From Siminovitchia fordii DSM 16014 = CIP 108821 (GTDB lineage: Bacteria; Bacillota; Bacilli; Bacillales; Bacillaceae_C): 64,000 nt of DNA. The notes under the pieces are model-generated. The model had not been told where the DNA came from. It saw only the letters and a list, made by a program, of their open reading frames with translations, and ran no database searches. Position numbers and translations under genes: made by a program. The stretch is from contig NZ_KB894696.1 of the NCBI RefSeq assembly GCF_000374565.1, positions 1 through 64,000 of the forward strand. Direction: 5' to 3'. Below, in pieces: positions 1 to 64,000 of this stretch (its first letter is position 1; the number at the start of each line of letters is the position of its first letter).

Positions 1-1
1 A

Positions 2-1060
2 TCAGGCGGGGAGTTGTATACGGCCATTGCTGCGAAATATCCGGTTGAAAAAATTCATTTTCATGGAAATAATAAGAGCGAAGAAGAGCTGGAAATGGCT
101 TTGGATCATAAAATCGGCTGTATCGTTGTCGACAATTTCCACGAGCTTCATATGCTCCATCACCTATGCCAGGAAAGAAAACAAATCATTAATATATTGC
201 TCCGTGTGACACCTGGAATTGAGGCTCATACCCATGACTATATCCTTACCGGACAGGAGGATTCGAAATTCGGATTTGATCTGGAGAATGGGCAGGCGGA
301 AACAGCGCTGGCTATGTCTTTGGAAAGCGAGTATTTGAATCTGCTCGGGCTCCATTGCCATATTGGGTCACAAATTTTTGAAACAGCCGGCTTTGTGATG
401 GCCGCCAAAAAAGTTTTGGAAAAATTAAGTCTATGGAATGGTGAATATGGCTTTGTCCCTCAGGTTCTAAACCTTGGAGGCGGATTTGGGATTCGCTACA
501 CGGAAGGGGACACACCTCTTTCTCCTGAACAGTATGTCGAAGAAATGATTGTAGTCGTGAGAAATGAGACAGAACGGTTGTCGCTTCCGATGCCGGAAAT
601 TTGGATCGAACCTGGGAGGTCGCTTGTTGGGGATGCAGGCACAACCCTATATTCGATCGGTTCCAGAAAAGATGTCCCGAATGTAAGGAAATATGTGGCT
701 GTTGATGGCGGGATGAGCGATAATATCAGACCTGCTCTATACGACGCCAAATACGAAGCTATACTGGCAAACCGGGCGCTTGACAAGCATGACGAAGTTG
801 TATCGATTGCCGGGAAGTGCTGTGAATCCGGCGACATGCTTATTTGGGACCTTCCGCTCCCAGAGCCAGGAACACAGGATATTTTAGCTGTTTTCTGCAC
901 AGGGGCGTATGGTTATGCGATGGCAAACAATTATAATCGGATTCCAAGACCGCCGGTTGTTTTTGTTGAAAATGGAAAAAGCAATCTTGTTATTAAACGT
1001 GAGACCTATGAGGATCTGGTCAGACTTGATGTCCCTTTTGGTGAAAAGTCCACCATATAA
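2..1060 (+). CDS. lysA: Diaminopimelate decarboxylase, 5'-truncated by the window edge
   Basis: LysA is a PLP enzyme that decarboxylates meso-diaminopimelate to L-lysine, the last step of lysine synthesis, in the cytoplasm. The open frame runs from base 2 without a start, beginning SGGELYTA, so the N-terminal part including the PLP lysine lies outside the window. Visible signatures of the alanine racemase-like fold decarboxylases are HGNNKS (phosphate side), HCHIGSQI, the glycine loop GGGFGIRY, EPGRSL, the CESGD active-site segment and the C-terminal GAYGYAMANNYNR. About 352 residues are present, compared with about 430-440 for the family. The next gene follows after an 84 bp AT-rich gap. Identification is firm; only the start is missing. 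Confidence 0.95.
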   Translation, partial: SGGELYTAIAAKYPVEKIHFHGNNKSEEELEMALDHKIGCIVVDNFHELHMLHHLCQERKQIINILLRVTPGIEAHTHDYILTGQEDSKFGFDLENGQAETALAMSLESEYLNLLGLHCHIGSQIFETAGFVMAAKKVLEKLSLWNGEYGFVPQVLNLGGGFGIRYTEGDTPLSPEQYVEEMIVVVRNETERLSLPMPEIWIEPGRSLVGDAGTTLYSIGSRKDVPNVRKYVAVDGGMSDNIRPALYDAKYEAILANRALDKHDEVVSIAGKCCESGDMLIWDLPLPEPGTQDILAVFCTGAYGYAMANNYNRIPRPPVVFVENGKSNLVIKRETYEDLVRLDVPFGEKSTI

Positions 1061-1144
1061 AATACTCTGTCCACTATTTTTCCCCCGTGTTAAGATGATA
1101 TAAATTATAAAAATTATAATTTATACAGTTCGGGAGGAAATAGG

Positions 1145-2860
1145 ATGGCAGTATATACTCCGATGACCCTTTTAGTCATTGGCCATCAAGAAGATATGGT
1201 GAATAAAGTGAAGAAATGGGATGAAAAAGGGTTCTTTTCCATGGTTGGTGTACTAGATCCGCTTTTTGATCAAGCCCAAAAAGAAATCCCGTTCTTTCAT
1301 TCGGCAGAACCATTCATTGAACAGGAAATTGATATCATTTTGATGGCAGTAAAGGAAGAAGCATATCGCAAAGAAACTGAAAAATTGAAAAGAAAAAACA
1401 GATTGACAATCGGGCCTGAAACCTTTTGGATTCTGGAAAAGATGGCCCGGCAAATAGATGAAATTCAATCTCTGACCGAAGAGCAAAAGTTTTTTCAAAC
1501 CATTTTAATGCATTCGCATGAAGGTGTGCAGTTTGTTGATTCTGACGGTATTATCCGCTATATAAATCCCTCGTTTTCCAGAATTACAAACGTAACTCCT
1601 GAGGAAAGGCTTGGAAAGCACATTGAAGAGGTATCGCCAAATGGGTCATTAAATAAAGCTTTCAAAACGAGAGCCCCTGTTTTTGGATATAAATCTTCCA
1701 GTGTAGGGTCAAATGTCGAAACGGTTGCCAATGCGGCCCCCATTTTTGTTGAAGGTAAGTTCATCGGGGCAGTTGCCACTTTCCAAGATGTCACTGAAAT
1801 AAAGTACCTGACGGAAAAATTGATGGAGCATGAACAGGATCAGAGTCGGATCAATCAACAATCCGGAAATGGATATCAAGCAAAATATTCTTTTGGCCAT
1901 ATTATTGGAGAAAGTGAAGGAATAAAAGAAGCTTTGCACATGGCAAAGAAGGCGGCGCGAACCCGTTCTACAGTATTAATTACGGGGGAAAGCGGTACAG
2001 GGAAAGAATTATTTGCCCATGCTATTCATGCTGAAAGTAAATTTAATGATAAACCTTTTGTCACGGTTAATTGTGCAGCCATTCCAGAAGATTTATTGGA
2101 GAGCGAATTATTCGGCTATGAAAAAGGGGCGTTTACACACGCGGTCAAACAAAAATTGGGCAAAATCGAACTGGCGGACGGAGGCACTTTATTTTTAGAT
2201 GAGATTGGTGAGATGAGCCCCTCTTTACAGGTGAAATTGTTAAGAGTTTTACAGTATAAGGAATTTGAAAGGATTGGTGGATTAAGGAAAATTAATGTGG
2301 AGTTCCGGATTATCGCAGCAACAAATGCGAACTTGGAAAAATTGGTGTCAGAGGGTAAGTTTCGTGAAGACTTATATTATCGGATAAACGTCATCAGACT
2401 TGAAGTGCCGCCTTTAAGACAAAGAAAGCAAGATATCCCTTTATTGGTACAAAAGCTTATGGATAAGATTGCCCAAAGAATTGGATTTCATCCAATGCAG
2501 GTAACAAGCAAAGGCATGTCGATTTTATCTGAACATGGTTGGCCGGGGAACATTCGTGAATTGGAGAATGTTTTAGAAAGATTAATGAATGAGAGCCCAT
2601 CATCTGTGATACCGGATGATCTGGTAAAAAAGCATGCTCAAAAAATGTTGAGATCATCAACGAAGAAAGAGACAGATACTCCCCTCGTTTCTGCGTCTTC
2701 CGCTTCGCTATTGTCATTGAAGGATATTGAAAAAGAATATATTCAAAGAACTTTAGAACATTTTGGCAGGTCGTTGGAAGGGAAAAAGAAGGCCGCCCAT
2801 TCTTTGGGAATATCCATTTCAACGCTCTATAATAAAATAAGAGATTACCAACTGGAATAA
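1145..2860 (+). CDS. Sigma-54-dependent transcriptional activator (PAS, AAA+, Fis-type HTH)
   Basis: This is an enhancer-binding protein that would remodel RNA polymerase holding sigma-54. The first ~110 residues form an unassigned Rossmann-like sensor region. A PAS domain follows at ~115-220 (HEGVQFVDSDGIIRYINPSF), then the AAA+ domain at ~250-490 with Walker A GESGTGKE, Walker B GGTLFLDEIGEM and the arginine-finger region FREDLYYR. A Fis-like helix-turn-helix ends the protein (KKAAHSLGISISTLYNKI). The loop that touches sigma-54, normally GAFTGA, reads GAFTHA at residues 328-333. The ATG has a GGGAGG ribosome site. It is followed 28 bp later by a dipicolinate synthase A-like gene, its most likely partner or target. 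No -24/-12 promoter was found next to it, so its target is unclear. Confidence 0.9.
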   Translation: MAVYTPMTLLVIGHQEDMVNKVKKWDEKGFFSMVGVLDPLFDQAQKEIPFFHSAEPFIEQEIDIILMAVKEEAYRKETEKLKRKNRLTIGPETFWILEKMARQIDEIQSLTEEQKFFQTILMHSHEGVQFVDSDGIIRYINPSFSRITNVTPEERLGKHIEEVSPNGSLNKAFKTRAPVFGYKSSSVGSNVETVANAAPIFVEGKFIGAVATFQDVTEIKYLTEKLMEHEQDQSRINQQSGNGYQAKYSFGHIIGESEGIKEALHMAKKAARTRSTVLITGESGTGKELFAHAIHAESKFNDKPFVTVNCAAIPEDLLESELFGYEKGAFTHAVKQKLGKIELADGGTLFLDEIGEMSPSLQVKLLRVLQYKEFERIGGLRKINVEFRIIAATNANLEKLVSEGKFREDLYYRINVIRLEVPPLRQRKQDIPLLVQKLMDKIAQRIGFHPMQVTSKGMSILSEHGWPGNIRELENVLERLMNESPSSVIPDDLVKKHAQKMLRSSTKKETDTPLVSASSASLLSLKDIEKEYIQRTLEHFGRSLEGKKKAAHSLGISISTLYNKIRDYQLE

Positions 2861-2888
2861 TAGTGTTATATGAAAGGCGGTATTGTCA

Positions 2889-3755
2889 GTGGAAAAAAAT
2901 TCTGATTTATTGATTTTGGGCGGTGATCAGAGGTATTTGGAAGTCATTAATCAATTGGCTTCAAAAGGGCTGCATATTGTTTTAGCCGGATTTGATCAAA
3001 TGGCTTTTTCCCATCCCAACATAAGTAATCAAAAAGTAGATCAGGTGGATTTTGGACAAATTGATGCCATTTTACTTCCATTGAATGGAACAGGTGCCGG
3101 TGGAGTAGTCGAGGCTGTGTATACGGATGAAGCAGTGGCTTTGTCGCCCGATATGTTAAAGCGAACACCGGACCATTGCATAGTGTACACGGGAATTTCA
3201 AATGAGTATTTGGATAAAGCTGTCGATCAGGCCGGCAGAAAGCTTGTGCGTTTAATCGCCCGGGATGATGTTGCGATTTTAAACTCGATCCCTACGGCGG
3301 AAGCAGTATTAAAGATTGCTATAGAAGAAACGGATTATACAATCCACGGTTCCAACGTGATTGTGCTGGGGTTTGGCAGAACGGGTGTAACTTTAGCAAG
3401 GCTGTTCTCAGCTGTAGGTGCCAATGTATTTGTAGCCGCCAGAAAAGATTCCGATTTTGCACGGATAACTGAAATGGGGCTGCACCCGGTTCATTTGGAC
3501 CATTTAGTCGATTATATTTCTGACATTGATATTTGCATTAACACAGTTCCTCATATGCTGTTGAAAGAAGCAATTCTTTCAAAAATGCCGGTGTCTGCCC
3601 TGATTATTGATATTGCCTCAAAACCAGGAGGTACGGACTTCTCGTTTGCGGAGGAAAAAGGTATAAAGACGATCCATGCCCTCGGTTTGCCAGGAAAAAC
3701 GGCTCCCAAGACAGCGGGGGAAATCATTAGTAACGTTTTGTTCAAGTTGTTATAA
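2889..3755 (+). CDS. Dipicolinate synthase subunit A-like dehydrogenase
   Basis: The protein resembles DpaA (SpoVFA), which with DpaB makes dipicolinic acid from dihydrodipicolinate in the mother cell during sporulation. Seen features: an N-terminal nucleotide-like GGDQRYLEVI motif, a central HGSNVIVLGFGRTGVTLAR that fits a Rossmann NAD(P) site (~residues 155-175), and the family blocks SIPTAEA, ITEMGL, DIDICINTVP and PGLPGKxAPKTAG-like at the end. GTG at 2889 is preferred because AAAGGCGG lies 8 bp upstream; TTG at 2883 is only 2 bp from it. Length 288 residues, close to the ~297 of B. subtilis SpoVFA. Oddly, there is no dpaB, asd or dapG beside it; it follows a sigma-54 activator instead. 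It may be a second paralogue with another substrate. Confidence 0.75.
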   Translation: MEKNSDLLILGGDQRYLEVINQLASKGLHIVLAGFDQMAFSHPNISNQKVDQVDFGQIDAILLPLNGTGAGGVVEAVYTDEAVALSPDMLKRTPDHCIVYTGISNEYLDKAVDQAGRKLVRLIARDDVAILNSIPTAEAVLKIAIEETDYTIHGSNVIVLGFGRTGVTLARLFSAVGANVFVAARKDSDFARITEMGLHPVHLDHLVDYISDIDICINTVPHMLLKEAILSKMPVSALIIDIASKPGGTDFSFAEEKGIKTIHALGLPGKTAPKTAGEIISNVLFKLL

Positions 3756-3880
3756 ATTAATTAACAAAGCATAGCATAGCAGAACTATGTTGATTGTGTG
3801 AGGAACTTCCAATATGCCATCCGTAGTCCTTTTAAATACATAAGCTCTTGATCTGATTGTATTTCATTTAAAATGCAAGT

Positions 3881-3907
3881 GCCTGTCAATTATGGCAGGC
3901 TCTTTTT
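3881..3907 (+). terminator. Rho-independent terminator after the dpaA-like gene
   Basis: GCCTG and CAGGC arms are separated by a 10-base loop and followed by TCTTTTT. It separates the activator/dpaA-like unit from the transporter gene. The rest of the 289 bp gap (3756-4044) shows no gene, only a small TTTCCC/GGGAAA hairpin near 4005 close to the transporter start. Confidence 0.7.
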
Positions 3908-4044
3908 GCGTGGTGTGATCACTCTGATAGCAGAGGGATTGAAACCCCAGACATGATGCATCTCAAAAAAATCTTTTCGATGAATTCATTATTTCCCTTC
4001 GGGAAAGATATCAGTATTCGATTTTTGCAAGGGAGATGGCTTGT

Positions 4045-5583
4045 GTGTGCAAAATATCAATAGTCTTTTGGATTTCCCTCGTTATTGCAATTGTCTTTGT
4101 CGCCTGGGGAGTCATTGCGCCAGTTCAATTGGGAAAGATGATGGATCAGACGAAGGCATTTTTCCTGGATTCATTCGGCTGGTTTTATCAATTGTCAGCA
4201 ACCTTTTTCCTCGTCTTTGCCTTATTTTTAATATTCAGCAGATATGGAAGGATTAAGTTAGGGAGAGATGAGGATAAGCCAAGCTTTAGCCGTCCTACTT
4301 GGTTTGCCATGTTGTTCAGTGCCGGAATGGGGATTGGTCTGCTGTTTTTTGGCGTTTCAGAGCCAATTTCACATTATGCAAGCCCTCCTGTTGGTGAAGG
4401 AAGTACGGCGCAATCCGCCCAGGCTGCTTTAGTATATACCTACTTGCATTGGGGATTTCACGCATGGGCCATCTACTCAGTTATTGCACTTATATTAGCT
4501 TATTATAAATTCAGAAAGGAACGGCCAGGTCTAATGAGCACGACGCTTTCCCCTCTCTTGGGCGGAAGGGAGAAGGGTGCCATAGGGACGGTCATTGATG
4601 TGGTCGCTGTATTTGCTACTATCTTTGGTGTGGCGGCTTCGCTGGGATTGGGGGCTGCCCAAATTAACGGGGGCCTGCACTACGTGGCAGGGGTACCGAA
4701 TAACTTTACAGTCCAGTTGATAATCATTGCTATCGTAACCGTCTTATTCATTTTGTCGGCAAGTACGGGTCTGCAAAAAGGGATTAAATATTTAAGCAAT
4801 GCCAATATGATATTGGCAGTAATCTTGCTTGTAAGCATTTTATTTTTAGGTCCAACGAAATTTATCCTTAATATGTTCACAACCACTTTGGGAAGCTATA
4901 TACAGAATTTGCCAAGTATGGGTTTAAGACTTGCTCCCTTTAATAAGGAACAGGCAGCCTGGATTAAAGACTGGACAATTTTTTACTGGGCGTGGTGGAT
5001 TGCCTGGGCTCCGTTTGTCGGAACATTCATCGCCCGTGTTTCTAAAGGAAGGACAGTACGGGAATTTATGGTGGCTGTTCTTATCATTCCGACGCTTGTC
5101 TGCGCATTCTGGTTCTGCGTTTTTGGAGGAGCGGCCATTTTTTATGATTATTACAAAGGAGCTGATATTGCGGGGCAACCCCTTGAAACAGCTCTGTTCC
5201 ATGTATATGATGTGTTGCCATTCACTGGGGCATTTGTCATTGTCACACTTTTACTGATCACCACATTCTTTGTAACCTCAGCTGACTCTGCCACTTTTGT
5301 ATTAGGGATGCAGACAGCGTATGGAGCTTTGAACCCACCAAATTTCGTGAAAATTATTTGGGGTATCTTTCTATCTGCTTCGGCTATCGTATTAATGCTG
5401 TCTGGTGGGCTTAATGCCATGCAGACAGCCATTATTGTCAGCGCCTTTCCCCTTACTTTCGTACTTGTTGCCATGGCATTTTCTGTTTTAAAAGACTTTA
5501 AAAAAGAAATTCCTCCAAAAGTACACAGTAAGAAAACAAAGAGGAAAAAGGAAAAAGAGGAGCCAGAACCAAAGCTGACATAA
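4045..5583 (+). CDS. BCCT-family transporter, OpuD-like (glycine betaine)
   Basis: This is a secondary transporter of the betaine/carnitine/choline family in the cytoplasmic membrane with 12 hydrophobic segments. OpuD-type proteins import glycine betaine with sodium as an osmoprotectant. Visible family marks are SAGMGIGLLFFGVSEP near the third helix, the tryptophan-rich substrate region FYWAWWIAWAPFVGTFIARVS and the TSADSATFVLGMQT segment. A lysine/glutamate-rich tail of ~25 residues ends the protein. GTG at 4045 is chosen because AAGGGAG lies 9 bp upstream and the resulting 512 residues match B. subtilis OpuD in length; ATG at 4036 is only one base from that site. The substrate (betaine, choline, carnitine or other) is not proven by sequence alone. 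Confidence 0.85.
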   Translation: MCKISIVFWISLVIAIVFVAWGVIAPVQLGKMMDQTKAFFLDSFGWFYQLSATFFLVFALFLIFSRYGRIKLGRDEDKPSFSRPTWFAMLFSAGMGIGLLFFGVSEPISHYASPPVGEGSTAQSAQAALVYTYLHWGFHAWAIYSVIALILAYYKFRKERPGLMSTTLSPLLGGREKGAIGTVIDVVAVFATIFGVAASLGLGAAQINGGLHYVAGVPNNFTVQLIIIAIVTVLFILSASTGLQKGIKYLSNANMILAVILLVSILFLGPTKFILNMFTTTLGSYIQNLPSMGLRLAPFNKEQAAWIKDWTIFYWAWWIAWAPFVGTFIARVSKGRTVREFMVAVLIIPTLVCAFWFCVFGGAAIFYDYYKGADIAGQPLETALFHVYDVLPFTGAFVIVTLLLITTFFVTSADSATFVLGMQTAYGALNPPNFVKIIWGIFLSASAIVLMLSGGLNAMQTAIIVSAFPLTFVLVAMAFSVLKDFKKEIPPKVHSKKTKRKKEKEEPEPKLT

Positions 5584-5714
5584 GCAAAAAGGTTGGCAAG
5601 TGAAAGGCAAATGGTCTGGGATATACGGTCCCATTGGGAGCAAAATACCTGAAATGTGGGCGGGGGCGGAGGACGCAGCGCATGAGACAACCAGAGATAG
5701 AAGACAATCCAAAA

Positions 5715-5759
5715 GAGGCAATCATACCGGTCTTTCTTATGGTGTGATTGCCTGATTTT
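5715..5759. terminator. Bidirectional terminator between opuD-like and tetR genes
   Basis: A 13 bp stem AGGCAATCATACC / GGTGTGATTGCCT with one wobble pair is followed by GATTTTATT. It lies between two converging genes and can serve both. Confidence 0.7.
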
Positions 5760-5760
5760 A

Positions 5761-6582
5761 TTAAAATCCATAATATTTCCGGAGTAAATAGGAGATCCAT
5801 TCACAATGAGGATGGTTCCGTATATTTTCCAGCAGACCCTTCACGATCGCTGGGCTAAAAGTCGGTTCCAACAGGTGTTGCTTTAACAGAACTAATGATT
5901 CTTTTTCAATTAATTCTTCCATTTCTTCAATTTTTTCTTCAATCACTGAAAGGATTTGTTCCTTCGATGTTTTTTCATTTGCCGGAAACGTCCGGGTAAT
6001 TTCCCTTGAAAGGAAGGGGATAGTCGTATATTTCGCCAGTATATTTGTTTTTTCCACAAGTGATTGGGCCAGTAGCTTCAAATCAACCGGTGCATTACAG
6101 AATAGAAGATAATTTGTGTAAGTGTTTAAAAGTCCCTTGATGCAATAGATTAAATCATACTTCGACTCCTTGACTTCCTCGCCATATACCCGTTCCACCA
6201 TGGTTAAAATGATTTGCTCGAATGATTTTTCATAGGAATACATTTTTTCCATGAATTTTTCGTTAAATGGCTGCATTTGTTCCTTGAGTAGAACTTTGGC
6301 AAAGTCCGTGTGTTTTTGAAAGAGGTCAAACATTGTTTGATAAAATTCAAATATTAGAGTCTCTTTTTCAGTGTTTTTGACCAGGTAGTCAGTTCCGGAT
6401 AAAGTCAGTTTCGCAAAACGATCAATCAATGCTAGTATCAATTCTTCTTTTGATTTGAAGGACAAATAAAAAGCACCTTTGGAAATACCGCAATGTTCTG
6501 TTATTTGCTGAATGGATGTGGCTTCAAACCCTTGTTTTGCAAAAAGTTCTAACGCCTTTTCCATAATTAATTGTTTTTTCAC
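5761..6582 (-). CDS. TetR/AcrR-family repressor, YerO-like
   Basis: The N-terminal ~50 residues are a TetR helix-turn-helix: MEKALELFAKQGFEAT, then TSIQQITEHCGISKGAFYLSF. The rest is a helical ligand-binding domain with a long acidic C-terminal part; 273 residues is long for the family but close to YerO, the regulator of swrC in B. subtilis. The gene is divergent from the swrC homologue, and a palindrome fitting a TetR site sits in the swrC promoter, so it most likely represses the exporter and itself until an inducer binds. The start is GTG at 6582, with only a distant GGGAG upstream; an in-frame ATG at 6564 is a possible alternative. Confidence 0.85.
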   Translation of the reverse strand: MKKQLIMEKALELFAKQGFEATSIQQITEHCGISKGAFYLSFKSKEELILALIDRFAKLTLSGTDYLVKNTEKETLIFEFYQTMFDLFQKHTDFAKVLLKEQMQPFNEKFMEKMYSYEKSFEQIILTMVERVYGEEVKESKYDLIYCIKGLLNTYTNYLLFCNAPVDLKLLAQSLVEKTNILAKYTTIPFLSREITRTFPANEKTSKEQILSVIEEKIEEMEELIEKESLVLLKQHLLEPTFSPAIVKGLLENIRNHPHCEWISYLLRKYYGF

Positions 6583-6613
6583 TATGATAATCGATCGCTC
6601 CCAAGGTATTCAT

Positions 6614-6642
6614 TTGACAGATGACCAATCGGTCATTATTAT
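6614..6642 (+). promoter_or_regulatory. swrC promoter with embedded TetR-type operator
   Basis: TTGACA (6614-6619) and TATTAT (6637-6642) are spaced by exactly 17 bp. The spacer contains the inverted repeat ATGACC-AATC-GGTCAT (6621-6636). An operator between -35 and -10 would block polymerase directly. It lies between the divergent repressor and swrC genes. Confidence 0.8.
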
Positions 6643-6685
6643 AGGTAATTGGAACGATAAAGTCAATTTTGGGGCAGGTGTGAAT

Positions 6686-9600
6686 GTGAAAGGGTTAGTC
6701 AATTTTGTCTTAAAGAATAAACTTGCTGTATGGCTGCTTACAATCATCATTACGGTATCGGGTATTTATTCAGGGACACGAATGAAAACAGAGACGATCC
6801 CGGATATTTCCATTCCTTTCTTAATGGTAACGGGCGTATATCCTGGAGCGACCCCTGAACAGGTAATGGAAGAAGTATCGATGCCGATAGAAAAAGCGGC
6901 AGAGGGGCTAGACCATGTAAAAGCTGTTTATTCCAATTCCTATTCCAATATGGGGAGTATTCAGGTGGAGTACGAATATGGCATCGATATGGACGAAGCC
7001 AAAAGAGAATTAAAATCTGCGTTGGATAACATAGAGCTGCCGGAAGGGGCAGAGGAGCCGACAACATCTGCTATCAGCATGAACATGATGCCGGTTATTG
7101 CCTTGAGTGTCAGCAGTTCAAAAGAAGACATTGTCGAACTTACGTCAACAGTAGAGGAAAGTTTGCTGCCGAAAATCGAAAAACTAGATGGTGTAGCTTC
7201 AGCCACCATTACCGGTCAGCATATCGAAGAAGTAGATCTCACGTATGACAAAGCGAAAATGGATGAATTGGACTTGACTGAAGATAAAGTCAAAGAAATA
7301 ATCCAAGCCAGCAACATGGATGTTTCATTAGGGCTTTATGAGTTCAAAGAAGGCGAGCAGGCTGTATCAGTTGATGGGAAGTTCATGACTGTTAATGAAT
7401 TAAAGAATATGTTAATTCCTGTCACACCATCGGCTGCCAATCCATCCCCATTTGTGAAACTTAGCGATATCGCAAAAACTAAGTTAGTCGGAAAGGTTGA
7501 ATCAGTTTCCCGTACAAACGGAAAAGATGCCATTGCAATCCAAATTGTCAAAGATCAGCAGGCAAACACAGTTGATGTAGTCAACAATGTGAAGAACCTG
7601 ATAAAAGATGAAAAGGCGAAGTATAATGGCCTTTCCATTGACGTAACGCTTGACCAAGGAGAACCGATCGAGGACTCCGTGGCTACGATGATTGAAAAAG
7701 CGTTATTTGGCGGATTGATAGCTGTATTAATTATTCTGCTTTTCCTTAGGGATTTCAAATCAACGCTCATCTCCATCATTTCAATTCCAGTGTCTATTTT
7801 CATGGCATTAATGCTGTTGAATTGGATGGATATTACGTTGAATATTATGACGCTTGGTGCGGTGACAGTCGCAATTGGACGGGTCATCGATGATTCGATT
7901 GTAGTTGTTGAGAATATTTACCGGCGCTTACATTTAAAAGAAGAAAAATTAAATGGTCGAGCCCTTATACGTGAAGCGACCATTGAAATGTTCAAGCCGA
8001 TTATGTCTTCAACATTAGTGACAATTGCCGTATTTGCCCCGATGATTTTTGTTGGTGGCATGGTTGGTGAGTTATTTATGCCGTTTGCTTTGACGATGGC
8101 GTTCGCGCTTGGTGCATCGTTGCTTGTGGCGATCACGATTGTACCAGCCTTATCTCATTTCTTGTTTAAAAAGAAACTTTATGGTGAGAAAACGGAAAAA
8201 AGCCACAAAGGTCCTGGCAAATTGGCAAATGGATATAAAAGCTTTCTTAACAGGGTGCTTAACCATAAAATCATTGCCTCAGTACTCGCAATTGCTTTAT
8301 TAGTCGGAAGTTTGGCGTTAACGCCACTCATTGGTTTCAGCTTTTTAGGCAGTGATGAAGAAAAAGTGATGTATCTGACATACACGCCAAAAACTGGGGA
8401 ACTGCGTGACGATACCTTGAAAAATGTTCAAGTCGTCGAAGATAAAATGCTGAAACGTGATGATATTGATATTGTCCAAGTATCTGTAACAGAAGCTGGC
8501 GATCCCTCAGCTGCAATGATGGGCGGCGGATCAGGCGGCGCTTTGATGTATTTGATCTTTGATCCGGATATGGAAAACTTCCCGGAAGTAAGGGAGAAAA
8601 TAGAAAAATATGTAACTACCCTTGAACAATCGGGAACTTGGAAAAGCCAAGACTTCTCTTCAATGTCTGGCTCTACCAATGAAGTGAGTTACACCCTCTA
8701 CAGCGAGAATTTAGATAAGCTGAATGAATCGGTTAAAAAAGTGGAAGATGTCATGAAGAAAAATGACGGACTTAAAGATGTATCTTCCAGTGGTGAGGAT
8801 GCTTTCGTTAAACATACCTTCAGGGTTGAACAGGCTGATTTGCTGAAACATGGATTGACAACGGGTCAACTCGTGATGATGTTAAACCCTCAAAAAACAA
8901 AAGATGTGTTAACGACGGTAGAAAAAGACGGGAACTCTTTAGATGTCATAGTCCAGCAAGAACAGGCTTCCCAACCGAAAACGATAGATGAACTTCTGGA
9001 TAAGAAAATCCCGACAGCGCTTGGGAAATCAGTTCCGCTTTCAGATCTTGTCAAGGTAAAGAAAGGATCTACGTACAACACGCTTGACCGCAGTAAAGGT
9101 GAATACTATGCAACGGTTTCAGGGACAGTTAAAGGAGACGATATATCCAAAGTAACTTCCCAGATTGGTAAAAAAGTAGATCAGTTGGATCTGCCAAAAG
9201 GTGTGACTGTCGATATTTCCGGCGTGCAGGCTGATATGGATGAAACATTTACACAGCTTGGCATGGCTATGTTGGCGGCAATTGCCATCGTGTACTTCAT
9301 CCTTGTTGTCACCTTCCATGAAGGTGTAGCGCCATTTGCTATTTTGTTCTCACTGCCATTTACCGTTATTGGATCTTTCGTCGGCTTATTCCTTGCCAAT
9401 GAAACTATTTCAGTCTCTGTCATGATGGGGTTATTAATGTTAATTGGTATCGTCGTGACGAACGCAATTGTTCTGGTCGACCGGATTGTCCGTATGGAAC
9501 GAACTGGACTGACGATGCGCCAAGCGATATTGGAAGCTGGAGCGACACGTCTCCGTCCAATTCTTATGACTGCGATCGCTACAATTGGTGCATTAGTTCC

Positions 9601-9769
9601 ATTGGCACTTGGTAATGGCGGAGGAGGTTTAATCTCCAAAGGTCTTGCAATTACCGTTATCGGTGGTTTGGCAAGTTCGACATTACTCACTTTGATTGTT
9701 GTACCGATTGTATATGAAGTATTGTCCAAGCTATTCAAGAAAAATCGTAGAAAAATAGAAGAAAATTAA
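6686..9769 (+). CDS. swrC: RND-family multidrug exporter SwrC (YerP)-like
   Basis: This is a large proton-driven efflux pump of the AcrB/HAE type in the cytoplasmic membrane. In B. subtilis SwrC exports surfactin and gives resistance to acriflavine-like drugs. Sequence shows one N-terminal helix (KNKLAVWLLTIIITVSGIY), a large extracytoplasmic loop (PDISIPFLMVTGVYPGATPEQV), a block of six helices with the DDSIVVVENIYR motif, a second large loop and a second six-helix block (MLIGIVVTNAIVLVDR). The two halves are internally similar. GTG at 6686 starts KGLVNFVLKNK after AGGTG; longer readings run back through the promoter and the repressor gene and are not credible. Length 1027 residues, near the ~1065 of SwrC. 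Controlled by the adjacent TetR operator. Confidence 0.92.
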   Translation: MKGLVNFVLKNKLAVWLLTIIITVSGIYSGTRMKTETIPDISIPFLMVTGVYPGATPEQVMEEVSMPIEKAAEGLDHVKAVYSNSYSNMGSIQVEYEYGIDMDEAKRELKSALDNIELPEGAEEPTTSAISMNMMPVIALSVSSSKEDIVELTSTVEESLLPKIEKLDGVASATITGQHIEEVDLTYDKAKMDELDLTEDKVKEIIQASNMDVSLGLYEFKEGEQAVSVDGKFMTVNELKNMLIPVTPSAANPSPFVKLSDIAKTKLVGKVESVSRTNGKDAIAIQIVKDQQANTVDVVNNVKNLIKDEKAKYNGLSIDVTLDQGEPIEDSVATMIEKALFGGLIAVLIILLFLRDFKSTLISIISIPVSIFMALMLLNWMDITLNIMTLGAVTVAIGRVIDDSIVVVENIYRRLHLKEEKLNGRALIREATIEMFKPIMSSTLVTIAVFAPMIFVGGMVGELFMPFALTMAFALGASLLVAITIVPALSHFLFKKKLYGEKTEKSHKGPGKLANGYKSFLNRVLNHKIIASVLAIALLVGSLALTPLIGFSFLGSDEEKVMYLTYTPKTGELRDDTLKNVQVVEDKMLKRDDIDIVQVSVTEAGDPSAAMMGGGSGGALMYLIFDPDMENFPEVREKIEKYVTTLEQSGTWKSQDFSSMSGSTNEVSYTLYSENLDKLNESVKKVEDVMKKNDGLKDVSSSGEDAFVKHTFRVEQADLLKHGLTTGQLVMMLNPQKTKDVLTTVEKDGNSLDVIVQQEQASQPKTIDELLDKKIPTALGKSVPLSDLVKVKKGSTYNTLDRSKGEYYATVSGTVKGDDISKVTSQIGKKVDQLDLPKGVTVDISGVQADMDETFTQLGMAMLAAIAIVYFILVVTFHEGVAPFAILFSLPFTVIGSFVGLFLANETISVSVMMGLLMLIGIVVTNAIVLVDRIVRMERTGLTMRQAILEAGATRLRPILMTAIATIGALVPLALGNGGGGLISKGLAITVIGGLASSTLLTLIVVPIVYEVLSKLFKKNRRKIEEN

Positions 9770-9775
9770 TGAATG

Positions 9776-9817
9776 GAGCCCAGCAAGTGAAAGTTCTTGC
9801 AGGGCTCATTCTTTTTT
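9776..9817 (+). terminator. Terminator after swrC
   Basis: The stem GAGCCC-GCAAG / CTTGC-GGGCTC is followed by ATTCTTTTTT. It is a strong intrinsic terminator just behind the swrC stop codon. Confidence 0.9.
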
Positions 9818-9856
9818 ATGCATTGGGGTATCCTATGTAAAAAGGAGCGTGAAAAC

Positions 9857-10435
9857 ATGACTTCATTTTGCCCGGAAATCTGGCCGGAGGACCCAACACC
9901 TGAGTCTCAATTGGACTGTAGGAAATGTGGATTGTATCAACAAGGGTCCCGGATGATATGGGGAGAGGGCAATCCAAATGCTCCCATCATGCTCATCCTT
10001 GACAATCCTGGAGCCCGTGAGGACCGACAAGGGAATCCAATGGTCTGCGGGACGCGGCAGACATTGCAAAAAGCATCCTATGAGGCCGGTTTGGATAAAA
10101 GCGAGCTTTATGTTACCTATATTTTAAAAAGAAGGCCTGTCCGCACATATGACAAGGAGCAGGTCCGGACAATCTGCATGCGCCATTTGGAAGAACAACT
10201 GCATGGGCATCGGCCTGGAATCATTGTCTGTCTGGGAAACGTGGCGGTACAGTCATTTTTTCGCAACCCGGAGCTTGATGTTAAAGGTTTGCGGGGAAGC
10301 CTGTATAAGGTGAACGGATATCAAACCACTGTGGCTTACCATCCGCTGGCTGTCAGGCGCCGACCCAATTTATACCCTCAGTTTCTTGAAGATTTGCGGT
10401 TTGTGGCAGCAATGCGTAATAGTCCTGCGGATTAG
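9857..10435 (+). CDS. Uracil-DNA glycosylase superfamily protein (family 4-like)
   Basis: The protein has the outline of a family 4 uracil-DNA glycosylase, which removes uracil from DNA. Paired cysteines C21-x2-C24 open the fold, followed by GEGNP, a motif-A-like LDNPGARED (~48-56), GNPMV, ICLGNVAVQSFF-like strand/helix and a late AYHPLAVRRRPN that corresponds to the HP-containing motif. Family 4 enzymes bind a 4Fe-4S cluster with four cysteines. Here C21, C24 and C107 are present, but the third, normally in KCRP, is Arg92 (LKRRP). Motif A also has DNPG where GEGPG-type is usual. ATG at 9857 has AAAGGAG 9 bp upstream; 192 residues is a normal length. Enzyme activity is therefore uncertain. 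Confidence 0.75.
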   Translation: MTSFCPEIWPEDPTPESQLDCRKCGLYQQGSRMIWGEGNPNAPIMLILDNPGAREDRQGNPMVCGTRQTLQKASYEAGLDKSELYVTYILKRRPVRTYDKEQVRTICMRHLEEQLHGHRPGIIVCLGNVAVQSFFRNPELDVKGLRGSLYKVNGYQTTVAYHPLAVRRRPNLYPQFLEDLRFVAAMRNSPAD

Positions 10436-10497
10436 TAGGGCTTTTTTCTAAAGTAGAGAAAATAGACTAAGACTTCGATTCGGGTAGAAGTTTGTTT

Positions 10498-10590
10498 TGT
10501 CCACCATCACCTCGAGGTCATAAGCCTCTTATTTTTGAAAGTTAACGCCCGTATTATGCTATTCTCCTAAGGCTTCCCGCCTGTACTTTC
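10498..10590 (+). repeat. Possible decayed copy of the dispersed TGTCCAG repeat
   Basis: It begins TGTCCA and contains CCTCGAGGTCATAAGCC and CTTCCCGCC, blocks reminiscent of the better copies at 48783 and 13274. The match is fragmentary and could be chance. Confidence 0.3.
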
Positions 10591-10644
10591 CTTATTATCT
10601 TAACGCTGGAGGAAAAATGGTATACTGTGAATATGTCTCGCTAA

Positions 10645-10947
10645 AAAAACAGGGCGGGGTTAAGGAAAATCAACGATATTAAAAAAGTTGTTTGTGTAAT
10701 TGCACTACTTTTAAAAAGCATAGATTTTATGGATACGGAGCAGGGCATTGTCCAAAACTATATTCTCTATATGATTTAGGGTTTTGCACAAAGTGTTTAC
10801 AAGGTGGTTTTGATAATTTCTAACCGGGCTGTATATGGTGTGACGGATGCGGAGGAGATGGAACGTAAGCTCTCCAAGGCGAGTGAACATCCTTTAAAAG
10901 CCGTTATACAAAAACAGTACGAGACGAGAGCTATACCCTGTGCATAG
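10645..10947 (+). pseudogene. Coding-like stretch split by an in-frame TAG, unknown family
   Basis: One frame stays open for about 100 codons apart from a single TAG at 10777-10779. Before it the translation reads INDIKKVVCVIALLLKSIDF; after it come VVLIISNRAVYG and TDAEEMERKLSKASEHPL. The second half could start at GTG 10804 and give a 47-residue peptide. No ATG start with a ribosome site fits the first half. It may be a decayed gene; no family was recognised. Confidence 0.3.
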
Positions 10948-11255
10948 AATTATAATTTGTAAGTGGATATATATATATAAATACTTCGACGAATTGGAGA
11001 ACTTTATGGGGGTTCCTAGATTCATTGAAGTAAAACTCTTTTTAATCTTATTCTAAACATCAACCCGATACCCAGATTCGCGGTAGAGATTCCTTTCTGG
11101 TCATTGTAGTACACTGCTACACCTATCTTGAGATCTGATTCCGCACTTTAATCCTCATTAGCATACATGAGAACGAAAAAGCTGCAAATTTAATGAAGTC
11201 CAATCTTCTCAATTCGTGTATTATATTTTTAAATCGATTTTATTAGGAGTCGAAA

Positions 11256-12494
11256 GTGAAGCATTCGGAAATGTTAGTTTTTGGAGGTGCCTCTTTGAAT
11301 TTAACGCTTTTAAGCAGTATCCGTTTGGTTATGATGATTCTGCTCAGTTATTTTTACTATATGAGCATCGAAGATCATACAACAGCTCAAACAGCGTTTG
11401 TCATTATAGCTGTTCTAGGTTTCTGTATCAATCACTTTTTGATGATTTCGTCATTCGCAAACAAGTATTTTTCTTTGGTTCTAGGGCTTGATACAATTCT
11501 AATTCTCTGCTTTGTTATATTCTTCCCGGAACAGACGCTTTATTTGATCCTGTTTGGAGTCAATGCTGTTACTCTTTTTTTAAAAGTTGACAATAAAAAG
11601 TTGCTTTATGCATTTTCCCTTGGGTTTTTCATCATATGGGGAGGGAGTATCCTCTATATCTATCAAAAGACCGGAACATTTGATATACCATCAAATATAA
11701 TCAATTTTACTTTTATTGTATTCGCAACTATTGTTGGCCGGCTCATTCATAAACTGCAGAATGCACAGGAAAAAATCAAAGCTCAGTATGATGAACTCCA
11801 AGAAACGCATCATGCGTTAACAAAAGCACATGAACAGCTGCATGGTTATTCCATGCAAGTGGAAAAACTGACACTTGTCAAAGAGCGCAATCGCATCTCA
11901 GGCGAGATACACGATACCGTTGGACATAAAATGACAGCATTGCTCGTTCAGTTGCAGGTTGCCAAGGAACTCCTTAATATCCAGCCTGAACAAAGTAAGG
12001 AAACAATTATTCTTTGTGAGGAACTGGCAAGAAATGCCCTTCAGGAATTGCGTCTATCTGTCCGTACGTTAAAGGAAGATAATCAAAGCCAGTCATTTAT
12101 TGCTACAGTGAAAAAGATTTTAGAAGATTACCAGGAAATGACGGGACTGAAGTCCAATATCTATGTGAAGGGAGATGTCTTGCAAATCCCCCCTTCCATT
12201 CAGTTCGATTTGACCCGGATGATACAGGAATCCATAACAAACGCCGTCCGTCATGGCCAGGCAACAGAGTGCCATATATCGATTGAAATATCCGAGTCGG
12301 CGATTGAAACATCCATTAAGGACAATGGAACAGGGTCACCGGGAGTAAATCCCGGATTTGGAATGAAGAATATGAGGGAAAGGGTTCTTCATCACGGCGG
12401 CCAAATTGTTTTTGAAAGCAATCCGGAAGAAGGGTTTATTGTAAAAGCAAGTTTTCCATTGAGGGAAATGCGCTGGGAGATGGGGGGAGCGTAG
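11256..12494 (+). CDS. lnrJ: Sensor histidine kinase LnrJ (YfiJ)-like
   Basis: This is a NarL-type sensor kinase with about six N-terminal membrane helices (residues ~15-160), a short coiled linker, a HisKA_3 dimerisation domain with His219 in ISGEIHDTVGHKM, and an HATPase domain (QESITNAVRHG, then GFGMKNMRERV). In B. subtilis LnrJ senses linearmycin and related polyene antibiotics in the membrane and phosphorylates LnrK. Length 412 compares with ~400 for YfiJ, and the order kinase, regulator, ATPase, permease, permease is the same as lnrJKLMN. GTG at 11256 has AGGAG 6 bp upstream; ATG at 11271 is possible. The stop overlaps the next start by one base. Ligand identity is inferred from synteny only. 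Confidence 0.85.
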   Translation: MKHSEMLVFGGASLNLTLLSSIRLVMMILLSYFYYMSIEDHTTAQTAFVIIAVLGFCINHFLMISSFANKYFSLVLGLDTILILCFVIFFPEQTLYLILFGVNAVTLFLKVDNKKLLYAFSLGFFIIWGGSILYIYQKTGTFDIPSNIINFTFIVFATIVGRLIHKLQNAQEKIKAQYDELQETHHALTKAHEQLHGYSMQVEKLTLVKERNRISGEIHDTVGHKMTALLVQLQVAKELLNIQPEQSKETIILCEELARNALQELRLSVRTLKEDNQSQSFIATVKKILEDYQEMTGLKSNIYVKGDVLQIPPSIQFDLTRMIQESITNAVRHGQATECHISIEISESAIETSIKDNGTGSPGVNPGFGMKNMRERVLHHGGQIVFESNPEEGFIVKASFPLREMRWEMGGA

Positions 12495-13153
12495 TGATCA
12501 AGGTTTTAATAGTAGACGATCAGGAATTAATGAGGGATGGCCTTGCTACGATTTTGAACTTAAAGCCCGAAATCGATGTGGTGGGGGTCGCTTCCAACGG
12601 AAAAGAGGCATTTGAAAAAGCGGAGCGGCTTCGCCCGGATATCGTATTAATGGATATTCGGATGCCAATTGCCACCGGGGTGGAAGGTACAAAGCTAATT
12701 AATGCTTCATTGCCGGAAACAAAAGTATTGATGCTAACTACGTTCAATGACAGCGACATCATTTTTGAAGCTTTGGAAGAAGGGGCAAGCGGCTACCTGT
12801 TAAAAGACATGCCCACGGATGCGATTGTTCAGGCTATCATGACTGTCCAATCTGGAGGGATGGTTCTGCCCAAAGAATTGACTGCTGAGATCGTAAAAGA
12901 AATGAGAAATAATCAAACAGCAGGTCATGCTGTCGAAGCTGTTCCTTCGATCATCAATGAATTGACAGAGCGCGAACTGGAAGTATTGAATAAACTCGGC
13001 CTAGGCTTGAACAATAAAGAAATTGCCGCAGAATTATTTATTTCCGAAGGCACTGTCAAAAACCATGTGTCTAACTTAATAAGTAAGCTTGAGCTGAGAG
13101 ATCGGACGCAGGCAGCGATTTTTGCCGTCAGGCATCATATCACTACCTTCTGA
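12494..13153 (+). CDS. lnrK: Response regulator LnrK (YfiK)-like, NarL family
   Basis: This is a two-domain regulator: receiver (residues 1-120; acidic pocket D8 D9, phospho-acceptor D54 in VLMDIRMP, Lys in LLKDMP) and a LuxR-type helix-turn-helix (LTERELEVLNKLGLGLNNKEIAAELF). It is phosphorylated by the neighbouring kinase and should activate the ABC genes downstream. GTG at 12494 overlaps the kinase stop by one base, so the pair is translationally coupled. Length 219 matches YfiK (~220). A 6-2-6 palindrome is found 70 bp after the gene, next to a promoter for the transporter genes, and is a candidate binding site. Confidence 0.88.
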   Translation: MIKVLIVDDQELMRDGLATILNLKPEIDVVGVASNGKEAFEKAERLRPDIVLMDIRMPIATGVEGTKLINASLPETKVLMLTTFNDSDIIFEALEEGASGYLLKDMPTDAIVQAIMTVQSGGMVLPKELTAEIVKEMRNNQTAGHAVEAVPSIINELTERELEVLNKLGLGLNNKEIAAELFISEGTVKNHVSNLISKLELRDRTQAAIFAVRHHITTF

Positions 13154-13183
13154 TAGATGACTTTTAGCATAGTGCCCCATGAC

Positions 13184-13210
13184 ATACAGCTAATATAGCT
13201 GTATTTTTTT
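13184..13210 (+). terminator. Terminator after lnrK
   Basis: Perfect 9 bp arms ATACAGCTA / TAGCTGTAT with a 3-base loop are followed by TTTTTT. It separates the sensor pair from the transporter genes, which therefore need their own promoter. Confidence 0.85.
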
Positions 13211-13222
13211 ATGGAAAAATCT

Positions 13223-13263
13223 ATCTCCAGGGAGATTTCGTGTAAAAGGATCCCCGATATAAT
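13223..13263 (+). promoter_or_regulatory. Candidate activator-dependent promoter of lnrLMN with LnrK site
   Basis: The palindrome ATCTCC-AG-GGAGAT (13223-13236) occupies the -35 position relative to TATAAT at 13258-13263. There is no good -35 hexamer, as expected for a promoter that needs an activator. A further CCCC-N8-GGGG repeat brackets the -10. Assignment to LnrK is inferred from position. Confidence 0.5.
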
Positions 13264-13273
13264 GGGGTTAATA

Positions 13274-13560
13274 AGAAAAGCGTAAACGCCTTGCTCAGCG
13301 CGGGCAAACAAGACGATTCCCGAGTAGGCAGTACTTCAGCCAAGCGGCTGACTTCCATCACATTATGTGAAACTTCTCTGAGTATCCTTCATGCAGCTTT
13401 GCGACGAGCTGAACAAGACTTCCTGGGATATCCTTTGGAGCTTAAGCCCATTCTTCCTTACAGGCTTGATCCTTGCAGGGCTAGGCGCTGGCCGACTTAG
13501 GACGCCACGTCCTGTGGCGCCGTCGGCACTAGGACATCCTGTCCGTCGAAGCTGGACAGT
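13274..13560 (-). repeat. Dispersed TGTCCAG repeat, long copy with nested hairpins, in the lnrL leader
   Basis: Read on the minus strand it starts TGTCCAGCTTC at 13558 and ends with GTCTTGTTTGCCCGCGC then GCTTTTCTTATT near 13274. The end block is shared with 48783-48884 and 59300-59390. Near its start it carries an insert of small palindromes: GGACA-TCC-TGTCC and GCCAC-GTCCT-GTGGC, flanked by CCGAC/GTCGG. It lies between the presumed lnrLMN promoter and lnrL, so it would be transcribed as leader RNA. Open frames inside it are not genes. Confidence 0.75.
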
Positions 13561-13634
13561 CATTTAGTCTTGAAAATATATAGATTCTTTTTTTAAAAAA
13601 GGCGGCGAAATTTTTCAAAAAAGGGAGTGGTACC

Positions 13635-14570
13635 ATGTTACAGGTGACGGATCTTAAGAAAAGCTATGGAAAAAAAGAAGTGGTAAAAGATGTTTCTTTT
13701 ACAATCAAAAAGGGTGAATCATTCGGACTGCTGGGTCCTAACGGTGCGGGGAAATCGACCACGATATCAATGATTTGCGGACTGATTCCTTACGATGGCG
13801 GAGAAGTATTGGTCGATGATCAGTCGGTGAAAAAGTCTCCGATGGAAATAAAGAGAAAAATTGGTGTAGTACCACAAGAAATTGCCCTTTATCCGACGAT
13901 GTCAGCAAGGGATAATTTGCTGTTTTGGGGAGCCATGTACGGCCTGACAGATACAGAAGCAAAGAAACGTGTGGAGGAAGTGCTGGAATTTGTTGGCTTG
14001 AAAGACCGGGCAAAAGATCGGATTGAAACTTTCTCCGGCGGAATGAAACGAAGAATCAATATTGGTGCAGCTTTGATGCATGAGCCAGAGTTACTGATTA
14101 TGGATGAGCCGACGGTAGGGATTGATCCACAATCGAGAAACCATATTTTAGAGACAGTCAAGAAGTTGAATGAAAAAGGGATGACCATTATTTACACGAG
14201 TCATTACATGGAGGAAGTAGAGTATTTATGCAATCGGGTCGGAATCATCGATCATGGAGAAGTCATTGCGGTGGGGACGCAAGCTGAACTTTGCGGCCGG
14301 CTGGTCGGTGGATCTGTCGTTCAATTGACTGTGGAACAAGATTCTTCTGAAGCGATGGATGCGATAAAGAATTTGGAGAATGTGAGTGGGGTTGTCAAAA
14401 AAGAAGGGTCGAATGTAATTGAAGTTTTAACGCAGCGGCCGCATAAGATGCTGGGTTCCATTGTAGCAACCGCAGTGAATCATGGAGTAAAGATAGGATC
14501 AGTTGAAATAAAAGAGCCGAATCTTGAGGCGCTTTTCTTACAATTAACCGGGCGGTCATTACGGGATTAG
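13635..14570 (+). CDS. lnrL: ABC transporter ATPase LnrL (YfiL)-like
   Basis: This is the nucleotide-binding subunit of an ABC-2 type exporter. Visible motifs: Walker A GPNGAGKST (34-42), signature SGGMKRRIN (~136), Walker B LLIMDEPTVGIDP, and H-loop TSHYMEEVE. A C-terminal ~80-residue extension is typical of drug-export ATPases such as DrrA. In B. subtilis LnrLMN exports linearmycins out of the membrane and gives resistance; the length of 311 is identical to YfiL. The ribosome site GGGAG precedes ATG 13635. The next gene starts 11 bp after the stop. Confidence 0.88.
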   Translation: MLQVTDLKKSYGKKEVVKDVSFTIKKGESFGLLGPNGAGKSTTISMICGLIPYDGGEVLVDDQSVKKSPMEIKRKIGVVPQEIALYPTMSARDNLLFWGAMYGLTDTEAKKRVEEVLEFVGLKDRAKDRIETFSGGMKRRINIGAALMHEPELLIMDEPTVGIDPQSRNHILETVKKLNEKGMTIIYTSHYMEEVEYLCNRVGIIDHGEVIAVGTQAELCGRLVGGSVVQLTVEQDSSEAMDAIKNLENVSGVVKKEGSNVIEVLTQRPHKMLGSIVATAVNHGVKIGSVEIKEPNLEALFLQLTGRSLRD

Positions 14571-14581
14571 GGGGATTATGG

Positions 14582-15796
14582 GTGAAAGCTTTTACGATAG
14601 CAAACAAAGATATGAAAATTCGTCTGCGGGATCGGAAGGGATTCATTACGTTGTTACTGATGCCGTTAGTTTTAACAGCCATCCTTGGTTCGGCACTCAG
14701 CGGCCTATTTAGTGAAAGCGGCTCAATACCTGATACATCAGTTGGAATAGTCGTATCTGCAGATGATGATTTGACTGATCAGTTTGTAAACAAAATTTTA
14801 CAGGGCGATGAATTAAAAGAAAGTATTGCGCTTAAGGAATTTAATTCTAAAGCAGCCTTAAAAAAGGCTGTAGGTCAGCAACAGGTTGATGTCGGGGTCA
14901 TTATTCCCTCTGGCTGGGGCGAGGGTCTGATGATGGGTGAAGTGAAGGAAGCAACTATTTTGAGCGATCCTGAAAAAGAAATTCAATCCACGATTATGAA
15001 GTCGATCATGACATCTTTTATTGACAGGGTGACTTCTGTATCGATTGCCTCTGAAGTTGTGTCGAAAGAATTATCGTCAGCTGTACCTGTTTCGGATCAG
15101 AAAGTCGATGTTGTAAACGCAGTATCGGGGCTTGCAAATGACCTTTCCGAAATTGCCGGAGCCCAATTAAACGCGGTAACGACTAAAGAGGGTGGCAAGG
15201 AGCCAATTTCCGGAATGCAGTATTATGCAGCCGCGATGTGTGCCATGTTCGTTTTATTCAATGTAACCTTTGGTGCCAAATCGATTGTCCAAGAACGTAA
15301 AACGGAGACATTGGCACGACTGTTGAGCAGTCCGATCCACCGTTCCTCTATTATTACTGGTAAGTTTTTGGGAACCTTGTATTTCTCCTTCCTCCAATTT
15401 TTGGTGTTTGTCACAGCAACCCATTATCTGTTTGGAGTGAGTTGGGGAAGTAATATTTTACAGGTCCTCGTGATCGGACTGGCGTACTCCGTTACTGTTG
15501 CGGGTTTCGCCATGATCATTGCAGGGATTATTACGGAAGAGAAAACAGCAGACACCGTTGGCGGAATTGGGGTTCAAATACTGGCATTGTTGGGCGGTTC
15601 GATGATTCCGGTCGCGACATTTCCAAACAGTCTGCAGCAACTTGCGAATATTGCGCCTAACAAATGGGCATTGGGAACTTTATTAGAGATAATGAACGGC
15701 ACTGCCTGGAGTACACTTATTTTACCTGTTTCCGTACTCGTTTTAAGCGGGCTGCTGGCATTGATGGTTGGCTCGCTGAAATTAAGGGCCAGATAG
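14582..15796 (+). CDS. lnrM: ABC-2 permease LnrM (YfiM)-like
   Basis: This membrane subunit partners the preceding ATPase. It has one N-terminal helix (residues ~20-40), an extracytoplasmic loop of ~190 residues, then about five helices from residue ~215. This is the ABC2_membrane_3 layout. The segment ARLLSSPIHRSSIITGKFLG between helices is a family hallmark. GTG at 14582 follows TAGGGGGATT. Length 404 compares with ~396 for YfiM. It is transcribed with lnrL and lnrN. Confidence 0.85.
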   Translation: MKAFTIANKDMKIRLRDRKGFITLLLMPLVLTAILGSALSGLFSESGSIPDTSVGIVVSADDDLTDQFVNKILQGDELKESIALKEFNSKAALKKAVGQQQVDVGVIIPSGWGEGLMMGEVKEATILSDPEKEIQSTIMKSIMTSFIDRVTSVSIASEVVSKELSSAVPVSDQKVDVVNAVSGLANDLSEIAGAQLNAVTTKEGGKEPISGMQYYAAAMCAMFVLFNVTFGAKSIVQERKTETLARLLSSPIHRSSIITGKFLGTLYFSFLQFLVFVTATHYLFGVSWGSNILQVLVIGLAYSVTVAGFAMIIAGIITEEKTADTVGGIGVQILALLGGSMIPVATFPNSLQQLANIAPNKWALGTLLEIMNGTAWSTLILPVSVLVLSGLLALMVGSLKLRAR

Positions 15797-15808
15797 GAGA
15801 GGAAAGTT

Positions 15809-16972
15809 ATGAAGAAAGCAAAAGCCATTGCGGTTTTTGAAATAAAAAGAATTTTTAAAAAGCCGCGGTCATACATTCTGATGTTCGGGATGCCTCTTTT
15901 GTTTACGTTCATCTTCGGAGGGATTTTTTCCGGTGGAACGGACGATAAACCAAACATTGCTGTGATCGATCGTGATCAATCGACTTTATCACAATCGTTG
16001 GTAAAAGAGTTGGAAAATAAAAAAATCATGAACATGAGGATTGAGAGCGCCGAAAAGGCACGGTCAGAGTTCGAAGACCAAAAAATAACAGGATATATCC
16101 GAATTGATGAAGGCTTTGAGGAACAGATGCTGAGGAAAGAAGTTCCAAAGGTTGTGTTTGTTCATTCCCCGTCGTTTAATGGGGCGACAATGATAGAGCA
16201 AGTCATAAACGATAGCATGGTGAAACTGAGAATAGGAGCGGAAGCTGCCAGCGTTTATCAGGATATGACAGGCGGGGACTGGAAAGGGGTTCAGAAAGAA
16301 ATCGCGAAAGGACTTTCGGAAGCCTCCGAAGGAATAAAAAACGTAACGGTCACAAAGAGTAAAGAGCTCGCTTCCATGAACAATATGACGGCTTTTTCTG
16401 CAGGGTTTACAATTATGTTCGTCATGATTGCAATGCTTATCAGCACAGGAGTGTTCCTTGAGGCCAGGCAGACGGGAGTGTGGTACCGAATGATGTCTGC
16501 ACCTGTATCAAGAAAAGAGATCTTACTTGGGTATTTGGGAGCCTTTTTCTTGATTGGATGGATTCAATTTGGCGTTTTGATGCTCATATCTACATTTGTT
16601 TTTGACGTTTATTGGGGAAATGTATTGGGAAACTTCGTTCTTGTTTCAAGCTTGCTTCTGTGCATCATAGGTTTGGGCCTTTTTATCGCAGGATTCGTAC
16701 AAACGTCGGAGCAACAAACTGCATTTGGCAATTTGATTATTGTTTCCACTTGTATGCTTGCCGGCGTCTATTGGCCGGTTGAGGTCATGCCGGATTTTAT
16801 GCAGAAAATGGCCATGTTTGTTCCGCAATATTGGGGGCTGGAGGGCTTTGCTGAATTATCCGGAAGAGGCGGTACGGTGGTAGATGTCCTTTTGCCAAGC
16901 GCAGTTCTGCTTGTTTTTACTGCTATCTTTTTAATCGTTGGAATGTCGAGAATTCGTTTTGATAGGGGTTAA
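15809..16972 (+). CDS. lnrN: ABC-2 permease LnrN (YfiN)-like
   Basis: This is the second permease of the exporter, with the same layout as LnrM: an N-terminal helix, a large extracytoplasmic loop and five to six C-terminal helices. The coupling segment WYRMMSAPVSRKEILLGYLG lies after helix two. The ATG has AGGAGAGG 8 bp upstream and 12 bp separates it from lnrM. Length 387 matches YfiN (~385). LnrM and LnrN presumably form a heterodimer energised by LnrL. Confidence 0.85.
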   Translation: MKKAKAIAVFEIKRIFKKPRSYILMFGMPLLFTFIFGGIFSGGTDDKPNIAVIDRDQSTLSQSLVKELENKKIMNMRIESAEKARSEFEDQKITGYIRIDEGFEEQMLRKEVPKVVFVHSPSFNGATMIEQVINDSMVKLRIGAEAASVYQDMTGGDWKGVQKEIAKGLSEASEGIKNVTVTKSKELASMNNMTAFSAGFTIMFVMIAMLISTGVFLEARQTGVWYRMMSAPVSRKEILLGYLGAFFLIGWIQFGVLMLISTFVFDVYWGNVLGNFVLVSSLLLCIIGLGLFIAGFVQTSEQQTAFGNLIIVSTCMLAGVYWPVEVMPDFMQKMAMFVPQYWGLEGFAELSGRGGTVVDVLLPSAVLLVFTAIFLIVGMSRIRFDRG

Positions 16973-16986
16973 GACGAAGGAGCATT

Positions 16987-17014
16987 TCCCTGTAAAAGGG
17001 TCTTTCTTTTTTTT
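16987..17014 (+). terminator. Weak terminator-like hairpin after lnrN
   Basis: A short CCC-TGTAAAA-GGG stem is followed by TCTTTCTTTTTTTT. The T-run is good but the stem is short. Confidence 0.4.
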
Positions 17015-17359
17015 AGGATAATCACATGTATCTTGTCATATAAAGGGTATAATACAAGAACAGACGCAGTAATGTCCATATAATCGTAAGGTCCTTCCTG
17101 ATGTCATCTATACTCCTGAACAAAGGCCTGGCTGGAACGGCCGTCTGTAAAATTTCTGAGCAGAACAAAGGCCTGGTCATCCAAATAGGAAGGGGTCTAT
17201 CCACATGAACAGGTCCCTGACTTATCGGAACAATGGTGTTTAGAACAACTTCATAATTTCGGAATATCGAATTGCCTAAGTCGCAGATTTGGTTTTTAAA
17301 CAGACACAAGGATTCATTTGAAAGATTTGTGTTATTAACCTAAAAGGAAAGGAGAAATC
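17015..17359. other. Intergenic region before selO
   Basis: No convincing gene was found. The 14-mer GAACAAAGGCCTGG occurs twice in direct orientation (17118-17131 and 17163-17176). The selO ribosome site AAAGGAAAGGAG lies at its end. Confidence 0.4.
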
Positions 17360-18817
17360 ATGAAAAAGGAAACAGGATGGAACTTTGACAATAGTTATGC
17401 CCGCTTGCCGAAGATGTTTTATTCTAACATCAAACCGACTCCCGTAAGGTCCCCTGAATTGGTGATACTCAATGGAGAATTGGCAGCATCCCTTGGGTTG
17501 AACGCCGCAGCATTAAAAGGTGATGGCGGTGCAGCGGTGTTTGCCGGAAATGAAATTCCGGAAGGGGCGGAGCCGTTGGCTCAAGCTTATGCCGGACACC
17601 AATTCGGCCATTTTACGATGTTGGGTGACGGCCGTGCGGTACTGTTAGGAGAGCAAGTGTCACCTCAAGGAGAAAGATTTGATATTCAGTTGAAAGGTTC
17701 AGGGAGGACGCCTTATTCTCGCGGAGGTGATGGCCGCGCAGCGCTGGGTCCGATGCTCCGCGAATGTATTATCAGTGAAGCCATGCATGCACTGGGAATC
17801 CCCACTACCAGGAGCCTGGCGGTTGTGACAACGGGTGAACCGGTAATGCGGGAAACAAGGCTGGAAGGTGCCATTTTAACCCGTGTCGCGGCGAGTCATT
17901 TACGTGTTGGTACTTTTGAATATGTCGTGAGATGGGGCGGTGTTGAGAACCTGCAAATCCTAGCTGATTATGCAATTCATCGTCATTTCTCAAAGATCGA
18001 TGATGATGAAAATAAGTATTTGTCTTTTCTTCAGGAAGTCATTAAACGGCAGGCCGCGCTTATCGCGAAATGGCAGCTTGTCGGCTTTATCCATGGGGTG
18101 ATGAATACAGATAATATGGCTATCAGCGGAGAAACGATCGATTATGGCCCATGTGCGTTTATGGATACGTACGATCCAAAGACGGTATTTAGTTCAATCG
18201 ACCATCAAGGCCGCTATGCTTATGAGAATCAGCCGCTGATCGGAGGATGGAACCTTGCCCGTTTTGCTGAAACGCTCTTGCCGCTGCTTCATGAAGATAA
18301 GGAAGAGGCTGTTAAACTGGCCCAGGAAAAGGTTTCCGGTTTTAATGATATTTTTCACTCACACTGGCTTGCAGGAATGAGAGCAAAGCTCGGCCTGTTT
18401 AATGTCGAGGAAAAGGATGAAGAGTTGATCAAAGATCTTCTTAGCCTGATGGAGAAGCACCGTGCAGATTTTACGAACACTTTTCTTGCTTTAACCCGCG
18501 ATGAATTTGATGAGTCAAGCCTTTATAAAACGGAAGAATTCGCTCAATGGAAAATGCGTTGGGAGACAAGAGTGGACAATCAGGAAGAATCCAAAGCAGA
18601 TTCGCATAAATTGATGGAGAATAGCAATCCTGCGGTGATCCCTCGTAACCATCGGGTGGAGGAGGCCTTGGAAGCGGCAGTCGAAGAAGGGGATCTAAGT
18701 GTAATGGATCGGCTTTTGGAAGTGCTATCGAATCCTTATGGATATGCACCGGAAAAGCCTGAATACACAAAGGTCCCGGCAACGGACATTCCTTACCAGA
18801 CTTTTTGTGGAACTTGA
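17360..18817 (+). CDS. selO: Protein adenylyltransferase SelO (YdiU family)
   Basis: SelO is a pseudokinase that binds ATP in a flipped orientation and transfers AMP (in some species UMP) to Ser, Thr or Tyr of target proteins, linked to redox stress. Visible blocks: [20 protein letters not shown], the lysine in [45 protein letters not shown]-like [29 protein letters not shown] (catalytic-loop/metal region) and the C-terminal FCGT. The final cysteine three residues from the end occupies the position of selenocysteine in animal SelO. Length 485 is normal. It stands alone between two terminators. Confidence 0.93.
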
Positions 18818-18838
18818 TAACATCTGCTTTAATATCAC

Positions 18839-18875
18839 GAAAGGAGCCATCGGCTATAAGTCGATGGCTCCTTTC
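18839..18875. terminator. Bidirectional terminator between selO and the nitrilase-like gene
   Basis: A perfect 14 bp stem GAAAGGAGCCATCG / CGATGGCTCCTTTC with a 9-base loop lies between converging genes. Confidence 0.8.
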
Positions 18876-18909
18876 AAATCAAGCAAGGCATTGTATATGA
18901 AATAAAATA

Positions 18910-19725
18910 TTAATTAGGAATAAAAGGTTCGCATATATTGCTTTTTTTAAAATAGCTTAAATTCCTATTTTCAAGATACTTCATGGGCAAACTTTCTCGT
19001 GTTTTTGATACCAGCGACAGGTCGATACTTTCAATGATCACTTTTTCTTGATGTTCTGTTTTATTTAAGTAGTCACCATACGGAGATATAATGGCACTTT
19101 CTCCAAAATAAACGGATTGTTCTTCCAATCCAACTTTATTAACCACAGCTAAAAAGACTTGATTTTCTAATGCTCGTGCCCTCATCATAATTTTATGATA
19201 GATTTGGTAGGGTACCACATGTGCCGATAGGACGACAATCATTTCAGCGCCATTTAGGGCATATATTCTCGACATCTCGGGAAATCCAGCATCGAATGTC
19301 ATCATTAAAGACATTTTTCCGTTACCAATAGTGAACAAGGGTCCATCATTGCCAGCAGTGAAAATATCCTTTTCCCACTCAAATAAATGAACTTTTCGGT
19401 AAACCCCTTGTATCTTTCCATCTTTTTGAATAAAGACCGCCGAATTAAAATATTGGTTCTCCTTTTTTTCCGGAAAACCAATCACTACTCCTATTTCGTT
19501 TTCCTGTGCTGCTTGACACAATTGTTTCAAACTTGGCCCATCCAGCGGTTCAGCCAACTCACGGGCTTTTTCTTTTAGAGCATATCCCGTTAAAAACATT
19601 TCAGGGAATACGATCAAATCGACGGCTTTTTGCTTGCATTCCCTCATGGTAGTTACAGCCGCCTTAATGTTTTCCTGCTTGTTCATGAAGGTACTTTTCA
19701 ATTGTGCCAAAGCGATTGTTAGCAA
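18910..19725 (-). CDS. Nitrilase-superfamily protein lacking the catalytic cysteine
   Basis: The 271-residue protein has the carbon-nitrogen hydrolase fold; members cleave amides or nitriles using a Glu-Lys-Cys triad. Glu42 (VFPEMFLTGY) and Lys111 (VYRKVHLFEWE) are present. At the nucleophile site, where ICYDxxFPE is usual, the sequence reads MMTFDAGFPEMSR: Thr143 (codon ACA) replaces Cys. Classical chemistry is therefore unlikely; it may be a binding or regulatory relic or use altered chemistry. The TTG start directly follows the TAA of the sigma-54 activator (TAATTG), with AAAGGAG 8 bp upstream, so the two are co-transcribed and coupled. Its position suggests a role tied to the amidohydrolase/symporter operon on the other strand. 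Confidence 0.8.
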   Translation of the reverse strand: MLTIALAQLKSTFMNKQENIKAAVTTMRECKQKAVDLIVFPEMFLTGYALKEKARELAEPLDGPSLKQLCQAAQENEIGVVIGFPEKKENQYFNSAVFIQKDGKIQGVYRKVHLFEWEKDIFTAGNDGPLFTIGNGKMSLMMTFDAGFPEMSRIYALNGAEMIVVLSAHVVPYQIYHKIMMRARALENQVFLAVVNKVGLEEQSVYFGESAIISPYGDYLNKTEHQEKVIIESIDLSLVSKTRESLPMKYLENRNLSYFKKSNICEPFIPN

Positions 19726-20955
19726 TTAAAGCTCTCCTTTCTCTCGTAACTCCTTTACCTTTCTGGCGATTGTAGATTGGTTTACTTGGAGTACTTCCGC
19801 GACTTTATAAGTGTTTTGGTAAATTTTATAAGCGTTTGATATTAATTCATTTTCTACTCTTTGTTTTGCTTCTTTCAAAGGCAAGAATGGCTGGGAGTAA
19901 GATTCATAGTTGGTTTTGCTAGTAGAAAAATTGGATATGCCTTCGGGCAAATCATTTAATGTAATCACTTCTTCTTCAGAAGTAATAAAAAGGCGTTCAA
20001 TAATGTTTTCCAACTCTCTTACATTGCCGGGCCAATCATATTGATAAAAGGCATTCATCACTTCTGGAGTGAATACCTTTTCCACCCCATACTTTTGACC
20101 GAATGTATTTAAAAACTGGGTGATTAAGACCTGTAAATCTTCTTTTCTTTCTGATAATGGCGGGATTTGAATGGGTACAACATTTAAACGATAGTATAGA
20201 TCCTCTCGAAATAACTTCCTTTCAACCATGTCCTCAAGATCTTGGTTAGTTGCTGCTATAATTCGAACATCTACGGGAATCGACTCAACCGAACCAATAG
20301 GTCTTATATGATTTTCCTGAATCACTTCAAGTAGCTTAGACTGAAGATGGAAAGGTACTTCTCCTATTTCGTCCAGAAAAATAGTGCCTCCTGAAACTGA
20401 TTGAAAGATCCCCGGCTTTCCATCTTTGTGGCCTCCAGTAAAACTTCCTGCTGTATATCCAAATAGTTCAGCCTCAATGAGCGATTCGGGGATGGCACTG
20501 CAATTGACTGTAGCAAATTGCTTATTCGACCGATGGCTGTATTGATGGATAAGTTTGGCTATATGGCTTTTTCCAACTCCTGTTTTTCCAAGGATAAGGA
20601 CTGTAGAATCCACGAATGATACCTTTCTGACAAGCTCCATTACGCCTTTCATTTTGGCGGACTGGAAAGAAAGCTGTTTTCCGTTATGGTGTTTTAGGCC
20701 CTCGGTCGTTCCATTAGAGGAATTTATTGTTGAGACACCCAACCATTTAACATGATCTTTTTTTATAAGAAGAAAAGGTATTTCCTCTATCCATATCACT
20801 CGAGCCGTCCCTTCCTTTAAATGTGAAAGATGCTGATCAATTTCATTATAAGGTTTACCCTTTCTTAGTTTTTTCGGGATATATTGATTAATCTTTTCCT
20901 TGTTTTCTTCTTGAAAATTTAATATAAACCATGATGTATTTTCTTGGAGAACCAC
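19726..20955 (-). CDS. Sigma-54-dependent activator of the deacetylase/symporter operon
   Basis: This is an enhancer-binding protein of 409 residues. A short N-terminal region (~1-95) without a recognised sensor domain is followed by AAA+ (~105-335): Walker A GKTGVGKS, sigma-54 contact loop GSFTGG (variant of GAFTGA), Walker B GGTIFLDEIGEV and FREDLYYRLN. A TyrR-like helix-turn-helix ends it (YKVAEVLQVNQSTIARKVKEL). GTG at 20955 is chosen because GAAAGGAGG lies 6 bp upstream; longer frames read into the intergenic palindrome. Directly divergent is a -24/-12 promoter, the almost certain target, and a 36 bp palindrome between them is a likely binding site. The nitrilase-like gene follows with no gap. 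Confidence 0.9.
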   Translation of the reverse strand: MVLQENTSWFILNFQEENKEKINQYIPKKLRKGKPYNEIDQHLSHLKEGTARVIWIEEIPFLLIKKDHVKWLGVSTINSSNGTTEGLKHHNGKQLSFQSAKMKGVMELVRKVSFVDSTVLILGKTGVGKSHIAKLIHQYSHRSNKQFATVNCSAIPESLIEAELFGYTAGSFTGGHKDGKPGIFQSVSGGTIFLDEIGEVPFHLQSKLLEVIQENHIRPIGSVESIPVDVRIIAATNQDLEDMVERKLFREDLYYRLNVVPIQIPPLSERKEDLQVLITQFLNTFGQKYGVEKVFTPEVMNAFYQYDWPGNVRELENIIERLFITSEEEVITLNDLPEGISNFSTSKTNYESYSQPFLPLKEAKQRVENELISNAYKIYQNTYKVAEVLQVNQSTIARKVKELREKGEL

Positions 20956-20972
20956 GATTTTCCTCCTTTCAA

Positions 20973-21008
20973 GAATGCAAAAATACATTATAATGTTTAT
21001 TTGCATTC
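20973..21008. promoter_or_regulatory. 36 bp palindrome, candidate enhancer site for the sigma-54 activator
   Basis: The arms GAATGCAAA and TTTGCATTC flank a central CATTATAATG; only four positions break the symmetry. Its centre is about 112 bp upstream of the -24 element and just upstream of the activator's ribosome site, so it could also give autoregulation. Confidence 0.65.
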
Positions 21009-21101
21009 AAAAACCCTTGAATTAAACAGAAATACCCTCATAAAAATGCATATTTTCATTATTGTAATTCCAAAATACCGATAAATCAATACTTTTTAAA
21101 T

Positions 21102-21117
21102 TGGCACACAATTTGCG
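21102..21117 (+). promoter_or_regulatory. Sigma-54 (-24/-12) promoter
   Basis: TGGCAC-ACAAT-TTGC matches the sigma-54 consensus, with GG and GC the required 10 bases apart. It lies 39 bp before the deacetylase ATG, which has GAGGAGG upstream. It was the only good match noticed in the window's intergenic DNA. Confidence 0.9.
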
Positions 21118-21155
21118 ATATAAAAGGAAAATCAAATAGAGGAGGAATTAAAGCA

Positions 21156-22268
21156 ATGAAAACAGCATTAATTTGGGACGAGAAGTATAGTGAACACGAT
21201 ATTGGAAAGCAGAAATATGTTCTAAGCAAAGAACTTGAGATGAATTCAGGGCTAGCTTTTGAAAACCCTTACAGATTGAATCTTGTACATGAACTATTGG
21301 AAAAAACACAACTAATAAACAAAATGGTAGCTTACAAGCCTGAATTCGCCAGGGAAGAAGATTTATTAAAGGTACACACAACCGAAATGGTTGAGAAAGT
21401 CAAAGAAGCCAGTAAAAACAAGGTAAATATAGAGGTTGGAGAAGCGGCAGTCTCCTCGCCCGGAGCCTATGAAATTGCTTTATTATCAGCGGGAGGGGCA
21501 AAAAAAGCCATCGATGTTGTATTTGAGGAGCAAGATGTTAAACAGTCATATGCTTTGATCAGGCCACCTGGACACCATGCGACAAGAACTAGCCCAATGG
21601 GATTTTGTCTATTTAATAATGTTGCTGTAGCTGTGGAGTATGCAAAGGAAAAATTTGGTATGGAAAGAGTATTGGTTCTTGATTGGGATGTGCATCACGG
21701 CAATGGAACACAGGATATTTTTTATCATGATCCGAGTGTTCTGTTCATCTCTATCCACCAATATAAAAATTACCCGTTAGAGGGAGGAGAAATAGCCGAA
21801 ACCGGCGAGAATGATGGTAAGGGATTCAATATTAATATCCCCCTTATTCCTGGTTGTGGAGATCAAGAATATATAAAGGTTATTGATCAAATTATCACAC
21901 CTGCAGTTAATGCATTCAAACCACAACTGATTATAATATCAGCCGGACAGGATGCTAATCTATATGACCCGTTATCCAGAATGATGGTTACCAGAGAAGG
22001 ATTTAGAACGATGGTGACAAAAGTAAGGGAGCTGGCAGCAGTTCACTGTGCCGACAGGTTGGTTATTATACAAGAAGGGGGATATAGCTTGCCTTATTTC
22101 CCCATTGCAACATTGGGTGTCATCGAGGGTTTATTAGATGAAAACTATCCATGGCAGGCGGACATAGAAAAACTGCTCCCATATTCCGGTTTTAAGCCGG
22201 TTATCGACCCTATTTTAGCCGAAGTTAAAAAGGCGTTCCCCGCCATATTTAAGGAGTTGAAGGTTTAG
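21156..22268 (+). CDS. Histone deacetylase-family amidohydrolase (acetylpolyamine-type)
   Basis: The 370-residue protein belongs to the arginase/deacetylase fold, zinc enzymes that remove acetyl groups from amines such as acetylpolyamines. Catalytic and metal residues are visible: His140-His141 in RPPGHHAT, Asp178 and His180 in LDWDVHHGNGTQ, Asp266 in SAGQDANLYDP and Tyr in EGGYSLPYFP. The usual SAGFDAH block is SAGQDAN here, so the substrate pocket may differ. It is first in an operon under a sigma-54 promoter and is followed without a gap by DUF3311 and SSS transporter genes. This suggests uptake of an N-acylated amine and its hydrolysis for carbon or nitrogen. The substrate is not known. 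Confidence 0.88.
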   Translation: MKTALIWDEKYSEHDIGKQKYVLSKELEMNSGLAFENPYRLNLVHELLEKTQLINKMVAYKPEFAREEDLLKVHTTEMVEKVKEASKNKVNIEVGEAAVSSPGAYEIALLSAGGAKKAIDVVFEEQDVKQSYALIRPPGHHATRTSPMGFCLFNNVAVAVEYAKEKFGMERVLVLDWDVHHGNGTQDIFYHDPSVLFISIHQYKNYPLEGGEIAETGENDGKGFNINIPLIPGCGDQEYIKVIDQIITPAVNAFKPQLIIISAGQDANLYDPLSRMMVTREGFRTMVTKVRELAAVHCADRLVIIQEGGYSLPYFPIATLGVIEGLLDENYPWQADIEKLLPYSGFKPVIDPILAEVKKAFPAIFKELKV

Positions 22269-22486
22269 TGAAGAGAGGAACTGTGACACTTATATTTTTC
22301 TGTGCTATGTGGATGATCTTAAGTACCGTTGTTTTTCCTCCGTTCTTTCAATTCTTTAACAGAGTCGATCCATGGGTGTTAGGTCTTCCGTTCGTTCAGT
22401 TTTGGATTTTGTTCGTTGTTCTGGCAGTTTGTGTCCTGCTCGCTATTTGGTACAAAGTTGAAGAGAAGAGAGGAGAACTCGAATGA
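22268..22486 (+). CDS. DUF3311 small membrane protein (YhjC-like)
   Basis: A 72-residue protein with two hydrophobic helices (about 7-25 and 40-60) and a PPFFQFFNRVDP turn, typical of DUF3311. These peptides are encoded directly before sodium:solute symporters, as yhjC before yhjB in B. subtilis, and are presumed accessory subunits. GTG overlaps the deacetylase stop by one base; the stop overlaps the next ATG (ATGA). Confidence 0.8.
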   Translation: MKRGTVTLIFFCAMWMILSTVVFPPFFQFFNRVDPWVLGLPFVQFWILFVVLAVCVLLAIWYKVEEKRGELE

Positions 22487-23976
22487 ATGCATTAATAGCA
22501 ATTGGTGTCATTATTGGGTTCTTTATTATAAATGCGGTCATCATCAAACTTGCTCATAGAAAGCAAGATTCACTTGAAGAATTCGCTGTTGGAGGCAGAT
22601 CGTTTCCATGGTATTTAAGTATGTTTGGGTTTATCGGTGCCTGGTATGTTGGAGCAATGTATACAGGCTGGTTTGCTGATTCAGCTAATCTAGGTTTGTT
22701 TGCACAATATTTGGCACTCTATTCCTTGGGTTCAATGGTTATGATGTATACTATTGTCCGTCCAGTTTGGGTTTGGGGAAAGGAATACCAACTTGAAACT
22801 AATGCCGATCTTGCAGAACTTAGATATGGAAGTAAAAAATTCGGTACTTTTATTGCTATTACAACGTTTCTATTTTGGAGCCCATGGTTAATTGTAGAAA
22901 TCAAAACCATCGGTTATCTTATATCTGCTGCAACATATGGAACAGTTCCATTTAATCTGGGACTTGTATTGGTAAGCTTGTTTGTTGTCGTGTACTGCTG
23001 GCTTGGAGGAGCACGAGCAAGTGCCGTGGGAGCGCTTGTTCAAGGAGTATTCTTTACAATTGTAGGAACGGCTCTTGTTTTATACTTGATGTTTCAAGCT
23101 TACGGTGGTATCTCGCCAATGTTTAAACAAATAGCCGAAACTGCACCTGAATTATTGGTGATTTCCGACACTGTTGGATACGGGGGATGGAGTTCTGCCA
23201 TCATCATCGGAGCACTGGGTGGGATGATGATGCCGGGGGTATTTATCCGAATGTATATGACCAAGAACGTAACAGAATCTAAAAAGGCCGTTTTAATTGT
23301 TCCTTTCATCGGAGCGATATTTACAATCTTATTATTATGGCTTGGTCTTGGTTCAGGGTTGCTTGACGGTTTTCCGGATGATGCGCAAAGCGGCGCTTTC
23401 TGGATTGCAGATCAGTTTGGGGGGCCTGCAGCTTTGGGATTAATGGGAGTTTTTGCGTTGGCTGCCAGTATGTCGACGATTAGTGCGGCAACCCTTACGG
23501 CTGCAGTCATGATAGGAAAAAATATTCTTGCGCCTTTAAACCTTTCTAGAGATCAAACATTAAAAGTTTCAAAAATCGCTACATTATTTGTAGGATTAAT
23601 TGCCATAGGGATTGCTACATTGGAAATAGGAAGATTGGTTTCTATCATTCTTTATGTCTATGATTGTATAGTTCAGGTTGCAGTGCCGATGGTACTTGGC
23701 CTTTTTTGGAGACGAGGCAATGTATACGGAGCTTTTATAGGAACATCGGCAGGCATGTTGGTTGTACTGACTGCTGGAATATTCCCGTGGCTGACGGATT
23801 GGGCCGGGAGTTGGTCAGCAGGTAGTGTTGGCCTATTGTATAATCTAATACTTTATATTGTTGTTTCTTTACTGACGAAAAAGCAAAGACATGTAGATGG
23901 CCTATTTGAGACATTGGAAAATTATCAGGCTCAAGAAGAAAAAGCAGAAGAAAAATCAAGTTTAAAGGCGCTTTAG
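22483..23976 (+). CDS. Sodium:solute symporter (SSS family, YhjB-like)
   Basis: This is a secondary transporter of 497 residues with about 13 membrane helices. Family features are the EEFAVGGRSFPWYLSMFGFIGAWY region in helix 1-2, a GGMMMPGVFIRMY segment and LAASMSTISAATLTAAV, which corresponds to the sodium-site helix. The C-terminus is hydrophilic and rich in Glu/Lys. It starts with an ATGA overlap to the DUF3311 gene and is the last gene of the sigma-54 operon. The substrate is presumably what the deacetylase processes, inferred from context. Confidence 0.88.
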   Translation: MNALIAIGVIIGFFIINAVIIKLAHRKQDSLEEFAVGGRSFPWYLSMFGFIGAWYVGAMYTGWFADSANLGLFAQYLALYSLGSMVMMYTIVRPVWVWGKEYQLETNADLAELRYGSKKFGTFIAITTFLFWSPWLIVEIKTIGYLISAATYGTVPFNLGLVLVSLFVVVYCWLGGARASAVGALVQGVFFTIVGTALVLYLMFQAYGGISPMFKQIAETAPELLVISDTVGYGGWSSAIIIGALGGMMMPGVFIRMYMTKNVTESKKAVLIVPFIGAIFTILLLWLGLGSGLLDGFPDDAQSGAFWIADQFGGPAALGLMGVFALAASMSTISAATLTAAVMIGKNILAPLNLSRDQTLKVSKIATLFVGLIAIGIATLEIGRLVSIILYVYDCIVQVAVPMVLGLFWRRGNVYGAFIGTSAGMLVVLTAGIFPWLTDWAGSWSAGSVGLLYNLILYIVVSLLTKKQRHVDGLFETLENYQAQEEKAEEKSSLKAL

Positions 23977-24021
23977 CCGTGATAAAACAAAGAGAATGTA
24001 ATAGCGATTGAAAATGTATTC

Positions 24022-24053
24022 AGGCGCATGGAAAAATGCGCCTTTCCTTTTTA
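24022..24053. terminator. Bidirectional terminator after the symporter gene
   Basis: AGGCGCAT-GGAAA-ATGCGCCT is followed by TTCCTTTTT, just before the stop of the opposing gene. Confidence 0.85.
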
Positions 24054-24054
24054 T

Positions 24055-24822
24055 TTATGCTGTAGGCTTCCTCATAACAAAACTCATATGCCTGCCGCAT
24101 TTCTTGTCCTGGCGGTAGGAAAAACCATCCGGGCTCAAATAGGTGCAGGCACGGTCAATCATAATCCGCTCCGCGGGAACCCCCGCTAACTCACATTGCT
24201 TTTTTACCGTTAATTGATTATCGATATGATATTTTCGGGTTTTGTCATTAAAATAAATAAATTCCTCCGTGTAGCCCAGATCCTTGAATTTTACATACAC
24301 GTCTTCATCGACTTCAAATTTCTCCTGGCTCAGTGCTGTTCCGAGTTGAACATAAAAATCCTCCGGATTACAATGCTCAACTTGCTTTAAATGTTCAAAC
24401 AGCCTCAAGGTGATTTCTTTGACAGTGCCCTGCCACCCGGAATGGATTACTCCAGTTAGCCCCTTTACTTCATTGAAAAAAATGACCGGTACACAATCCG
24501 CAGTAAAGCTGCACAATAGTAGATTGGGTTCATATGTGTACAGGGCATCTGTATCAGGGATAGCTGTGTCTAATCCATCAGACCCACGTCCTTTATCCGA
24601 AAGCGTTACCTTATGGAAATTTGAAGAATGGGTTTGGTTGGCACAGACGAAATCACTCAGTTCGCACTCCAGAAATTTGGCCAGTTTTTTTCGATTCTCC
24701 ACCACATTATCTGTGCTTTCACAGACATGAAGGGCCATATTATTCATTTCAGGTTGTGCTTCCTCTTTCATGGTCATTCCAAGCAGGAAATTCCGATTTT
24801 TGACATATAATTTGGTTTTCAT
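24055..24822 (-). CDS. Laccase-domain protein, PgeF/YlmD-like
   Basis: A 255-residue multicopper-oxidoreductase-like (DUF152) protein. Members are reported as purine nucleoside phosphorylase/adenosine deaminase enzymes (LACC1 type) and as peptidoglycan editing factors. The metal-site residues are visible: CANQTHSSN, FTADCVPVIF and VIHSGWQGTVKEI, plus the C-terminal CTYLSPDGFSYR. A TTAGGTGATG ribosome site precedes the ATG. The usual ylmD copy lies in the division cluster, so this isolated gene is probably a paralogue. No operon partner. Confidence 0.85.
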   Translation of the reverse strand: MKTKLYVKNRNFLLGMTMKEEAQPEMNNMALHVCESTDNVVENRKKLAKFLECELSDFVCANQTHSSNFHKVTLSDKGRGSDGLDTAIPDTDALYTYEPNLLLCSFTADCVPVIFFNEVKGLTGVIHSGWQGTVKEITLRLFEHLKQVEHCNPEDFYVQLGTALSQEKFEVDEDVYVKFKDLGYTEEFIYFNDKTRKYHIDNQLTVKKQCELAGVPAERIMIDRACTYLSPDGFSYRQDKKCGRHMSFVMRKPTA

Positions 24823-24982
24823 ATCATCACCTAATTTAAATATATGTGAGTAGACAGCAGTTGTATAGAGAAAAGTCCAATGGTTGTTGGCATTTTTATT
24901 TTTCCAAGGTGCTTATCATCATCATGCAATCCATGTAAAATATAGGTACATTACTAGACTTTTGTATGTTTGGGAGAATTGT

Positions 24983-27061
24983 ATGATTGGAGACAGAAAA
25001 ATGGTAAAGGGACCGACTAGATATTCTTTGCTTGAGCATATAACAAAAATAATCAATACCAAATCGAATCTGCATGAAGTACTGGAGCATGTAACCAAAG
25101 TTATTTCCGAAGAAATCGTTCAATGCAGCGGTGCTGGGATTTATTTACCGCAGGAAGATGGGACATTCGGTGGATTTGTAGGGAAACCACAAGAAATCAA
25201 TGGAATAGGGATCGGCACTCTGGTCATTGATCCCGAGAAGGATTTGTTGGTAAAGGAACTGATTGAATCGAGAAAAGCGATTTATATTCCGGATACATCC
25301 AAGGATAACAGGCCCGATCCCAAAATTGTCGAAGCCTTGGAAATCAAATCTTTGCTGGCACTTCCTATATCTTTTGAGAAGGAGTTATTCGGTCTTATTT
25401 TTTTATTTGATAGCGGAGTCCCTATGGGTTTAACAGGGATGGAGATAAAAAGTGTCGAAGCGTATGTGAACATTGCTGCGATTGCCATTCAAAATGTAAA
25501 CCATTTAAAACAAAAGGAAGTTCTGTTGGCTGAAAAACAGCTGATGCTTGGTATGTCACGTGACCTGACCAAGTGTTCCTCAATGGAAGAAAGTCTCGAT
25601 ATTTGCTTTTCATACATGGAAAGGATTTTAGGCAGCCATCAGATGGTTGCGTATCTTCTTGAACACCCAGATATGGTGTTAAGCAATAGTTGTACTGAAA
25701 CTGGTCTTATCTCGATCAAACAAAGCCTCGAAGGTATCATTCAAGATGTCATCAGTGACAATAAAGCGATACATATTCCGGATATTCTCAAAGATGAAAG
25801 AATAAACTGTGAAGAATTCAAGCATTTTAACATTAAATCACTGTTGGTCTTTCCTTTCGTTTCATTGGGGGAAGTACTGGGAGTTATTGTTGTTGCCATT
25901 CAAGAGGAACATTTCAAGTACTATGACTGCCTTATTCAAACTGCACAATCAATTGTTGACTGGACTGCTCCGGTCTTTTCAAACCTGCAATATGTAGGCC
26001 GACTTGAAAAAATGGTCGAAGAGCGAACGAGGGAGCTGGCTGTGGCCAATGAAAAAGTGATCAGTGTCATCGAAGGGATTACAGGCGGATTCTTTGCATT
26101 GGACAGGGATTGGAAAATTACCTATGTCAATCAGCATCAATTTTTACCTCATAATAAAAAAGCAGAGGATGTAATTGGAAAAAACCTATGGGAGATTGCT
26201 CCTGAAACTATCGATACGGTCATGTATAAGGAGCTACATCGAGCGATGTCCGAGCGGGTTGCTGTACAATTCGAAGTATTCTCGTCCTATGAAGAGATTT
26301 GGTACGAAATTGTCGCTTATCCTTATGAGGATGGCATTTGTTGTCTTTTTAAAAACATAACGGAAAAAAAGAAGTTTGAGAACGAATTTAAACGATTATC
26401 GAGCCTTGACCTAATTGGACAAATGGCTGCAGGGATTAGTCATGAGATCAGAAATCCGATGGCGACGGTGCGGGGATTCTTGCAACTATTAAAGATGGAC
26501 AATGACTTTGGAAAGCAGGAACATTACTTTGAAATCATGATCGAAGAGTTGGACCGCGCCAACTCAATCATTACGGAGTTCCTCTCAATAGGCAATACTA
26601 AGACCTCTGATATGAAAATGCTGGATTTAAACACAATCATTTTTGATATGTGTCCATTGATGGAGGTTGACGCCGTCACTCAAAATAAAATGATCGAAGT
26701 AGAAACGGAAGATGTCCCATATTTGCTATTAAATCATAATGAGATACGGCAATTAATCATGAACATTTATCGAAATGGCCTGGAAGCGATGGAAGAAGGG
26801 AAGACTCTATTGATCAGAACATACAAAGAAAACGATTCTGTGGTGCTTGCTGTCCGGGATCAAGGGATAGGAATCAGTCAGGAAGTCATGGAAAAACTAG
26901 GCACTCCATTCTTTACGACAAAAGACAATGGAACAGGTTTGGGACTCGGTGTGTGCTATGCCATTGCTGCACGTCACAATGCAAAGATCGAGATTGAAAC
27001 AGGGAATGAAGGCACAACTTTTTTCATTAAATTCAATATAGGACATAGGACAAAGGGTTGA
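24983..27061 (+). CDS. Orphan sensor kinase: GAF-GAF-PAS-HisKA-HATPase
   Basis: A cytoplasmic histidine kinase of 692 residues without membrane helices. Two GAF domains (~15-170 and ~185-345) are followed by a coiled segment (KMVEERTRELAVANEKV), a PAS domain (FFALDRDWKITYVNQHQF), HisKA with His487 in MAAGISHEIRNPMATVRGFL and HATPase_c (GTGLGLGVCYAIAARH). The HisKA motif is that of KinA-type kinases feeding Spo0F in Bacillus, and no response regulator is adjacent. ATG at 24983 has GGGAG 6 bp upstream; ATG at 25001 is about as good. Longer readings lack a ribosome site. A role in the sporulation phosphorelay is inferred. Confidence 0.85.
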   Translation: MIGDRKMVKGPTRYSLLEHITKIINTKSNLHEVLEHVTKVISEEIVQCSGAGIYLPQEDGTFGGFVGKPQEINGIGIGTLVIDPEKDLLVKELIESRKAIYIPDTSKDNRPDPKIVEALEIKSLLALPISFEKELFGLIFLFDSGVPMGLTGMEIKSVEAYVNIAAIAIQNVNHLKQKEVLLAEKQLMLGMSRDLTKCSSMEESLDICFSYMERILGSHQMVAYLLEHPDMVLSNSCTETGLISIKQSLEGIIQDVISDNKAIHIPDILKDERINCEEFKHFNIKSLLVFPFVSLGEVLGVIVVAIQEEHFKYYDCLIQTAQSIVDWTAPVFSNLQYVGRLEKMVEERTRELAVANEKVISVIEGITGGFFALDRDWKITYVNQHQFLPHNKKAEDVIGKNLWEIAPETIDTVMYKELHRAMSERVAVQFEVFSSYEEIWYEIVAYPYEDGICCLFKNITEKKKFENEFKRLSSLDLIGQMAAGISHEIRNPMATVRGFLQLLKMDNDFGKQEHYFEIMIEELDRANSIITEFLSIGNTKTSDMKMLDLNTIIFDMCPLMEVDAVTQNKMIEVETEDVPYLLLNHNEIRQLIMNIYRNGLEAMEEGKTLLIRTYKENDSVVLAVRDQGIGISQEVMEKLGTPFFTTKDNGTGLGLGVCYAIAARHNAKIEIETGNEGTTFFIKFNIGHRTKG

Positions 27062-27124
27062 TGAAAGCGGAACCAGAATGGAGTAAGATGTACAAAACTG
27101 CGGAATCGGAAAGGAAGGGGAAAA

Positions 27125-27505
27125 GTGATTAACAAAGTAGGCCAAATTATGTTGTATGTAAATGACCAAGATGAGGTATTACGGTTCTGGACGGAGAAAG
27201 CCGGTTTCATTGTAGTTTCCGAAGAAAATAATGGCCAGGGGATGAGGTGGATTGAAATTGCCCCCACTAAAGATGCAGAAACAAGTCTTATTCTGCATAA
27301 TAAGGAGTTAATTGCAAAAATGGAGCCAGAGTTAAATTTGGGCACCCCTTCGTTGATGTTTTTCTCGGAAAACGTTGAAGAATTGTATCAAGACTTTCTG
27401 GATAAAAATATAGCAGTTGGTGAAATGGTTGATATGCCTTCCGGAAAAGTATTTAATTTTGCAGATAGTGAAGGAAACTATTTTGCAGTCATGGAAAAAA
27501 AGTGA
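27125..27505 (+). CDS. VOC-superfamily (glyoxalase/bleomycin-resistance-like) protein
   Basis: A 126-residue single-domain protein with paired beta-alpha-beta-beta-beta modules: VGQIMLYVNDQDEVLRFWTEKAGF in the first half and MFFSENVEELYQDFLDK to FNFADSEGNYFAVMEK in the second. Members bind metal and act in glyoxalase, dioxygenase or drug-binding roles; the specific function cannot be read. The GTG start has GGAAGGGG upstream and lies 64 bp after the kinase gene. Confidence 0.8.
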   Translation: MINKVGQIMLYVNDQDEVLRFWTEKAGFIVVSEENNGQGMRWIEIAPTKDAETSLILHNKELIAKMEPELNLGTPSLMFFSENVEELYQDFLDKNIAVGEMVDMPSGKVFNFADSEGNYFAVMEKK

Positions 27506-27525
27506 ATAATTAAGCGATATTCTAA

Positions 27526-27568
27526 AGCATTTCCTATAGAGGGCGATTAGAGGAATGCTCTTTTTTTT
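27526..27568 (+). terminator. Terminator after the VOC gene
   Basis: Imperfect arms AGCATTTCCT / AGGAATGCT are followed by eight T residues. Confidence 0.65.
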
Positions 27569-27891
27569 ATGGCGGTTTTTGTTCGGCAGGGCCAAGATAA
27601 TTCGTGGAAGACAGCAGTTATGTTGAGGAACTTTGGAGCAGGGAAAAAGATTAAGGTCAGCCCGCGTGCTGATCCTGAGATGGAAATGAGGCCGCTTGTC
27701 AGCCTGACCATATAGAAAAAGTGCTTGGTTATATTGAGATTGGAAAGGAAGAAGGTGCACGGGTGGCCAAGCAGGACCACCAGCTCAAAAGAAGGTATAT
27801 TGGAATAAGAGTGTTTTTTCAAGCCGATCGTTTGGTAAATGTGTGTATAGGCGCTGCTATTGAGAATAGCTCCGATCTAAATAAAATTTAA
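27569..27891 (+). pseudogene. Aldehyde dehydrogenase remnant
   Basis: The translated fragment reads FVRQGQDNSW, then GAGKKIKV, ADPEMEMRPLVS, a frameshift, and KVLGYIEIGKEEGARV. These align in order with the conserved ALDH run around FNQGQxCxA, AKKIKVGDPxDPETEMGPLVS and KVxxYIEIGKEEGA. The catalytic cysteine region is corrupted, about one base is lost near 27696, and both the front (~280 residues) and rear of the gene are absent. The rest of the 557 bp gap (27892-28062) shows nothing recognisable beyond the ribosome site of the next gene. Confidence 0.8.
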
Positions 27892-28062
27892 CAATGGATC
27901 CATTATGGAAAAATACGGGTTCAAATAAAGGACCAGGATACCTCGGAATGAAGAGGCCTGCGTATCAACTCGTGATAAGAGATGAATGCCTGTTATGGAG
28001 TGAAAATCTTTTGGCATTATCATACATAATATTGAATATTACGATAAAAGGAGCTGTCTGAG

Positions 28063-28551
28063 TTGAAGATAGTTGTAACAGGGGACACGCATATTCGGAA
28101 TAAGAACAAACAACTGCCGGAATGCTTGTTAAAGGAATGTGAATCGGCAGACTTGATTATTCATACGGGTGATTGGGTATCTATGGAGGTCCATAAGATT
28201 TTGTCCGAATATGCCAAGGTTGTCGGTGTACATGGAAATGTGGATGGTGACGGGGTTCGGGAACATTTTAACGCGAAGGAACTCTTCGAGGTGAACGGTT
28301 TTAAAATTGGAGTTGTCCATGGGGATGGTGAAAAAAGGACTACCGAAAAACGTGTCCTGGAAGCTTTTGAAGAGGAAGGGACGGACATCATCATTTTCGG
28401 TCATTCTCATATTCCTATGCTTCGTTATGTTAAAAAAGTTATGCTAATGAACCCCGGATCGCCGACAGATAAGCGGAAGCTGCCTTATTATTCATATGGA
28501 ATTTTACATATTGATGAGCATTTTCGGGCTGAGATTGTGATGTTTGATTAA
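28063..28551 (+). CDS. YfcE/MJ0936-type metallophosphoesterase (YsnB-like)
   Basis: A 162-residue phosphodiesterase with all calcineurin-like metal motifs in order: GDTHIR (7-12), HTGDW, GNVDGD, VVHGDGE and GHSHIPML, ending MNPGSPTDKR. Such enzymes hydrolyse phosphodiesters with Mn or related metals. TTG at 28063 is the start, with AAAGGAG 9 bp upstream. The B. subtilis homologue ysnB is of similar size. Its physiological substrate is unknown. Confidence 0.85.
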   Translation: MKIVVTGDTHIRNKNKQLPECLLKECESADLIIHTGDWVSMEVHKILSEYAKVVGVHGNVDGDGVREHFNAKELFEVNGFKIGVVHGDGEKRTTEKRVLEAFEEEGTDIIIFGHSHIPMLRYVKKVMLMNPGSPTDKRKLPYYSYGILHIDEHFRAEIVMFD

Positions 28552-28697
28552 AGATCATAGGCATTGCCTTTATCAATGGCGGTTGCCAAACGAAAGTTAT
28601 TATAGAGTGTCGAAGGGATTGCTGAATATGCAGCAGTCGTGAACAAAGATATGTCAGTTAGTCAAGGTAAGCCGCGGTGTTTTTTATGGCGAGCAGA

Positions 28698-30329
28698 TCA
28701 ATATTTTATTGGCTCTGTCGATAAAGCCGGTGTTTCATCAAGTTGCTGTTCTATTTCGTGTATGATGCTTTCAAGTGAATGTACGACGCCTTTATCATCC
28801 TTGAACATCACGTTTTTGGAGGAAAAATGGACAGGTGAATCCAATCCAGCTGCAGCGGCTATTCTATATAATGCTTTCCTTAATGTAATGACATAGTTCG
28901 CAACACGGTGTTTTTTCTCATCAACGACAAGAGCCTTTTGTAAATGAGGGTCCGTTGTTGCCACTCCGACCGGGCATATATTGGATTGGCATTTTAATGT
29001 CTGGATGCACCCGACTGATATCATGAAACCTCGTCCGATTTGGACAAGGTCTGCGCCCATCGCTAATGCGACAGCAATCCTGTCAGGAGAAAATAACTTT
29101 CCGGAAGCAATGATTTTGACACGATCGCGGACACCATATTTTTTGAGGGTGGCATTTAAAATGAGCAGCCCGGATTTGATAGGGAGACCGACGCTGTCTG
29201 CCAATTCCTGATAAGAGGCTCCGGTTCCCCCTTCACCGCCATCCACTGTGATAAAATCAGGCCCTCTGCCTGATTCACTCATATATTTTGCCAATTCATG
29301 TACACTGTCATTTCCGCCAATCACAATTTTTATACCAACAGGCTTCCCGGTGGTTTCCCGTATTTTGTCGATAAAATCAAACATTGTTGGCACGTCATGA
29401 AACTGCTTGAATCGGTTGGGGCTATCCACTGCTTTGTAAGGCTCGACTTTCCGGATTTCAGCCACTTCCGGGTTCACTTTTTCCGCATCAATGTGGCCAC
29501 CGCGGACTTTCGCCCCTTGAGCGAGCTTGATTTCAAATGCCTTGACTTGGGGAAATTCACTTTTCCTTTTAAGCTCATCCCAATCGACCTCACCGTCTTT
29601 ATCACGAATGCCGAAAAGGCCTGGCCCGATTTGCATGATGATATCGACGCCGCCTTCCAGATGATAGGGTGACAAACCACCTTCTCCGGTGTTCATCCAT
29701 GTCCCTTTGGCAATCGCAAGTCCCTTGGATAAGGCGGTTATCGCATTTTTTCCCAAAGCTCCATAGCTCATGGCGGACATCCCGATCAGCCCTTTAAGGA
29801 CAAAAGGGTATTCCAGATGTGGGCCGATAACAACTGTATCATTATCATGAAGCAGATAGGCGGAAGATCCGTCATCTTCAATCTTCTCAATTCTCTGGGT
29901 AAACAGTGGATCTTTGATGAGAAGATATTTTTTTGTCAAAGCCATTGTTTCCTCATCCACTTTCAATTCTTCAGTCAACTTCGGAAACATGTCATTGCGA
30001 ATGTAGTAGCCTTCTTCTTCAAAGTCTCTTCTGGACCCAAAGCCGATCACGTCCCGCTTGTATTTTGCACTTCTTACGATATGCTCATAATCTGCTCTGG
30101 AAAAAGGCCTTCCTTCCGTATCGCTGTTAAACCAATACTGGCGCATCTCAGGTCCGATTTTCTCGAAAAAATAGCGGATCCTTCCAAGTAAAGGATAATT
30201 TCTTAAAATGGAGTGCATTTTCTGGTTCCGGTCGAACAAGATCAAATATATGAAAAAAACAATGAGTGCCGCCAACATAAGGGCCCCAATTGTAAAGGCG
30301 ATAATGATTAAGATGTCTGAAAGATTCAT
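28698..30329 (-). CDS. FMN-binding glutamate synthase-family protein (YerD-like)
   Basis: A 543-residue protein with one N-terminal membrane helix (~8-30) and the FMN/Fe-S domain of glutamate synthase. Motifs: GLIGMSAMSYGALGKNAI, TGEGGLSPYH, AKVRGGHI, IKIVIGGNDSV, DGGEGGTGASY, GRGFMISVGCIQTLKCQSNICPVGVATTDP, with the cysteine triad for the 3Fe-4S cluster. It lacks the glutamine amidotransferase domain. Stand-alone members such as B. subtilis YerD have no settled reaction. The ATG has AGGAGG upstream. It is divergent from the DUF4153 gene. Confidence 0.88.
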   Translation of the reverse strand: MNLSDILIIIAFTIGALMLAALIVFFIYLILFDRNQKMHSILRNYPLLGRIRYFFEKIGPEMRQYWFNSDTEGRPFSRADYEHIVRSAKYKRDVIGFGSRRDFEEEGYYIRNDMFPKLTEELKVDEETMALTKKYLLIKDPLFTQRIEKIEDDGSSAYLLHDNDTVVIGPHLEYPFVLKGLIGMSAMSYGALGKNAITALSKGLAIAKGTWMNTGEGGLSPYHLEGGVDIIMQIGPGLFGIRDKDGEVDWDELKRKSEFPQVKAFEIKLAQGAKVRGGHIDAEKVNPEVAEIRKVEPYKAVDSPNRFKQFHDVPTMFDFIDKIRETTGKPVGIKIVIGGNDSVHELAKYMSESGRGPDFITVDGGEGGTGASYQELADSVGLPIKSGLLILNATLKKYGVRDRVKIIASGKLFSPDRIAVALAMGADLVQIGRGFMISVGCIQTLKCQSNICPVGVATTDPHLQKALVVDEKKHRVANYVITLRKALYRIAAAAGLDSPVHFSSKNVMFKDDKGVVHSLESIIHEIEQQLDETPALSTEPIKY

Positions 30330-30524
30330 GTTGTCCTCCTGTATAAGTCTGGCTTTCTTTGTATTTTGTCCTGAATCGTTTTTTCTTATCAAATGAAGCT
30401 ATGTACAGTCTACTCATTTATTAGTAACATCAAGGAAAGCACATTACATTGTTCTCATCCAAACAGGTATATGAATAACATGAAAGAAACTCCGTCCCGA
30501 ATAAACAGGAAAAAGGTGATGCTG

Positions 30525-32315
30525 ATGAATATGGTCAAAAGCTTAAGGAATAAGCTGCTGGGCCTGATAGATGCTGTTAACCGTTATCCATTGACGATGC
30601 TATTCCTGGTGGCTGCTGCTACGGTGAATGTAAATATGATCAACAATGAAATGGAAAGCTATTCAAAGTATCTTTTCACCTTCGTGATTGGTGCCCTTTT
30701 GAGCGCAGTGGCTCAGCAAACGTTCGAACGATTTTTCACGAAGGTAAGCGAACGGTTTCTGCTTATGGGGGGAGCAGTGGTCTTAACAGCCGGATACTTA
30801 TTCGCCATTCGATCCGCATCTACCTTTAACATGGAGATTGGAACAAAAACGGATGTGGCCATATTTGCGCTTATCATGGCATTTATATGGATTCCTTCTA
30901 TAAAAAGCGAGATAACATTTAATCAGAGCTTCATGTCCGTGTTCAAAGCATTTTTTACCACAGTTCTTTTTACAATTGTCATTTCAATCGGGCTTTACGC
31001 TGTTTTATTGGCTGTTGACCAGCTTTTATTTTCACTGGACCAAAAAGCGTACGGTCATGTTATGAATGTTGTTTACTCTTTGTTTGCACCGATATTTTTC
31101 CTGTCCTTCACCCCTTTTTATTCGGGTAAAAAGGATGCTGGCAGAGTGAACATACAAAAGGAGAAGGTAGCAAAAGCCGTTGATACCCCGAAATTGTTGG
31201 GGATATTGATTTCATATATCATCATCCCGTTGACGGCTATATACACCGTGATACTTCTTGCATATGTCCTGTTGAATATACGCGGGGATTTCTGGACGAA
31301 CAATCTGCTGGAACCGATGCTTGTTTCGTATGCCATTACCGTCATTTTGGTGTATATTCTGGCGAGCAGCATAGAAAATCAATTTGCAGTTTTGTTCAGA
31401 AAAGTTTTCCCCAAAGTGTTAATTCCGATCGTGTTGTTCCAAACGGTTGCTTCGATTTTGAGGATTGGGGAAATGGGCATTACACATGGACGCTATTATG
31501 TTATTTTGTTTGGAATTTTTGCCATTATTGCAGGGGTGATATTCAGCTTTTTTCCTGTTAGGAAAAACGGATTAATAGCGGCAGTCTTAATTGTTTTTTC
31601 TGCCATTTCCATTATTCCGCCTATAGATGCTTTTACAATTAGCCGTGAAAGTCAGATCAACTTGCTTAGAAGTACATTGATGGAGAACGGGATGCTTGAA
31701 AAAGGAGAAATTGTTCCAAATACGGACATCTCCATCAAAGATAAGAAAACCATCACAAGGACGGTCAGTTATTTAGACAGCATGGATTATATTGATGATA
31801 TTGGCTGGCTGCCGGATAAGATTTTTCATTATGGAAATTTTAAAAACACCTTCGGATTTGATGAAACCTACGATGATACGGGTCAAGGCGCGGATGGTAG
31901 CCAAATGGCCATTCTTGACTGGGATCGGAGTCCGGCTTTGAACATCGAAAATTATGACCGGATGGTCTCTGTATATATCGACGATGATCAAAAGAAGGGC
32001 ACTGGGACGGTTATTCCGGTAGAAATAGATCAACATAACTATGTATTAAAAAATGTGTTCGATGAGAAAGAGATCTATTTAGTTCTGGTTGACGAAAACA
32101 ATCGGGAACTGATTCGATTTGATGCAAAAAAAGCTTTTAATCGGATTCTTGATAACCAAAAGGAATTAAAAGGGGAAAATGGCACTTTATCTGTGGATCA
32201 GGCCACTGTGACCAAAGAAAATGATAGGGCCAGAATAAGTATTGTCGCCAATAATATTCATTATTATGATTCCAAGTATAATGCCGAATTATATGTGTTC
32301 ATTCAGATAAAATAG
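30525..32315 (+). CDS. DUF4153 multi-helix membrane protein
   Basis: About 596 residues: an N-terminal half with roughly 12 hydrophobic segments (RYPLTMLFLVAAATVNV onward) and a C-terminal soluble ~200-residue region outside or beneath the membrane (ISRESQINLLRSTLM onward). This layout fits the DUF4153 family, whose role is unknown. ATG at 30525 is chosen because AAAAGGTGAT precedes it; upstream ATGs have no ribosome site and would overlap the divergent promoter region. Monocistronic. Confidence 0.75.
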   Translation: MNMVKSLRNKLLGLIDAVNRYPLTMLFLVAAATVNVNMINNEMESYSKYLFTFVIGALLSAVAQQTFERFFTKVSERFLLMGGAVVLTAGYLFAIRSASTFNMEIGTKTDVAIFALIMAFIWIPSIKSEITFNQSFMSVFKAFFTTVLFTIVISIGLYAVLLAVDQLLFSLDQKAYGHVMNVVYSLFAPIFFLSFTPFYSGKKDAGRVNIQKEKVAKAVDTPKLLGILISYIIIPLTAIYTVILLAYVLLNIRGDFWTNNLLEPMLVSYAITVILVYILASSIENQFAVLFRKVFPKVLIPIVLFQTVASILRIGEMGITHGRYYVILFGIFAIIAGVIFSFFPVRKNGLIAAVLIVFSAISIIPPIDAFTISRESQINLLRSTLMENGMLEKGEIVPNTDISIKDKKTITRTVSYLDSMDYIDDIGWLPDKIFHYGNFKNTFGFDETYDDTGQGADGSQMAILDWDRSPALNIENYDRMVSVYIDDDQKKGTGTVIPVEIDQHNYVLKNVFDEKEIYLVLVDENNRELIRFDAKKAFNRILDNQKELKGENGTLSVDQATVTKENDRARISIVANNIHYYDSKYNAELYVFIQIK

Positions 32316-32326
32316 GGTAGAAAATG

Positions 32327-32363
32327 CGCCTCCTTGTTGATAAAAGTTTACGGAGGCGTTTTT
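32327..32363 (+). terminator. Terminator after the DUF4153 gene
   Basis: CGCCTCC and GGAGGCG arms are separated by an 18-base loop and followed by TTTTT. Confidence 0.8.
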
Positions 32364-32514
32364 ATCATGCCAGCCTTCCGAACTTTTTTTGCCGGAGGAA
32401 TGCATACTAGGCTTTAATAGCATCATATGAATTGTTGTCAATACAAGGAAACTATGACAGGATATGTGTTGATGGGGAATTTGCCTATATATGATGAAAA
32501 CGGGGGAGAATATA

Positions 32515-32856
32515 GTGTCTAATTTGCCAAACTGTCCAAAATGTAATTCGGAATATTCATATGAGGATAGGGATTTCTTAGTATGCCCGGAGTGCGGGAA
32601 TGAATGGAAGCAGGGAGCGGACGTTGAGAGAGCCGTCGGGCAAAAAGTAGTCAAGGATGCACATGGAAATATCCTTCAAGACGGGGATACCGTGACAGTC
32701 ATCAAGGATTTAAAAGTGAAAGGAAGTTCATCTGTTGTAAAAATAGGAACAAAAGTGAAGAACATTCGTTTAGTTGAAGGGGATCATGATATCGACTGTA
32801 AAATTGACGGTTTTGGAGCCATGCAGCTCAAATCGGAGTTTGTTAAGAAGGCGTAA
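32515..32856 (+). CDS. yjdM: YjdM (PhnA) zinc-ribbon protein
   Basis: A 113-residue protein very similar along its length to E. coli YjdM/PhnA: a zinc ribbon CPKCNSEY ... CPECGNEW, then the conserved [40 protein letters not shown] and [14 protein letters not shown]. Despite the old name it is not needed for phosphonate use and its role is unsettled. GTG at 32515 is chosen, with GGGGGAGAA a few bases upstream; this matches the family N-terminus (SNLPNCPKC). Confidence 0.92.
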
Positions 32857-32967
32857 TGTTGTCTTGTTTTCCAAATTCCTCCTACAGTCAAATAACTTGT
32901 ATAATTCAAGTAAAAAACTCAAAATAAGTATATTACTTTTTGTAACCTTAGTTTGGAGGAGTGACCA

Positions 32968-34017
32968 ATGGAAATAGGTATAACGACGTTTGTAGAAACA
33001 ACTCCGGACCCTGAAACCGGGAAAGTGATCAGTCATGCTCAGCGATTGCGGGAAGTGGTCGAAGAAATTGTACTTGCGGATCAAGTAGGTCTGGATGTAT
33101 TTGGCGTAGGTGAGCATCATCGGCATGATTTTGCGGCTTCATCTCCAGCCATATTGCTGGCGGCTGCTGCGCCCCAAACAAAAAGAATCCGATTGACAAG
33201 CGCGGTTACAGTGCTTTCTTCGGACGATCCTGTCCGTGTATTCCAAGATTTTTCCATGCTTGATGGGATTTCGAATGGTCGAGCGGAAATTATGGCGGGG
33301 CGGGGATCGTTCATCGAATCCTTTCCGTTGTTTGGCTATGATTTAAATGATTATGACGAGTTATTTGAAGAGAAGCTGGAATTGTTGTTGAAAATACGCG
33401 AATCTGAAAAGGTGACATGGAGAGGTGGGCATCGTCCTGCCATTAACAATCTTGGGGTATACCCCCGACCGGTACAGGATCCGCTTCCTGTATGGATCGG
33501 GAGCGGAGGAAATACTCAATCTGTGATCAGGGCGGGCCTTTTAGGTTTACCGCTTGTTCTCGCAATCATTGGAGGCCGTCCGGTACAATTTGCACCGCTT
33601 GTGGAAATTTATAAGAAAGCTGCTGCCCAAGCGGGCCACGATGTATCAAAGCTTCCGGTGGCCTCGCATTCACATGGGTTTGTAGCGGATACCACTGAAG
33701 AAGCGGCGGACAAGTTCTTTCCATCCACTCAGCAGGTAATGAATGTTCTCGGCCGCGAAAGGGGATGGGGCCATTACGACCGGTCCAGCTTCGATGCAGC
33801 AAGAAGCTTAGAAGGAGCACTGTATGTGGGTGATCCGGAAACTGTTGCAGAAAAAATCATCCATCTTCGTAAAAAAGTCGGTATTACCCGCTTCATGATG
33901 CATGTTCCGCTGGGCACTATGCCCCATGACCAGGTCATGAGAGCCATTGAGCTGCTTGGAGCAGAAGTGGCGCCGCTTGTTCGTAAGGAAGTCGCAAAGT
34001 GGGAAGCGGGACAGTGA
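32968..34017 (+). CDS. Luciferase-like (LLM class) flavin-dependent oxidoreductase
   Basis: A 349-residue TIM-barrel monooxygenase of the bacterial luciferase family, using reduced FMN or F420-like cofactor. Visible: N-terminal MEIGITTFVETTPD, VFGVGEHHRHDF, SSDDPVRVFQDFSMLDGISNGR, MAGRGSFIESF, LPVWIGSGG and the C-terminal FMMHVPLGTM. GGAGGAGTGACCA precedes the ATG, and a TATAAT at 32900 may be its promoter. The substrate is unknown. Confidence 0.85.
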   Translation: MEIGITTFVETTPDPETGKVISHAQRLREVVEEIVLADQVGLDVFGVGEHHRHDFAASSPAILLAAAAPQTKRIRLTSAVTVLSSDDPVRVFQDFSMLDGISNGRAEIMAGRGSFIESFPLFGYDLNDYDELFEEKLELLLKIRESEKVTWRGGHRPAINNLGVYPRPVQDPLPVWIGSGGNTQSVIRAGLLGLPLVLAIIGGRPVQFAPLVEIYKKAAAQAGHDVSKLPVASHSHGFVADTTEEAADKFFPSTQQVMNVLGRERGWGHYDRSSFDAARSLEGALYVGDPETVAEKIIHLRKKVGITRFMMHVPLGTMPHDQVMRAIELLGAEVAPLVRKEVAKWEAGQ

Positions 34018-34023
34018 TATACA

Positions 34024-34056
34024 AAAGGGCAGTTCCTGTAAGGGTCTGCCCTTTTT
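34024..34056 (+). terminator. Terminator after the luciferase-like gene
   Basis: AAAGGGCAG / CTGCCCTTT stem followed by a T-run. Confidence 0.85.
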
Positions 34057-34186
34057 GCATTCCAACTCAGTATTGGGGCTCCTCTTCGCTTTTTTTTCTC
34101 AACCCTAAATTGAAATTTGTGGTAAAATCTCACATAATACCGAAATAGAATATTATTAAAAACATGGTACTGAAGGTGACATAGAC

Positions 34187-34486
34187 GTGAACAACTCTGA
34201 TGAAAATAAAGTATCACACAGACCATCAAGAGAAAAAGAGCTTTTAATCAATCGATTGAAGAGAATTGAAGGGCAAGTGCGTGGTATACAGGGCATGATT
34301 GCCAGTGATCGATATTGTGTAGACATTCTTACCCAGATTTCTGCTATTAACGCTGCTATAAACAAAGTGGGCCTTCAATTATTGGAGAAGCATACACAGC
34401 ATTGTGTATCTAATGCGATAAAAGAGGGAAATGGAGAAGAAATGATTCAAGAACTGATGGATGTGTTTAAACGTTTTTCCAAATGA
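34187..34486 (+). CDS. csoR: Copper-sensing repressor CsoR
   Basis: A 99-residue all-helical DUF156 repressor. The Cu(I) ligands fit CsoR: Cys44 (DRYCVDIL), His69 and Cys73 (EKHTQHC), matching Cys45-His70-Cys74 of B. subtilis. Without copper it binds GC-rich palindromes in cop promoters; Cu(I) releases it. The GTG start has AAGGTGA 7 bp upstream. It has its own terminator and precedes copZ-copA, whose leader contains CsoR-type boxes. Confidence 0.93.
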   Translation: MNNSDENKVSHRPSREKELLINRLKRIEGQVRGIQGMIASDRYCVDILTQISAINAAINKVGLQLLEKHTQHCVSNAIKEGNGEEMIQELMDVFKRFSK

Positions 34487-34499
34487 TTTTATAAATAAG

Positions 34500-34530
34500 G
34501 CCAGTCCTGCCATACTGGCATTTTATTTTT
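34500..34530 (+). terminator. Terminator after csoR
   Basis: GCCAGT-CCTGCCAT-ACTGGC followed by ATTTTATTTTT. Confidence 0.8.
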
Positions 34531-34534
34531 CCGC

Positions 34535-34564
34535 TTGACATACCCATCGGGGGTATGGTAATTT
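34535..34564 (+). promoter_or_regulatory. Promoter with CsoR operator upstream of copZ
   Basis: TTGACA (34535-34540) is followed by CATACCC-ATCGG-GGGTATG (34539-34557), a classic CsoR box, and TAATTT as -10 at 18 bp spacing. Repressor binding would cover the -35 and spacer. Confidence 0.8.
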
Positions 34565-34601
34565 TAAAATGTAAAAAGAAAAGTAAGGGAGGATTAGTTA
34601 T

Positions 34602-34622
34602 ATGCTTCGAAGACAATGTTGA
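34602..34622 (+). CDS. Six-codon ORF in the cop leader (MLRRQC)
   Basis: ATG at 34602 follows AAGGGAGG at good spacing and ends at TGA after CGA AGA CAA TGT. Past the TGA the frame stays open for 15 more codons rich in Lys, Arg and Cys. It may be a leader peptide, or the relic of a small gene. The remaining 160 bp to copZ show only the second CsoR-like box. Confidence 0.3.
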   Translation: MLRRQC

Positions 34623-34722
34623 AAAAGAAAACATAGTTGTGTCCGGCGTATTGAGTATGATGAATAAAAGCCTTAATAACGAGAAAAGCTTATGGTGAAT
34701 TGTAAAGATTTAATATGTTTAA

Positions 34723-34751
34723 TTCATTACCTTACAGGGGTAGTGTAAAAT
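34723..34751 (+). promoter_or_regulatory. Second promoter with CsoR-like box, immediately before copZ
   Basis: TTCATT and TAAAAT are 17 bp apart; the spacer holds TACC-TTACA-GGGGTA (34728-34742), similar to CsoR half-sites. Weaker than the upstream box. Confidence 0.45.
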
Positions 34752-34781
34752 ATGGAAGCTGAATAATAGGAGGATTTTATT

Positions 34782-34988
34782 ATGGAACAAGTAACTTTAA
34801 ATGTACAAGGAATGTCTTGCGGACATTGTGTAAATTCTATTGAAGGGGAAGTCGGAAGAATGGACGGTGTTCAGTTTGTTAAAGTGCATCTTGATCAGGG
34901 TAAGGTTGATGTGACATTCGATTCAAACAAATTGAGTTTGGAAGAAATCAAAAGTGCGATTGAAGATCAGGGATATGATGTAGCTTAA
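34782..34988 (+). CDS. copZ: Copper chaperone CopZ
   Basis: A 68-residue HMA-domain protein that binds Cu(I) through GMSCGHC (residues 10-16) and hands it to CopA or CsoR. The ferredoxin-like fold is complete (VTLNVQGMSCGHC to EEIKSAIEDQGYDV). A TAGGAGG ribosome site precedes the ATG. Expression is expected to rise with copper via CsoR. Confidence 0.93.
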   Translation: MEQVTLNVQGMSCGHCVNSIEGEVGRMDGVQFVKVHLDQGKVDVTFDSNKLSLEEIKSAIEDQGYDVA

Positions 34989-35053
34989 TCCAATCATAGA
35001 GAAAATGAATCGTGCAGCATGTTGGCACGATTCATTTATAAATAAAAATATAC

Positions 35054-35070
35054 CCCTATATAGTATAGGG
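35054..35070 (+). promoter_or_regulatory. Palindrome before copA (CsoR-like)
   Basis: CCCTATA-TAG-TATAGGG with perfect 7 bp arms, inside TACCCCTATATAGTATAGGG, 18 bp before the copA start. It could be a third CsoR site. Confidence 0.45.
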
Positions 35071-35087
35071 ACAGGATGTGATAAATC

Positions 35088-37505
35088 GTGAGCAATAGGG
35101 AAGCAACTCTTCAAATATCAGGGATGACTTGTGCAGCTTGTGCAACGAGAATCGAAAAAGGGCTGCAAAAGATGGAAGGCGTAGAAGAAGCAAATGTAAA
35201 TTTTGCGATTGAGAAAACAACTATTAAGTATGACCCGGACAAAACGAACGTATCGCAGTTTAAAGAGAAAGTCCAAGCGTTGGGGTATAACGTTGTAAGT
35301 GAAAATGTAGAATTTGATATTTCTGGAATGACTTGCGCAGCTTGTGCCAACAAAATTGAAAAAAGGCTCAACAGGATGGAAGGCGTTGATAAGGCTACTG
35401 TTAACTTTGCGTTGGAAACCGTTCTTGTAGAATATAGCCCTGACCAGGTATCCGTTTCCGACATGAAAGACGCCATTAAAAAGCTTGGTTACACCTTAGA
35501 GCAAAAACAGGAAAATACAGGAGACCAGGTTGACCATAGGCAAAAGGAGATTGAAAAACAGCAAGGAAAGTTTATTTTTTCAGCTATCCTTTCATTTCCG
35601 TTGTTGTGGGCTATGGTCAGCCACTTTAAGTTTACGTCCTTCATTTGGCTGCCTGACATGTTTATGAACCCGTGGGTTCAATTTGCCCTTGCCACACCCG
35701 TTCAGTTTATTGTAGGTGGTCAATTCTACGTTGGAGCTTTTAAAGCGTTGCGAAACAAAAGCGCGAACATGGATGTACTTGTTGCATTAGGTACGTCAGC
35801 CGCCTATTTCTATAGTCTATATTTAAGTATCAGGTCAATTGGTTCAAATGCCCATATGGTTGAGCTCTACTATGAAACGAGTGCGGTTCTCATAACCTTG
35901 ATCATATTGGGGAAGCTTTTTGAAGCGAAGGCTAAAGGCCGCTCATCTGAGGCCATTAAAAAACTTATGGGATTACAAGCGAAAAATGCTGCGGTTGTTC
36001 GCAATGGCCAAGAGATGATCATTCCGATTGAAGAAGTTTTACAAGGCGATATTGTTTATATAAAGCCAGGCGAAAAGGTACCGGTTGATGGAGAAATTGT
36101 GGAAGGCCAATCAGCGCTTGACGAATCCATGTTGACCGGGGAAAGTATTCCGGTTGATAAAACAATTGGAGATAGCGTGATTGGATCAACCATTAATAAG
36201 AACGGATTCCTAAAGATTAAAGCTACCAAAGTCGGGAAAGATACGGCCTTGGCGCAAATCATAAAGGTGGTGGAGGAAGCACAAGGTTCCAAAGCGCCTA
36301 TCCAACGTCTGGCCGACGTAATTTCGGGCATTTTTGTACCGATTGTAGTAGGTTTGGCGATTGTGACCTTCCTTGTATGGTATTTTGTCGTCAGCCCTGG
36401 AGAGTTTGCGGTAGCTCTTGAGAAATTCATCGCCGTTTTGGTTATTGCCTGCCCATGTGCACTTGGCTTGGCAACACCGACTTCAATTATGGCCGGTTCA
36501 GGTCGCGCCGCAGAATTTGGAATTCTATTTAAAGGTGGAGAACACCTTGAAACCACTCATCATTTAGATACGATAATTTTGGATAAAACAGGTACGGTCA
36601 CCAATGGGAAACCTTCGTTAACGGATGTCATTTTGGCAGAAGGCCTAAATGAAACTGAATTTCTAACACTGGTCGGATCCGCAGAGAAAAACTCAGAACA
36701 TCCACTCGCTCAAGCAATAGTTGAAGGAATCCAAGATAAAGGAATTGAACTGGCCGGATCGGAAACATTTGAGGCTCTCCCCGGTTTTGGAGTACAAGCG
36801 ACAGTTAATGGTAAAGAGTTATTGATTGGTACACGAAGGCTCATGGCAAAACATCAAGTCAATGTCCAAGAAATGCTGGCAAAAATGGAGGAGTTGGAGA
36901 AACAGGGGAAAACTGCCATGTTAGCTGCCATAGACCGTCGCTTTGCTGGAATCATAGCCGTAGCCGACACGATTAAGGAAACATCAAAAGAAGCCATAGA
37001 GCGTTTACAGGAAATGGGCCTGGATGTCGTGATGATCACAGGGGATAATACGCAAACTGCTCATGCGATTGCTGAACACGTCGGAATCAAGCATGTTATT
37101 GCTGAAGTTTTGCCAGAGGGCAAGGCGGCAGAAGTGAAAAAGTTGCAACAGGCTGGAAAGAAAGTTGCTATGGTGGGCGATGGAATCAATGATGCCCCGG
37201 CATTGGCAACAGCAGATATAGGGATGGCAATTGGAACAGGCACCGATGTCGCAATGGAAGCAGCGGATATCACTCTTATTCGCGGGGATTTAAATGCGAT
37301 CGCCGATTCGATTTTCATGAGTAAGAAGACTATCACCAATATTAAGCAAAATCTTTTCTGGGCACTTGCATACAACAGCTTGGGCATACCTGTTGCAGCA
37401 GTAGGCTTCTTGGCACCATGGTTAGCTGGAGCCGCGATGGCATTTAGTTCCGTATCGGTTGTATTAAATGCCCTAAGACTCCAAAGAGTAAAGTTGAAGG
37501 GATAA
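35088..37505 (+). CDS. copA: Copper-exporting P1B-type ATPase CopA
   Basis: An 805-residue Cu(I) efflux ATPase in the cytoplasmic membrane. Two N-terminal HMA domains each carry GMTCAAC (12-18 and ~80-86). Eight membrane helices surround CPC (~455-457, in IACPCALGLATP). The phosphorylation site is Asp499 in DKTGTVTNG, the nucleotide domain has SEHPLAQAI, and the hinge is GDGINDAPA (~697). TGE in the actuator domain is MLTGES. The start is GTG at 35088. Closely linked to copZ and the His-rich gene. Confidence 0.95.
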   Translation: MSNREATLQISGMTCAACATRIEKGLQKMEGVEEANVNFAIEKTTIKYDPDKTNVSQFKEKVQALGYNVVSENVEFDISGMTCAACANKIEKRLNRMEGVDKATVNFALETVLVEYSPDQVSVSDMKDAIKKLGYTLEQKQENTGDQVDHRQKEIEKQQGKFIFSAILSFPLLWAMVSHFKFTSFIWLPDMFMNPWVQFALATPVQFIVGGQFYVGAFKALRNKSANMDVLVALGTSAAYFYSLYLSIRSIGSNAHMVELYYETSAVLITLIILGKLFEAKAKGRSSEAIKKLMGLQAKNAAVVRNGQEMIIPIEEVLQGDIVYIKPGEKVPVDGEIVEGQSALDESMLTGESIPVDKTIGDSVIGSTINKNGFLKIKATKVGKDTALAQIIKVVEEAQGSKAPIQRLADVISGIFVPIVVGLAIVTFLVWYFVVSPGEFAVALEKFIAVLVIACPCALGLATPTSIMAGSGRAAEFGILFKGGEHLETTHHLDTIILDKTGTVTNGKPSLTDVILAEGLNETEFLTLVGSAEKNSEHPLAQAIVEGIQDKGIELAGSETFEALPGFGVQATVNGKELLIGTRRLMAKHQVNVQEMLAKMEELEKQGKTAMLAAIDRRFAGIIAVADTIKETSKEAIERLQEMGLDVVMITGDNTQTAHAIAEHVGIKHVIAEVLPEGKAAEVKKLQQAGKKVAMVGDGINDAPALATADIGMAIGTGTDVAMEAADITLIRGDLNAIADSIFMSKKTITNIKQNLFWALAYNSLGIPVAAVGFLAPWLAGAAMAFSSVSVVLNALRLQRVKLKG

Positions 37506-37519
37506 AGGGAGGATCTCCT

Positions 37520-38359
37520 ATGAAACGAAACATATGGATTTGGACGGTTTCGGCCGTTGTATACCTTGTGATCGTCATTTCAGCTTATAGTATTTACGCA
37601 AGTGTGAATCCTGCAACGGATGGACTGACTAATCATACAGATGTAGAACAGGAGGAAGCAAACATGGAGAATCAGCATAATCACCATAATCACCACCAAC
37701 ATATGAACCATGGTGCAAACGTTTCTACTGAAATGACACCAAAAATATCTTATAACGACGGAGAAATTACAATTGAGTTAAAAGATAAAAATGGTCATGT
37801 TCCTGAACTCGAAGTTTCACATGAAAAATATATGCATCTCATTATAGTCAGTTCAGACCTGAAAGAGTACCATCATTTACATCCTGAAAAGAAGAGTGAA
37901 GGATTCTACCAAGTACCCATCAGGTTAGCCGATCATTCTTATAAAGTGTTCGTAGATATCAAACCAAAGAATCTTGAATATTTCCCAAAACCGATCGAAT
38001 TACATGTAGGTGAAACGCATAAACAGCATCAAGACAATAACCTTGTTGTAGATACGGAATTTATAAAAACAGTCAATGGCCAACCGGTTGAATTGAAGGC
38101 TACATCCTTAGTAGTCAATAAAGAGGTTACCTTTGATTTCGACATAAAAGATGCCAAACCAGAGCCTTATTTGGGTGCTTTGGGTCATGTTGTCATATTG
38201 GATGAAGATGGAGAACAGTTTATCCATGTTCACCCGGTTTCAGATAATCAAACAGTTTTTCAAACCCAATTTAACAAACGAGGCATTTATAAACTTTGGG
38301 CTGAATTCAAATTTGGAGAACGAGTCAATGTATATCCATTTGTGATCGAGGTTCATTAA
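37520..38359 (+). CDS. Membrane-anchored histidine-rich protein of the copper island
   Basis: A 279-residue protein with an N-terminal helix (WIWTVSAVVYLVIVISAYSIY, 6-26) that anchors the rest outside the cell. A His-rich stretch follows (~52-66: QHNHHNHHQHMNHG), then two beta-rich halves with metal-like motifs EYHHLHPEK and FIHVHPV. No enzyme motif was seen. It starts 14 bp after copA and is translationally linked, so binding or buffering of copper at the surface is the natural guess. It resembles no named Cop protein I recognise with confidence. Confidence 0.65.
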   Translation: MKRNIWIWTVSAVVYLVIVISAYSIYASVNPATDGLTNHTDVEQEEANMENQHNHHNHHQHMNHGANVSTEMTPKISYNDGEITIELKDKNGHVPELEVSHEKYMHLIIVSSDLKEYHHLHPEKKSEGFYQVPIRLADHSYKVFVDIKPKNLEYFPKPIELHVGETHKQHQDNNLVVDTEFIKTVNGQPVELKATSLVVNKEVTFDFDIKDAKPEPYLGALGHVVILDEDGEQFIHVHPVSDNQTVFQTQFNKRGIYKLWAEFKFGERVNVYPFVIEVH

Positions 38360-38456
38360 TATGTACGGAATAAGGGAAGGGGGCCAAAAATTGCAAATAC
38401 TTTCCTGAAAGCCATAGATCGGATCCCCTTTTCTATTTTTTAAAGGTGAGGAGAAT

Positions 38457-38738
38457 ATGAGTATGAAGAAGTTTGAACTTTATACCCGGCCTACATGTTC
38501 GGATTGCCAGGCAGCGAAAAAGTTTCTTGCAGAGAAAAATATCTCCTATATAGAGTATGATTTATCAAAACAACCAGAAAAGGAAAGGGATTTAATCCGG
38601 ATATCAGGTACAAGAATTGTTCCAACGTTTGTGTTTAAAGGGCAATCCCTTTTAAGGTGGATGAGTAAACCAAAATTCCTGATAGGGTTTGAACAAAATA
38701 TAGATGAAATAAGGGAGATATTAAAAATAGATAACTAA
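38457..38738 (+). CDS. Glutaredoxin-like thiol protein
   Basis: A 93-residue thioredoxin-fold protein with CxxC active site C14-SD-C17 (YTRPTCSDCQAAKKFL) and the cis-proline loop RIVPTFVF. NrdH/glutaredoxin proteins reduce disulfides; in a copper island it may protect thiols or reduce partners. A GAGGAG ribosome site precedes ATG 38457; ATG at 38463 is possible. The C-terminus ends with a helix (FEQNIDEIREILK). Confidence 0.8.
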   Translation: MSMKKFELYTRPTCSDCQAAKKFLAEKNISYIEYDLSKQPEKERDLIRISGTRIVPTFVFKGQSLLRWMSKPKFLIGFEQNIDEIREILKIDN

Positions 38739-38779
38739 TGTATCCTGTGTAGTTAATTAAGCAGGTATATTTCAATCAC

Positions 38780-38809
38780 TTATTTACTATACCTTGGTAC
38801 AGTAAATAA
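38780..38809 (+). promoter_or_regulatory. 30 bp palindrome before the reductase-like gene
   Basis: TTATTTACT and AGTAAATAA arms (9 bp, perfect) flank an inner TACC-TT-GGTA. It ends just before the ribosome site GAGGGGAG, so it is a likely operator. It differs from the CsoR boxes upstream. Confidence 0.6.
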
Positions 38810-38823
38810 AGAGGGGAGAAATA

Positions 38824-39444
38824 ATGTTGAAGAGCGATGTAGGAAAAATTAAAATCGCCATAAATGGAGGAATAGGGTTTGGGGCAAAACTAAATTCAAA
38901 ACAACTTGTAACGATCTCAAAATACATGAATGAAGATGAAGAACTTGAATTGACAACCTTCCAGCAACTCTATATAGAAATTCCAGAGGATAAAAAAAAA
39001 AAGATCATAGAAGAATTCCAAAGTGTTGGATTAGCATGTTATCCAGTTGGCAACTTTGTAAAAAGCTTAAGAACCTGTAACTTTTGCAAAGGGGAAGAGA
39101 GGGAAGGAATGCCGGTGGCAAAAGAGATAAATCGCCGTATAGCAGGAAAACCCGTACCATCTACTCTAAAGGTTGCTTATACAGGTTGCGCTATCGGTTG
39201 CGGTGAGCCAATGTTAAGCGACTTAGGCATTATGAAGATTAGGGATCATTACAATTTGTATGTTGGCGGAAAAGCGAAAGGGAAAGACGCTGAGGTGGGT
39301 TTCTTGTTGAGGGAGAACCTAACACCAGATGAATTGTACGATACAGTTGAAAAGGTTATTGCTAAATATTCACAAATGGGTAAGAAACGGGAGACATTCT
39401 ATAAATTTTTGAAGAGGATAGGTAAGGACCAACTCATCAATTAA
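38824..39444 (+). CDS. Half-size sirohaem/4Fe-4S (nitrite/sulfite reductase-like) protein
   Basis: A 206-residue protein with one ferredoxin-like half-domain (~8-65: GGIGFGAKLNSKQL, LTTFQQLYIEIPE) and one Fe-S/sirohaem domain. Cysteines C85, C88 (RTCNFCKG) and C122, C126 (YTGCAIGCGEP) correspond to the four cluster ligands of nitrite/sulfite reductases, but the first pair is C-x2-C instead of C-x5-C. Full reductases have two such repeats; this is one. Function is unknown; the setting next to a CxxC glutaredoxin and copper genes suggests sulfur or redox chemistry. Strong GAGGGGAG ribosome site. Confidence 0.7.
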   Translation: MLKSDVGKIKIAINGGIGFGAKLNSKQLVTISKYMNEDEELELTTFQQLYIEIPEDKKKKIIEEFQSVGLACYPVGNFVKSLRTCNFCKGEEREGMPVAKEINRRIAGKPVPSTLKVAYTGCAIGCGEPMLSDLGIMKIRDHYNLYVGGKAKGKDAEVGFLLRENLTPDELYDTVEKVIAKYSQMGKKRETFYKFLKRIGKDQLIN

Positions 39445-39449
39445 GATGA

Positions 39450-39658
39450 AAATGGATTTGTGGATACGTAAATAAGTCAGAGGAATTTGGGAAACCAGTT
39501 AGAATTATCTTTGACAGCAATCAAAAGGTTCACACAGAATCCTTAGAACGGTATGATATAAAAGAATGTCAATATATCACAGACAGCACAACACGCTGCA
39601 ACCTTGCAATGGATAAAATGAGTAATGCCACTTTTTTTATGAATAGGGTAAACAAAAA
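39450..39658 (+). pseudogene. Coding-like stretch without a start, unknown family
   Basis: One frame is open from 39450 to beyond the terminator and reads GYVNKSEEFGKPVRIIFDSN, then KVHTESLERYDIKECQYITD. Composition looks protein-like, but the only early ATG codons are in another frame and there is no ribosome site. Probably the tail of a lost gene. Confidence 0.3.
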
Positions 39659-39705
39659 GCAACCAAAGGAAAATGATGCATTTCTTGGGTTGCCTTATTT
39701 TTTTT
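39659..39705 (+). terminator. Terminator closing the copper island
   Basis: GCAACC-A-AAG / CTT-G-GGTTGC arms with a 14-base loop are followed by CTTATTTTTTTT. Confidence 0.7.
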
Positions 39706-39951
39706 GAATCATTTTTTTTTTAGTGAATGGACATTCAATATGCAGCACGGACAGCCTGGAAGAATATTTATAACCTTATCAAAACTTGAGATTAAAACGT
39801 TTCTGCACCAATAAGTATGTAGTTTTTCGCCAAAAGACGTAGCAGCTTGGAAGGAAAAGAGGAAGGAGTAACAAATTAAGTTGCTAGACTATTAGCAGTC
39901 GGAATATTACTGGGATTTATAAAAGATTTCTAAATAGAAATTATTAGACTA
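39706..39951. other. AT-rich intergenic DNA
   Basis: No gene was found. A short hydrophobic reading LLAVGILLGFIKDF near 39888-39930 has no start and may be a relic. Confidence 0.3.
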
Positions 39952-39994
39952 TTGAAAAGCGTCTTAATATGTTGTATTTTAAATTGTATACAAT
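39952..39994 (+). promoter_or_regulatory. gntR promoter with GntR-type operator
   Basis: TTGAAA (39952-39957) and TATTTT (39975-39980) are 17 bp apart. Directly after comes the perfect 12 bp palindrome ATTGTATACAAT (39983-39994), of the FadR-type TNGTNNACNA form. Autoregulation of the following regulator is likely. Confidence 0.65.
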
Positions 39995-40029
39995 CAGAAA
40001 TCCAGATTAATAAATAAGGGGGGGTTCAT

Positions 40030-40713
40030 ATGGATAGTAATTTAGAAAATAAGATATATACAATGCTTAAAAATGCGATTGTTAATCGGGAATTGACACC
40101 AGGAACGAAGCTTTCAGAGGAGGCATTGGCACAGGCGCTCAATGTGAGCCGGACGCCTATACGTTCCGCATTGCGGAGACTGTCTTACGAGATGTATGTA
40201 AAAATTCTTCCGCGAAGAGGTGCATTTGTAAATGAACCCACTCCAAGGGAAGTAGAAGATGTTTTTGAAATGAGAATATTACTGGAAGATTGTGCAGTAA
40301 CAAAAGCCTGTAGAAATTACGCAAAGTTTCAACCTGTTTTTGAGAAAATAGAGGATTTGATTCAAAAGGAGAAAGAAGCTTATGAGGTAAAGAGCATAGG
40401 GGGAGTACTGAAAAATGTATATGATATCCATATTGAAATCGCTAAGCTTTCAAAAAATGAAATTTTAATTAAACAACTCCGAGAGTTAATATCATTAACA
40501 AACATATATTTGACATTTTATAGTGAAAGGCTTTATGACCCCATTTCTCCTAAAGAACATTTGGATATCCTGGAAGCAATCAGAGTCAGTGATGAGGATT
40601 TGGCCCGTAAACGGATGAGGAACCATATTAATGGTATTATATCCAGGCTGAATTTCGAAAAAATCGAGCGTAATTCCGCCGCTATTGAAAGCGTTTTAAC
40701 GAAGTATAAATAA
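40030..40713 (+). CDS. GntR/FadR-family regulator
   Basis: A 227-residue regulator: winged helix-turn-helix (~5-72: ELTPGTKLSEEALAQALNVSRTPIRSALRRL) and an all-helical FCD ligand domain (~80-215) with conserved acidic/His positions for metal or acid ligands (MRILLEDCAV, DIHIEIAKLS). Many FCD proteins respond to carboxylic acids. It precedes the NhaC-type gene by 41 bp without a terminator, so it probably controls that operon through the palindrome at 39983. Confidence 0.88.
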   Translation: MDSNLENKIYTMLKNAIVNRELTPGTKLSEEALAQALNVSRTPIRSALRRLSYEMYVKILPRRGAFVNEPTPREVEDVFEMRILLEDCAVTKACRNYAKFQPVFEKIEDLIQKEKEAYEVKSIGGVLKNVYDIHIEIAKLSKNEILIKQLRELISLTNIYLTFYSERLYDPISPKEHLDILEAIRVSDEDLARKRMRNHINGIISRLNFEKIERNSAAIESVLTKYK

Positions 40714-40754
40714 AAAAACTCCACGTCTTCTGAACTTGGAAAGGGGCTAACAAT

Positions 40755-42164
40755 ATGAAATCATCTTTGTCTGTATTCAAAACGATTATCCTTGCTCTTG
40801 TAGCAATTACAGTTGTAATCGGCGGAATTGCAATAATTAAAGCACCAACATCGGTTGTATTGATCACTGGTGGTGCCTCGATTATTCTACTGTCTTTGAT
40901 TTGGGGAATTAAATGGGAAGATATAGAACGGGACATCCTGAAAAATATAGGTCACATGCTTGTTCCTATTTTGATATTATTAGCTGTTGGCATGTTGATC
41001 GGTTCTTGGATTTTATCAGGCACGATTCCCTTTTTCGTATATTATGGTTTGGTTTTACTGAAGCCATCGGTATTTTTATTTGCAACTTGTTTAATATGTG
41101 CCATTATGACATTGATGTGCGGCAGTTCCTGGGCCACGATCGGAACAATAGGTGTAGCATTTATGGGGATTTCAATGGGGCTTGAGGTGCCTTTACATTA
41201 TACTGCTGCTGCCGTTGTTGTAGGAGCGATCTTTGGTGATAAAGTGTCTCCGTTGTCTGATTCCACCATTCTGGCTTCTTCAATTGTGGATGTAAACTTA
41301 ATGGAGCATGTGAAACATTTACTTTATACTACGGTTCCTGGGCTCGTAATATCATTAGTTTTATACTTGATTATAGGTTTTCAGTTTAAAAGTGGAACCG
41401 CTAACAGTGAAACAATTTCCATTATACAAAATACAATCATGGATCAATTCAATTTAAATCCTTTGGTCATCATACCTCCATTGGCGGTTTTAATTTTGAT
41501 TTCGCGGGGTGTTCCAGCGCTCCCTGTCTACGGGATCGGCATTTTCCTTGGCTGTTTGATAAGCGGGATTTTCCAGAAGCAAAGTTTATTGGATATTGCC
41601 GGAGTATTGAATAGCGGGTATACGTTCGATACAGGAGTGGATATTGTCAATCAAATCGTTCAGCAAGGAGGCTTATCCAGCATGCTGAGTACAGTGGCAA
41701 TCTTGATTGCTGCAGCAATATTCGGGGCACCATTGCAGACGGCTGGGGTCGTTGACGTACTGCTGGATAAAATTAAACAGTTTTCCAAAACAAGCCGTTC
41801 GATGATGACCTCTTGTCTTGCGATGCATGGGGCCCTCTTTACGATCATTGGAAGTTACTACGTGACGTATTCTGTTTTGGGGCCTATGTTGAAAACATTA
41901 TATACCGACTATGGGGTGCACAGAAAAAATCTATCCAGGACAATGGAGGATACTGGGACTGCACTTGCACCTATGATTCCGTGGAGTGTAACCGGAGCTT
42001 TTATCGCTACTACATTGCAAGTCCCAACAGGGCAGTTCATATTATACGCACCAATGGTTTATTTGGGTATTGTATTCGCCTTGATCTATATCTATACTGG
42101 TTTTGGCATTGGGAAGCTATACACTGGGGAAAAAGTGAAAGATATAAAACAGGAAGTCTCGTAA
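40755..42164 (+). CDS. NhaC-family Na+/H+ (or substrate) antiporter
   Basis: A 469-residue membrane protein with about 12 helices. NhaC marks are CGSSWATIGTIGVAFMG, the GAIFGDKVSPLSDSTILAS block and MEDTGTALAPMIPWS. B. subtilis relatives include NhaC and MleN, the malate/lactate antiporter. Pairing with an FCD-type GntR regulator hints at exchange linked to an organic acid rather than housekeeping pH control. AAAGGGG precedes the ATG. Confidence 0.88.
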   Translation: MKSSLSVFKTIILALVAITVVIGGIAIIKAPTSVVLITGGASIILLSLIWGIKWEDIERDILKNIGHMLVPILILLAVGMLIGSWILSGTIPFFVYYGLVLLKPSVFLFATCLICAIMTLMCGSSWATIGTIGVAFMGISMGLEVPLHYTAAAVVVGAIFGDKVSPLSDSTILASSIVDVNLMEHVKHLLYTTVPGLVISLVLYLIIGFQFKSGTANSETISIIQNTIMDQFNLNPLVIIPPLAVLILISRGVPALPVYGIGIFLGCLISGIFQKQSLLDIAGVLNSGYTFDTGVDIVNQIVQQGGLSSMLSTVAILIAAAIFGAPLQTAGVVDVLLDKIKQFSKTSRSMMTSCLAMHGALFTIIGSYYVTYSVLGPMLKTLYTDYGVHRKNLSRTMEDTGTALAPMIPWSVTGAFIATTLQVPTGQFILYAPMVYLGIVFALIYIYTGFGIGKLYTGEKVKDIKQEVS

Positions 42165-42263
42165 GCAGAACCAAAGGCATAGTTAGTTTAAAATTCTATG
42201 ACGGCGTTATGCATTTGAACGTTGATTAGCTGCGGGGAAATTCCCTCAACTCTATAGATAGGC

Positions 42264-42300
42264 AACGGGCCTGTTTTCATTTTGAAGACAGGCCCGTTTA
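42264..42300. terminator. Bidirectional terminator
   Basis: AACGGGCCTGTTTTC / GAAGACAGGCCCGTT stem with one mismatch-wobble, between converging genes. Confidence 0.85.
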
Positions 42301-42308
42301 TATGAAAA

Positions 42309-43712
42309 TCAAATAATTTTCCAGCATTTCAATAACATTGTGATCGCTTGTTCCAACTCTTCCTCAGGAATTCCGGCAAACCCAAGAATCATTTTCGGAG
42401 GGAATTCCGTCTTTTTCATCAAAGAATAGGAGGACAGGGGGAGAATTTTTATTTTTGCCTCCAAGGCTCTTTTTACCAGTTCCTGTTCATTCATTCCGTT
42501 TTTAACTGCAAGTAGAATATGAAGACCGGAATGTTCACCGATTATTTCAACCTTTTCTCGATAAGGCTTTAATAGATCCAGGGTCTTTTCCAGTTTTCTG
42601 CGGTAAATTTTCCTCATCCTGTTTAAGTGTCTCTCAAAATCTCTTTCTTTCATAAACTGAGTTAATATATGCTGGTCAATTCTTGAGACTGAACAATGAT
42701 AGAAAGATAGTGCCACTTCTTTATACCTTATTAGTAAAGGCTTTGGTAAAACCATATAACTGATTCGTAATGAGGGAATGAGGGACTTTGAGAAACTACC
42801 CAGATAAATTACTTTCTCGCTATGATCCATACTTTGCAATGAAGGAATGGACTTGCCGCTGTAACGGAATTCACTGTCGTAATCATCCTCAATGATATAA
42901 CGATGATCGCCGCCCGCTGCCCAATTCAACAGTTTGACCCGACGATTGACCGATAGTACAGACCCGTAAGGGAAGTGGTGGGACGGTGTGACGTAAACGA
43001 CGTTGATGTCTGTATTCTCGATGGATTCAGTCTTTACACCTTCCTCATCTACTTCCAACGGTTGTATTTGATGCTGAGTGCTTTTCAATATATGCGATAT
43101 GACGTGATAACCGGGATCCTCTACGCCATATATAGTTTCTTTGGCAAACAGGAGAATGAGCTGTTGCAGCAGATTGTCACTTCCCGCCCCAATGACGATT
43201 TGTTCAGGGGTACATTGGACGCCTCTGGCATGATATAAATAATGGGCTATTTCCCTTCGAAGCTCCAATTCTCCTTGTTTATCCCCAAGCAAAAGTAATG
43301 AATGATGCTGACGGTCAATTGTGTCTTTTGCATATTTCCGCCATTTGTGAAACGGGAAATTCTCTGTATCAATCCAACCTGGATGAAAATGATATTTCAC
43401 CAATTCCTTCTCTTCGATCAATTCATCTGTTACAGCAGCTTCGCTTTGCACATATTCCAAGTCTTCGTAGGCGAGTACAAAATATCCCTTTCGGGGCAGG
43501 CTTTCAATATACCCTTCAGCCAATAGCTGATCATAGGCAGTTTCCACCGTATTTTGACTGACCTTTAGAAATTCAGAAAGCTTCCGCTTGGATGGAAGCT
43601 TCGTACCATATTCAAGGCGGCCTTCTGTAATCTCTTTTTTTATATATAAATAAAGCTGTTCATAAAGCGGAACATCAATGGAACGGTTTAAATTGCATGA
43701 TAACATTTCCAT
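42309..43712 (-). CDS. pdxR: MocR-type PLP-dependent regulator, PdxR
   Basis: A 467-residue fusion of a GntR winged helix (~1-75: LYIKKEITEGRLEYGTKLPS, VSQNTVETAYDQLLAEGY) and a fold-type I aminotransferase domain. The PLP lysine is in LGSFSKSLIPSLRISYM, with IIEDDYDSEFRY upstream binding the cofactor. MocR proteins use PLP as ligand. It is divergent from pdxS, the arrangement of PdxR, which activates vitamin B6 synthesis when PLP is low. GabR-like alternatives are less likely because of the neighbour. Confidence 0.85.
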   Translation of the reverse strand: MEMLSCNLNRSIDVPLYEQLYLYIKKEITEGRLEYGTKLPSKRKLSEFLKVSQNTVETAYDQLLAEGYIESLPRKGYFVLAYEDLEYVQSEAAVTDELIEEKELVKYHFHPGWIDTENFPFHKWRKYAKDTIDRQHHSLLLLGDKQGELELRREIAHYLYHARGVQCTPEQIVIGAGSDNLLQQLILLFAKETIYGVEDPGYHVISHILKSTQHQIQPLEVDEEGVKTESIENTDINVVYVTPSHHFPYGSVLSVNRRVKLLNWAAGGDHRYIIEDDYDSEFRYSGKSIPSLQSMDHSEKVIYLGSFSKSLIPSLRISYMVLPKPLLIRYKEVALSFYHCSVSRIDQHILTQFMKERDFERHLNRMRKIYRRKLEKTLDLLKPYREKVEIIGEHSGLHILLAVKNGMNEQELVKRALEAKIKILPLSSYSLMKKTEFPPKMILGFAGIPEEELEQAITMLLKCWKII

Positions 43713-43836
43713 TTAATTAGCCTCCTGCACATCTGACCCCTTCGTTTACTTTGAAACTGGTTCTTTCAACAGAGTCACTTTATTTCTATAATAATGGCAA
43801 ATGAAAGAAAAAACAATATACAATGGAGGGGCAATC

Positions 43837-44718
43837 ATGACACAACCAGTAAGCGAAACAACAAAAAACACTTTGGAAAAGATTAATGGCGGCGTTATCA
43901 TGGATGTTGTCAACGCGGAGCAGGCAAGAGTTGCGGAGGCTTCTGGAGCTGTAGCAGTCATGGCTTTGGAAAGGGTTCCATCGGACATTCGTGCTGCAGG
44001 CGGAGTCGCCAGAATGGCGGACCCGAGAATAGTTGAGGAAGTTATGAATGCAGTATCTATCCCAGTAATGGCGAAAGTACGTATTGGACATATCGTTGAG
44101 GCCAGAGTACTTGAGGCAATGGGAGTCGATTTTATCGACGAGAGTGAAGTGCTCACTCCAGCAGACGAAGAGTTCCATCTCTTGAAGAGTGATTTTACAG
44201 TTCCATTTGTTTGTGGATGCCGTGACTTAGGTGAGGCCGCTCGTCGGATTGGAGAAGGTACTGCTATGCTTCGGACAAAAGGCGAGCCTGGAACAGGAAA
44301 TATTGTGGAAGCTGTTCGCCATCTTCGTAAAGTAAATGCGCAAGTGCGTCAAATCACAAGAATGAATGATGATGAGTTGATGACAGAAGCGAAAAATCTC
44401 GGTGCACCGTATGAAGTCCTTAAGCAAATCAAAGATAGGGGCAGACTTCCGGTTGTCAATTTTGCGGCTGGTGGAGTGGCGACACCCGCAGACGCAGCGT
44501 TAATGATGGAACTTGGGGCAGACGGTGTTTTTGTCGGCTCTGGTATCTTCAAATCTGAGAACCCTGAAAAATTTGCGGGTGCGATTGTACAAGCGACGGC
44601 TAATTACACTGACTACGACTTAATTGGAAGACTGTCAAAAGAATTGGGTGCAGCTATGAAAGGAATCGACGTAAATCAGCTAAGCCTTGAAGAGAGAATG
44701 GCGGAGCGCGGCTGGTGA
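43837..44718 (+). CDS. pdxS: Pyridoxal 5'-phosphate synthase, lyase subunit PdxS
   Basis: A 293-residue TIM-barrel enzyme that makes PLP from ribose 5-phosphate, glyceraldehyde 3-phosphate and ammonia supplied by PdxT. Catalytic features are intact: Asp in [13 protein letters not shown], Lys80 in VMAKVRIGH, the second lysine in [11 protein letters not shown], and [15 protein letters not shown] with VGSGIF for phosphate. VMAKVRIGH has Val where Ala is usual. ATG 43837 has GGAGGG 6 bp upstream; a TATAAT lies at 43787. No pdxT follows, which is unusual; ammonia may come from free ammonium or from a PdxT encoded elsewhere. A second pdxST copy elsewhere is possible. Confidence 0.95.
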
Positions 44719-44940
44719 GTAGGAATGGGTCTGGTAAATCGGAACCTGTATAAAAGTAAGAACAGTCTGACAGGGAAATGAGCCGAGGATACGTGATGCC
44801 TGAAATCCGTCACTGTTGATCATGCCAGTGTCCGAATAAAGGGGATAGCCGGCCCTTCTTATAGGTTAAGAGTGGAATCTATGCCTTGATACTCTGTAAA
44901 TTGTAAATGGATAGCCAGTCACTCTAACAAAAAGCATATC
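44719..44940. other. Region after pdxS without pdxT
   Basis: No glutaminase reading was found in any frame. Only short hairpins (CACTG/CAGTG near 44812-44833) are visible. Confidence 0.5.
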
Positions 44941-44985
44941 AAAACCCGAAATCGCCATCTGTTGGATGGTCGCTTTCGGGTTTTT
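44941..44985. terminator. Strong bidirectional terminator
   Basis: AAAACCCGAAA..CCATC / GATGG..TTTCGGGTTTT forms a long, slightly mismatched stem with A- and T-tracts on both flanks. It serves pdxS and the opposing transporter. Confidence 0.9.
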
Positions 44986-45100
44986 CTATTTCCATAAAGA
45001 TTTGAAATTTTTTTAAGTTCCTCTATTTCTTTACAGATGCGGTCTTTGTATATGGTACTTGTGTTTTCTATGGGTACGAAATCACTCCGCAGCCATTGGG

Positions 45101-46435
45101 TTACCCATTGATAAATGAGGCTACAAAAATCAGGATGATGGCAACCGGTGCGATATACCGGACAATCACTTTCCATAATGAATGTACCGCCGGATTCATC
45201 CGCAGTTCATCGGTAGTGTCTGCTGAGGTAAGTATGTGCCCCGCGAACAGTGATACGAGCAATGCATTGATTGGCATTCCGATTCTGCTCGTCAAAATGT
45301 CTGCGAAGTCAAAGATCGAACCTCCCGGCAGATGCACTCCTGACAGCACTCCGAAAGACAAGGCACTCGGAATCCCCACAATGAAAATGAGTAATCCCAA
45401 TATCCAAGCCATCCGTCTTCTTCGGTCATATCTTTTTTGAATCCCTGTCGACACAACAATCTCCAGCATGGCAATGGAGGAAGTCAGTGTGGCGAATAAC
45501 AACAAAATAAAGAAAATAATCATAAATATGCTGCCAAGTGGAATTTCATTGAAGATGGCAGGCAAGATGACAAAAATCAATCCCGGGCCCTCTTCCGGAG
45601 AGTGGCCGAGTGCAAACACGGCCGGAAAGATGACGAGCCCTGCTAATAGAGAAATAAATATATTCAATATCGATACATTCAAAGCCGATTGGCCGAGACG
45701 TTCCTCTTTCGGCAGGTAAGACGCATATGTCACCATGGCAGTGACACCCACACTCAGCGAGAAAAAAGCCTGTCCAAGCGCAAGCAAAAAAGTTTTTCCT
45801 GTTAAAAAAGACCAATCCGGAACAAATAGGAACCGAACTCCCGCCATTGCACCGTCCAATGTCAAAGAGCGGATGGCAAGAACGATGAAAAAGATGAACA
45901 GCAAAGGCATCATCCATCTGCTTGCCCGCTCAATTCCCGCCTTAACACCACCTTGGACAATCCAAATCGTCAAAAACATGAATAATGCCTGCGCCGATAG
46001 AACCTCTATCGGATTTGTGATGACTGTCCCGAACAGTTCTCCGTAATCGGTACTTTTCAGGCTGAAGGTCAGTGCTCTTGCTAAATAGGAGAGGATCCAT
46101 CCACCCACGACACTGTAAAAAGATAAAAGAATGAAAGACGTGACAAGACCCATCCAGCCAATCCAATGCCACTTCTTTCCGGGCGCCAGTATCTTCAGGG
46201 AAGTGACCGCATCATGTTGGCCTCTTCGACCGATGACAAACTCCGCCAGTAGAATAGGCAGGCCGATGGCTATAGTAGATAAAATAAATAAAAACAGAAA
46301 AACACTGCCGCCGTTCGTGCCCGCCATGTATGGAAACTTCCAAATGGCTCCAAGCCCGATGGCGCTTCCAGCGGCCGCCAATACAAAACCGATCTTTGAT
46401 GTCCATTGCTCTCGTTGTTTCATTTTATCACTCAC
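45101..46435 (-). CDS. Neurotransmitter:sodium symporter (NSS) family transporter
   Basis: A 444-residue LeuT-fold transporter with 11-12 helices. Helix 1 has the sodium/substrate motif AAAGSAIGLGAIWKFPYMAG (GSAVGLGNxWRFPY type), helix 6 is FFSLSVGVTAMVTYASYLP and helix 8 carries FATLTSSIAMLEI. Such proteins import amino acids with sodium; B. subtilis YocR and YhdH are relatives. GTG at 46435 and ATG at 46423 are both possible, each with only GTGAGTG-like sites. A TATAAT box lies just upstream. Substrate unknown. Confidence 0.88.
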   Translation of the reverse strand: MSDKMKQREQWTSKIGFVLAAAGSAIGLGAIWKFPYMAGTNGGSVFLFLFILSTIAIGLPILLAEFVIGRRGQHDAVTSLKILAPGKKWHWIGWMGLVTSFILLSFYSVVGGWILSYLARALTFSLKSTDYGELFGTVITNPIEVLSAQALFMFLTIWIVQGGVKAGIERASRWMMPLLFIFFIVLAIRSLTLDGAMAGVRFLFVPDWSFLTGKTFLLALGQAFFSLSVGVTAMVTYASYLPKEERLGQSALNVSILNIFISLLAGLVIFPAVFALGHSPEEGPGLIFVILPAIFNEIPLGSIFMIIFFILLLFATLTSSIAMLEIVVSTGIQKRYDRRRRMAWILGLLIFIVGIPSALSFGVLSGVHLPGGSIFDFADILTSRIGMPINALLVSLFAGHILTSADTTDELRMNPAVHSLWKVIVRYIAPVAIILIFVASFING

Positions 46436-46603
46436 TTCGTTTTCAATGACTTCATTATAGCTTTTTCAATAAGAAAAAACTATCTCCATCCGGAAAAAGA
46501 GTCCAAGGATCGAATGCTATAATTCCCTTTATCAAAAGTTAAAAATCCGAACAAATTCACTATTACTGTGAATAAATGGGAATAAAATCCGCTTTTGGAG
46601 AAT

Positions 46604-46632
46604 AAAAAAACCGGGACACTTTGCCCGGATTT
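46604..46632 (-). terminator. Terminator of the siderophore permease genes
   Basis: On the minus strand CCGGG-CAAAGTGT-CCCGG is followed by TTTTTTT. Confidence 0.8.
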
Positions 46633-46637
46633 TCACT

Positions 46638-47648
46638 TTAATTCTTTTTTAGCAGCAAATATACAAAATAGGGTGCCCCGATCAAGGCAACTATAATACC
46701 TGCCGGGAGTCCGTCGGTATCGCCTATATTCCTTCCTACCGTATCTGCAACTAATAACAGCCATCCGCCAATAGGAACCGCTAATGGAATGAATAATTGA
46801 TTTCTCGGTCCTACCAAGGCTTTGGCGATATGCGGTGCCATGAGCCCGATAAAGGTGATTCCGCCTGTGACGGAGACAGCGGAAGCTGCAAGTGCAACAG
46901 CAGTCAATAGCAGAGTGATCCTTTCTTTTTCAACGGCTACACCAACTCCGATTGCAACGGGTTCACTAAGTCCAAGGAGGTTTAATCGGCTGGCTTTGTA
47001 TAGTGTAAATGGAATGAGAATGATCAGCCACGGAAGAATGGCCCAAATAAATGGCCAGTCGGTGCCCCAAATACCTCCAGCCAGCCACCTTGCAATGAAA
47101 TCCACTTTTGCACGTTCGGCAGATGATATAAGAACGATCATAGCCCCGGATAAAGCCATAGAAAATCCAATTCCTACTAGAACCAGTTTCATGGGCTGAA
47201 CGCCGAGATTTCTCTTATATGAAAAAATATAAATGAAACAAACTGTTACTAAAGCTCCCATAAAAGCAATCAAGGGCAGTAAATAAATAAAGGAACCTGC
47301 TTTAATGGGAAAAAACAAAAAGAAAATGGCAATGGCGACGCCTGCTCCCGAATTGATTCCTATAATACCCGGATCAGCCAAGTCATTGCGCGTAATGCCT
47401 TGTAGAATAGAGCCGGACAATGCCAATCCCATACCGGCTAAAAGGGTGATGATGATTCTTGGGAGACGAATGGAAAATAAAACAAAATCCTCTTTGAACG
47501 AACCCTGACCCAGAATAGTTGGAATGATTCTGTCGTAAGAAAGTGGGGAGTACCCCGTTCCCAACCCAATAATAATAGTGCTCAGGATAAGTATCAGCAG
47601 TATAAGAAGGATCAATCGCTGTTTTTTGATTAAAGCGGGTTGGATCAT
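46638..47648 (-). CDS. FecCD-family siderophore ABC permease, subunit 2
   Basis: A 336-residue BtuC-like permease with about 9-10 helices. Family blocks include LAGMGLALSGSILQGITRNDLADPGIIGINSGA, the coupling GLSEPVAIGVGV and VTGGITFIGLMAPHIAKALVG. It forms a heterodimer with the upstream permease to take Fe-siderophore from the binding protein. The ATG overlaps the upstream stop by 4 bases (ATGA). Confidence 0.9.
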   Translation of the reverse strand: MIQPALIKKQRLILLILLILILSTIIIGLGTGYSPLSYDRIIPTILGQGSFKEDFVLFSIRLPRIIITLLAGMGLALSGSILQGITRNDLADPGIIGINSGAGVAIAIFFLFFPIKAGSFIYLLPLIAFMGALVTVCFIYIFSYKRNLGVQPMKLVLVGIGFSMALSGAMIVLISSAERAKVDFIARWLAGGIWGTDWPFIWAILPWLIILIPFTLYKASRLNLLGLSEPVAIGVGVAVEKERITLLLTAVALAASAVSVTGGITFIGLMAPHIAKALVGPRNQLFIPLAVPIGGWLLLVADTVGRNIGDTDGLPAGIIVALIGAPYFVYLLLKKN

Positions 47649-48652
47649 GAAAATGCCCTACCTCCTTTACGGACAATCATCAAGAAGAAAGGCAAGCCCA
47701 TAATGGCAGTAACCGCTACTATTGGTGTTTCGTATGGAGAGTTGATTGTCCGGCTTAGCGTATCGGCTAAGAGCATAAAGGCAGCCCCTAAAATAGCTGA
47801 TGTCGGAATGATGAATCGATAGTCGGTTCCAACTATTGCCCGTACAACATGAGGGACCATTAAACCGATGAATGCCATTTTCCCGACAAGGGCTACAGAA
47901 GCTCCGGCCAATAGTGTAATGACAATAAAAAGGGCTGTCTTAATTTGGGTTGTTTTTTGGCCCAATCCTACAGCAACCTCGTCGCTTAAACTAAGAACCG
48001 TAAGCTGCCTGGAAAGATATATGGAAATAAGCAGCCCTGTGATGATAAAGGGAGTGATCACTTGAAGTTGGGTCCACGTAGTTCCAATCAATCCTCCGGA
48101 TGTCCACATGGATACATCCTTTGAAACCTTAAAATAGATTCCAACTCCCTCTGCAATGGCATTTAAGAATGCAGTAACCGCTGCACCGGCCAATACGAGA
48201 CGAAGGGGAGAGAATCCACCCTTTTTTATAGCTCCGATTCCAAAAACCATAAGCGCTCCAGCGGCCGCTCCAATGAAGCAAGCAACCATGAGACCGAAGT
48301 AATTCACAGAAGGAGCCAGCACAATAGTAATGGCCAGCGCCGCATTTGAACCTGCCGTTAATCCGAGCAGCCCTGGATCTGCAAGCGGGTTCCTTGTCAT
48401 TCCTTGCATAATAGCACCTGAAACAGATAATGCCGCACCTACAAAAGCAGCTCCAACTTCACGTGGTAAGCGTATTTCTCGGATAATGGAAATTTTTTCA
48501 CTGGCCGTTTCTGAAGTAAGCGCCAGCCAGACATCTTTAATTGTAATATCAGCCGCTCCAAACACCAGGGCACCCAAGAATGTGGCTATTAATACAATTG
48601 TTGCGACAATCAGCTTATATGAGTAGGGTATAACATATTTATTCTCATTCAT
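47645..48652 (-). CDS. FecCD-family siderophore ABC permease, subunit 1
   Basis: A 335-residue BtuC-like permease. Visible: REVGAAFVGAALSVSGAIMQ, TRNPLADPGLLGLTAGSNAAL, VTLSLSDEVAVGLGQ-type coupling helix and GKMAFIGLMVPHVVRAIVG. It begins 230 bp after the binding-protein gene, a gap that contains a repeat and a terminator, so it may have its own promoter. The start region (GATAATGAATGAG) has only half of a Fur-like motif, and the ribosome site is weak (GAGTGA). Confidence 0.9.
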   Translation of the reverse strand: MNENKYVIPYSYKLIVATIVLIATFLGALVFGAADITIKDVWLALTSETASEKISIIREIRLPREVGAAFVGAALSVSGAIMQGMTRNPLADPGLLGLTAGSNAALAITIVLAPSVNYFGLMVACFIGAAAGALMVFGIGAIKKGGFSPLRLVLAGAAVTAFLNAIAEGVGIYFKVSKDVSMWTSGGLIGTTWTQLQVITPFIITGLLISIYLSRQLTVLSLSDEVAVGLGQKTTQIKTALFIVITLLAGASVALVGKMAFIGLMVPHVVRAIVGTDYRFIIPTSAILGAAFMLLADTLSRTINSPYETPIVAVTAIMGLPFFLMIVRKGGRAFS

Positions 48653-48681
48653 TATCAGTCACTCATCTTTTCTGCTTTCTT

Positions 48682-48714
48682 AAAAAAAGGGGAATTCCAT
48701 ACTGAAGAATTCCC
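48682..48714 (-). terminator. Terminator between the binding-protein and permease genes
   Basis: On the minus strand GGGAATTC-TTCAGTATG-GAATTCCC is followed by CTTTTTTT. It would end or attenuate the ATPase/binding-protein transcript before the permeases. Confidence 0.75.
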
Positions 48715-48782
48715 GATCATTTTTTCGGTTAAAGAAAGTATAAAATTTTACTGAATTTTCTCTTCAAACAAAGGTTACGTAA

Positions 48783-48884
48783 TGTCCAGTTCCAGCCCTA
48801 GCCCCTTGAGGTCGAGCCGCTTCCCTGTGGTGGCTGAAGAACTGCCTCCTCGGAAATCGTCTTGTTTACCCGCGCTTTTCTTTA
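48783..48884 (+). repeat. Dispersed TGTCCAG repeat, short copy
   Basis: TGTCCAGTTCCAGCCCTAG, GAGGTCGAGCCGC and GGCTGAAGAACTGCC lead to ATCGTCTTGTTTACCCGCGC and TTTTCTTTAA. It is the shortest and cleanest copy and overlaps the stop codon of the binding-protein gene. Confidence 0.75.
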
Positions 48885-49802
48885 ACGAAGAAAGCTTTTC
48901 ATAAAGAAATCAAGTTGAAGCTCTAATGTGATCGGATCATTAAAGTAGAATTCATTCGCATTTACTTCAAAGACTCTGTCATTTTTTACAGCTGGTATGT
49001 TTTTATATGTGTCTGTTTCTTGGAATGAGTTGTCCGTATCCGGATTTTTGCTCAGGATGACATAGTCGCCTGCATAATCAGGAAGCACTTCTACTGATAG
49101 AGCATAATACCCGTCTTTTAATGCCATTTCTTTAACTTTTTCAGGCATGGCTAACTTCATCTCCTGGTACAGGATTTCTGTTCCGCGGCCCCAGTTATCA
49201 CCATATACATAAAGCTGTTTATCCCAATTTTCAATGACGGATACTGTTGCATCTTCACCAATTTTTGCTTTAATTTCCTTACCGGCTGCTTGGGCGCGTT
49301 TTTTAAAGTCATCAACCCAGGCTTTTGCCTCTTTTTCTTTATTCAGGAGTTTGCCAATTTCCAGGTGCTGCGTAAGATAATCCACTTTCCCATACGTATA
49401 TGTTACGGTCGGAGCAATCTCATTTAACTTATCAACGTTTTTAATATTAGATAAACCAATGATTAAGTCTGGATCCAACTCAATAATTTTTTCCAGGCTT
49501 TCATCTGAAACTTCTTCGACATCTTTTAGCTTTTGATCAAAACGGGGATTCTTTTTAGACCAGGAATCGACACCCACCAAATTAACATCCAACGCCATAA
49601 CGTTTCCAGCAAACGAAGAGAGTACTACGACGCGCTGGGGATCGGCAGGAACTTCGATGGGCCCGTTTTCGGACTCATATGTAATGGTTTCTGTTTTTTT
49701 ATCAGTTGAAGATGAGGCGTTTTTCTTTTCTGGCGTTTCACTGCCGCACCCACTAATGAACAGCATGAGGAATAGCAGGGATGGTATCCATAATCTCTTC
49801 AT
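48882..49802 (-). CDS. Iron-siderophore substrate-binding lipoprotein
   Basis: A 306-residue class III binding protein (FecB/FepB type). The signal peptide ends in lipobox ISGC (Cys19), so it is anchored to the membrane outside the cell. Mature part: RVVVLSSFAGNVMALDVNLVG, DPDLIIGLSN, and NDRVFEVNANEFYFNDPITLELQLDFF at the end. It starts inside the end of the ATPase gene with AAAAGGAGAAC upstream. The stop codon lies within the repeat that follows. Siderophore type unknown. Confidence 0.9.
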   Translation of the reverse strand: MKRLWIPSLLFLMLFISGCGSETPEKKNASSSTDKKTETITYESENGPIEVPADPQRVVVLSSFAGNVMALDVNLVGVDSWSKKNPRFDQKLKDVEEVSDESLEKIIELDPDLIIGLSNIKNVDKLNEIAPTVTYTYGKVDYLTQHLEIGKLLNKEKEAKAWVDDFKKRAQAAGKEIKAKIGEDATVSVIENWDKQLYVYGDNWGRGTEILYQEMKLAMPEKVKEMALKDGYYALSVEVLPDYAGDYVILSKNPDTDNSFQETDTYKNIPAVKNDRVFEVNANEFYFNDPITLELQLDFFMKSFLR

Positions 49803-50598
49803 TCTTTTGTTCTCCTTTTATTAAGTTATAGGTGATGCACACCGGTTTGTTTGTACGAGGATCCTGCCCGATTTCAGCATCGATATTAAATACCTTTTTT
49901 AATACATGACGGTTGATGACGTCTTCGCCTTTCCCGGCTTTCACGATTTCACCGTCTTTTAAAGCGATAATATAATCTGCGAAGCGGGCAGCTTGGTTTA
50001 AATCATGTAGAACCATAATAATGGTGCGATCCTGCTCCATATTAAGCCTTTGCAATAACTCCAATACTTCCAATTGGTGGGCCAAGTCCAAATAGGTTGT
50101 AGGTTCATCGAGAAATATAATTTCTGTTTCCTGAGCCAAGGCCATAGCGATCCAAACCCGCTGCCTTTGCCCCCCTGACAATGCATCTACAGAACGGTAC
50201 TTAAATTCACTTGTTCCCGTCACTTTAAGAGCCCAATCAATGACTTCAATATCCTTATTGGATAAGCGGCCAAATCCATTTTGGTAGGGGAAGCGGCCAT
50301 ACGATACCAGCTCTCCTACTGTTAGCCCATTCACCCCCTCAGGAGTCTGAGGAAGAATCGCTATTTTTTTTGCGAGTGCTTTCGTATTTTTCCTCGTAAT
50401 ATTTTTCCCGTCTAAAAGGATTGACCCTGATTGATGAGGAATGATCCGTGTGATCGCTTTTAATAAAGTCGACTTTCCGCAACCGTTCGGGCCAATGATG
50501 GTCGTAATCTTTTTATCAGGGATTTCCACATTCAGGTTTTTTATGATGAGACGGTCGTCATAGTTTACATTCAAGTCATCCGTATACAAGCGAATCAT
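49753..50598 (-). CDS. Siderophore ABC transporter ATPase
   Basis: A 281-residue FecE-type ATPase. Walker A GPNGCGKST (~34-42), signature LSGGQRQRVWIAMALAQ, Walker B IIFLDEPTTYLDL and H-loop MVLHDLNQAARFAD are intact. ATG 50598 follows GGAGGTG; longer readings enter the Fur region. The last ~16 codons overlap the binding-protein start by 50 bp, an unusually long overlap for this order. Expression is expected under iron starvation through the Fur box at 50624. Confidence 0.9.
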   Translation of the reverse strand: MIRLYTDDLNVNYDDRLIIKNLNVEIPDKKITTIIGPNGCGKSTLLKAITRIIPHQSGSILLDGKNITRKNTKALAKKIAILPQTPEGVNGLTVGELVSYGRFPYQNGFGRLSNKDIEVIDWALKVTGTSEFKYRSVDALSGGQRQRVWIAMALAQETEIIFLDEPTTYLDLAHQLEVLELLQRLNMEQDRTIIMVLHDLNQAARFADYIIALKDGEIVKAGKGEDVINRHVLKKVFNIDAEIGQDPRTNKPVCITYNLIKGEQKNEEIMDTIPAIPHAVH

Positions 50599-50623
50599 TT
50601 TACACCTCCATAAAAAAACATAG

Positions 50624-50640
50624 TTGAGAATGATTATCAA
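50624..50640. promoter_or_regulatory. Fur box near the siderophore operon
   Basis: TTGAGAATGATTATCAA, a 7-1-7-like Fur site, 26 bp upstream of the ATPase start. Iron-bound Fur would repress the operon. Confidence 0.85.
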
Positions 50641-50693
50641 TTTCACTATAATACTAACTATAATGACTTATTTTTCTGAAGTCAACCTTTTAA

Positions 50694-50710
50694 TTGAGAA
50701 TGATAATCAA
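50694..50710. promoter_or_regulatory. Fur box near the ferredoxin-NADP reductase gene
   Basis: TTGAGAATGATAATCAA, almost identical to the first box, 31 bp before the reductase start. Confidence 0.85.
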
Positions 50711-50740
50711 TAATATTTAGTTTCTGAGGAGCGGATACAG

Positions 50741-51793
50741 ATGGATCAGCAGGAATTGTTTGATGTGACGATAATTGGGGGAGGGCCGGCAGGTCTTTAT
50801 TCCTCTTTCTACAGTGGACTTAGAGAAATGAAAACAAAGCTTATTGAATATCAACCGCAATTAGGCGGGAAAATACATGTTTACCCGGAAAAGATGATTT
50901 GGGATGTTGGAGGATTGACGCCGATTACAGGAGCAAAATTAATTGAACAGCTTGTGGAGCAAGGATTAACCTTTAATCCGGAAATTGTGTTGAATGAAAA
51001 AGTTGAATCCATTTCAAGAAATGAGGAAGGAATTTTTATTTTGCATACAGCCTCGGGACAGAGGCACTTCTCTAAAACAGTCATTGTGGCAGTTGGAAGT
51101 GGTATATTGCAACCGCAAAAGCTGGATATAGAAGGTGCAGAAAGATTCGAAGTGACAAATCTGCATTATACTGTAAAGTCATTAAAACAATTCAAAGATA
51201 AGACTGTGATCATTTCAGGTGGAGGAAATTCAGCCATTGACTGGGCAATGGAATTGGAGCCCATTGCCAAAAAAGTATATCTAACCTATAGGAGAAGTAA
51301 ATTAACCGGTCATGAAGCTCAAGTTACAAATCTCTTAAACAGCTCAGTTGTTTGCTTGTATAACACATCCATTACTAAACTGATAGCAAACCGCGACCAC
51401 GAAGTGATTGAACGGGTTGAGTTAAAAAATAGCAAGACAGGAGAGATTTCTTATTTGCCTGTTGATGAAGTGATTGTGAATCATGGGTATGAAAGAGACA
51501 TGTCTTTACTGGATAAGAGCGAAGTGAAAGTTGAAAGGGCAGACAATTATTATGTAGCGGGGAATCCGTCAAGTGAATCATCTATAGAAGGGCTGTACGC
51601 TGCCGGAGATATTCTCATGCATGAAGGAAAAGTGCATTTAATAGCTGGAGCTTTTCAAGATGCGGCAAATGCCGTAAACAAAGCAAAGAAATTTATTGAT
51701 CCGGATGCTGAGAAAGCAGGGATGGTGTCTTCCCATAATGAGAAGTTTAAGGAGCGCAATAAGAAGTTGGTCAGAAAAATGGTTCAGTTGTAG
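50741..51793 (+). CDS. Ferredoxin-NADP reductase, YcgT-like
   Basis: A 350-residue thioredoxin-reductase-like flavoprotein without the CxxC. FAD site GGGPAGLYSSFYSGLR (~13-28), NADPH site ISGGGNSAIDWAMEL and C-terminal YAAGDILMHEGKVHLIAGAFQDAANAVN. This fits bacterial FNR type 2. B. subtilis has YumC and the iron-regulated YcgT; the Fur box and the divergent siderophore uptake genes point to the YcgT role, reducing iron from imported siderophores. A TGAGGAGCGG ribosome site precedes the ATG. Confidence 0.88.
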   Translation: MDQQELFDVTIIGGGPAGLYSSFYSGLREMKTKLIEYQPQLGGKIHVYPEKMIWDVGGLTPITGAKLIEQLVEQGLTFNPEIVLNEKVESISRNEEGIFILHTASGQRHFSKTVIVAVGSGILQPQKLDIEGAERFEVTNLHYTVKSLKQFKDKTVIISGGGNSAIDWAMELEPIAKKVYLTYRRSKLTGHEAQVTNLLNSSVVCLYNTSITKLIANRDHEVIERVELKNSKTGEISYLPVDEVIVNHGYERDMSLLDKSEVKVERADNYYVAGNPSSESSIEGLYAAGDILMHEGKVHLIAGAFQDAANAVNKAKKFIDPDAEKAGMVSSHNEKFKERNKKLVRKMVQL

Positions 51794-51830
51794 GGGAACG
51801 ATTTTTGATCGTCTGAGCGATTATGAAAGA

Positions 51831-51871
51831 AGGCTGCCGCTCATCACTCATTATGGTGAAATAGGCAGCCT
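51831..51871. terminator. Hairpin between converging genes
   Basis: AGGCTGCC / GGCAGCCT arms with a 25-base loop that has its own ATCAC/GTG pairing. The T-tract is poor on either strand, so strength is uncertain. Confidence 0.5.
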
Positions 51872-51885
51872 ATCTCTAACTGTAG

Positions 51886-52170
51886 TTATGATCCATTTAT
51901 TACCGCAGTAATCCCTTCGGTATCGTCAAGAACAAGTTGGATTCCTGCATAAGGGTCTTCATTTAAAAATTCACCAAGCCATAGACGAAGGGCTCCGATG
52001 ATATCCATCTCTTGAAGGCCTTGCCTCAGCCCATTGATATAAGCTTCCGCCGAAAAACCACTGTCTTCGTCATACATTAATTCCACTTCCACATCTTCAG
52101 GCTGGGCATATTTTTTCCTGGCTTGATCAATGCAGATGGCATTGACGATGTCCTGTTCAGAAATAATCAT
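51886..52170 (-). CDS. DUF2653 (YxcD-like) small protein
   Basis: A 94-residue acidic protein: ISEQDIVNAICIDQARKKY, EVELMYDEDSGFSAEAYING and AGIQLVLDDTEGITAVI. This matches the DUF2653 family of Bacillus, including YxcD, of unknown function. The ATG overlaps the upstream stop (ATGA), so it is coupled to the secreted protein gene before it. Confidence 0.75.
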   Translation of the reverse strand: MIISEQDIVNAICIDQARKKYAQPEDVEVELMYDEDSGFSAEAYINGLRQGLQEMDIIGALRLWLGEFLNEDPYAGIQLVLDDTEGITAVINGS

Positions 52171-52604
52171 CTGCCCCACGGTCCAGTATCCTCTCTTCTT
52201 TTCTGCTGAGTCAAGGCATGGAACACCTTACGGATCACTACAAAAAGAACATAGATAGCTGCTAGGTTGATCATCAATCCCAATAGGGATCCCAATGCAC
52301 CCATATTTGCAAAGAGACTTCCAAAAAGCAACCCGGCCAATCCACCGAACATCAAGCCCTTCATCAGGCCCCCTGAAAAGAACCCGCCTTTGGGATTCGT
52401 CTGTTGTTTGGTGGAGTTTGTTTTTGGTGTTTCCTGCTTTTGTTTCTGTTGGAAATTGGACTGGTTATTTTTCATATTGAAGCTTTTTTTCCCAGATTTA
52501 TAGCCTTTGGCTTCTACTGTTGTTGAATGATCCTGAAAAACAAAGCTTCCGACTGGAGACAATAGAAGTGTTGCAGTAAGCAATGCTGTAATTATTTTTT
52601 TCAT
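52167..52604 (-). CDS. Exported small membrane protein, Gly-rich, unknown
   Basis: A 145-residue protein with a signal-like N-terminus (KKIITALLTATLLLSPVGSF), a Gln/Lys/Asn-rich middle (~40-75), a glycine-rich helix (GGLMKGLMFGGLAGLLFGSL) and a second helix (GLMINLAAIYVLFVVIRKVF). The layout resembles small Tim44-like export proteins, but this is not certain. A GGAGGGTTGAA-type ribosome site precedes the ATG. Forms an operon with the DUF2653 gene. Confidence 0.65.
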   Translation of the reverse strand: MKKIITALLTATLLLSPVGSFVFQDHSTTVEAKGYKSGKKSFNMKNNQSNFQQKQKQETPKTNSTKQQTNPKGGFFSGGLMKGLMFGGLAGLLFGSLFANMGALGSLLGLMINLAAIYVLFVVIRKVFHALTQQKRREDTGPWGR

Positions 52605-53045
52605 TTCAACCCTCCGTTGATTTTAAGTGCAACTACTCTCATTATAACGTAATTTTACTTTTTTCTATATGAAAATGATTTAAGGCTAAAACGATTTCAA
52701 CGGGGAGTGTATAATAGACCTAACAAAGAAGAATTGGCAGGAGTTTGATGCGGGAGAGGAGAAAAGTGTTCGATCTAAAGCGTTGGACAGTAAACGGCAA
52801 TTGCCGCAGTTTCATAATAGAAAAATTACTACTTGGATGGACATACAATTCCACTGCTAAGAAGCAATATACTGACACCTGGAAGGTAAACAAGGAAAAA
52901 TCAGATTGGTCTACCTATTAATAGATTTGGACAAAGCACGTGCAAATGAAATGTGTGGTTTTATTGAATTAGTAAAACTTGAGCTGGATTTGTGGCTAAA
53001 AAGCCTATAATAGTTGAAAATACTGTTTTTTAGAGGAAGGTACTT
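52605..53045. other. Intergenic region with a possible small ORF
   Basis: A candidate of 51 codons starts at GTG 52766 (site GAGAGGAG) and ends at 52921: MFDLKRWTVNGNC then YTDTWKVNKEKSDW. In the +1 frame a second protein-like stretch follows to 53010 (LVYLLIDLDKARANEM, LVKLELDLWLKSL). Together they could be a small gene broken by a frameshift. A TATAAT occurs near 52710. No family recognised. Confidence 0.3.
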
Positions 53046-54215
53046 ATGTCAGAAGATAATATCACAAGAATTGAATTAAATGGCAAGGAATTCATACTGG
53101 TTGGGACAGCCCATGTTTCCAAACAGAGTGCGGAGCAGGTAAAAGAGGTTATCGAATCCGAACGGCCGGATTCCGTATGTGTCGAACTGGATGAACAGAG
53201 GTATGATTCGATACAAAATAAAAATCAATGGAAGGACATGGATATATTTAAGGTCATCAAGGAAAAGAAAGCTACGCTGCTTTTGATGAACTTGGCGATC
53301 TCGTCTTTTCAAAAACGGATGGCCAAACAGTTTGGCATTCAGGCTGGCCAGGAAATGATTCAAGGTATTGAATCTGCCAAGGAAATAGGCGCTGATCTTG
53401 TCTTGGCAGACAGGAATATTCAGATCACGTTTGCCCGGATATGGAACAATGTCGGCTTTTGGGGCAAGGCACAGTTGCTTTCCCAAGTGTTTTTCAGTAT
53501 TTTCAGCAATGAGGAAATTTCGGAAGAAGAGTTGGAAAAGATGAAAAACCAAGATACAATCAACGCCATTTTAAAGGAATTCACCGCAAGTTTCCCAAAG
53601 CTGAAAACACCATTAATCGATGAGCGCGATCAATTCCTGGCGCAAAAGATCAAAGATGCTCCTGGAAAGAAGGTTGTAGCGGTTTTGGGAGCTGCCCATG
53701 TTCCTGGAATTAAGGAGGAAATCAAGAAGGAACATGATCTTAGGCGTTTATCTGAACGTCCGCCGAAATCAAAGGTTCCAAAAATCATCGGCTGGTCCAT
53801 TCCTATTTTGATTTTTGCTTTGATTGCCTATACTTTTTACGCCAATCCATCTGCAGGCTGGCAGCAGACCATCAGCTGGATCTTATGGAATGGTTCATTG
53901 TCAGCTCTAGGAGCAGCTCTTGCTTTTGGCCATCCACTGGCCATCCTTACGGCATTCGTTGCTGCGCCGATCACTTCATTGAATCCTCTTCTTGCAGCGG
54001 GATGGTTCGCCGGCGCCGCTCAAGCTTATATGCGTAAGCCGCACGTGAGAGACTTTGAAAAACTTTCGGAAGATGTTTTCAGCCTCAAAGGTTTTTGGCA
54101 TAACAAGGTGACACGCATATTGCTTGTCGTCGTGCTGGCCAATTTGGGAAGTTCTGTCGGTACGTTCATCGGCGGAGCGGATGTTATTCGGCTGTTTCTG
54201 GAGAATATGAGGTAA
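53046..54215 (+). CDS. TraB/PrgY-family membrane protein
   Basis: A 389-residue protein: an N-terminal TraB domain (~1-230) with the two histidine motifs LVGTAHVS and VLGAAHVPGI plus CVELDEQRYD, and a C-terminal set of about four helices (IIGWSIPILIFALIAYTFY onward). PrgY of Enterococcus limits sex pheromone activity; TraB proteins are predicted metalloprotease-like. The chromosomal Bacillus members have no assigned function. AGAGGAAGG precedes the ATG. Confidence 0.85.
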   Translation: MSEDNITRIELNGKEFILVGTAHVSKQSAEQVKEVIESERPDSVCVELDEQRYDSIQNKNQWKDMDIFKVIKEKKATLLLMNLAISSFQKRMAKQFGIQAGQEMIQGIESAKEIGADLVLADRNIQITFARIWNNVGFWGKAQLLSQVFFSIFSNEEISEEELEKMKNQDTINAILKEFTASFPKLKTPLIDERDQFLAQKIKDAPGKKVVAVLGAAHVPGIKEEIKKEHDLRRLSERPPKSKVPKIIGWSIPILIFALIAYTFYANPSAGWQQTISWILWNGSLSALGAALAFGHPLAILTAFVAAPITSLNPLLAAGWFAGAAQAYMRKPHVRDFEKLSEDVFSLKGFWHNKVTRILLVVVLANLGSSVGTFIGGADVIRLFLENMR

Positions 54216-54286
54216 GGTGGCCCTATTAAAAATGGGGTTTGGAAATGATATAACCATCACCATTCAAGTATGTAAAGAAAATCAGT

Positions 54287-54314
54287 AAAACCCCGCCAAT
54301 CTGGCGGGGGTTTG
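54287..54314. terminator. Bidirectional terminator
   Basis: AAAACCCCGCCA-ATC-TGGCGGGGGTTTG, between the TraB gene and the opposing bceB. Confidence 0.85.
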
Positions 54315-54315
54315 T

Positions 54316-56259
54316 TTACAGTGCGTCTTTAATCACTTTTTTATAATAAAGGACGGACAGCAGTCCAAAAATAGAGTACAACGCTGTGTAAAGCAGCATG
54401 ACGATAAACATTGGCGTCCACAGCTCCGTCCCGAAAAAGAACCACCCGGATTTAACTGCGAAATAGCCATGGAGCAATCCGATTCCAAGCGGGATGCCGA
54501 AGTTGAACAATTGTTTCGCCTGGATGCCCCGCAACAGGTCACCCTGTGTGTATCCGAGCTTCCGTAAAATGGTGTAGTTCGGTTTTTCATCCTCACTCTC
54601 ATCCATCTGTTTAAAATAAAGGATACATCCTGATGTAATCAAGAAGGTAAGTCCCAAGAAGCCGACGATAAACATGGTAAGGCCGTATAATTGCTTTTGG
54701 GAGTTGATCATTTCATAAAGGGAATTGTATGTCCAGACCTCGTTAAAATTAAGAGTGTTAAAGATGTCGTTTGCTTTTCCAAGTTCTTTTTCATCCTTAA
54801 TGTCAATTCCGATGTAAATAGGCTCCTTCTGAATCTTAGGATTTAAATCTTTCTTTAGACGGTTAAACACAGTATCGTCTACAATGGCAACTGGAAGTCC
54901 GCCGCTGGTAAAAGTCCAGGAAATGACCTGTTCCTTCCGCATGCCTTTATAATTTTGCATAATTGTTCCGTTTTGTGTTTTCCATTTGACTGTCCCTCGA
55001 TCTTTAAATGAAATAAACTTCTGCATTACATCGGAATATCCAGTAAATATCGTATCGTCAGGAGAAACATCGACACCATCAATGTCCTTGTCACTGACAA
55101 CAGCTATTTGCATGATATTGGGATCAAAATTCATTCCTTCCGGATCACTGTCCAGAATCTCTTTTATATTGGCTTCCACTTGGATAACGTTGATTTTTGT
55201 TTCACTGTAGGCAATTTGATTTCTTTTAAAAGAGTCTTTCAGTTCATCCGCATCTTTTACATCCGTCAAGGTGAAATGCGCAGGTACATTGCCCCGGGCC
55301 GATTTCTCCACCGAATAGTACGAAATGTAGCTGAGAGACAAGAGTCCTACTGCCAAAGCTGAAACTGTCGTAATGACGGTGAGCAGCAACGCATTTGATT
55401 TCATCCGGAACATGATGGAAGAAAGCGAAAGGACTTCGTTAATATTCAAATAGCCGTTTTTCCTTTTCCGGATGAGATGGAAGAGGAAACTGACCGAGCC
55501 TTTGTAAAAAAGGTATGTTCCAATTATGACGGAACCAAGAATAAACAGCATGGCCCCGAATAATTGCGGCATAGTTGTAAAATCACCGCTAAACAGTTTT
55601 GAAGATACATAGTAGCCTGTGATAATGAAAATGATTCCTAGGATCCCGATGACCACTTGAAGTTTGGACAGCTTCTTCACTTTTGATTCGGTGGAAGAAA
55701 GCACGCGGAATAATGAAAGGATTGTCTGCCTCTTGATAAAAAAGAAATTCATTAACAGGATGAAAAGATAGATGACAGAAAAGACAATCACTGTCTGGAT
55801 CAGTGCCTTTGATGAAAATGTCAAAGTGGCAACCTCGTCTACGCCGGTCACTTTATAAAAAATCATAGTGATCAACTTCGAAGCGGAGAATCCGATAAAT
55901 ATACCAACAAAAAGGGAACAGAAGTAAAGAATAGAGTTTTCCGCACTAAGAAGCCGGAAAATCCCGTTTTTTGTCATTCCAATCAGTTGAAAAAGGCCTA
56001 TTTCTTTGCTTCTTCTTTTAATAAAAAGCTGATTGGCATATAAAAGAAAGACGGAAACAATGGCGACGAGCATGACGGCAGCAGCTCTGATACCGGCTCC
56101 GCCCTTAATGGAGCCTTTTACTTCATCCATCGAAGGGTCATATTGCAAAGTGACAAAAGCGAAATAAAGGGCGACACTGAAAATCAAAGCAAAAACATAG
56201 AGATAGTAATTCTTTATGTTCTTTTTCAAGTTGCGGAAAATGATCTGATTAACGTTCAT
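54316..56259 (-). CDS. bceB: BceB-type peptide-antibiotic ABC permease
   Basis: A 647-residue permease with ten helices, two FtsX domains and a large (~200-residue) extracytoplasmic loop between helices 7 and 8 (from about [16 protein letters not shown] to QKQLYGLTM). In B. subtilis BceAB frees lipid II-cycle intermediates from bacitracin and acts with BceS as flux sensor. Marks: [20 protein letters not shown] and [17 protein letters not shown]. Length equals that of BceB (646). ATG 56259 lies within the end of bceA (11 bp overlap). Confidence 0.9.
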
Positions 56260-57010
56260 CGTGGACACCGCCCAGTACGCCTTGAGTTTTCATGATATCC
56301 TTCAGGAACGTCTGCCTCGTTTCTTCACCTTTGTTCAACTGTGTATACATTTGTCCGTCTTTGATAAAAATCACTCTGCGCGAGAAGCTTGCTGCCACCG
56401 GATCATGCGTGACCATTATAATTGTCGCTCCTAGCTTTTCGTTTAAGCCGCTCAATTTGTTTAAAAGGTCCGAAGCAGATTTGGAATCAAGTGCACCCGT
56501 CGGTTCGTCGGCAAAAATGATGCTCGGATTATGAATGAAAGCCCGTGCTGCTGAAGTCCGCTGCTTTTGCCCTCCGGAGATTTCATTCGGGTATTTGTCT
56601 TTTATTTCTGCGATGCCAAGTTCAGTTGCCAACTGATGAAACTTTTTCTCGGCTTCCTTTTTGGGCGTCTTTGTAATTGATAATGGGAGAAGAATGTTTT
56701 CTTTCACGGTCAATGTGTCAAGGAGATTATAATCCTGAAAAATAAATCCGAGATGATTTTTCCGGAATTCAGCAAGCTGTTTTTCCTTCATACCGACAAT
56801 ATCTTTCCCGTTAATTTTAATCATGCCCTGGCTCACTTTGTCGATTGAGGAAAGGACATTCAGCAATGTGGTTTTTCCAGATCCGGAAGCACCCATGATG
56901 CTGACAAAATCGCCCTCTTCCACTTGGATGTCTATTCCTTTTAAAACTTCTTGTCTATTGAATTTATTCCCATAGCTTTTATAAATTTTTTGTGCTTCTA
57001 GAATGCTCAT
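56249..57010 (-). CDS. bceA: BceA-type ABC ATPase
   Basis: A 253-residue ATPase, the same length as B. subtilis BceA. Walker [10 protein letters not shown] (~39-47), Q-loop [10 protein letters not shown], signature [15 protein letters not shown], Walker [14 protein letters not shown] and H-loop [10 protein letters not shown]. With BceB it forms the resistance transporter. Its 5' leader holds a dispersed repeat (57036-57226) and, beyond it, the likely BceR site, so the promoter should lie about 200 bp or more upstream. AAGGAGTGAAC precedes the ATG. Confidence 0.92.
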
Positions 57011-57035
57011 TTTTTGTTCACTCCTTTATTATCTA

Positions 57036-57226
57036 TGTCCAGCTTTGGCGCCTATCGACTAGTAGACTTCACGTGAGGACTCATCACAGCTTCACAGAAA
57101 GCTACACATGAGATTATTCAAGTAGTGGCTTTCCTACATCCGTTCGCCTTTGCCCCATCGCGCTTACTTTTCTCTTCGAAGTCTTTTCAGTCTGTACGTC
57201 GATTACAGACGCTATCGCTTTTCTTT
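57036..57226 (+). repeat. Dispersed TGTCCAG repeat, long variant, in the bceA leader
   Basis: It starts TGTCCAGCTTTGGCGCCTA and ends GACGCTATCGCTTTTCTTT, the same termini as the other copies with a different interior (ACTTCACGTGAGGACTCATC, CTACATCCGTTCGCCTTTGC). It lies between the BceR palindrome and bceA. The short open frame inside is not a gene. Confidence 0.65.
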
Positions 57227-57289
57227 GATAATCTCATCATAAAAGGATTTTTTGAATTTTTCCTTCGATTGGACGAACAAATGAGAAAA

Positions 57290-57313
57290 GCATGTGACAA
57301 TCATGTCACATGC
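57290..57313 (-). promoter_or_regulatory. Candidate BceR operator
   Basis: GCATGTGACA-ATCA-TGTCACATGC: perfect 10 bp arms with a 4 bp spacer, containing the TNACA-N4-TGTNA pattern of BceR-like regulators. It overlaps the last codons of bceS, upstream of bceA. Confidence 0.8.
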
Positions 57314-58307
57314 GTGTGAGATTCACAAATTCATTTGGTTTTGGAAAAATGAGGGTAAACGTCGTTCCTGCACCGGGTATCGATTTTACATGGGTTTTGA
57401 TCAGCAGGGAATCGGCCGCTTTTTTGGCCAAATATAGCCCCATACCTGTCGCTGCTTGGTCCGGATTCACCGTTGATGTAAAACCTTTGTCAAAGATGCG
57501 GGGCAGGTCCTTTGGATCGATACCTCGGCCGAAATCGCGAACTTGCAGGACAGTTTGACCGCTTTGCTCCGTGCTCCCAATGATAATTTCGTCAGCTTCG
57601 CTGTATTTTACTGCATTCGTCAGCAGCTGCCTTATGATGAATCCGAGCCATTTTTCGTCGCTAAGGACCTCTGACGCTTCGAGATCCACTTCAAAACCGA
57701 TGCCTTTTTGCATGCACCACGACTGAAGGTTTTTAATTTCTTTAAAAATCAATGGCTCCAAGGCAACCTTTTCAACATGAAGATCATTTTCAATGAACGA
57801 AATCCTCTTTTGATGAAGCTGCTGATCGAGCAAAAGATGAATTCGCAGCCATTCATAAGTCAACTGTGCCTTGATCTTTTCGTCTTCTATCCTTTCAATC
57901 ATCAAATTCATGGCTGTCAATGGAGTCTTCACTTCATGAATCCAGGATAATAAATCATCCCTTTCCTGCTCCAGAGCCATCCGGTTTTCAGTTGCCATCC
58001 GTTTCAGTTTATTTGTTTGGTCGGTTATGCTAGCAGCCACTATTTTTTCAAAAGGGGATTGGGCATCTGTGATACCTGATAAATCAAGGCTGCTTTCCCA
58101 ATATTCCAGACTTCTGTAAAAAGCCGTTTCTTTATTGTAGCGGACTGCCAAAAAGATAATGAAGATCATAAAAGATAGAAAAGCGATATACGCGATAGAC
58201 TTGACTGGGATGGCTGAATCAATATACGCGATAAAAAGAAGTAGGACCTGCATAAATAAAAAGAGCAAAATCCAGCTGCGCCGTTCAATCATAAATATTT
58301 TAAGCAT
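57306..58307 (-). CDS. bceS: Intramembrane-sensing histidine kinase BceS-like
   Basis: A 333-residue kinase with two N-terminal helices (12-28 and 37-55) and almost no external loop, so it cannot sense ligand itself and relies on BceAB. His124 is in LLSWIHEVKTPLTAM, the position known for BceS; the HATPase part has RQLLTNAVKYS and GMGLYLAKKAAD. It starts directly after the regulator stop (TAA then ATG). Length equals BceS (334). Confidence 0.92.
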   Translation of the reverse strand: MLKIFMIERRSWILLFLFMQVLLLFIAYIDSAIPVKSIAYIAFLSFMIFIIFLAVRYNKETAFYRSLEYWESSLDLSGITDAQSPFEKIVAASITDQTNKLKRMATENRMALEQERDDLLSWIHEVKTPLTAMNLMIERIEDEKIKAQLTYEWLRIHLLLDQQLHQKRISFIENDLHVEKVALEPLIFKEIKNLQSWCMQKGIGFEVDLEASEVLSDEKWLGFIIRQLLTNAVKYSEADEIIIGSTEQSGQTVLQVRDFGRGIDPKDLPRIFDKGFTSTVNPDQAATGMGLYLAKKAADSLLIKTHVKSIPGAGTTFTLIFPKPNEFVNLTRM

Positions 58308-58994
58308 TTACAGATCCTCTTCTCTTGCAATATAGCCTTGGCCTACTTTTGTTTCAATAAATTTTCCTAGACCAATTTTCTCAAGGCTTTTTCTTAAACG
58401 GTTCACATTGACCGTCAGCGTGTTATCGCTGACAAACCTTTCGTCATCCCATAAGCTTTTGATCAGATCAGAGCGGCTGACAATGTTATTTTTCCTTTCA
58501 ATGAGAGCCTTCAGGATAAACATTTCGTTCTTTGTCAATTCAACTGCACCTTTATCATTAGTAACAGTATTTTTTGTATAATCGACTGTAGCTCCGCACC
58601 AGCTTTTCATATCTAAAGACTCGGTATTATAGTTATAGACTCTTCGGAGAATGGCCTGTATCTTTGCGATCAACACGTCAAAGTGGAAAGGCTTTTGGAT
58701 AAAGTCATCGGCACCCAGCTGCATCGACATCACCATGTCAGTCGGATGGTCGCGGGAAGATAAAAATATGATCGGCACGTTGGAATGGGAGCGGATCATC
58801 CGGCACCAATGGAAACCGTCAAATTTTGGAAGTTGAATATCGATAACAACTAAATCAGGCTTAACGGTTGTGAATTCCTGAAGTACCTGGCCAAAGTCTT
58901 TTACGCCGTATACATCATAGGACCACTGCGAAAGCCGTTCTTTGATTTCATTGAATAAAGTTGCGTCATCTTCTATGAGAAAGATTTTAAACAT
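58308..58994 (-). CDS. bceR: OmpR-family response regulator BceR-like
   Basis: A 228-residue regulator: receiver with D9, D10 and phospho-acceptor Asp52 (LVVIDIQLPKFDG), Lys in DFIQKPF, and a winged helix C-terminus (SDNTLTVNVNRLRKSLEKIG, TKVGQGYIA). Phosphorylated by BceS, it should activate bceAB through the palindrome at 57290. ATG 58994 is chosen over a longer reading; GGTGAT lies upstream. First gene of the bceRS pair. Confidence 0.92.
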   Translation of the reverse strand: MFKIFLIEDDATLFNEIKERLSQWSYDVYGVKDFGQVLQEFTTVKPDLVVIDIQLPKFDGFHWCRMIRSHSNVPIIFLSSRDHPTDMVMSMQLGADDFIQKPFHFDVLIAKIQAILRRVYNYNTESLDMKSWCGATVDYTKNTVTNDKGAVELTKNEMFILKALIERKNNIVSRSDLIKSLWDDERFVSDNTLTVNVNRLRKSLEKIGLGKFIETKVGQGYIAREEDL

Positions 58995-59075
58995 GGGAAT
59001 CACCGTTCTTTTTGATTTTATATAAATATTGTAGCTGAATTGAAGTCCCATGGGAAAATTTCCTGATTTTTGGTG

Positions 59076-59263
59076 TTGACTCCTTTATGTCTTTTTGAAA
59101 TAATATAACCAGTTTCATACTGGTACCTTTAATTCAGTCCCGTGAGGCTGACAAGGACATCGGATATACGGAGCAGTGCGCGAAGAATGTGATTTTTCGT
59201 TCATGGTTCTGTATGGAGACAGGCTTCTTGTCGGAAAAACGGCAGGAAGCCTTTTTCTTTTTC
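59076..59263 (+). promoter_or_regulatory. PyrR-type transcription attenuator upstream of codBA
   Basis: TTGACT (59076-59081) and an A/T-rich -10 near 59099-59106 start the leader. AGTCCCGTGAGGCT (59136-59149) followed by ACAAGGAC fits the conserved PyrR-binding anti-antiterminator loop (ARUCCNGNGAGGYU). Downstream AGGCTTC ... GAAGCCT with TTTTTCTTTTT (59221-59263) is the terminator. AAGAA at 59183 can pair with TTCTT in the terminator arm as antiterminator. With UMP-bound PyrR, transcription should stop; with low uridine nucleotides, codBA is read. Confidence 0.8.
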
Positions 59264-59299
59264 CATCCCTGAGGAGTCTTTCGTTACGTGCAGGGTTCA

Positions 59300-59390
59300 G
59301 TTCTTAATCTTTCTAGAACACAAGCCGCTACCTGTGTTTTCTCGGCCTTGTTGGGAACTGTCTTGCTTGCCCGCACTACTCAAGGAGCTT
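59300..59390 (+). repeat. Dispersed TGTCCAG-family repeat, 3' part, in the codB leader
   Basis: ACAAGCCGCTACCTGTG, then GGGAACTGTCTTGCTTGCCCGC and TCAAGGAGCTTCTGCATTTCTT match the end blocks of the copies at 48783 and 13274. The 5' terminus is not clear. It lies between the attenuator and codB. Confidence 0.6.
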
Positions 59391-59438
59391 CTGCATTTCT
59401 TGGTACCAGTCCAAATCATTAATATTGGAGGAATTTGG

Positions 59439-60698
59439 ATGGGAAAAATAGATAAGGATTTTTCATTGGAGGCAGTCCCTCAATCACACCGTAATAATTT
59501 TTGGCAGATTTTGGTCGTCATGTTAGGGCTCACCTTTTTCTCCGCCAGCATGTGGTCAGGAGGAACTCTTGGAAAAGGCTTGACGTTCATGCAGTTTATA
59601 GGGATTACTCTAGCCGGGAACTTGATCCTTGGGGCCTACACAGGAGCGCTTTCGTATATTGCGGCAAAAACTGGTTTATCTACTCACTTGCTGGCACGTT
59701 ACGCATTTGGAGAAAAAGGGTCATATTTACCATCATTTTTACTAGGTGCAACGCAGGTTGGCTGGTTTGGTGTCGGGGTAGCGATGTTTGCAGTCCCTGT
59801 TCAGAAGGTGACTGGCCTGGATACGTATCTGTTGATCGGAATTGCAGGTATATTGATGACAATCACAGCGTTTTTTGGCATGAAGGCCTTGACGATTCTC
59901 GGTTTTGTGGCTGTTCCACTCATTACGATTCTTGGAAGCTTCTCTGTTTTTAAAGCGACAGAGTCGGTAGGCGGCATGCAGGGATTGTTCGAGTACCAGC
60001 CAACGGAAGCAATAGGCTTCGCAGCCGCTCTGACTATTTGTGTAGGTTCATTCATTAGTGCCGGAACCTTGACGCCTGATTTTACTAGGTTTGCAAGAAC
60101 AAAGCGTTCCGCAGTGGTTTCAACCGTCATTGCTTTCTTTATCGGGAATTCCCTCATGTTCCTTTTCGGTGCCGTTGGTGCGATAGCAACAGGGCAATCA
60201 GATATCTCAGAGGTTATGTTCCTTCAAAATTTAATAGTTCCAGCGATAATTGTGCTAGGATTGAATATATGGACAACGAACGACAATGCATTGTATGCAT
60301 CAGGGCTGGGGTTTTCCAACATCACAAAAATTCCAAGAAGCAAAGTCGTCATCTTCAATGGTATTATCGGGACGGTACTGGCAATGTGGCTGTACAATAA
60401 CTTTGTTGACTGGTTGACGATTTTGGGCTCAACATTGCCTTCAATCGGTGCGATCATACTGGCAGACTTTTTCATCGTGAACCGAAACAGGTACAAAAGG
60501 TTTGAAGAAATGACTTTTAAAACAGTTAATTGGATAGCCATTGTTGCTTGGGGGGCTGGTGTAGCTGTTGCGGAACTTGCTCCTGGCATCCCGCCGGTTA
60601 ACTCTCTGCTAAGTTCAGTCATTGTATTTGTTGTTCTATCTAAGCTATTTGGCAAAAAAAAAGAAACAGAAATAATCGTTAAAGAAAAGGTGAGCTGA
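59439..60698 (+). CDS. codB: Cytosine permease CodB-like
   Basis: A 419-residue NCS1-family transporter with 12 helices: PQSHRNNFWQILVVMLGLTF, SGGTLGKGLTFMQF, GAYTGALSYIAAKTGLSTHLLARYAFG, and TLTPDFTRFARTKRSA. It imports cytosine with protons for salvage. ATG 59439 has TTGGAGG 6 bp upstream; longer readings enter the repeat. It is followed 3 bp later by codA and lies behind a PyrR-type attenuator, consistent with pyrimidine salvage. Confidence 0.9.
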   Translation: MGKIDKDFSLEAVPQSHRNNFWQILVVMLGLTFFSASMWSGGTLGKGLTFMQFIGITLAGNLILGAYTGALSYIAAKTGLSTHLLARYAFGEKGSYLPSFLLGATQVGWFGVGVAMFAVPVQKVTGLDTYLLIGIAGILMTITAFFGMKALTILGFVAVPLITILGSFSVFKATESVGGMQGLFEYQPTEAIGFAAALTICVGSFISAGTLTPDFTRFARTKRSAVVSTVIAFFIGNSLMFLFGAVGAIATGQSDISEVMFLQNLIVPAIIVLGLNIWTTNDNALYASGLGFSNITKIPRSKVVIFNGIIGTVLAMWLYNNFVDWLTILGSTLPSIGAIILADFFIVNRNRYKRFEEMTFKTVNWIAIVAWGAGVAVAELAPGIPPVNSLLSSVIVFVVLSKLFGKKKETEIIVKEKVS

Positions 60699-60701
60699 TC
60701 G

Positions 60702-61970
60702 ATGATTATTCAAGATGCAAACTTACGGGGCAAAGACGGTCTCTGGAACATTGTCATTCACGACGGTAAAATTCTCGATATTTCACAAGGTGCTATTGAA
60801 CAAACAGATCAAGAGGTAATAAATGTGAAGGGCTCTCTTGTCCTTCCCCCTTTTATCGAGCCCCATATTCACCTGGACACAACGTTGACAGCAGGGGAGC
60901 CGGAATGGAATCAAAGTGGTACGTTATTTGAAGGCATCCAAAGATGGTCGCAAAGAAAAGAAAGCTTGACACTGGAAGACGTGAAAACAAGGGCAAAAAC
61001 TGCGCTGAAATGGCAGATTGCCCAGGGGATTCAACATGTCCGGACACATGTGGACGTGACAGACCCTGATTTAACTGCAATGAAGGCCATGATTGAAGTG
61101 AAAGAGGAAATGTCTCCTTATGTGGACGTGCAGCTTGTCGCTTTTCCTCAAGAAGGGATTCTTTCTTATCCTAATGGAGTAGAGCTTCTTGAAGAATCTC
61201 TGAAAATGGGTGCTGATGTGGTCGGTGGGATCCCCCATTTTGAATTCACAAGGGAATACGGAGTCAATTCATTAAAGGCAGCATTTGATCTTGCGGAAAA
61301 ATATGACCGCCTTGTTGATATTCATTGCGATGAGATCGATGATGAGCAGTCCCGTTTTGTCGAAGTGGTCGCTTCTGAAGGTTATGAAAGGGGACTCGGC
61401 AGCCGGGTAACCGCAAGCCATACGACAGCGATGGGGTCCTATAACGATGCCTATACGTACAAACTGTTTAGGCTTTTAAAATTATCGGACATCAACTTTG
61501 TGTCCAATCCGCTTGTTAATATCCATCTTCAGGGAAGGTTCGATACGTATCCGAAAAGAAGAGGGTTAACACGCGTAAAAGAGTTGTTGGAAGCAGGGAT
61601 GAACGTCTGCTTTGGGCATGATGATATTTTCGATCCATGGTATCCGCTTGGTACGGGAAATATGCTTCAAGTACTTCACATGGGCATCCATGCTTCGCAG
61701 TTAATGGGCTATGAACAAATTGTCAATTCTATTGATTTAATTACAGTCAACAGTGCCAAGACGTTGAATATTGTTGACAGTTACGGAATCGAAAAAGGCA
61801 AGCCTGCCAATTTGATTGTCCTTTCCGCTGAGAATGAATACGAAGCCATTCGCAGACAGGCAGTTGTAAGGTACTCTATTCGAAATGGCCATATCATCTC
61901 AGAAACAAAACCAAGTGAAACGACTGTAAATCTGGAGTCGGAAGAAAAAGTTAATTTTGTAAGGCCCTAA
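60702..61970 (+). CDS. codA: Cytosine deaminase CodA-like
   Basis: A 422-residue amidohydrolase converting cytosine to uracil and ammonia. Metal and catalytic residues are visible: HxH in EPHIHLDTT, His in DIHCDEIDD (with the catalytic Glu), His in [10 protein letters not shown] and Asp in [11 protein letters not shown]. These are the E. coli CodA motifs, and the length (427 there) agrees. An AAAGGTGA site in the codB end serves the ATG. Confidence 0.93.
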
Positions 61971-61976
61971 GAACTT

Positions 61977-62010
61977 AACCTCAAAGAGCACTTCTCTTTG
62001 AGGTTTTTTT
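61977..62010 (+). terminator. Terminator after codA
   Basis: AACCTCAAAGAG-CACTT-CTCTTTGAGGT followed by TTTTTT. Confidence 0.92.
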
Positions 62011-62069
62011 GACAATAAATAAAGATAGTATCAAAATGAAAGATAATCTTGATATATTGGAGGTTTTTC

Positions 62070-62363
62070 ATGCGCTTGCTGGCCGTTCAGCCATACATAA
62101 AAGTTCATAGACAAATTGTTGACGCTGAAATTATCTGCAGGGAGGAAGAGCGGAGAATATATCTTTATCATGACCGTCTCATTACAAAGCACCGAGTCTT
62201 CTGTAACAAGGATATATCCGATTTATCATACCGGAGAATAGGGGATGAAGGTGGGTGGTTATATGTACATACGAGCAGGGGAATATTTTCGTACAACGTC
62301 CCTTCATCACCGGAATCTTTTATAAAAGCTTTCAGGGTCCATATAAAAAAGGATTACTTTTAG
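62070..62363 (+). CDS. Small hypothetical protein
   Basis: A 97-residue basic protein of beta-rich appearance (IICREEERRIYLYHDRLITK, SDLSYRRIGDEGGWLYVH, GIFSYNVPSSPESFIKAFR), which could be a PH-like fold. No named family is recognised. ATG 62070 has TTGGAGG 6 bp upstream. It stands alone. Confidence 0.6.
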   Translation: MRLLAVQPYIKVHRQIVDAEIICREEERRIYLYHDRLITKHRVFCNKDISDLSYRRIGDEGGWLYVHTSRGIFSYNVPSSPESFIKAFRVHIKKDYF

Positions 62364-62592
62364 GGGAGTGAGGCCCCCCTATGGAAATCAAGCCATACTC
62401 CAGTAAAGAATGTCAAGTGCTGGATGAAGAGAGCTTTTTATGATACCCACACTTCCTATTTAAGATGCATCACTCCCATTTATGAAAAAGGTTAACTGAA
62501 AAGTTATTATTCGTTGCTTTAGTTCTTTTGTTATTCATTATATAAAACACTCGCTTGTATTTTCAGGTCATCTATTGAGCACTTTTTGAATA
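62364..62592. other. Intergenic region
   Basis: A 20-codon frame from ATG 62381 (MEIKPYSSKECQV) has no strong ribosome site. Nothing else is visible. Confidence 0.35.
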
Positions 62593-62635
62593 AAAAAGCT
62601 GATTTTTCCAGTAAGGAAAAACCCGCTTTTTATTT
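62593..62635. terminator. Bidirectional terminator-like hairpin
   Basis: AAAAAGC..TTTTTCC-AGTAA-GGAAAAA..GCTTTTT with A/T tracts on both sides, between converging genes. Confidence 0.7.
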
Positions 62636-62712
62636 TAATCTATCATTTAAGCAAAAACCTCACAATTTGAATTCATAGAAAATGTCCATGGATAAAAATC
62701 TGACTGCTCTAT

Positions 62713-64000
62713 TTATTGGGCCTCCTCAAAATTAAGCTCGGGCGGGGGCTGCCTAAACATTTTTGTAAGGTTTAAAAGGTATATAAATCCTAACGCAAAC
62801 CAAATTCCACCTACAATAAGTGAATGACTATCCAATTTTAAAAAGAATAAGCCTGTAAGCGAAGCGCCAATTAACGGAATAATAAGATACCGAATCGTCC
62901 CCATAATGGATCTCTGATTTTTTCGGAAATAATAGTGCGCGATTACAGAAAGATTAACAAGGGTAAAAGTAAGCAGTGCACCAAAATTGATGAGAGATAC
63001 GGCTAGTGTAAGACTTAAGAAAAGTGAACAAAAAGCAATGGATCCTATAATTAATAGGTTAAATACAGGTGTACGATACTTTGGCGAAAGATACCCAAAT
63101 ATTTTGGCAGGGAGTACACCGTCACGTCCCATTGCATATAAAATACGGGATGCACTTGCCCCTGATGCAATAGCCGATCCGAAGCATGTAATGGTTCCTT
63201 CTGCAAGCATATAACTTACCAAGAAATTACCTCCGATGTACATACCAATTTCTATATAAGAAGCTTCAGGGTCATTAAAAGTTTGGTATTCCGGCCAGGC
63301 AAGCTGTAAAAAATAAGAGCCAAGAATATACAGCACCCCACCAATGATTGTAATAAGATAAATGGCTTTGGGTATAGATTTTTCTGGATTTTTCGTTTCC
63401 TCCGCCAGAGTGGTCACAGCATCAAACCCTAAAAAAGAAAAACATAAAACAGGTATGATAGACATGATTTCCGGCATATCAGAATTTGAATCAATAAACG
63501 GAAGTACAGAAAGGATTGTGCCAGCTCCTTGGCCATTTAGAAGACCCTTAATTGAAAATAGGATGAAAAGGATGAATGATCCAAACTGCAATAACAGAAC
63601 ACCTGTATTAAATTTTGCCGCTAAGGTGATCCCAAGAATATTTACGGTCGTTATGATAATGATAAAGAGAATAATCCAAATGTACATAGGAATAGAAGGA
63701 AAATACGCCCTCATAGCTATTCCCAGGAATAAAGAAGTTATCATTGGACTAAATACATAATCCAATAATATTGTCCAACCTACCATAAACCCAACATGCG
63801 GACTAAAGGATTTTTGCGTAAACGTATAAGCACCGCCTGCAGTCGGAAAGGCTTTCACCATTTGAGCATAGCTATAGGCTGTAAATAACATAACAAGCAA
63901 GGCAATCATATAAGCTGTTGAAATCATCCCATTTGTGCTCTGAACAGCTACTCCATATGTTGCAAATAAAGTTGTTGGGGCCATAAAAGCTAAACCAAAA
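62713..64000 (-). CDS. APC-family amino acid/polyamine permease, N-terminus cut by the window
   Basis: The frame stays open to the window end, so the first residues are missing. About 11 helices are present. Family features: GFMAPTTLF-like start of helix 1 (FGLAFMAPTTLFATYG), YAQMVKAFPTAGGAYTFTQ in helix 2 and FLGFDAVTTLAEETKNPEKSIP, the conserved helix 6-7 loop. It imports amino acids or amines; relatives include putrescine importers. The substrate cannot be told. Stop at 62713, followed by a terminator. Confidence 0.88.
   Translation of the reverse strand, partial: FGLAFMAPTTLFATYGVAVQSTNGMISTAYMIALLVMLFTAYSYAQMVKAFPTAGGAYTFTQKSFSPHVGFMVGWTILLDYVFSPMITSLFLGIAMRAYFPSIPMYIWIILFIIIITTVNILGITLAAKFNTGVLLLQFGSFILFILFSIKGLLNGQGAGTILSVLPFIDSNSDMPEIMSIIPVLCFSFLGFDAVTTLAEETKNPEKSIPKAIYLITIIGGVLYILGSYFLQLAWPEYQTFNDPEASYIEIGMYIGGNFLVSYMLAEGTITCFGSAIASGASASRILYAMGRDGVLPAKIFGYLSPKYRTPVFNLLIIGSIAFCSLFLSLTLAVSLINFGALLTFTLVNLSVIAHYYFRKNQRSIMGTIRYLIIPLIGASLTGLFFLKLDSHSLIVGGIWFALGFIYLLNLTKMFRQPPPELNFEEAQ

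Follow-up and report, generated by a model that had tools for sequence, protein, structure and literature searches.

The apparent uptake and deacetylation operon that we describe here in Siminovitchia fordii, a soil-type bacterium, is probably switched by sigma-54 through a dedicated two-protein regulator consisting of a sigma-54 activator (Act) and T-Nit, a nitrilase-fold protein that would serve as the ligand sensor. Judging from sequence, the most likely course is that T-Nit, a presumably dead nitrilase with Thr in place of the catalytic Cys, binds the amide substrate or product of the operon and gates the activator.

A deacetylase and symporter operon facing the putative regulator genes

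The original prediction described a five-gene locus with a -24/-12 promoter and a palindrome, and the ORF list, the Pfam scan, and pattern counts find all of these features within positions 18910-23976 of the window (the whole 64,000-nucleotide stretch of DNA analyzed). The HDAC, DUF3311, and SSS genes overlap by 1 nt and 4 nt, and the stop codon of Act directly abuts the start of T-Nit. The likelier start of Act is the GTG at 20955, which is preceded at a distance of six bases by AAAGGAGG; with this start, the palindrome falls between genes. In the Act alignments, the window's protein was taken from 20958, one codon (Ile) before this GTG. The co-conservation that the original prediction called for is seen in part: the five genes keep the same order in two assemblies from close species (S. 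terrae and B. norwichensis), but an HDAC of the window type is present in only 3 of 6 same-genus genomes.

Table. Features of the locus, in window coordinates
Feature	Coordinates	Strand	Description
T-Nit, nitrilase-fold protein	18910..19725	-	271 aa; CN_hydrolase (Pfam); proposed sensor
Act, sigma-54 activator (bEBP)	19726..20955 from GTG (ORF to 21006)	-	409 aa; Sigma54_activat + AAA lid + weak HTH
UAS 1, putative, ATGCAAAAATACAT	20975..20988	no strand	ATG-N8-CAT pattern
UAS 2, putative, ATGTTTATTTGCAT	20993..21006	no strand	ATG-N8-CAT pattern
UAS 3, putative, ATGCATATTTTCAT	21046..21059	no strand	ATG-N8-CAT pattern
-24/-12 promoter of HDAC operon, TTGGCACACAATTTGCG	21101..21117	+	box pattern
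HDAC-type deacetylase	21156..22268	+	370 aa; Hist_deacetyl (Pfam); catalytic residues present
DUF3311 small protein	22268..22486	+	72 aa (ORF, Pfam)
SSS-family sodium:solute symporter	22483..23976	+	497 aa; SSF (Pfam)

The HDAC-type deacetylase carries the motifs RPPGHH, DWDVH, GQDAN, and EGGY, with GHH, the Asp-His-Asp Zn ligands, and the catalytic Tyr all present, and by sequence it matches HDAC6 and HDAH best in the PDB. It contains both foot-pocket motifs, RPP and EGGY, which mark robust deacetylases of bacterial HDAC cluster 1b according to PMC11532494. The catalytic residues, EGGY, and a long L1 region are shared with the cluster 1b enzymes KpHdaH, RwDmhA, and RsPrpH (PMC11532494). RPPGHH is common to the window's protein and KpHdaH, whereas DmhA and PrpH carry RPA at the RPP position (PMC11532494). 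Set against these enzymes, the window's HDAC is distinguished by adjoining a symporter under predicted sigma-54 control. The sequence GQDAN had been taken as a hint of a new substrate. We reject it as such a marker because GQD is the commonest form, found in 75 of the 112 relatives compared (GQDNH in 65, GQDPG in 4, GQDAN in 3, and GQDPN, GQDSN, and GQDPS in 1 each), and the Asp of GQDAN itself is unchanged.

The DUF3311 protein is likely the partner of the symporter, and the gene content suggests that the SSS symporter and the HDAC likely take up an acetylated small molecule and deacylate it. The first proposal is supported to this extent, with uptake plus deacylation as the likely job of these genes. 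The pseudo-nitrilase does not count as a fifth member of the catabolic set: together with the activator it recurs at loci that hold other operons (23 distinct pairs). No NCBIfam model scored above its cut-off against the window's nitrilase, HDAC, DUF3311, or SSS protein, and for this reason we claim no substrate. A link to defence was also considered and set aside, with no PADLOC hit for T-Nit, HDAC, or SSS (three proteins tried).

A nitrilase-fold protein coupled to a sigma-54 activator

T-Nit matches PF00795 with 203 bits (Pfam), and its predicted model (pLDDT 85.6) has 1j31 as its best PDB match. Thr143 (codon 19299-19297) replaces the catalytic Cys, so that the Glu-Lys-Cys set of active nitrilases lacks its Cys, while Glu42, Lys111, and Glu118 are retained. 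PH0642-type nitrilases and N-carbamoylputrescine amidases are alike in fold and in Glu-Lys-Glu but have a nucleophilic Cys where T-Nits have Thr or Ser. Among the nitrilases coupled to the activator, 20 have Thr and 3 have Ser at this position, whereas Cys is present in all 57 counted nitrilases that are not coupled; Glu/Lys/Glu is common to all 80 (23 coupled and 57 uncoupled), a count that took in 80 of 85 distinct rows and left out 5. In a tree with the catalytic column removed, the T-Nits form one clade with support of 100/97. Their dN/dS of 0.07-0.12, as low as in Act and HDAC, rules out a decaying gene.

Starting from the nitrilase, 17 genomes of Bacilli yielded 23 distinct loci with T-Nit directly downstream of the same activator type. 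The search from the activator side, which scored four candidates per genome in 398 genomes, found a T-Nit neighbor for 13 of 13 full-length Act matches. Distances among Acts and among T-Nits correlate across 22 pairs (r = 0.92, with 0 of 5000 permutations as high), and the coupled Acts make up one side of a branch with SH-aLRT 99. Because the T-Nits have a single origin, the 23 loci should not be counted as independent events; several of them, moreover, are nearly identical copies.

The operon facing the pair differs between loci. One Cys-nitrilase is encoded within 7 kb in 20 of the 23, which suggests that T-Nit serves an enzyme of which it is itself a dead relative. The tree places this Cys-nitrilase on a distant, AguB-like branch for five of the coupled loci (L008, L205, L206, L207, and L212). 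At the three Siminovitchia loci of the window type, no Cys-nitrilase is encoded. This counts against the mechanism proposed below, because T-Nit would there have to bind a substrate of an HDAC, an enzyme of different fold.

The wider searches could miss distant forms because of their thresholds and the capped number of scored candidates. At E 1e-75, the window's own genome was the single match among 348 genomes drawn from the phylum. At E 1e-60, matches came from 4 of 38 genomes reached through the loci: two T-Nits (B. norwichensis and Pseudalkalibacillus L220) and two Cys rows (L216 and L217). Plasmid matches comprise 6 records at 29-39% identity.

Activator, promoter, and putative binding sites

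Act combines a Sigma54_activat AAA+ domain with a C-terminal HTH, as expected of a bEBP: it matches PF00158 with 219 bits and AAA_lid_14 with 87.5 bits, and HTH_50 with 25.7 bits, slightly below the cut-off of 27 (Pfam). The loop reads GSFTGG instead of GAFTGA, with F, T, and the next G unchanged; across 22 Acts, G171, F173, T174, and G175 are invariant, and the second and last positions of the loop vary. In the N-terminal domain, which spans about 77 aa, none of the residues is invariant across 22 rows, and the Pfam scan at E 0.001 detected no GAF domain in Act. In the model, this beta-alpha-beta domain appears to the eye to resemble a reduced PAS fold.

Sigma-54 control, as originally predicted, is backed by the promoter box, the divergent activator, and a sigma-54 gene in the window's genome. 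A single box means little alone, with 6 boxes at one mismatch in the window versus 2.24 expected, but each of the 23 sister loci has a box in the same setting, against a mean of 0.53 and a maximum of 3 loci in shuffles. UAS 1 and UAS 2 together make up the palindrome at 20973-21008, whose 18+18 nt are 89% complementary. Across the 23 loci, there are 70 ATG-N8-CAT sites versus 3.2 expected, usually three per locus; at least three exact sites are found in 21 loci, and two in L008 and L209. The pattern sites thus show the NorR-type arrangement of three sites upstream of a divergent promoter. The choice between Arg and Lys in the HTH of Act covaries with base 4 of the site. Our doublet search used a single spacing (18 nt start to start) and no mismatch. 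A second module of the same genome (C7) has a site doublet at 19 nt, outside this search, which is therefore no proof of a single Act target.

Proposed mechanism and alternatives

In the mechanism we propose, the SSS symporter and DUF3311 protein would import an N-acetylated small molecule, and the HDAC would deacetylate it. Act, perhaps in the form of three dimers, would occupy the three ATG-N8-CAT sites and contact RNA polymerase-sigma-54 at the -24/-12 box. T-Nit would hold the amide substrate of the pathway (or the amine or acid product) without consuming it, as its pocket keeps Glu, Lys, and Glu and its nucleophile is Thr or Ser. Ligand-bound T-Nit would then release or trigger Act, probably via the small, fast-evolving N-terminal domain of the activator. 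The sequences themselves establish the Cys loss and its link to the activator, the layout of promoter and sites, a common history of Act and T-Nit, and strong constraint. We infer that T-Nit is inactive, binds a ligand, and touches Act; the sign of control and the substrate have the same standing.

The idea of an enzyme turned sensor has a long history in regulation, but we know of no clean case among sigma-54 activators, and the literature searched yielded no description of a sigma-54 activator/dead-nitrilase pair. NifL-NifA and PspA-PspF also place a bEBP under a partner protein, as proposed for Act and T-Nit, although NifL and PspA, unlike T-Nit, are not known to be related to enzymes of the pathway. 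AmiC has a periplasmic-binding-protein fold, in contrast to the nitrilase fold of T-Nit. As described in PMC3795266, AmiC is likewise a separate small-molecule-binding protein that controls the regulator of the aliphatic amide operon of Pseudomonas aeruginosa; that regulator, AmiR, is an ANTAR protein, whereas Act is a sigma-54 AAA+ protein. NorR, as presented in PMC2941729, is a divergent sigma-54 activator at norR-norVW whose three enhancer sites scaffold the oligomer, comparable to the pattern sites of Act. NorR senses via its own GAF domain, whereas Act is coupled to T-Nit.

A stand-alone inducer sensor that arose from a catabolic amidase by inactivation of a copy would give sigma-54 activators a new type of signal input, and sensor, activator, and three sites would form a cassette re-used before differing amide or amine operons across Bacilli, one with an HDAC instead of a nitrilase; we regard the case for this broader reading as evenly balanced. 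Because a Cys-nitrilase and its dead relative occur together in 20 of 23 loci, the substitution is confined to a single residue, and promoter and sites are easily recognized, the ligand, partner, and mechanism are directly testable. Such work would yield amide- or amine-responsive switches and offer a route to identifying which substrate the HDAC and nitrilase operons handle.

T-Nit could instead be an active enzyme with a Thr or Ser nucleophile, such as a slow amidase or an acyltransferase, and either produce the inducer or remove it. Cys is replaced solely by T and S, which both carry a hydroxyl group, and Glu/Lys/Glu is intact in 23 of 23. These points are consistent with an active enzyme, but we consider it unlikely: the gene follows the regulator gene in 23 of 23 loci, and laboratory Cys-to-Ala and Cys-to-Ser variants of near folds have been crystallized with ligands (PH0642 C146A with glutaramide and MtCPA C158S with putrescine). 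It is quite improbable that Act senses by its own N-terminal domain with T-Nit as a bystander kept by operon structure. Although the PAS-like appearance of the modeled domain, at the usual sensing place of bEBPs, would suit such a role, the domain is without an invariant residue, and T-Nit is both kept by all 13 full-length Acts and constrained as strongly as the enzymes.

The least probable of these alternatives makes T-Nit a regulatory subunit that tunes the activity of the Cys-nitrilase in mixed oligomers. In sorghum, NIT4A and NIT4B form mixed nitrilase complexes (PMC5154151). A Cys-nitrilase is at hand in most loci, and the window's genome has 13 nitrilase matches in all, the others being elsewhere. 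The bond of T-Nit is to Act, however: the Cys-nitrilase of five coupled loci is the distant AguB-like form, and in the three window-type loci T-Nit is still constrained with no partner there.

The locus in Siminovitchia

The five genes of the original prediction and both of its regulatory features, the -24/-12 promoter and the palindrome, were borne out in place by ORF, Pfam, palindrome, and promoter checks. The sigma-54 activator (Act) and then the nitrilase-fold protein (T-Nit, initially termed a pseudo-nitrilase) lie on the minus strand with no gap between them, and the HDAC-type deacetylase, DUF3311 protein, and SSS symporter lie on the plus strand with overlaps of 1 and 4 nt. The 4.5 Mb genome, which contains a sigma-54 gene, shares its genus code with the Siminovitchia terrae and Bacillus norwichensis assemblies, in both of which the five genes occur in identical order. 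An HDAC of this kind is found in three of six same-genus genomes (identity 100, 83, and 81%). A fourth (G028) harbors L149, which by sequence is a lost copy of the window-type (HDAC-carrying) locus.

Coordinates of the features discussed
Feature	Location	Strand	Description
T-Nit	window 18910..19725	-	nitrilase-fold protein
Act	window 19726..20955	-	sigma-54 activator
Promoter	window 21101..21117		-24/-12 box
HDAC	window 21156..22268	+	deacetylase
DUF3311	window 22268..22486	+	DUF3311 protein
SSS	window 22483..23976	+	symporter
Second activator	window 1145-2860		sigma-54 activator, 571 aa, uncoupled from any nitrilase
L201	window 62713-63999 and G000:C12 64365-65183		APC permease and Cys-nitrilase at/past right edge, without coupled activator
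L149	6898-7404 (G028)		truncated Thr-nitrilase, 90% identity to T-Nit; no adjoining activator or HDAC
L156	1899-2587 (own genome, C5)		three ORFs in tandem, alike in sequence, spacing about 208 nt
L157	5218-9657 (own genome, C16)		one run of activator with longer N-terminal part, DUF3311, SSS, Cys-nitrilase
L221	6714-7484 (G477:C38 end)		activator fragment in frame into Thr-nitrilase fragment at contig end

Coupling of Thr nitrilases to the activator

The catalytic Cys position of T-Nit is occupied by Thr143. In L008 of Aneurinibacillus thermoaerophilus, Act and a Thr nitrilase diverge from a different operon, made up of an amino-acid permease, an HDAC, and another nitrilase that does have the Cys. 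The window's genome contains a paralogous pair at L152, which is opposite a permease. Given these pairs facing other operons, we combined eight Thr nitrilases into a profile (A1) for a wider search of genome sets that overlap, the large ones being scored on the best candidates per genome. At 1e-60, 14 of 397 genomes of the order matched, with T-Nits in five among the loci read (G000, the window's genome, and G194, G303, G307, and G365). At 1e-75, 10 of 398 genomes of the class matched, eight with T-Nits (G000, G477, G513, G553, G563, G572, G658, and G757). All five matching genomes among 15 of G563's order had T-Nits and were already in the class-level set, and G000 was the sole match among 348 genomes of the phylum. 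The profile was also run on 38 genomes reached through loci, and a search of 34 family genomes with a single T-Nit protein led to T-Nits in G000, G024, G025, G027, and G028.

Loci read from stretches of at most 19 kb yielded 23 distinct coupled pairs, with the nitrilase directly downstream of Act, in 17 genomes; the catalytic position holds Thr in 20 and Ser in 3. All 57 uncoupled nitrilases have Cys, and the Glu, Lys, and Glu are retained in 80/80 nitrilases, coupled and uncoupled. These counts cover 80 of 85 distinct rows, with five excluded on length or score: the uncoupled Cys nitrilases L157 and L114, L218 (63 bits), and the broken Thr copies L149 and L221. L221 is either a degenerate copy or an artifact of assembly.

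Because the loci had been found via the nitrilase, a reverse search was run from the activators (A4). Against 398 genomes (best four candidates per genome), it gave 13 matches starting at position 12 or earlier (556–625 bits), and T-Nit lies 7–62 nt downstream, by match coordinates, of all 13 of these full-length Act matches. Among the matches listed, the next-best activators reach at most 489 bits, and those just below the gap start at position 27 or later. The pseudo-nitrilase belongs with the activator.

Trees built without the catalytic column place all 23 coupled nitrilases on one side of a branch; this holds for a quick tree of 80 rows (SH-aLRT 99) and for a careful tree of 77 rows from which three long rows were dropped (bootstrap/SH-aLRT 100/97). 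The 23 Acts likewise separate from seven other sigma-54 activators (quick tree, SH-aLRT 99). Near-copies among the 23 rows are L193–L195, L150/L151, L205/L206, and L210/L211. Together, the trees suggest that loss of the Cys and pairing would most simply be one event long kept, not 23 events. Act and T-Nit distances correlate with r = 0.92 over 22 pairs (L194 was left out of the alignments), a value reached in 0 of 5000 permutations. Among the three window-type loci, dN/dS is 0.07–0.12 for T-Nit, 0.09–0.11 for Act, 0.07–0.11 for HDAC, 0.03–0.05 for SSS, and 0.14–0.18 for DUF3311.

In the titles and abstract beginnings of literature on nitrilases with sigma-54 (most subscription papers being outside this scope), we found no description of the pair, nor was one among the best 12 of 250 papers on carbon-nitrogen hydrolases with enhancer binding proteins or sigma54. 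Searches for nitrilase pseudoenzymes with catalytic cysteine and for pseudoenzymes with sigma54 found no literature, and that for catalytically inactive nitrilase superfamily members found only plant work and no such pair. A term look-up in two sigma-54 regulon papers gave no mention of nitrilase (PMC6615313, PMC12316311).

Promoters, predicted activator sites, and a proposed sensor

A -24/-12 box matching 10 or 11 of 11 positions precedes the facing operon in 23/23 loci (shuffled mean 0.53, maximum 3 loci). Between this box and a point 160 nt into the activator ORF as annotated, the loci contain 70 ATG-N8-CAT sites (shuffled mean 3.2, maximum 8), with at least three exact sites in 21 of 23, usually as a doublet 17–19 nt apart plus one single site closer to the promoter. 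Regions of equal size were compared for eight activator rows that are uncoupled, one of which (L183) looks like a truncated version of the L209 row; seven have no site and L157 has one. A doublet of the window's spacing occurs once more in the genome, in a search blind to other spacings. In the helix-turn-helix motif QST(I/V)xK/R, the last residue is Lys in 18 loci and Arg in five (the window, L150, L151, L210, and L211); the Arg loci occupy two distinct regions of the activator tree. Half-sites have A as their fourth base in 3/34 cases at Arg loci versus 99/112 at Lys loci, counts that include a few sites probably due to chance. The three predicted sites recall NorR, which oligomerizes on a scaffold of three enhancer sites (PMC2941729).

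T-Nit still has the residues of the pocket but not the nucleophile. Its nearest folds include laboratory Cys mutants that, by their structure titles, were crystallized with a ligand: glutaramide for the C146A variant of PH0642, and putrescine for the C158S variant of the Medicago N-carbamoylputrescine amidohydrolase. In the simplest reading, T-Nit would be a sensor that holds a ligand. The Act N-terminal domain is the fastest part of the protein (pN/pS 0.27–0.36 versus 0.04–0.07 for AAA+); it was modelled with moderate confidence as a small beta-alpha-beta domain that, by eye only, seems PAS-like. The proposed concept resembles AmiC-AmiR, where the regulator of an amide operon is under the control of a partner protein that binds a small molecule (PMC3795266).

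Cargo of the coupled loci

One Cys-nitrilase lies within 7 kb of the activator in 20 of 23 loci; the three window-type loci have none within that distance and carry the HDAC. Two further coupled loci, L008 and L207, combine an HDAC with a nitrilase of the AguB-like kind, the L008 nitrilase scoring 321 bits against N-carbamoylputrescine amidase, below the cut-off of 410. Other neighbors of coupled pairs are a GABA transaminase (L209, above cut-off), an agmatinase-type enzyme at L153 that exceeds the cut-off of TIGR01230, and, at L211, an aldehyde dehydrogenase close to succinate-semialdehyde dehydrogenase but below its cut-off. Amide and amine catabolism is the theme common to these neighbors, whose operon membership is putative.

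The solved sequences nearest to the window HDAC (302 bits in Pfam) are HDAC6 and bacterial HDAH; hydrolases of dimethoate and propanil rank lower. It carries RPPGHH, the Zn ligands, and EGGY, and its L1 region contains an insertion relative to most relatives compared. Since PMC11532494 ties RPP and EGGY to strict cluster 1 deacetylases and includes small-molecule amidohydrolases in cluster 1b, the predicted job of this HDAC is likely acetyl removal from a small molecule. GQD is present in 75 of 112 HDAC-type rows compared. HDAC paralogs in the window's genome (L145 on C9, L146 on C13), G026 (L147), and G025 (L148) have GQDPG; L146 adjoins oxidoreductase-like genes, and the neighbors of the other three read as branched-chain-type ABC transporter, aldehyde dehydrogenase, and aminotransferase genes.

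All four DUF3311 matches in the window's genome, two of them below the family cut-off, adjoin an SSS gene. A DUF3311 gene also accompanies a pyruvate symporter gene in the Sinorhizobium RpuS regulon, according to PMC9100948. The run at L157, with the -24/-12-like box TTTGGCATGATACTTGCT upstream, apparently places DUF3311 and SSS under sigma-54 without a Thr nitrilase.
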